Positions 1 through 20,257 of a DNA stretch of 20,257 bases are shown here, piece after piece. This DNA comes from Pavlovales sp. CCMP2436 (lineage: Eukaryota; Haptophyta; Pavlovophyceae; Pavlovales): NCBI GenBank assembly GCA_026770615.1, contig MU631411.1:248728-268984 (forward strand), written 5' to 3'. Below the pieces are notes generated by a model. The model made no database searches. It saw only the letters and a list, made by a program, of their open reading frames with translations, and was not told the DNA's origin. The position numbers were made by a program, and so were the translations under genes. Positions within the stretch are counted from its first letter, which is position 1; the number at the start of each line of letters is the position of its first letter.

Positions 1-1557
1 TCCACCACAGTCGCCGCCACCATCCCCACCGCTGAGCCTGCCGCCGTCTCCACTGCCATCACCCAGCCCGCCGCCGAGCCCACCGCCAAACCCACCACTC
101 AGCCCACCGCCCACTCACCGCCGTCGCCGCCGCTGAGCCCATCACCGTCGCCACTTCCATCTCCATTGCCCAGCCCGCCGCCGGGTCTGCCGCCGTCGCC
201 ACCGCCATCTTCATCGCCCAGCCCGCCTCCGAGTCCGTCGCCAAACTCGCCACCATCTCCACCACCGAGCCCGCCGCCAAGCCCTTCGCCATCTCCGCCA
301 CCGTCCCCACCACCGAATTCGCCGCCGAGCTCGCCTCCGTCGCCGCCACTGGCACCGCCTCCGTTGCCACCACCATCGCCACCGCCCTCAACTCCGCCAT
401 CGCCACCGCCGAACCCACCGCCAAGCCCTCTGCCGAGTCCGTCACCAAGCCCACTTCCAAGCTAGCCACCATCTCCTCCGCCGAGTTCGCCGCCGAGCGC
501 GCCGCCGAGCCCGCCTCCTAGCCCGCCTCTTAGCCCGACACCGATGCCTTCGCCGAGCCCGCCGCTCAGCCCACCGCCTTTCCCGCCACCGTCACCACTG
601 CCGTCGCCACCACCGAGCCCGCCACCGAGCCCGCCGCCAAGCCCGCCGCTATTCGCACAGCCATTTTCGCCACCGAGCCACGGAGCCCGCTGACGAGCCC
701 GCCGCCGAGTCCGCCACTAAGCCCACCTCCGAGCTCGCCACCATCTTCTCCGCCGAGTCCGCCGCCGAGCCCGCCGTCTAGCCTGCCTCCAAGCCCGCCT
801 CCGAGCCCGACGCCGTCGCCTCCACCGCCACCGTCCCCACCGCCTTCTTCACCGCCCAACCTGCCACAAAGCCCGCCGCTGAGCCCGCCGCCGCCTCCGA
901 GCTATCCACCCAACCCGCGCCCTAGCTCGCCGCCAAGCCCGTCACCCTCACCGCCACCCAGCCCGCCTCCTAGCCCGCCGCCAAGCCCGCCTCCCTCACC
1001 GCCACCTTCGCCACAACCAAACTCGCTGCCGTCGCCACCGCCATCTCCACCGCCCAGCCCGCCGCCGAGCCCGCCGACAAACCCGCCACCGTCCCCATCA
1101 CCGAGTCCGCCACCGAGCCCACCTCCGTCGCCACCACCGTCACAACCGCCCTCACCCCCGCCATCGCTACCGCTGAGCCCACCGCCCAGCCTGCCGCCGC
1201 CGTCGCCGCCACCAAGCCCACCGCCGAGCCCGCCACCTCCGCCGAGTCCGCCACCGAGCCCGACGCCTAGTCCGCCTTTAAGCCCGACGCCGTCGCCTCC
1301 GCCGAGCCCACCGTCCAGCCAGCCCACCGCTTTCCCCGCCACCGTCTCCACCGCCATCTCCAACACAATCTTCGCTGTCGAGCCCGCCATCGCCGAGACC
1401 GCCGCCTAGCCCACATTCAAGCCCACCTCCATCGCCATCGCCACCGCCTAGCCAGCCGCCTAGCCCGTCACCATCTCCGCCGCCGTCGCCACCACCGAGC
1501 CCGCCGCCACCGCCATCATCCACACTACCACCTTCGCCACCGCGCTCGCCGCCGCCT
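1..1557 (+). repeat. Ser-Pro-rich (SPPP) coding repeat
   Basis: Read on the plus strand this is an almost unbroken series of Ser-Pro-Pro-Pro type units, as in hydroxyproline-rich extracellular stalks of algal surface proteins. The frame holds from about 166 to 690 apart from a TAG at 463-465, then shifts and continues to about 1330 and beyond. It leads directly into the folded ectodomain that starts near 1558, so it is most likely an extended extracellular spacer of the polycystin-like protein. The Gly-rich frames on the other strand are shadows. Length and frame are the parts most likely to be wrong, because such repeats slip both in replication and in assembly. Confidence 0.75.
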
Positions 1558-3184
1558 TTGCCGCGCCCGCCCTTTGCACCGCGGCTACGCGCCGTCGAGC
1601 TCGATGCCACCGCCACGCGGCTCGTCCTCCGCTTCGATGTCAGGCAGCGCACAAACCAGGCGGGCATGGCGTCGGGCGTCGGTGCGTGCGTGGACGTGCT
1701 GCATGCCGACACACTCCTGCTCGTTCGCGGCGGCGGCACGACTGCGCTCACTTGCTTCTGGAACGACGGCCATACTCTCATGGCCAACCTCAACACAAGG
1801 ACGGCTTTCCAGCCCGGCATGAGCGTGCGTATGCGCGACGGGGTGCTTGCGCCGCACGGGCACAGCTGCCCCGGCAGCGACGCGTGCGCGACAGGCCTCG
1901 TCCGCGCGCTAAGCACCACGTCGCCGTGCGGCGCGTTGGCGTGCCCGGTGCCCACCGCCCTGCTCGTCGGTCCTACGGCAATCTCCAACTGCCCCAACGC
2001 GACGATCGTGCTCGACAGCAGCGCCTCCACCCCGGCTGGCATAGTCCTGCCAACGTACGAGTGGTCGGTCGTGGCGGCTAACACGACCAATGCGGCGGAG
2101 ATTGCGGCGGCACTCGCGGCATTGCCGGCGGACAAGTCGGTCATCACGCTCGGCGCATCGTTGCTGGGCCGCGGCAGCGGCGGGGCAGAGCGGTACGTGT
2201 TCGCTCTGCGCATGCGCTCCTTTTTGGGCAAGCTCTCCGACGTTGCGCAGCTCAAGGTCGTGCGCTCAGGGCGCGGGCCCTCGCCGACGGTTGCGATCCA
2301 TGGCCCATGCGCTCGTCCGAAGTGCTCGGGTTCGCAGCCTATGCGACGCTCGCTTCGTGCTGGCAGACCTCGGCTGCCGTCGACTTCTAGCGCTCCCAAG
2401 CCTCGGCGCGCAAACCTCCGCGCGGCTGACGCTGCCAGCGGGCGCACTCTACGCCGGCCGCAGCTACTCAATCACCGTCCGAGTGGCGATGCGCGCACAG
2501 CCCGATGCTTACGCAGAATCCACAGTCACGGTTACGGTGCGCTACGAGTCGCTTATTGCGCGCACGCATTGGCGGCGGCGATCGATCGGTGCAGGCAAAC
2601 GCACCGCTGAATCTTGACGCAAGCTCATCGGCCGATCCATCGGCGCTGCCATCAGCTGAAGCCATGGCGTTCGGCTTCGCTTGGTCGGTCTCGTGGCAGC
2701 GTAACAGCAGCGAGGCAGCCGAGGCGGGTGGCGACGAGGAGTTCGAGGCCGTCGCGCTGCCGGCGGGTCAGGGTTCAAAAGCGGTGCTCGTGCTGCCCGC
2801 AGGCTGGCTGGCCGTCGGAGACTATCTCGCGAGCGTCGCCATCCTGTCCGCCAATGGGCGCGGCGCAAACGCGAGCGTAAGTATCAACGCCGTGAGCGCG
2901 CCAGTGCCGCGCGTAACGCTCGTTCCACTGCCCGGCAAGCCAAGCGCCGACGACCGGCTGGTGCTGCGCGCGCTCGCCGTCACTATCGACGACGCCGACG
3001 CGGCCGCCGTAGCGCTCGTGGCCGCCGGCCTTGCCACCTCGGCGGCCGATGCACTCGCGCGCAACGTGCAAGCCAATGAGCTGCCGTGGGCGTACACGTG
3101 GGTGGGCTACTCCGACTCGGCCAACCGGGCGCAGCTCGACCTCAACGACCCGGCGGTGAGCTCGACGGGGCCCGGCCGCCGGTG
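1558..3184 (+). other. REJ-type ectodomain, N-terminal part (plus strand)
   Basis: Codons read through three frames: 1558 to about 2310, about 2310 to 2560, and about 2560 to 3184. Typical REJ wording is visible: an Asn-Cys-Pro/VLDSSAS stretch near 1985-2030, followed by YEWSV, then a later 'GGD..V.....LNLDASSSADPS' type block near 2580-2640 with the 'FAWSV' Trp strand, and Cys residues that may form disulfides. REJ (receptor for egg jelly) modules form the large extracellular region ahead of the GAIN domain in polycystin-1 proteins. The segment ends abruptly at about 3184 after 'LDLNDPAVSSTG', exactly where the remaining REJ sequence is found on the minus strand. The frame changes could be sequencing indels or decay. 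Confidence 0.65.
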
Positions 3185-3776
3185 GCGTTGGCACCCGTTG
3201 CAAGGAAAACAGTCGAGAGTTCAAAGGCGAGTGAGCGCACGAGCTGGTGCACCTTGTCCGACTTGCCGACGGCTGCGGCAACGTCGATCTGCTCCATGAT
3301 CAAGCAAAGGGTCGGTTCGTCGAGCGTGGACGAGGCGACGTTGCAGAGGCTCGCGGACTCGCCGAGCGCCGCGGCGCCAAACTGGTCGGTCACGCGCACA
3401 AGGAGCCGCCAGCTGCCGGCGGGAAGAAAGACCTTGGCCGTCGAGCCCAGCCGCAGCCGCAGCTCGCCCAATAGCGCCCGCTCCTCCGCGCCGGCGGCGG
3501 GCAGCGCGTAGGCGTACGAGAATTGCAGCGGCATGTCCTGCTCGTCGTCGTCGGTCCACTCCGCGGCGCTCACTGCGACAGCCGTCACTGCCGCGACGCC
3601 CGACGAGGGCGCATACGTGAGCTCGCCGTCAAAGGGTGGGCGATTGAGGTGGACACGCAGCCGCACAACCGCAGTGCCTACACCCGCCGTGGATGCGCTC
3701 ACGCTCAGCTCGAAAACGTAGGTCGCGCCCGCGACCATCGCGCCACGCAGCAGCACGAGGTTGGCGCGGCCAACGC
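3185..3776 (-). other. Inverted REJ C-terminal segment
   Basis: The minus strand reads the continuation of the REJ region: 'LVLLRGAMVAGATYVFELSV', then the hallmark 'NRPP' strand-turn, a 'YAPSSGVA' block, an acidic 'EWTDDDE' turn, and a helical tail ending 'FLATGANA' near 3180. It supplies what is missing between the plus-strand parts on either side. Its ends lie at an 8-bp inverted repeat, GCGTTGGC at 3185-3192 and GCCAACGC at 3769-3776. Turning the block round makes the right-hand junction (GANA|SSES) continuous in one frame; the left-hand junction would still be off by one base. The plus-strand frames through this stretch make no recognisable protein. Confidence 0.7.
3185..3776. repeat. 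8-bp inverted repeat at inversion ends
   Basis: GCGTTGGC at 3185-3192 and its reverse complement GCCAACGC at 3769-3776 bracket the minus-strand REJ block. The right copy sits in a near-palindrome (3761-3773). Short inverted microhomology of this kind can mediate inversion in the cell or strand switching in an assembly. Confidence 0.55.
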
Positions 3777-4590
3777 GTCCAGTGAAAGCGCGAGCGTGCT
3801 GCTCGATACCAACGTGACTGGCCCCGTGACGCTCGGGTTCGCGCAGGGCGCGCGCGCCAGGATGCTCGAGTAGCTGCTCGAGGCGCAGGTGGGTGCTCAG
3901 CCGAGCCCCTACTCGGTGCGCCTGTGGGCCGAGTCGGTCGCCGCGGTGCTCGCCACGCCCGGCCAGCTCGGAGAGACGGCGTAGCTGCACGGCGCCGCGT
4001 ACGTGCACCGGCTCGCAAGCTCGTCGGAGCTCGTCGGGATCGACACGTGCGCGTCCTTCCACCTCGCCCGCTCCTTTACTACGGTGCTCGCAGGGAACGG
4101 CGTGTCAATCGGCGACGAGTCGCGTGCCAAGCGCGACGGGCTCGTCTCGAGAGCGGCGCGTTTTCTCGCCTTGGGTCTGCTCAAAGAAACCGTCGTGGGC
4201 GAGGCCTCGCTCGTCGCTTCGTCGGCGACGGTGAGCGTGTTCGCGCTGCGCGCTGCCTCAAGCGACCCCGAAGTCGAGTCGCTGCGGATGTCGGACAGCT
4301 CGGCGGGTAGCGTGCAGCTCGGCAGTGCGGCGGCCGCGGCTGATGGCGAGGGCGGGCTTGACGTTCACATCGTGGTCTTTCACCACGACATCCACGCCGC
4401 CGAGGCTGGACTCGCCCTCGCCGCGCCGCGGACAACTCATCGGCTGCGCTTGCCGGCAACGCCACCGACGCCGAGCCCTCGCTGAACAGCTCGGTCGCGT
4501 CCGCCATCATCTCCGTCGAAGGGACGCACTTGCCGCGGCCTGCCGTCGGCGGCACTGGACGAACCACGTGCATCCGCCAGCCACCATCCC
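3777..4590 (+). other. GAIN-like juxtamembrane region of the polycystin-like protein
   Basis: The plus-strand frame resumes at about 3769 with 'SSESASVLLDTNVTGP' and continues through 'VGIDTCASFHLARSF', 'VSIGDESRAKRDGLVSRAARFLALGLL' and a strand-rich region with 'GLDVHIVVFHHDIHA', then shifts frame near 4440 into 'GNATDAEPSLNSSVASAIISV'. Alternating hydrophobic strands after REJ, with N-glycosylation sequons (NVT, NAT, NSS), fit the GAIN region that precedes the first membrane helix in polycystin-1 proteins. TAG codons interrupt it at about 3871 and 3982, both where Gln would fit well (LE-stop-LLEAQ and ETA-stop-LHGA). No GPS His-Leu/Thr cleavage site could be seen after it. Confidence 0.5.
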
Positions 4591-4649
4591 TGCACGCCGC
4601 CCAAATTTCGTCGCGCGTCGAGCTCCACACGCATCAAGCCTCAGCGGCC

Positions 4650-5136
4650 TCTCGCGCCTCTCCGCGCATCGAGCGGCTCGCCGAGTGCGTCGAGCGCGTG
4701 GCGGACGGGGTGGAGGCGCGCCTCGACCAGTTAGACGCGGCGGCGCGCGACGCGTGCATAGCAGCTGCGATGACAATGCAGCGGTACACGCGTGGCCGCC
4801 TGCAGCGGCAGATCTCCTCGCGTGTGCGCGCGATGCGCGAGGCCGACGCCACGGCGGCCGTGGCGGCCAAGACAGCGAGCACAAGCTCACGCGCTGGATC
4901 CGGCAGCTCGGCCTGGCGATGACAACGGAGCACACGCTGCTCGCGCTCTGGTCGTCCGACGGCTCGACCTCGAGGCGCGCCGAGCACGTGCAAATCCTCG
5001 CAAACACGCTGGCGCTGCAGCTGCTCGTGCTCGACTGCGTCTTCTACTCTGAGAAACCTGGTGACGGTTCCACGCACCCACTTCAGGTCGTACTGCTTGC
5101 CGTGATCACCGCTGGCCTGTGCGCGCCGGCGCTCGC
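4650..5136 (+). other. Coiled-coil/IQ segment and first membrane helices of the polycystin-like protein
   Basis: From about 4660 the frame encodes an amphipathic helix (IERLAECVERVADGVEARLDQLDAAARDAC) followed by an IQ-like motif, 'AAAMTMQRYTRGRLQRQ', a possible calmodulin-binding site. The frame shifts near 4870 and goes on with 'HKLTRWIRQLGLAM', 'EHTLLALW', 'LQLLVLDCVFYSEKPGDG' and a strongly hydrophobic 'LQVVLLAVITAGLCAPALA'. The last part resembles the membrane-helix pair that follows the PLAT domain in polycystin-1 proteins. Homology stops at about 5136; the next plus-strand codons are the antisense of a repeat unit read on the other strand. Confidence 0.6.
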
Positions 5137-5146
5137 GGTGAGCGGA

Positions 5147-5930
5147 TTCACGGGCATCGTGGGCGCGAGGCTCGCACGACGCATCGGCAGCCGCGCCTGA
5201 GCTGCAGGCACGGGGACGGTCTGCATACGCTGTGCGAGCGACATGAGCGTCTTCTCCTCGCCGGCGAGCCGCGATGCGTCAAAGTCATCGGCACCGTGCT
5301 CGACCTGCACGCGCTCGCGCTCGTCGGAGGAGGAACCATCGTCGTCTGAGCCGTAGCTGATGGGCGGCGCAACGCGCGTGCTCAGGCCTGCCGCCGTGAG
5401 CGGAGCCAGCGGGGTACCTGCCAACCGGGCCCTTGCGCACCACGTCGAGCGGATTCACGCGCATCGTGGGTGCGAGGCTCGCGCGACGCACCGGAAGCCA
5501 CGCCTGCGAAGCAGGCGTCGTGGGCGCCGATGACGACCACCGCGCCCTCAGCGGCGACAGCGGCTGCGCGGCGGACCGCTGCAGCGAGTCGCCGCCCGGC
5601 GCCGATGACCGCTTGACCGTCCCTGCCGCGAGGCCGTCCTTGGCGTGCAAGACTTCTTGGGACGAGCCTCGCGTGCGGCGTCGGAGCGTCGCATTGTCCA
5701 TCTCGGCGGCGGGCGCGGAGGCGGCCTGCCTGCTCAGCGCGTGCGCCATGCGCCAGGGCGACAGCAGCTTCTGCGCGTCGGCGCCATCAGCCTGCATGCG
5801 CTGCACGCGCTTCCAGCCGCCCGCGCCGCGCTTCGAGGTGCGCGCCGGTACCGCTGAGAGCATCTTGAAGAGGCGGCCAAGCAGCCGCGGCGGCTGGTCT
5901 TTGGTGAGCGCAAACGTGAGCTTGAACGGT
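5147..5930 (-). other. Inverted cytosolic segment of the polycystin-like protein
   Basis: Read on the minus strand from about 5930, the protein begins 'SPFKLTFALTKDQPPRLLGR' and 'LFKML', which is what should follow a membrane helix in this family, then runs through a basic Ser/Arg-rich region to a unit 'RRASLAPTMRVNPL', an acidic 'YGSDDDGSSSDER' patch, and a second 'RRASLAPTMPVNPL' ending near 5147. The second unit then leads naturally into plus-strand 'EGPVGRLTPLAPL' at 5937. A 2-bp indel near 5418 breaks the minus frame. The plus-strand translation here has no recognisable content. This is the second block of the gene found in reverse. Confidence 0.65.
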
Positions 5931-6107
5931 GAGCGAGGGCCCGGTTGGTAGGCTTACCCCGCTGGCTCCGCTCACGGCGGCAGGCCTGAGCACGCGCGTT
6001 GCGCCGCCCATTAGCTACGGCTCAGACGATGATAGTTCCTCCTCCGACGAGCGCAAGCGCGTGCAGGTCGAGCACGGTACCGATGACTTCAATGCGTCGC
6101 GGCTCGC
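5264..6107. repeat. About 170-bp inverted repeat (5264-5433 and 5937-6107)
   Basis: The two arms encode nearly the same peptide (TPLAPLTAAGLSTRVAPP, then YGSDDD and VQVEHG), one on the minus and one on the plus strand. They differ by scattered substitutions and a 2-bp indel. In the undisturbed gene these were most likely direct tandem protein repeats; inversion of the block between them has made them head to head. A sub-part, 'RRASLAPTM.VNPL', is present twice inside the inverted block. Confidence 0.75.
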
Positions 6108-6914
6108 GCCCTCACCGCCGCCGTCGCCGCCTGCCGGAGAGCGGCGGCGCTGGCGGCCCGAGCCTCCGCCGTCAGAGGACAAGCCGCCTACTTTCCGTGT
6201 GCACGGGATCTCGTGGCCGCCCGTTCGCTCGCAGGCCACGTCCGTGGCCTCGCCAAGCAAGTGCAAGAAGAGCTCGGCGCTGAGCGAGCGCGTGTCTTTG
6301 GCCTCGGTGCGCTCGAAGGCCTCGGCGCTGAGCGAGCGCACGTCTGGGGCTTCGGTGCGCTCGAAGGCCTTATCGCTGAGCGAGTCGCGCGCGTCGGGGG
6401 CCTCGATGCGCTGCGAGGCCTTGCTCCGCGCGACGGAGCTCGATGTGGACAATCTACGTGCCCTACTCGTGGAACTCGACGCGGACAGTTCGGGTGCGCT
6501 CGACATGGCCGAGCTCGCCGTGCTGCTCGATCGGCTCGGCGAGGAGGTGCCTCTGCGTGCGGCCGCCGCAATCTTCCGCCGCCTCGACCGTGACGGCGAC
6601 GGCAAGGCCAGCCTCGATGATATCGAGCAATGGTTTCGCAAGCGCAAGAGGGCGGAGAGCGCGCGCCTGCGCCGCGCGGAGCTGTGGGGGAGGTGCCGCC
6701 TATCGAGGCGCAGCAAGCAGCTGCTCGCTTGGCTGGCGATGTTCGGGCTCTACACCACTTTCCTGGTTCTCACCCTTGCCTATGGGCTGCAGTTTGGCGA
6801 CGCCAAAGTTGCGCGGCTCATCCAGTCGTGGGGCATCGGGCTCTCACAGACCTTTGCGCTCGAAGAGCCGATCATGATCCTTATCGCGGAGGATCTTTAC
6901 ACACAGGACGGCGG
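5937..6914 (+). other. EF-hand and membrane portion of the polycystin-like protein
   Basis: A single plus-strand frame (open from 5929 to 7011) encodes the acidic/Ser patch, a Pro-rich stretch, three 16- to 17-residue repeats, then two EF-hands: loops 'DADSSGALDMAE' (about 6478-6513) and 'DRDGDGKASLDD' (about 6586-6621), both with good Ca2+ ligands. A basic helix leads to a membrane helix 'LLAWLAMFGLYTTFLVLTLA', a short loop 'GLQFGDAK', and 'FALEEPIMILIAED', which resembles the membrane helix pair of polycystin/PKD channels. The reading loses resemblance at about 6893; the last 30 or so codons to the TAG at 7009 come from the dispersed repeat at 6915 and unrelated DNA, so the protein is truncated here. 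Confidence 0.7.
6274..6420 (+). repeat. 48-bp coding tandem repeat, three copies
   Basis: Units start at 6274, 6322 and 6370 (the last is 51 bp). They encode 'SALSERVSLASVRSKA', 'SALSERTSGASVRSKA' and a diverged 'LSLSESRASGASMRCEA', a Ser/Arg-rich low-complexity linker just before the EF-hands, with many possible phosphorylation sites. Confidence 0.85.
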
Positions 6915-6948
6915 AACAGTCAGACGCAAGCTTGAATCCTCATCAGTA
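6915..6948 (+). repeat. Dispersed 33-bp repeat, copy 1
   Basis: Sequence beginning ACAGTCAGACG and ending ATCAGTA, with small differences from two near-identical copies at 10373-10405 and 18704-18736. Here it marks the point where the polycystin-like coding match ends. At 18704 it follows the stop of a retroelement ORF, so it is probably the 3' end of that element family. Confidence 0.7.
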
Positions 6949-7024
6949 ATATTCCAATGGACGGGTATCTACCAACGTGAAATATTTACTCGAGAGTGCA
7001 CGTTGGACTAGATATATCACTATC

Positions 7025-7399
7025 TTATCTGTCAGAGGCGCGTACTTCTGACGCCGCCCCGCGCTCGGCGGGCTCGCCGGAGGGGCTCGCCAGCGGCACA
7101 CTCGCGGCGCCTCGCTCGGCCTCCGCGTCGAGGCCCAAGATGACGGGCAGCCGACCGCACTGGCTGATATGCTCGGCGAGGAAGCCACACTGCGCCTCGA
7201 GCGAGCTGCCGAGCGCCCTCCACTCCTCCTCGGTCACGACGAGCACGCGCCAGCCCGAGGCGCACAGGTGCCGGTACTTCATCAGCTGTGCCCCCCCCGG
7301 CGCGCCGTGCGCCCGCGCGTGCACCTCGGTGCCGTTCACCTCGATGAGCAGCCTCGGTGCCCGGAGCGCGATGTCAACGGAGTAGCTCAAGCCGGGCAC
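7025..7399 (-). CDS. RAP-protein last exon: RAP domain
   Basis: After acceptor TTTGCAG the exon reads 'VPGLSYSVDIALRAPRLLIEV', 'NGTEVHARAHG' and then 'LMKYRHLCASGWRVLVVTEEEW', which are the classical RAP features: a beta-strand with Asp, the '(I/L)EV(D/N)G..H' core, and 'K.R.L...GW.V..v....W'. The last 35 residues are Ala/Glu/Ser-rich and end at TAA (7027-7025). The stop lies 14 bp from the end of the convergent polycystin-like reading frame. RAP core Asp is replaced by Asn in 'EVNG'. The family assignment is strong. Confidence 0.85.
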   Translation of the reverse strand: MPGLSYSVDIALRAPRLLIEVNGTEVHARAHGAPGGAQLMKYRHLCASGWRVLVVTEEEWRALGSSLEAQCGFLAEHISQCGRLPVILGLDAEAERGAASVPLASPSGEPAERGAASEVRASDR

Positions 7400-9959
7400 C
7401 TGCAAAGATTATAAGCGGCTCAGCATGGTTCAACAGGTGGTGTTGAGTCACTGACTTCGTCGACGCCAGACATGAGTCCTGGCAGATGGCACCTGCAAAT
7501 ATTGAGCGAAAAGTTTATTTTTTTATTTTTATCGATAACGTTAGGACAGGGGGGGAGGGGAGGGAGGTTGTTGGCATGTGTTAGGCCAGAGGGTGTTAGG
7601 CCAGAGGGTGTAGGTTGCTGGGAATACTTGGAGAAGGACGGAGAGACGACGCGGGGAGTAAGATAGCACATGAGACGACCGATGCGCTGACCCTCCCATG
7701 TCATGCCCTTACGCCTTCGGGCTGCAAGTCGTGGGACGTTAAAAGAACTATTATAAAAAAAAGGATATAGGCAACGTCACTTTATGGTAAGGGCGACTGG
7801 CAACTGCTGGAGCCAGGTCTCGGTTGCTGCCGAAATTAAAAACCGTATTTGGTTAAAAACTAGTTTACAGTTTACAGTACTTATCGCATTGGTAATCCCT
7901 TGCCGGTAAGGGATTCACCAGGAACAAAGTCCTGGCCCCAGCAGAGGCAGCACGGCCAGCAAGCGCGCACCTATGTCTGGTTTTAATAATAGTTCTTTCA
8001 ACGTCCCCCGGCTTGCAGCCCGAATAACTAGGCTTGAGACCGAGAGCTTTTTTATTATTTATTTATTTATTTATATACATTATTTATATTGACATCTATT
8101 TTTAAGCGCACCACGAATTCGTTTTGATGCTCGATTTTCATGTGCCGCAGAGCGTCGGACACGTGCAGATGCAGGTTGGACGGTTTCACGCGCGTCAGCT
8201 GCTCCTCGCGAATAACGGAGACACACGCCTCGACCAGACTGGTGTGTTTTAATATTATTGGTATTAATATTAGCGGCTCGGCATGGTTCAACAGGTGGTG
8301 TTCACTCACAGACATGGTCGACGATGACAAAGTCTCGAGCAGAATAAAGGTCAAGGATAGCGGAGACACACGCTTCGACCAGACAGGTGTGTTTTAATAT
8401 TATTGGTATTAAAATTATTTATTAATAACTAATTTGCTTTCCTATGAAGCTAAACTCCAGGCATCTCAATGAGATACGATGGGTTTGTCAAGGGCGCTAA
8501 TATGTGTGAATGTTATTTATGTCAATAATATGTGTCAATAATAAATAAGATTAGCCTGGTGTGATGTAGCACAGAAGGCGGAGAGGGAGAAGAAGGGGTG
8601 TGTGTATGTGGGTGTGTGTGTGGGGGGGGTGGGAGGGGGGGGGGTGAACATCGCACGCTTCAACCGGTCAGTGTTGTTCATAATATTTATTATGATTCGT
8701 ATTATGCTCTCAATCATAATTATTATTAACAATAATAAATATTCATTAAAAATAAATATTCATGAACAATGTTCATATGATTAAGTATTATGCCTTCAAT
8801 CATAAATATTATTAACAATGTCATGCACGCCTAGGCAATGTCGGTAAACACACACACACACACACACAACACAACACACATCAGCATTGACCAGGCTGAT
8901 ATGTTTTGATGTAACACACATCAGCATTGATCGGCTGATACGTTTTGATCGGCTGATATGTTTTGATCGGCTGATATGTTTTGATCGTCATTGAGCTACC
9001 AATCAGACAATCATTTTTGTGTTTTGTTTTGAAGTGCAATTGTGACTCTGGTTCGAGTACGAATGTGTTACAACTCGTGGCAGCAGACTAATTCGAATCC
9101 GGACTAGGCCGAATCCGGGGCAACTGCCAAACAAGGGCAGTTGCAAGATCCCTGGAGTCTAGCCAAATAGGATTAGCGAATTAGTATGTGCACCTGAAAT
9201 CGAGGCGCACTAGGATATTACTCATCATCATAATCTCAGGTGCTGCCTTTGTTTGGCAGTTGCCCCGGATTCGGCCCAGTTCAGATTCGAATTAGTCTGC
9301 TATCGAATTAGTCTGCAAAAAAAAAAAAAAAAAAAAAAAACCTGAAATCGAGACGCACCAGGATCTTAAACTCATAATCTCAGGTGCTTCCTAAGATATT
9401 TAAGCATTGCCTGTATGTAATTTACTAAGAAGCTGAGCCTCATCAACTCAAAAAAGTGCACCTCGGATCGAGTACATTAAAACCTAAAAGTAAAAAAAAA
9501 TGGTAAAATAATAGATACCGTAAATACTAGTTCTATCGAATTATGTAAATACTAGTTCTATCGAATTATCTACGAATCAAATTACGAATCAAGAGGCAAA
9601 CCACCTGTGTGTAAGTTTCTAGTTCAATTCCGTCCCCGGGAGGCTCGCAGTGGACCCGAGCGTTGAAAAACACTCAGATTTAGGGATCCACCCCGGGCAC
9701 ACGGATACCATCCCCACCGCTGATCAGATCAGACATGCACCTTGGATCGAGGCGCACTAGGAGAGTAGGTTTTGTGAAGTATTTTGTTTCCAAGTGTGTG
9801 CAAATAATTAGATTAACGTCTGTCCCCTGACAGGTCTCCACCGGATCCAAGCGTTGAGAACCACTCGGGCTCAGGGACCTTTGCAGAGCACACGGATACC
9901 GTCCCGAAAGACGAAAAAAGTGCACCTTGGATCGAGGCGCAGTGGAGACGATCAATACG

Positions 9960-9996
<37 letters not shown>

Positions 9997-10020
9997 GCAA
10001 GTCGGGGGACGTTAATAGAA

Positions 10021-10054
<34 letters not shown>

Positions 10055-12088
10055 NNNNNNNNNNNNNNNNNNNNNNNNNNNNNNNNNNNNNNNNNNNNNN
10101 NNNNNNNNNNNNNNNNNNNNNNNNNNNNNNNNNNNNNNNNNNNNNNNNNNNNNNNNNNNTGGCATTGGCCTGCATGAATCAAGATGCAGACATCAATCAG
10201 CATTGTGATGATCATTGTTAATGCTGATTGATGAATCGAGATGCAGACATCAAGAGACCGGAGTAAATAAGCCGATCGTGTACCATTTCGTTTCAGTTCC
10301 ACACCACCGGCGCCTAGTTGATTTTGTTTGAGCAGAAAGAATAGAATAGAATAGAATAGTAGAACTTTCAGGACAGTCAGACGCCAGCTTGAATCCCTAT
10401 CAGTAGTAGAATTAGTAATTTATTCCGCTCATTCGACCTCTCATCGACGTCGGTTAATAACGGCGTCACTCTCGCGAGAGAATCCGCCGTGGTAACAGTA
10501 GCAGCTAAATTACTTGCGCACCACCGACGTCTGGCTTTTTTAATAATAATTATTTTTAAATGTTATTTGCGTACCACAGGCGTCTGGTTGATCCGATGTG
10601 CGAGTGCGCGCATCAACTCGGCGGGGTACAGCGAGAAGACGCAGAAGGACCACGCCACGTTGACCACGGCCTGCGGGCTGGTCGTCTCCTCGTGAAGCCG
10701 CGCGGAGAAGTTGCGAGCGATTGCGCGAAAGAGCTGCTCGTTAAATAATAAACAGTCGCAAGAGAAAAAAAAAAAGAAAAAAGGAGCCAAACTCTAACAG
10801 TGTGTTGTTGCTGCACCACTGGGAGACTGGGAGAACGTTTACGGGGCCGGACGATTTTATAGATATTTACACACCGGCCAGTTAGTTTAAAAAGGAGCCA
10901 AAAGGGGGCGGTATCTGGGTGCTCGGGGAGTGGTCCTAAACATGTCCGGGAGACCGTCTCCGAGGACAAACGTCCTAATCAGAAATCTTTTCCTGTGGTA
11001 TCGAGTTCATGGTGCGTGTTAACACAGGTGAAACACAGGTGAAACGAATCCTGGTGAACCTATGAAAAAAAAGGAGCCAAACTCACCTGCTCGTTGCGTA
11101 TGTCCGCCGTCGCGTAGGCCCACGCAACGTTTGAGACGGAGCGCGGCGGGAGCTTCTCGATCTTCCGCTCGAGGTGCTCGGCTGCCGCCTCGAAGAGGCT
11201 GGCGTGCGGCCTTCGCCTCCTGGCCAGGGCCCAGAGCAGCATTGCCAGCTCAAACGGCTTGAATTCGCCAACGCGCAGAAACGCGCGCGCGCCCAGCTCG
11301 TCGAGGAGCTGCGGCGCGGCCACGTTGGAGCGCGCGTAGGCCCAAGCGACGTTTGCGAGCGACTGCGTGCTCACCGGTCCGCTCGTGAGTTTGGCAGGGG
11401 CCACCGTTGCGATCTGGGCGAACAGCGAATCGCAGCGCGCGTTGAGCTTGGCGCACGCCCACGTCAAGATGGAAATGTCCTGCATCGTGAAGCTCGTGAG
11501 CGAGCGGCTCGCGGCCGCGGCGACGGCATCAAGCATCGGCTGGTGCGTGATGCCGAGCTTGGCGCACGCACCCGTCACCAGGCACAGCCCCTGCGGCGTC
11601 AGCTGCGGCGCGAGCATCTGCACCCGCGCCGCGCCGAGGTTTACGATGCCGCGCGCGAGCTCGTCGGGCAGCGCGCTCGAGGCGTGCATCACTGTCGCGA
11701 GCTCGCGCGCGCGCAGGTGCTGGAGCCGCTCCGACACGCGCTGGAGCAGGCGGCGCAGCGAGCATCCGGTCGAGCCGCTAAACATGCGCTCGCGCGCCGG
11801 GCCCTCGGGGATCTGCGCGGCGGCACGACCGACACAGCTGAGCGCATGCGCGAGGTTGATGTCGTCGAATTGCTCGCCGTGGAGGTCCCACGTGACCAGC
11901 ACGTGCCTGTAGTACGGCTCCCCGTCGCGCCTCTTCCCGCTCTCCGTGAGCATCCAGGAGATGTGTTTGCTGGTCAGCCGAGTGGCGCTCGGCGGCGCGA
12001 CCCTCGCCGGGACGGACAGACAGCGAATCACCACCGGAACGGGCAGTCGGCGAGCCATCGCGACGGACTGTCGCCACAGTCGCTGCAT
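7025..12088 (-). CDS. FAST/heptad-repeat and RAP-domain organelle RNA-binding protein, multi-exon
   Basis: This minus-strand gene has at least four exons: 12088-11087, 10733-10575, 8238-8112 and 7399-7025. The protein starts with an Arg/Ala-rich, acid-poor N-terminus that suits mitochondrial or plastid import, continues with several 'S..NVAWAYA' type helical repeats as in FASTK/heptatricopeptide proteins, then a 'SNLHLHVSDALRHMKIEHQNEFV' linker typical of the region before RAP, and ends with a RAP domain. RAP proteins bind and process organellar RNAs and adopt a nuclease-like fold. Exon frames join consistently: intron 1 is phase 0 with GTGAGT donor, and 8112 to 7399 is phase 0. One or more exons between 10575 and 8238 are unresolved because of repeats and an assembly gap, so the exact protein length is unknown (at least about 550 residues). 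Confidence 0.72.
7651..7757 (-). mobile_element. Introner-family copy 1 in RAP gene
   Basis: On the minus strand this shares AACGTCCCACGACTTGCAGC, then CCGAAGGCGTA, GGGTCAGCGCAT and GTCTCATGTGCTATCTTACT with the copies at 13712-13821 (plus) and 19338-19440 (minus). All three lie in introns in the sense orientation of their gene. Confidence 0.78.
7718..8021. mobile_element. MITE-like foldback element with about 40-bp inverted ends
   Basis: The left end (7718-7757, GGGCTGCAAGTCGTGGGACG and on to AACTATTAT) is inverted at 7981-8021 with few mismatches. The terminal sequence is the same as the 5' part of the introner-family copies and of a short copy at 9994-10022. The interior holds a small palindrome (TCCCTTGCCGGTAAGGGA, near 7897-7914) and no ORF. 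This links the introner family to a non-autonomous inverted-repeat transposon. Confidence 0.72.
8112..8238 (-). CDS. RAP-protein penultimate exon: pre-RAP linker
   Basis: The minus strand encodes 'LVEACVSVIREEQLTRV', then 'KPSNLHLHVSDALRHMK' and 'IEHQNEFV'. The last part is the conserved helix-strand that introduces RAP domains ('S.lq..V...L..mgi.h..E'). The acceptor may be CCAG at 8239 or TCGAG at 8229; the donor GTGCGC follows Val at 8112. It joins in phase 0 to the RAP exon. A diverged duplicate of its 5' boundary lies at about 8357-8414. Confidence 0.62.
8214..8414. repeat. Local direct duplication around a RAP-gene splice site
   Basis: About 55 bp at 8214-8267 (CGGAGACACACGCCTCGACC to the TTAATATTATTGGTATTAA tail) recur at 8357-8414 with a few changes. 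A GTGAGT donor lies at 8309-8304 between them, so a short 71-nt intron (8309-8239) or an extra small exon (end at 8310) is possible. Whether the upper copy is coding is unclear. Confidence 0.55.
8415..9082. repeat. AT-rich intron stretch with several tandem repeats
   Basis: No coding is seen. It holds a G-rich/GT-rich patch (8597-8645), a direct repeat (GTATTATG...TCAATCATAA at about 8699-8737 and 8785-8821), an (AC)n run (8850-8880), and an 18-bp tandem repeat TGATCGGCTGATATGTTT with about 3.3 copies at 8928-8987. It is probably part of the large RAP-gene intron. Confidence 0.6.
9083..9300. mobile_element. Second foldback element with about 58-bp inverted arms
   Basis: The left arm 9083-9140 (GCAGACTAATTCGAATCCGG to AACTGCCAAACAAGGGCAG) is inverted at 9243-9300. 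The 100-bp loop contains a tRNA-like 'CACCTGAAATCGAGGCGCAC' block that recurs outside. Such long inverted ends with no ORF fit a MITE. The last 15 bases of the right arm are repeated at 9303-9316, ahead of an A24 run. Confidence 0.75.
9188..9945 (+). repeat. Interspersed 'GCACCT..ATCGAGGCGCAC' repeat family
   Basis: Related blocks occur at about 9190, 9340, 9457, 9736 and 9920. Around the last two there is a longer unit of about 110 bp (starting near 9651 and 9841: GACCCGAGCGTTGA / ATCCAAGCGTTGA, CACACGGATACC, then the block), giving a period of about 190 bp. No protein is evident. It may be a degenerate SINE-like array inside the RAP-gene intron. Confidence 0.5.
9994..10022 (+). repeat. Short copy of the introner/foldback terminal sequence
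   Basis: CTGCAAGTCGGGGGACGTTA and the following AGAACT match the end of the 7718-8021 element. It stands between two long A-runs, next to the assembly gap. Confidence 0.6.
10055..10159. other. Assembly gap (105 N)
   Basis: The gap follows an A-run of more than 30 bases, so it probably reflects collapsed or unsequenced simple repeat. Any reading frame spanning it is meaningless. It lies inside the RAP-gene intron, so a missing exon here cannot be excluded. Confidence 0.95.
10160..10405. repeat. Palindrome, pentanucleotide satellite and 33-bp repeat copy 2
   Basis: AATC(A/G)AGATGCAGACATCAA is directly repeated (about 10178 and 10235) and encloses an inverted repeat ATCAATCAGCATT / AATGCTGATTGAT. 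An (AGAAT)n run lies at 10337-10360. The dispersed ACAGTCAGACGCCAGCTTGA repeat is at 10373-10405. No coding is seen. Confidence 0.65.
10575..10733 (-). CDS. RAP-protein exon 2: one heptad repeat
   Basis: This exon encodes 53 residues, beginning 'LFRAIARNFSARLHEE' and containing 'AVVNVAWSFCVFSL', which matches the repeats in exon 1. It follows acceptor AACGAGCAG and is in phase 0 with exon 1. The donor is most likely GTACGC at 10574-10569, also phase 0. A look-alike of the exon end (GACGTCGGTGGTGCGCAAG) occurs 55 bp further on in the intron, so the exact donor is uncertain. Confidence 0.7.
10734..11086 (-). other. RAP-gene intron 1, flanked by 9-bp direct repeats
   Basis: This 353-nt intron starts GTGAGT and ends in AG. 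The nine bases AACGAGCAG stand at the end of exon 1 (11095-11087) and again at the intron's 3' end (10742-10734), like a target-site duplication that provided the acceptor. Inside, GAGTTTGGCTCC followed by T-runs occurs at both ends (about 11083-11064 and 10796-10775), with a third partial copy near 10890. Confidence 0.7.
11087..12088 (-). CDS. RAP-protein exon 1: transit peptide and heptad repeats
   Basis: The exon encodes 334 residues from Met at 12088 to 'DIRNEQ'. The first 30 or so residues (MQRLWRQSVAMARRLPV and on) lack acidic residues and are Arg-rich, as organelle presequences are. Helical repeats are visible as 'DISILTWACAKL', 'SLANVAWAYAR', 'ELAMLLWALAR' and 'SVSNVAWAYATA', the wording of FASTK/OPR-like repeats. 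It ends at CAG with donor GTGAGT at 11086-11081. Upstream in-frame alternatives are not evident; the Met at 12088 opens the ORF. The gene faces away from the sulfotransferase gene. Confidence 0.8.
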
Positions 12089-12548
12089 CCCGTGCGGCCC
12101 CGCCCGGCACCAAAGCGGACGCTGCTCACACGCAACTCACGCCCGCAAAGAGCGTTTTTTTTTTTTTTTTAGCAGAGTCACCCTGTCCGGCTAGAGACCC
12201 ATACTGGAAATCGTGGCCAAGGGAAAGAAATAGCAATCGCCCGCAAAAAAAAAAAAAAAAAAAATCGGACCAAGCGATGGCACGATCCGCTACGGTCGGA
12301 GGAGACGCCGTGAAAACTCTGGTATTGGAGGGCCTGGTTGGACGTGCTGATTTTTAAAAGCGGCGTCTCGAGCCTAAGGGCGGAGGCGGCGCTGCGGGCG
12401 GGACGGGGCCAAGCTAAGGCGAGCACGCGCGGCACGAGAGGCTGGCAAGCGGAGGGTGCGCGGCCAAGCTGAGGCGAGCACGCGCGGCACGAGAGGCGGG
12501 CAAGCGGAGGGCGCGCGGCCGCGAAGCTCGCCGCAGCCTGGGCTGGGC
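12089..12548. promoter_or_regulatory. Divergent intergenic region with 55-bp tandem repeat
   Basis: The RAP gene starts at 12088 on the minus strand and the sulfotransferase at 12549 on the plus strand, so the 460 bp between must hold both promoters. It has a T-run (12156-12169), an A-run (12245-12264) and a GC-rich tandem repeat of 55 bp (12407-12461 and 12462-12516, starting GGCCAAGCT, with the start of a third copy). No TATA box is obvious near either start. Confidence 0.55.
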
Positions 12549-13219
12549 ATGGCGACCTCCCGGACGGTCGTTCTGCTGTGCGTCTGCACCGCGCTGCTAG
12601 GGTCGGCCGCCAAGCCGCACGCCGGCACGGTGGACCAGCGCTTCGCCGCCCTTCGTGCCCGCGGCGGCGAGAAGTGCTACGCCGCCTTCCTCTTCCACGT
12701 CGAGAAGTGCGCGGGCACGACCTTCCGCAAGCACTTCGAACGCCTCCCGGGCGTCGCAAACTTCCGGCAGGGGACCGTCGTCTTCCTGCGGCGCGACGCC
12801 AGCCTACCGCTGGTGCGGCACGAGCGCTGCTCCGCCGAGCGCTCCTGGTTTAGGGAGGAGAATTCGTGCACGTGGGACCAACTGGTGTGCGACCTCGAGG
12901 AGCACCCGCCGGGCGGAGGTTTTTATTTATTTATTTATTTACCATCATTATTATTATATCATCATCATCATCATCATCATCATCATTATCATCATCATCA
13001 TTATCATTATTAGGCGAGGCGCGGCGGCACGTCTTCGTCGAGCTGGCCGCGATGACGTCCGCGACCGCACGCCGCCCCAACCTCGAGCACATCATCCACG
13101 GCATCGAGCGCGTGCGGGCGACATGGCAGCCGCGCGGGTGCATATATGTATACATATATACAATTATACATATATATTCTATTTACACACACACACACAC
13201 ACACACGAATATATATATT

Positions 13220-13255
<36 letters not shown>

Positions 13256-14343
13256 CATATATTTGTATTGATATAGGTGCGAGGTGGTGCTATTCGGCCT
13301 TCTCCGCGAGCCGGTCAGCCACCTGCTCGCCACCTACAACTACTTTGTCACCAATGAACAAGGACGCATGCCCGGCCGCTTCGGGCGCAGCTTCGGCGAG
13401 TGGACCGGCAGCCGGCACGTGCACAACCTGCAGTCGCGCCTCCTCGAGGGCGAGCCGGTGATACGCATCGAGGTGGACCCCCTCGTCCGCTCGAGCCGCA
13501 CCCGAGCGCAGCGCCTCGGCCTCGGCCTCCCGCGTAGCGAAAACGGCAGCGGCGGCAGCAACGAGCATCACCTGCCGCGCTACGCGCAGCTGTACAGCAC
13601 GATGCCTGCTGACGTGCACGCGCGGCAGCCGCGGCTGCTCGAGACGTTGGCCAGGTTCGACCTGCTTGCACCGATGGGGTGTTTCGACGAGGTCTATTTT
13701 TTTTTTTTTTTTAGCAATATTCCTTTTAACCTCCCCCGACTTACAGCCCGAAGGCGTACGGGAATGACATGGAGGGTCAGCGCATCAGTCGTCTCATGTG
13801 CTATCTTACTCCCTGCGTCAGGTCTGGTTTCTACTCGCGAGGCGCCTCGGGCTACGCAACCTCCGCTACCACATGCACAACCAGGCCAATTTCACGCGGA
13901 TGCAGCGGCAGAAGTTGGAGGCTAGAGGGAAGTTGGGGGATCGGCAGAAGCTGCGTAGGCCCGACGCGATGCTTGTGAAGCCACCCTGGGTGCTTTCGCT
14001 CGACGTGCAGCAGGCGGAGTGGCTGTGGCGCGAGAAGCTCTCAGCAGACGTCAGCCTGTACGCGAACGTTTCCGCAGCCTGGGGGCGCTTCACCGCGTCG
14101 CTGGACGCGCCGACTCGGCGGGACATGGCAGAGTTCGTGCGGCTGATGAGCGCGGCCCGCGAGGAGCAGATGCTCTCCGAGAACAAAGTGGTTGAGCTAT
14201 GGAACCAACGAGAGCGCAGCCCAAACGCGACGAGTAAGCTGGCGCAGTGGAAGCTGCTCTGGAAGCTCAGGTCTCGAGTGAAGGACTCGCTCGTCGATTC
14301 GGCGCCGGGCTCCGCGGTCCCAGTTTTCCATGGACCCAGATGA
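12549..14343 (+). CDS. PAPS-dependent sulfotransferase-like protein, four exons
   Basis: Exons 12549-12918, 13014-13137, 13277-13691 and 13822-14343 join into one frame of 476 codons plus TGA. The N-terminus (MATSRTVVLLCVCTALLGSA) is a signal peptide or signal anchor, so the protein is secreted or in the Golgi lumen. Residues about 50-63, 'HVEKCAGTTFRKHF', match the 5'-phosphosulfate loop of carbohydrate sulfotransferases, and 'LLREPVSHLLATYNYF' at about 173-188 matches the 3'-phosphate motif. 'FDLLAPMGCFDE' and the helix after intron 3 resemble the C-terminal part of heparan 2-O-sulfotransferase-type enzymes. The likely reaction is transfer of sulfate from PAPS to a cell-surface or secreted polysaccharide; the acceptor is unknown. 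All introns are GT-AG, and phases (1, 2, 0) are consistent. Sequons (NAT, NVS, NFT) are present near the C-terminus. Confidence 0.8.
12919..13013 (+). other. Sulfotransferase intron 1, TCA-repeat intron
   Basis: 95 nt, GTTTTTATTT at the start and TTATTAG at the end. Its middle is a TTTA run followed by a long (ATC)n microsatellite, so it is almost wholly simple sequence. Phase 1 join gives 'PPGGGEARRHVF'. Confidence 0.8.
13138..13276 (+). other. Sulfotransferase intron 2, (TA)n/(AC)n intron
   Basis: 139 nt, from GTGCATATATG to TTGATATAG. It consists mainly of TA dinucleotides with an (AC)n run. GGTGC stands at the donor and again at the acceptor. The phase 2 join gives 'WQPRGCEVVLFG'. Confidence 0.8.
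13692..13821 (+). mobile_element. Sulfotransferase intron 3: introner-family copy 2
   Basis: 130 nt. After GTCTA and a T-run it carries CCTCCCCCGACTTACAGCCC, GAAGGCGTACGGG, GGGTCAGCGCATCAG and GTCTCATGTGCTATCTTACT, shared with the copies at 7651-7757 and 19338-19440. AGGTCT occurs at both exon-intron junctions (13690-13695 and 13820-13825), a possible 6-bp target duplication. The whole intron is essentially the element. Confidence 0.8.
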
Positions 14344-15222
14344 GTCAGACTCGAGATTGACTTTGTGGCGTGTTGGGTGTTGGGCGTTAAGAGTACACAG
14401 TAGTTCGTTGATCAAGCCCCAGGCGCCTAGCCGGCAGGCCCCCCTTAAAAAAAAAATTGGGGTCTATTTTAACCGTTTTAGGGTCTAAATTTGCAATATC
14501 CCATGTTGCACATGCGCTACGCGCGGTCGGCATACGGCTGACCGCCCAAAGAATCAAGTATTCAAGTTTGGAATAAAGTCCACGTTAGTACTATATAGCA
14601 AGTCTAGTCCACCCTTGTAAAATAACTTGAAACCGGGATTCTTAAAGCTAGAGGCGTCTTCAAGGACGACTGTTCTGGAAGTTGTGCTGGTCTGCAAGCG
14701 TTGCGTCGCCCATTGCCATTTGCCTGCTGCGTACGCGTGCCAAAAGCCAAAGGCTGACCAACTTAAACTAAAATCTAGATATATACAACTGTAATCATTT
14801 ACTGTAACTAAGTAATAGACCAAGCTGCAGGGCTCATATCTCAGCCTGTTAGCACAGCTACCTCCAATGCCCGTTTGGCGTTGGTAGGTCGGACTCGTCG
14901 GAGGCCTAAGCTGAGCCATGAAGGCAAAAGTCTGCTCCGCAGGCTCCGAGTCCGGGACGCGGCGAGCTGAGCTGCCGAACGAGGACTTCTGAACGGGAAA
15001 GTACAGGGTAGCGAGCGCTAGAAAGCAGAACGGAAACGTATATGGTAGTTAATGGGCTGTGGCGAACCAGTTCTGCAGGGTGGTCAGCGTCTAGTCGCAG
15101 CTCGCTCGAGCTCTCTCGAGTTCCGAGATTCCCCATTTGAATGCTATCTGCTGGACTGCAGAGCGTCGGGGCATGCAGACTCTGCGCTGCAGGGGAATGA
15201 GGGCCCATTCGTCACCTGCGCC
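14344..15222. other. Intergenic region, no gene recognised
   Basis: The region follows the sulfotransferase stop and should hold the 3' ends of that gene and of the convergent SNARE gene. It has an A-run (14447-14456), an 8-bp-stem hairpin (CCAATGCCCGTTTGGCGTTGG, about 14857-14877) and short open frames with no family resemblance. I see no RNA gene. Confidence 0.6.
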
Positions 15223-15591
15223 TCATTCGTCGTTGATAATGAGCCAGAAGAGGACGATCAGCACCACGGAGAGGAAGCAGATTGTGCAGTACTTGCCGCT
15301 GTCCGAGCCGCTCGCTAACACCTTCAGCTTTTTGTGCAGGCTGGAGATGCTCGACTCGGTTTTGTCGATATGCTCGTCTAGCTCCTCGATCATCCGGTTC
15401 TGCGTGTCCAGCTCCTCGTTGATCGTGAGCGCCATCTGCCCCATGCGGTTGATGCCGCCCTGCAGCGAATGCAGCGTCTGGTCTTGCTCCTGCATCAGCA
15501 GCTGCTGGCTCTCGCTCTCGCTACGATAGAACGACTCGCCCTCGTCATCGGCGTACGGCTTCCGAGCCTTGCGGTTCGAGAAGTCGACCAT
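15223..15591 (-). CDS. Qc-SNARE (syntaxin-8/syntaxin-6 type), short form
   Basis: The protein has 122 residues from Met at 15591 to TGA at 15225-15223. Residues 34-92 form an uninterrupted SNARE heptad helix: 'MEQ'-like start, 'GINRMGQMALTINEELDTQN' and 'MIEELDEHIDKTESSISSLHK', with the central-layer Gln at about residue 64. A single C-terminal membrane anchor follows (YCTICFLSVVLIVLFWLII, residues 101-119) with a two- to three-residue lumenal tail. It would act in membrane fusion in the endosomal/Golgi system. The wording is nearest to syntaxin 8 and 6, but there is no N-terminal regulatory domain, so the length is nearer to Bet1/Sft1. The frame is open upstream to 15774, but that part is Arg/Ala-rich and overlaps the divergent promoter, so I start at MVDF. 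Confidence 0.85.
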   Translation of the reverse strand: MVDFSNRKARKPYADDEGESFYRSESESQQLLMQEQDQTLHSLQGGINRMGQMALTINEELDTQNRMIEELDEHIDKTESSISSLHKKLKVLASGSDSGKYCTICFLSVVLIVLFWLIINDE

Positions 15592-15760
15592 CCCCCCCAC
15601 CCCTCCACGCAACCCTGGCGCCTGAGCGCGGCCCCGGTGTGCGGCGGCCTCCAACCAGCTCCGACCGCTGAACGCGGGCGGCAGCGGATTTTCCGAACCC
15701 GCTGCTGCTCGTGCTCTCGCTCGCGAAATCACAACCTCGCGGCCTCGGACGTGCCTCCGG
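15592..15760. promoter_or_regulatory. Compact divergent promoter, SNARE/FKBP
   Basis: Only 169 bp separate the two start codons, and the region is GC-rich without a TATA box. It must contain both transcription starts and 5' UTRs if both start choices are right. Confidence 0.45.
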
Positions 15761-16384
15761 ATGCTCGCGGCCATCGCGAGGGCCTGCCGCGCGCCTCCAA
15801 TGCTCGCGGCCGTCCGTACGGCCTACCGCGTGCCGCGCGCGGCCTGGCCGCTCCGTGGCCTGGGGACGTCGCCCACGGACATGGTCTGGCGCGAGCTGGC
15901 CAAGACGAAGCAGGTGAGCAGCTTCAACGCGCCCGCCGAGAACGGCCAGATCGTGCGCGTCAGCTACGTGGCGCACAGGGTGGTGATCGGGGGCGACGCC
16001 TTCGCGGCGGGCGAGGAGGCCATCGACTCGAGGAGCAACGTGACCTTCAGGGTGGGGGACGCCCCCTTCCCCGCCTTCGACCAGTGCGTGCCCGGAATGC
16101 TCGTGGGAGACGTCCGCCGAATTCGCTCCCCGCACACGGGGGCGTACGGCGTGGAGGGCAAGCCCCCCAAGATCGCACCTTTCGAGGAGGTGATCTTCGA
16201 CATCACACTAACAGGATGCGTGCACAACATGCACATTGAGACGCTTGAAACAGATGCGGATGACCACTCAGTCGCGGCGCTCGGCTCGGCGCTCAGCCTT
16301 TCTGCACAGAGCCTAGCTCGCTACGCTCGAAAGGTGCTGTCCAAACTCACCGACAATCCGTCGAAGCCGAGCTCGAAAGAGTGA
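15761..16384 (+). CDS. FKBP-type peptidyl-prolyl isomerase-like protein, organelle-targeted
   Basis: The intronless ORF encodes 207 residues. The first 35 or so are rich in Ala and Arg with no acids (MLAAIARACRAPPMLAAVRT), typical of mitochondrial or plastid targeting; they arise from a 39-bp tandem duplication that also offers a second Met at 15800. Residues about 61-151 fit an FKBP fold: 'GQIVRVSYVAH', 'VTFRVGDAPFPAFDQCVPGM', 'VGDVRRIRSP', 'GAYG' and 'IAPFEEVIFDITL'. The Tyr of the active-site 'aYG' is kept, but the pocket Trp is replaced ('FPAFDQ'), and the usual Asp after the first strand is not seen, so catalysis may be weak. A C-terminal extension of about 55 residues is Ser/Lys-rich. 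Role: proline isomerisation or scaffold in an organelle, by inference. Confidence 0.78.
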   Translation: MLAAIARACRAPPMLAAVRTAYRVPRAAWPLRGLGTSPTDMVWRELAKTKQVSSFNAPAENGQIVRVSYVAHRVVIGGDAFAAGEEAIDSRSNVTFRVGDAPFPAFDQCVPGMLVGDVRRIRSPHTGAYGVEGKPPKIAPFEEVIFDITLTGCVHNMHIETLETDADDHSVAALGSALSLSAQSLARYARKVLSKLTDNPSKPSSKE

Positions 16385-17106
16385 GCCTGATTCGGCTGCG
16401 CGGATGACGCGCCACCCGCTCCATCGACAGCACTCGAGCTGGGCGAACGCGACGCCATCTGCTGACACTGCCTCAGATCGATGGTGCAGATTCACCGGCG
16501 GCAGGCCTGGCGCCTTCTCCGGCGCCTTCTCAGGCCGAGTTTTTTGAGACAGTCAGACCGTCAGCCAGAGTCCGGCCCTCTAACTTTATCTTTATCATTT
16601 AGTAACTAACTACTCGGTATACATAAGAATTATAGTGGGTAGTGTGGCCGTGTTACTGATACACGGCTTCATAGCTCTACCACTTTATAGATTTTCAGTA
16701 CCACATTATAACGGTACCACATTAAAAATTTCAGTACCACTTTTTTTTTTTTTTTTTTATGTGGTATAATATATTATATTTATTTTATTTTGGTAGCCCG
16801 TACTGACTACTACTAGTGATTTACTGTTAGAAGTAGAACCAGGTTCGGATGATACTAATCCTTACTAGCTGTTGCGCATGGTCAGGAATCTCGGCCCTGC
16901 GCGTAGTTTCAGCCTCACTCGGTCTGTCGCTTACCAAGCAATATTTATTACTAACAGGAACTAATTAAGTTACGTACCAGTGATATTTCTTTTTATTAAA
17001 ATTAAGTGTGCAAGTACTCAAGTTACTTAACTAACTTAGTATACCACTATAAAAATTAACCGAATATTAAGTCTAAATTATTTATATAATATAGATCGCT
17101 CAGCGG
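16385..17106. other. AT-rich intergenic region
   Basis: No gene is seen. A diverged relative of the 33-bp repeat (GACAGTCAGACCGTCAGCC) is at about 16549. A cluster of GTACCACATTA units (about 16698-16740) stands before an 18-base T-run, followed by the inverted form ATGTGGTA. The rest is low-complexity AT sequence up to the retroelement ORF. A TAG lies in frame shortly before 17107. Confidence 0.55.
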
Positions 17107-18650
17107 ATGGACGCCCTCATCACCGAGCTCTCGAACGACATCGCCGGCATCGATGTCGACGCCGTGCCCCTCGGGCCCGAGCGCAAGCAACTCCCCATGC
17201 GATTAGGGGGGCTGGGCCTGCGCGCGCGCGTGCAGCTCCGCAACGCAGCATACGCGAGCACGGTTGCAAAAGTCATCCCCCTCCTTGCACCCTCCCTTAA
17301 TAACGCAGGCCAGACGGTTCCGGGCTACTATGCTACGCCGCACATCACACAGCTCATCGGCGCGGGCTCGTTCGACAATGGCTCCTATAACTTGGGGCCA
17401 TTCCTCGCTTCGGGCTGCGCCGTCGCCAAGGGTGCATATGCAGCGTGGGCGGAGCTCCAAGCACGTGTAGCCCCCACTGGCAGCCTAACCCCCGCGTCAG
17501 GCCCCCTTGCGCAACCCTTCTCCTCTATGGGCGCCGGCATTCAAAGGCTCCAGCACGCCATTACCGTCCAGACTGAGGAGCCGGAGCACAAGTGCCTGAA
17601 CGACAGGAGTGAAGCCATGCCCAGCCCGCGCTCGCGCGAGGCCATTGTCTATCGCGCTGTTGATGAGTACTCACGTGCTTTCCTCACTGTCTTGCCCGGC
17701 GGTAAACAGACCAACATGTGCTCCGCAGAGTTCCGCGAATGCTACGTGCGCTATATCGCCGGCAAAAGCCCTGCATGTGCCCCCTTCGAAGGACAGCAGC
17801 TGAACGTCTCTCTGCGCGGAGGCCCCCTCGACGCATACGGCGACATTGCCGTCGCCGCAGCGTGGACAGGCAACAAGGAGTCGATTTTCCGCCATGACCC
17901 GATCGTGCAAACAATTGCCAGCGCGATCAAGGACGTTGGCGGCTACGCAGTCGCAGAAGACTCCGCCTTCTTCTCATCCGTTCTCCCGCCAGCCGCCATC
18001 GCAGCCGCACAGGCGCAGGCAGCGCTGACCGGCCAGACGTACAGACTCCGCGTCATCACGCCGGACGTTGTCGTGCGCGTCGACCCAGCGAGGGGCAGGC
18101 TGCAGCTAATAGAGGTTAAGACTATCGCCTATTACACTGACAATAATGCTGCCCTCCCCCCCGGCGTCGCGCGCCGGGCAAAGCCCCTCGAGGCCGAGTA
18201 TCTCAGGAAAGCTCGTGCCCAGGACAGGGTATTCGGCCTCGCACTACCCGGCCCCCACCTAAACGGCCCGAACGCCAGCATCGGCCCGATCGAGGCCAAG
18301 CTCAACACCGTCAAGCCGATCCGCGGGATCGTCATCGGCGCTTTCGGTGAGGTCAGCGCCGATACGCACTCGCTCGTCAAAGAAATCGCGGCACAGGGAG
18401 GCCGCAAGATGTACGTGCTGATGGGCGTGAGTCCGATGGAGGTGGCCGCGCGCATCAAGAAGCAACTCATCGACACGATCGGTACGATCGCGGCACGCGG
18501 CCATGCGCAGCTGCGGCCCCGATCGCTGCCCAGCGTGGGAACACGACAAACAGCAACCAGCAGATCATCTCCCTAAACGCCCTTGCCCGGGCATACTACC
18601 GGAGATCCATCGGCACGCGCGGTGGCGCCCAAGCCAGCGCAGCCGACTAA
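17107..18650 (+). mobile_element. Non-LTR-like retroelement, 3' part with PD-(D/E)XK-like domain, frameshifted
   Basis: The ORF 17107-18576 encodes 489 residues. Residues 29-50, 'QLPMRLGGLGLRARVQLRNA', match the conserved segment after the polymerase core of LINE-type reverse transcriptases ('LP...GGLGl......a'). Residues 318-338 show 'TPDVVVRVD' and 'LQLIEVKTI', a PD-X15-EVK arrangement as in restriction-like endonucleases. The polymerase catalytic part is missing, so the copy is 5'-truncated. Near 18506 the frame should shift: a second frame continues 'AAAPIAAQRGNTTNSNQQII' and ends 'ASAAD' at TAA 18648-18650, whereas the original frame gives an unlikely Arg/Ser tail. The 33-bp dispersed repeat and a (TA)n run follow. 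Assignment to a named clade is not possible by eye. Confidence 0.6.
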
Positions 18651-18703
18651 GGCACGCAGCAGGCAATGGGCGACGCAGCGCTCAGACCAGCACAACATTC
18701 AGA

Positions 18704-18736
18704 ACAGTCAGACGCCAGCTTGAATCCCTATCAGTA
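18704..18736 (+). repeat. Dispersed 33-bp repeat, copy 3, then (TA)n
   Basis: Same sequence as at 10373-10405 (ACAGTCAGACGCCAGCTTGA and on to ATCAGTA). It lies 54 bp after the retroelement stop and runs into a TATATA tract, as a retroelement 3' tail would. Confidence 0.7.
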
Positions 18737-18768
18737 TATATATATATATAGACTCACTTAAGCTATTG

Positions 18769-18900
18769 GATGTTTGCCGCATGGCGCGCGCTCGTCAACA
18801 ACGCTGGGGTAATAGGCCCGTCGAGAGTCGATTCGAGCATGGCTGCCAACGTGGGCGGGCCGATACTCTGCTGTCGAGGGGCGCAGCAAAGGATTTTCGA
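18769..18900 (+). pseudogene. Short-chain dehydrogenase/reductase fragment
   Basis: One plus-strand frame reads 'MFAAWRALVNNAGVIGPSRV' and 'AANVGGPILCCRGAQQR'. The 'LVNNAG' motif and the following 'NV.G.....' helix are the well-known core of short-chain dehydrogenases. There is no Rossmann GxxxGxG part before and no YxxxK active site after, so only about 40 codons of a family of about 250 residues are present. It follows the retroelement tail directly and runs head-on into the minus-strand gene's stop. It could be a lone exon whose partners lie elsewhere, or a relic. Confidence 0.5.
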
Positions 18901-18904
18901 CGAG

Positions 18905-20244
18905 TCACCAGAGCGAGCTCCTGCCGAGCGGCCCAACATAATCGCCAAAATGTACTTGAGACTTCGTGTCCTTGGTGACGTGCTTCGTCGAGTAGACGTT
19001 GGTGTAGTCCGCGGTGTGGTGCTTGTCCTCCGCGCCCATCTCCCCGAAGTTGTAGGTGACCGCCGTGTCCTTTAGTGCATGCGCGCCGGAGTAAGTCGGA
19101 TCGAACGCGAGCCGGTCCGTCGCCGGGCCGTCGCCGAAATTGTACGTTTGGTGCGAGTCCTGAAGGGGCGGAGCGAAAGCGCGCGCATGGAATCGCAGTG
19201 GATCAGACCACCTCCACGCGAACGGCAATCCCCTCCGCACGCGCGATAGGGAAGGCAGGCAGGCAGCGCAGAGGGTGAAGACAGGACGGGCGAAGGCAGA
19301 TACGAGTTATAAATCATGCGTAAACCGTCCGCTCTTTGACAAGCGGGCAAGATAGCGCATGAGACGAATATGCGCTGACCCTCCGATGGCATGCCCGTAC
19401 GCCCTCGGGCTGCAAGTAAGGGGGACGTTAAAAAAAAAAAAAGGCTCACCTCGCCAGCGTGCACGATGGGCTTGGACTTGGGCAGCTCCAGCGATGGGCC
19501 CGAATCGGCTCTTCGCTCGGAGGGATTTGCAAAGCTCGCGGTTGCCACACGGAGCGCCGTACGGCCGAGCGGGGCGCCCGACGGGCGCTCCCACGGGGCG
19601 GGGCGCGATTTTGGACGGATCTCGTCGTCCGCCTGCTCGTAGCCACCAGAGCTGGGTGTACCCAGCGCGCCCACGCTCTCGATTCGCTTGGCGCGCGGGC
19701 CGCTCAGGTCGTGCTCGCCTGTGATCTTTGCCGTGGGCGGCTTGGGCATCCGCCGACGCACGGACTCGTGGACGTACACGTCGGTGCGCGGGTCGGGACC
19801 GAGGACGCGCCTGTCCCAAGGGGATATTAAAAAGCAGGAGGGGGTCTGCCTTGGGTCTGCAGCTTGAGCTTGAGCAGTCTCCCTGCAAAAGGACAGTATG
19901 AATACGAACATTGCTTAAAAGCTCCCGGACTCAGTCCGGGCAGAAAGATTCCTTTTCGAGCATCATTCTATGGAGTTTCGCCCCCTCTGTTTTTTAATAT
20001 CCCCTTGCCTGTCCTCGGCTGAGATCAGCGGGACCTTCCGCGCTATCGTCGAGGCGTCGACGGCCGGCAGCTCCACCATCCCGCGCAGGCGCACGCCGCG
20101 CGCGAGCTGCAGCTGCCGGCCGTGCTCGTACTCCCCGGGCTCGGGCCGGCGTGGGAACCACTCGAACCCGCCCTGCTCGCTCGGCAAGTTGTGCGCGATC
20201 CCGAGCGGTGCATCGCTGGACGCGCGGAACATAGCGTGCTGCAC
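18905..20244 (-). CDS. Uncharacterised protein, three exons, possibly 5'-partial
   Basis: Exons 20244-20009, 19810-19450 and 19159-18905 join in one frame (283 codons plus TGA). I do not recognise a domain. The N-terminal exon has 'EWFPRRPEPGEYEHGRQLQL'; the middle exon is Pro/Arg-rich with 'PKPPTAKITGEHDLSG'; the last has three spaced motifs, 'TYNFGDG', 'TYNFGEMG' and 'VHFGDY', about 30-34 residues apart, with His/Tyr/Thr-rich linkers. Such short repeated motifs without hydrophobic core are seen in filament- or microtubule-associated proteins, but that is a guess. Intron 1 is GC-AG and is a transposon-like element; intron 2 contains an introner-family copy. The exon could begin earlier: ATGGCAG at 20252-20246 may be an acceptor, with more exons beyond the window. 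Confidence 0.65.
19160..19449 (-). other. Intron 2 of the uncharacterised gene with introner-family copy 3
   Basis: 290 nt from GTGAGC (19449) to CCCCTTCAG (19160), phase 0. Its 5' part (about 19440-19338) is the introner family in sense orientation: T-run, AACGTCCCCCTTACTTGCAG, GGCGTACGGGCATG, GGGTCAGCGCAT, GTCTCATGCGCTATCTTG. The remaining 170 nt is unrelated GC-rich sequence with TGCC repeats (CTGCCTGCCTGCC). Confidence 0.75.
19817..20007. mobile_element. 191-bp TIR element forming a whole intron (introner)
   Basis: CAAGGGGATATTAAAAA at 19817-19833 is perfectly inverted at 19991-20007. CCTGTCC (GGACAGG on the coding strand) flanks it at 19810-19816 and 20008-20014. Splicing AG|GC...AG|G within the two copies of the duplication (intron 20008-19811, 198 nt) restores 'SAEDRRVLGPDP' in frame. 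The interior holds a 7-bp-stem hairpin CCCGGACTCAGTCCGGG (19924-19940) and no ORF. Confidence 0.85.
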
Positions 20245-20257
20245 CTGCCATGGGGGG

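Follow-up and report, generated by a model that had tools for sequence, protein, structure and literature searches.

A terminal inverted repeat element that probably formed a GC-AG intron, and its low-copy family, in the haptophyte Pavlovales sp. CCMP2436

Introners derived from DNA transposons carry terminal inverted repeats (TIRs), are flanked by target site duplications (TSDs), draw splice sites from the target and restore the coding sequence when spliced (Gozashti et al., 2022, PMC9860276). As that paper presents them, both splice sites of some families, as in Florenciella, originate in the target sequence, and up to half of the donors in some families are GC. The principle of TIR/TSD introners that use target splice sites and GC donors is thus known; the main text of that paper does not name the Pavlovales. 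Comparable elements occur in Amoebophrya, where inverted repeats lie inside the intron ends, direct repeats span the exon borders and a hairpin is possible (Farhat et al., 2021, PMC7789003).

Here we describe a related arrangement in a 20,257-nt window (C105:248728-268984), the whole stretch of DNA that was analysed and to which all coordinates without a prefix refer. An earlier note on this DNA had described a 191-bp element with perfect 17-bp TIRs and a flanking 7-bp duplication, interrupting a minus-strand gene. Both ends could be located exactly: the left TIR is CAAGGGGATATTAAAAA, its reverse complement closes the element as a perfect 17-bp match, and the duplication (GGACAGG on the gene strand, CCTGTCC on the plus strand) is perfect in both copies (Table 1). 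When 200 first-order Markov surrogates of the window were searched for TIRs of at least 12 bp with TSDs of 4-10 bp within 400 bp, three pairs were found in total, versus three in the real window; the other two real pairs are nested within one palindrome near 9082-9301 and have 4-bp repeats, and the focal pair combines 17 with 7 bp. Sequences related to the interior of the element occur at two other genomic places, C98 (78% over positions 1-177) and C53 (77% over 6-88), with a truncated relative at a third. The relative at C98 is flanked by GGTAGT and no longer has a right end. An interior common to C105, C98 and C53 is as expected of a mobile element and not of local filler.

Table 1. Features of the focal gene and its intron, with the basis for each assignment.
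Feature	Window position	Strand	Basis
Non-autonomous TIR element, 191 bp	19817..20007	-	Sequence; relatives at C98, C53
TIR copy; gene-strand complement precedes acceptor	19817..19833	+	Sequence
TIR copy; gene-strand first bases CAAGG complete GC donor	19991..20007	-	Sequence
Donor-side TSD copy GGACAGG; last G (20008) is intron base 1	20008..20014	-	Sequence
Acceptor-side TSD copy GGACAGG; CAG is acceptor, last G (19810) starts exon 2	19810..19816	-	Sequence
GC-AG intron, 198 nt (element plus one TSD length)	19811..20008	-	Sequence; spliced junction in P0001
Upstream exon seen in window	20009..20244	-	5' boundary 20244 guessed from possible acceptor; assembly N run farther upstream
Exon after element	19450..19810	-	Sequence, protein comparison
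Next intron, GT-AG, 290 nt, with poly-A repeat at 19349-19436	19160..19449	-	Sequence
Last exon with stop codon	18905..19159	-	Sequence, protein comparison

On the gene strand the locus reads GAGGACAG|GCAAGGGGATATT...AATATCCCCTTGGGACAG|GCGCGTC, with a donor starting GCAAGG and the acceptor GGACAG|GCGCGTC. Excision of the intron joins the end of exon 1 at 20009 to the start of exon 2 at 19810 and gives back the pre-insertion sequence with the frame kept, as the earlier note had stated; left in place, the element brings a TGA into the exon frame. The 7-bp repeat allows eight registers, of which, read by eye, GC-AG alone has standard intron ends. A homologue search with the spliced 279-aa product returned three matches. 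One of these is P0001, a jgi protein of 430 aa whose longest contig has 1514 bp. It matches the spliced product at 279/279 residues, both junctions included: SAEDR|RVLGP spans the element site and HAGE|DSHQ that of the next intron. Because its 1290 coding bases together with introns of 198 and 290 nt exceed 1514 bp, P0001 most likely derives from spliced RNA, to judge by these lengths. Its genome match at E 0.001 is this locus alone (residues 146-430), upstream of which it reads KLTQVQHAM against PPWQVQHAM in the genome, adjoining the N run. P0001 joins exactly at the TSD, in agreement with the proposal that the AG|G in each duplication copy is used at a splice junction and that the donor is of the GC-AG type. 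The second match, P0002, is the NCBI model of the same gene in Pavlovales sp. CCMP2436, with identical residues except for different exon choices. The third, P0003, comes from a relative (60% identity over 43% of the query) and has the corresponding residues across the C105 junction, so that the site is read through. Pfam searches of the focal protein and of P0001 found no domain.

The earlier note had also proposed a genome search for the element ends, with copies listed inside and outside introns. We searched a partial assembly of 119,351,458 bases in 703 contigs; the published CCMP2436 genome is larger, reported as 165.4 Mbp in 2,243 scaffolds (PMC9756366), and the assignment to this strain is based on the proteins. 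The TIR does recur: its 17-mer has 26 exact matches (0 for a reversed control) and 76 with at most two mismatches (6 for the control). Of these, 75 lie in the loci examined, C419:131430 having been left out, and one-ended matches, such as L020 with a 21-bp end and a 7-bp repeat, were excluded from the counts of lengths and TSDs. A viral contig with a 19-mer of the TIR was attributed to chance, as the stretch scanned holds no second TIR end, and a repeat group of about 1.3 kb (L004, L030, L043, L046, L048 and partly L009) was rejected as family copies because its TIR-like stretch lies within a larger repeat. Three long copies are introns of coding exons and are outnumbered by short copies that resemble scars.

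The three long copies, at C105, C23 and C107, each retain both ends around a long interior and are flanked by a perfect 7-bp TSD. They measure 191, 157 and 120 bp, with TSDs GGACAGG, AGCCAGG and CGCCAGG, respectively, and correspond to GC-AG introns of 198, 164 and 127 nt in coding exons, lengths that cover all three modulo-3 classes. All three TSDs end in CAGG on the coding strand, the acceptors are CAG|G, and the donors are CAG|GCAAGG at C105 and C107 and CAG|GCATGG at C23. A weaker long candidate, at C77, has 135 bp, a TSD of GTACACT versus GTCCACT (6/7) and a target other than AGG. C105 and C107 have in common a stretch of 37 bp at one end, TIR included, which is found at the donor end of the intron in one of the two genes and at the acceptor end in the second; the signals must therefore lie in the TIR and TSD and not in the interior. 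The interior of C23 is unrelated to those of C105 and C107, and what the three copies have in common is the TIR and the TSD.

Evidence for splicing differs among the copies, being the protein P0001 at C105, homologues at C107 and a gene model at C23. The 120-bp copy at C107 interrupts a YfcG-like glutathione transferase gene whose spliced chain matches PF13410 and aligns with 4mf7_A and similar structures without a gap at the junction. Among ten homologues (E of 1e-60 or better, scored among the 8000 candidates with the most shared words), the nine from outside CCMP2436 all extend through the junction, in some cases with one-residue gaps close by. The tenth, the CCMP2436 model (NCBI P0004), reads KARQAREY, runs into the element and stops there. 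The element at C23 is spliced out as predicted in the NCBI model P0014. A homologue search with the C23 product found the CCMP2436 model and no independent relative, and a Pfam search of this protein found no domain. NCBI models are thus correct at one of the three introns (C23), and such GC-AG introns may be under-counted.

We propose that a non-autonomous cut-and-paste transposon bearing this TIR would enter a coding exon at an NNNCAG|G target, of which 7 bp would be duplicated. The last G of the TSD and the first TIR bases, CAAGG (CATGG at C23), would then form the GC donor, which accords with the earlier claim that the TIR provides the downstream part of that donor. The opposite TIR would contribute a T-rich and then C-rich pyrimidine stretch directly before the second TSD copy, the CAG of which would act as acceptor, and splicing would take out the element plus one TSD length and restore the original coding sequence. 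Since the TIRs are inverted copies of each other, either orientation would yield identical splice signals, and the AGG-ending target would decide the outcome. The proposed rule can be stated base by base: a target ending in AGG plus a TIR starting with CAAGG, in either orientation, would give a spliceable intron. The intron RNA is predicted to fold into a long TIR hairpin that brings its ends together (-78.3 kcal/mol, z -5.1, none of 200 shuffles folding as well), and a hairpin this strong might mask the splice sites. The insertion history, the branch point and the transposase class are what we infer from these patterns. For the C105 intron as a whole, we put the probability of the transposon insertion explanation at roughly 0.9. 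The spliced junction in P0001, the recurrence of the TIR and the two further intron copies of the same geometry all agree with the intron gain by a non-autonomous transposon (introner) that the earlier note had suggested.

The family also includes 27 short two-ended copies of 25-46 bp, picked by hand (26 plus L057). No two of the 27 have the same sequence, so that independent events are more likely than a single mobile micro-element, and we infer that these copies resemble excision scars. Of the 27, 19 are flanked by a 7-bp TSD with no more than one mismatch, which is perfect in 12; the eight others are L008, L019, L021, L025, L031, L037, L040 and L060. Random locus positions show a 7-bp repeat with one mismatch or none at some offset in range in 13% of cases (2480/18966), and single-mismatch TSDs are therefore individually weak. 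AGG is present in both TSD copies in none of the 19 short copies with a TSD and in one copy only in a single case (C56, L034). The contrast with the long copies, 3/3 versus 0/19, gives a Fisher value of 0.0006, or 0.002 with inclusion of the weak C77 candidate. The short copies thus serve as a natural control, with the identical kind of ends and no AGG target. Stubs measure 15-24 bp on the search side in the 26 copies scored and 0-21 bp on the other, the 0 (L031) being an artefact of edge setting. Because the search relied on a single well-conserved 17-bp end, search-side stub lengths are biased to 17 bp and more: the 17-base search sets their lower limit and leaves their upper limit free.

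These scar-like copies raise an alternative, namely that the intron is a repair product in which excision left TIR stubs and repair DNA was copied between them, instead of an intact insertion. We consider this doubtful for the intron, and only tentatively entertain the broader idea that repair filler, even filler from the host gene as at C23, can turn a scar at a CAG|G target into an intron by making it long enough. At C23, the interior (L001 1412-1497) has its only other genomic match within the same gene, inverted, at L001 2002-2087 (76/86 bases, 88%), about 0.5 kb downstream and spanning an exon end, and the flanking stubs were scored at 19 bp each. Gap repair templated nearby after excision would yield such a filler, but capture by an element would too, and filler and source differ by 12%, a high figure beside intact TSDs. 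Similarly, the divergence of all 27 short copies, with stubs of up to 24 bp, is consistent with repair, but these copies could be separate internal deletions, and their stub lengths carry the bias of the one-end 17-bp search. C107 looks like a rearranged derivative, which would suit the repair alternative, whereas the interior that C105 has in common with C98 and C53 counts against it. If repair were nevertheless the origin, introns would arise when the transposon excises as well as when it inserts, and the stubs themselves would hold the body of the GC donor and the pyrimidine tract.

It is very unlikely that the C105 position already had an older intron which the transposon later invaded or displaced. 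Existing introns often contain transposons, but here the element plus the TSD accounts for every base of the intron, the TSD is coding on both sides, and the same complete fit is seen at C107 and C23. Barely credible is the proposal that the segment is not spliced as described, with the GT-AG intron of the NCBI model being the true one and the GC-AG intron an artefact: P0002 does use another intron at the focal site, which counts against our reading, but the 24 residues that it drops are present in P0001, joined exactly at the TSD, and the stretch is also found in P0003.

Other repeats were observed in the window and elsewhere in the genome. At 13692-13821, in a plus-strand gene, an antisense poly-A repeat lies between AGGTCT direct repeats and forms a candidate 130-nt GT-AG intron; splicing GACGAG|GTCT...TCAG|GTCTGG would restore the pre-insertion sequence, and the repeat looks, from its sequence, like a second, retroelement-type intron. 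We take this gene (around position 13.7 kb) to be sulfotransferase-like; Pfam and PDB searches with its protein gave no match. Further copies of the poly-A repeat lie at 7648-7762 and in the next intron of the focal gene, and a genome-wide search scored 40 of 569 first-look candidates. A third repeat family accounts for an intron in the C107 gene (reverse strand of L052, about 1150-1260); this intron starts with GTAAGGAGGTTCTGGCTGGCGG, has an A-rich end and is flanked by the near-identical TTTGAATCAG and TTCGAATCAG; this family has 27 places with at most two mismatches genome-wide (0 for the control). Several kinds of mobile element may have become introns in the CCMP2436 genome. The window also contains 61-bp direct repeats, 93% identical (8212-8272 and 8357-8417), an 8-bp inverted repeat with 7-bp flanking repeats TTGGTAT (8265-8402), an imperfect palindrome of about 220 bp (70%; 9082-9301), and inverted repeats of about 180 bp, 92% identical (5264-5441 and 5928-6107).

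With regard to transposon class, the family resembles MITEs in having TIRs, a TSD and no coding capacity and in being repeated in the genome. The P transposase is described in a review as cutting 17 bp inside the TIR, and such a cut would leave stubs like the short copies here (PMC7776569). However, the same review gives P-element-type TSDs as 8 bp, versus 7 bp in the three long and 12 perfect short copies, which sets the family apart from the P-element superfamily on this character. The P-element-type RNase H domain PF21787 has one genome match, at C342 (L069, C342:158625-159026; E 2.7e-8, no stop within the matched stretch). The family TIR was not found on C342 with up to two mismatches, and no link between this match and the family was seen. 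No autonomous partner with the same TIRs was seen in a search of one domain family in the partial assembly.

Overall, this is a new example of a known intron-gain route in a marine alga, a haptophyte, and it adds the Pavlovophyceae to the groups with transposon-made introns. Within the literature searched, mostly without supplements or subscription papers, the TIR family, the host class, the use of both orientations, the scar-like relatives and the host-derived interior appear to be new, and no paper there combined "introner" with a word starting "Pavlov". The Amoebophrya elements differ in their direct repeats of 3-5 nt and many non-canonical splice sites (PMC7789003), in contrast to 7 nt and GC-AG here. 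As in introners, element boundaries coincide with intron boundaries at C105, C107 and C23, and similar copies occupy unrelated sites, in three genes, although their number is low. With three to four long copies, the family falls below the smallest of those reported by Gozashti et al., which has five, and neither the use of both orientations nor scar-like relatives are described in the Results and one Methods section of that work (PMC9860276). We therefore call the C105 family a low-copy variant of introners.
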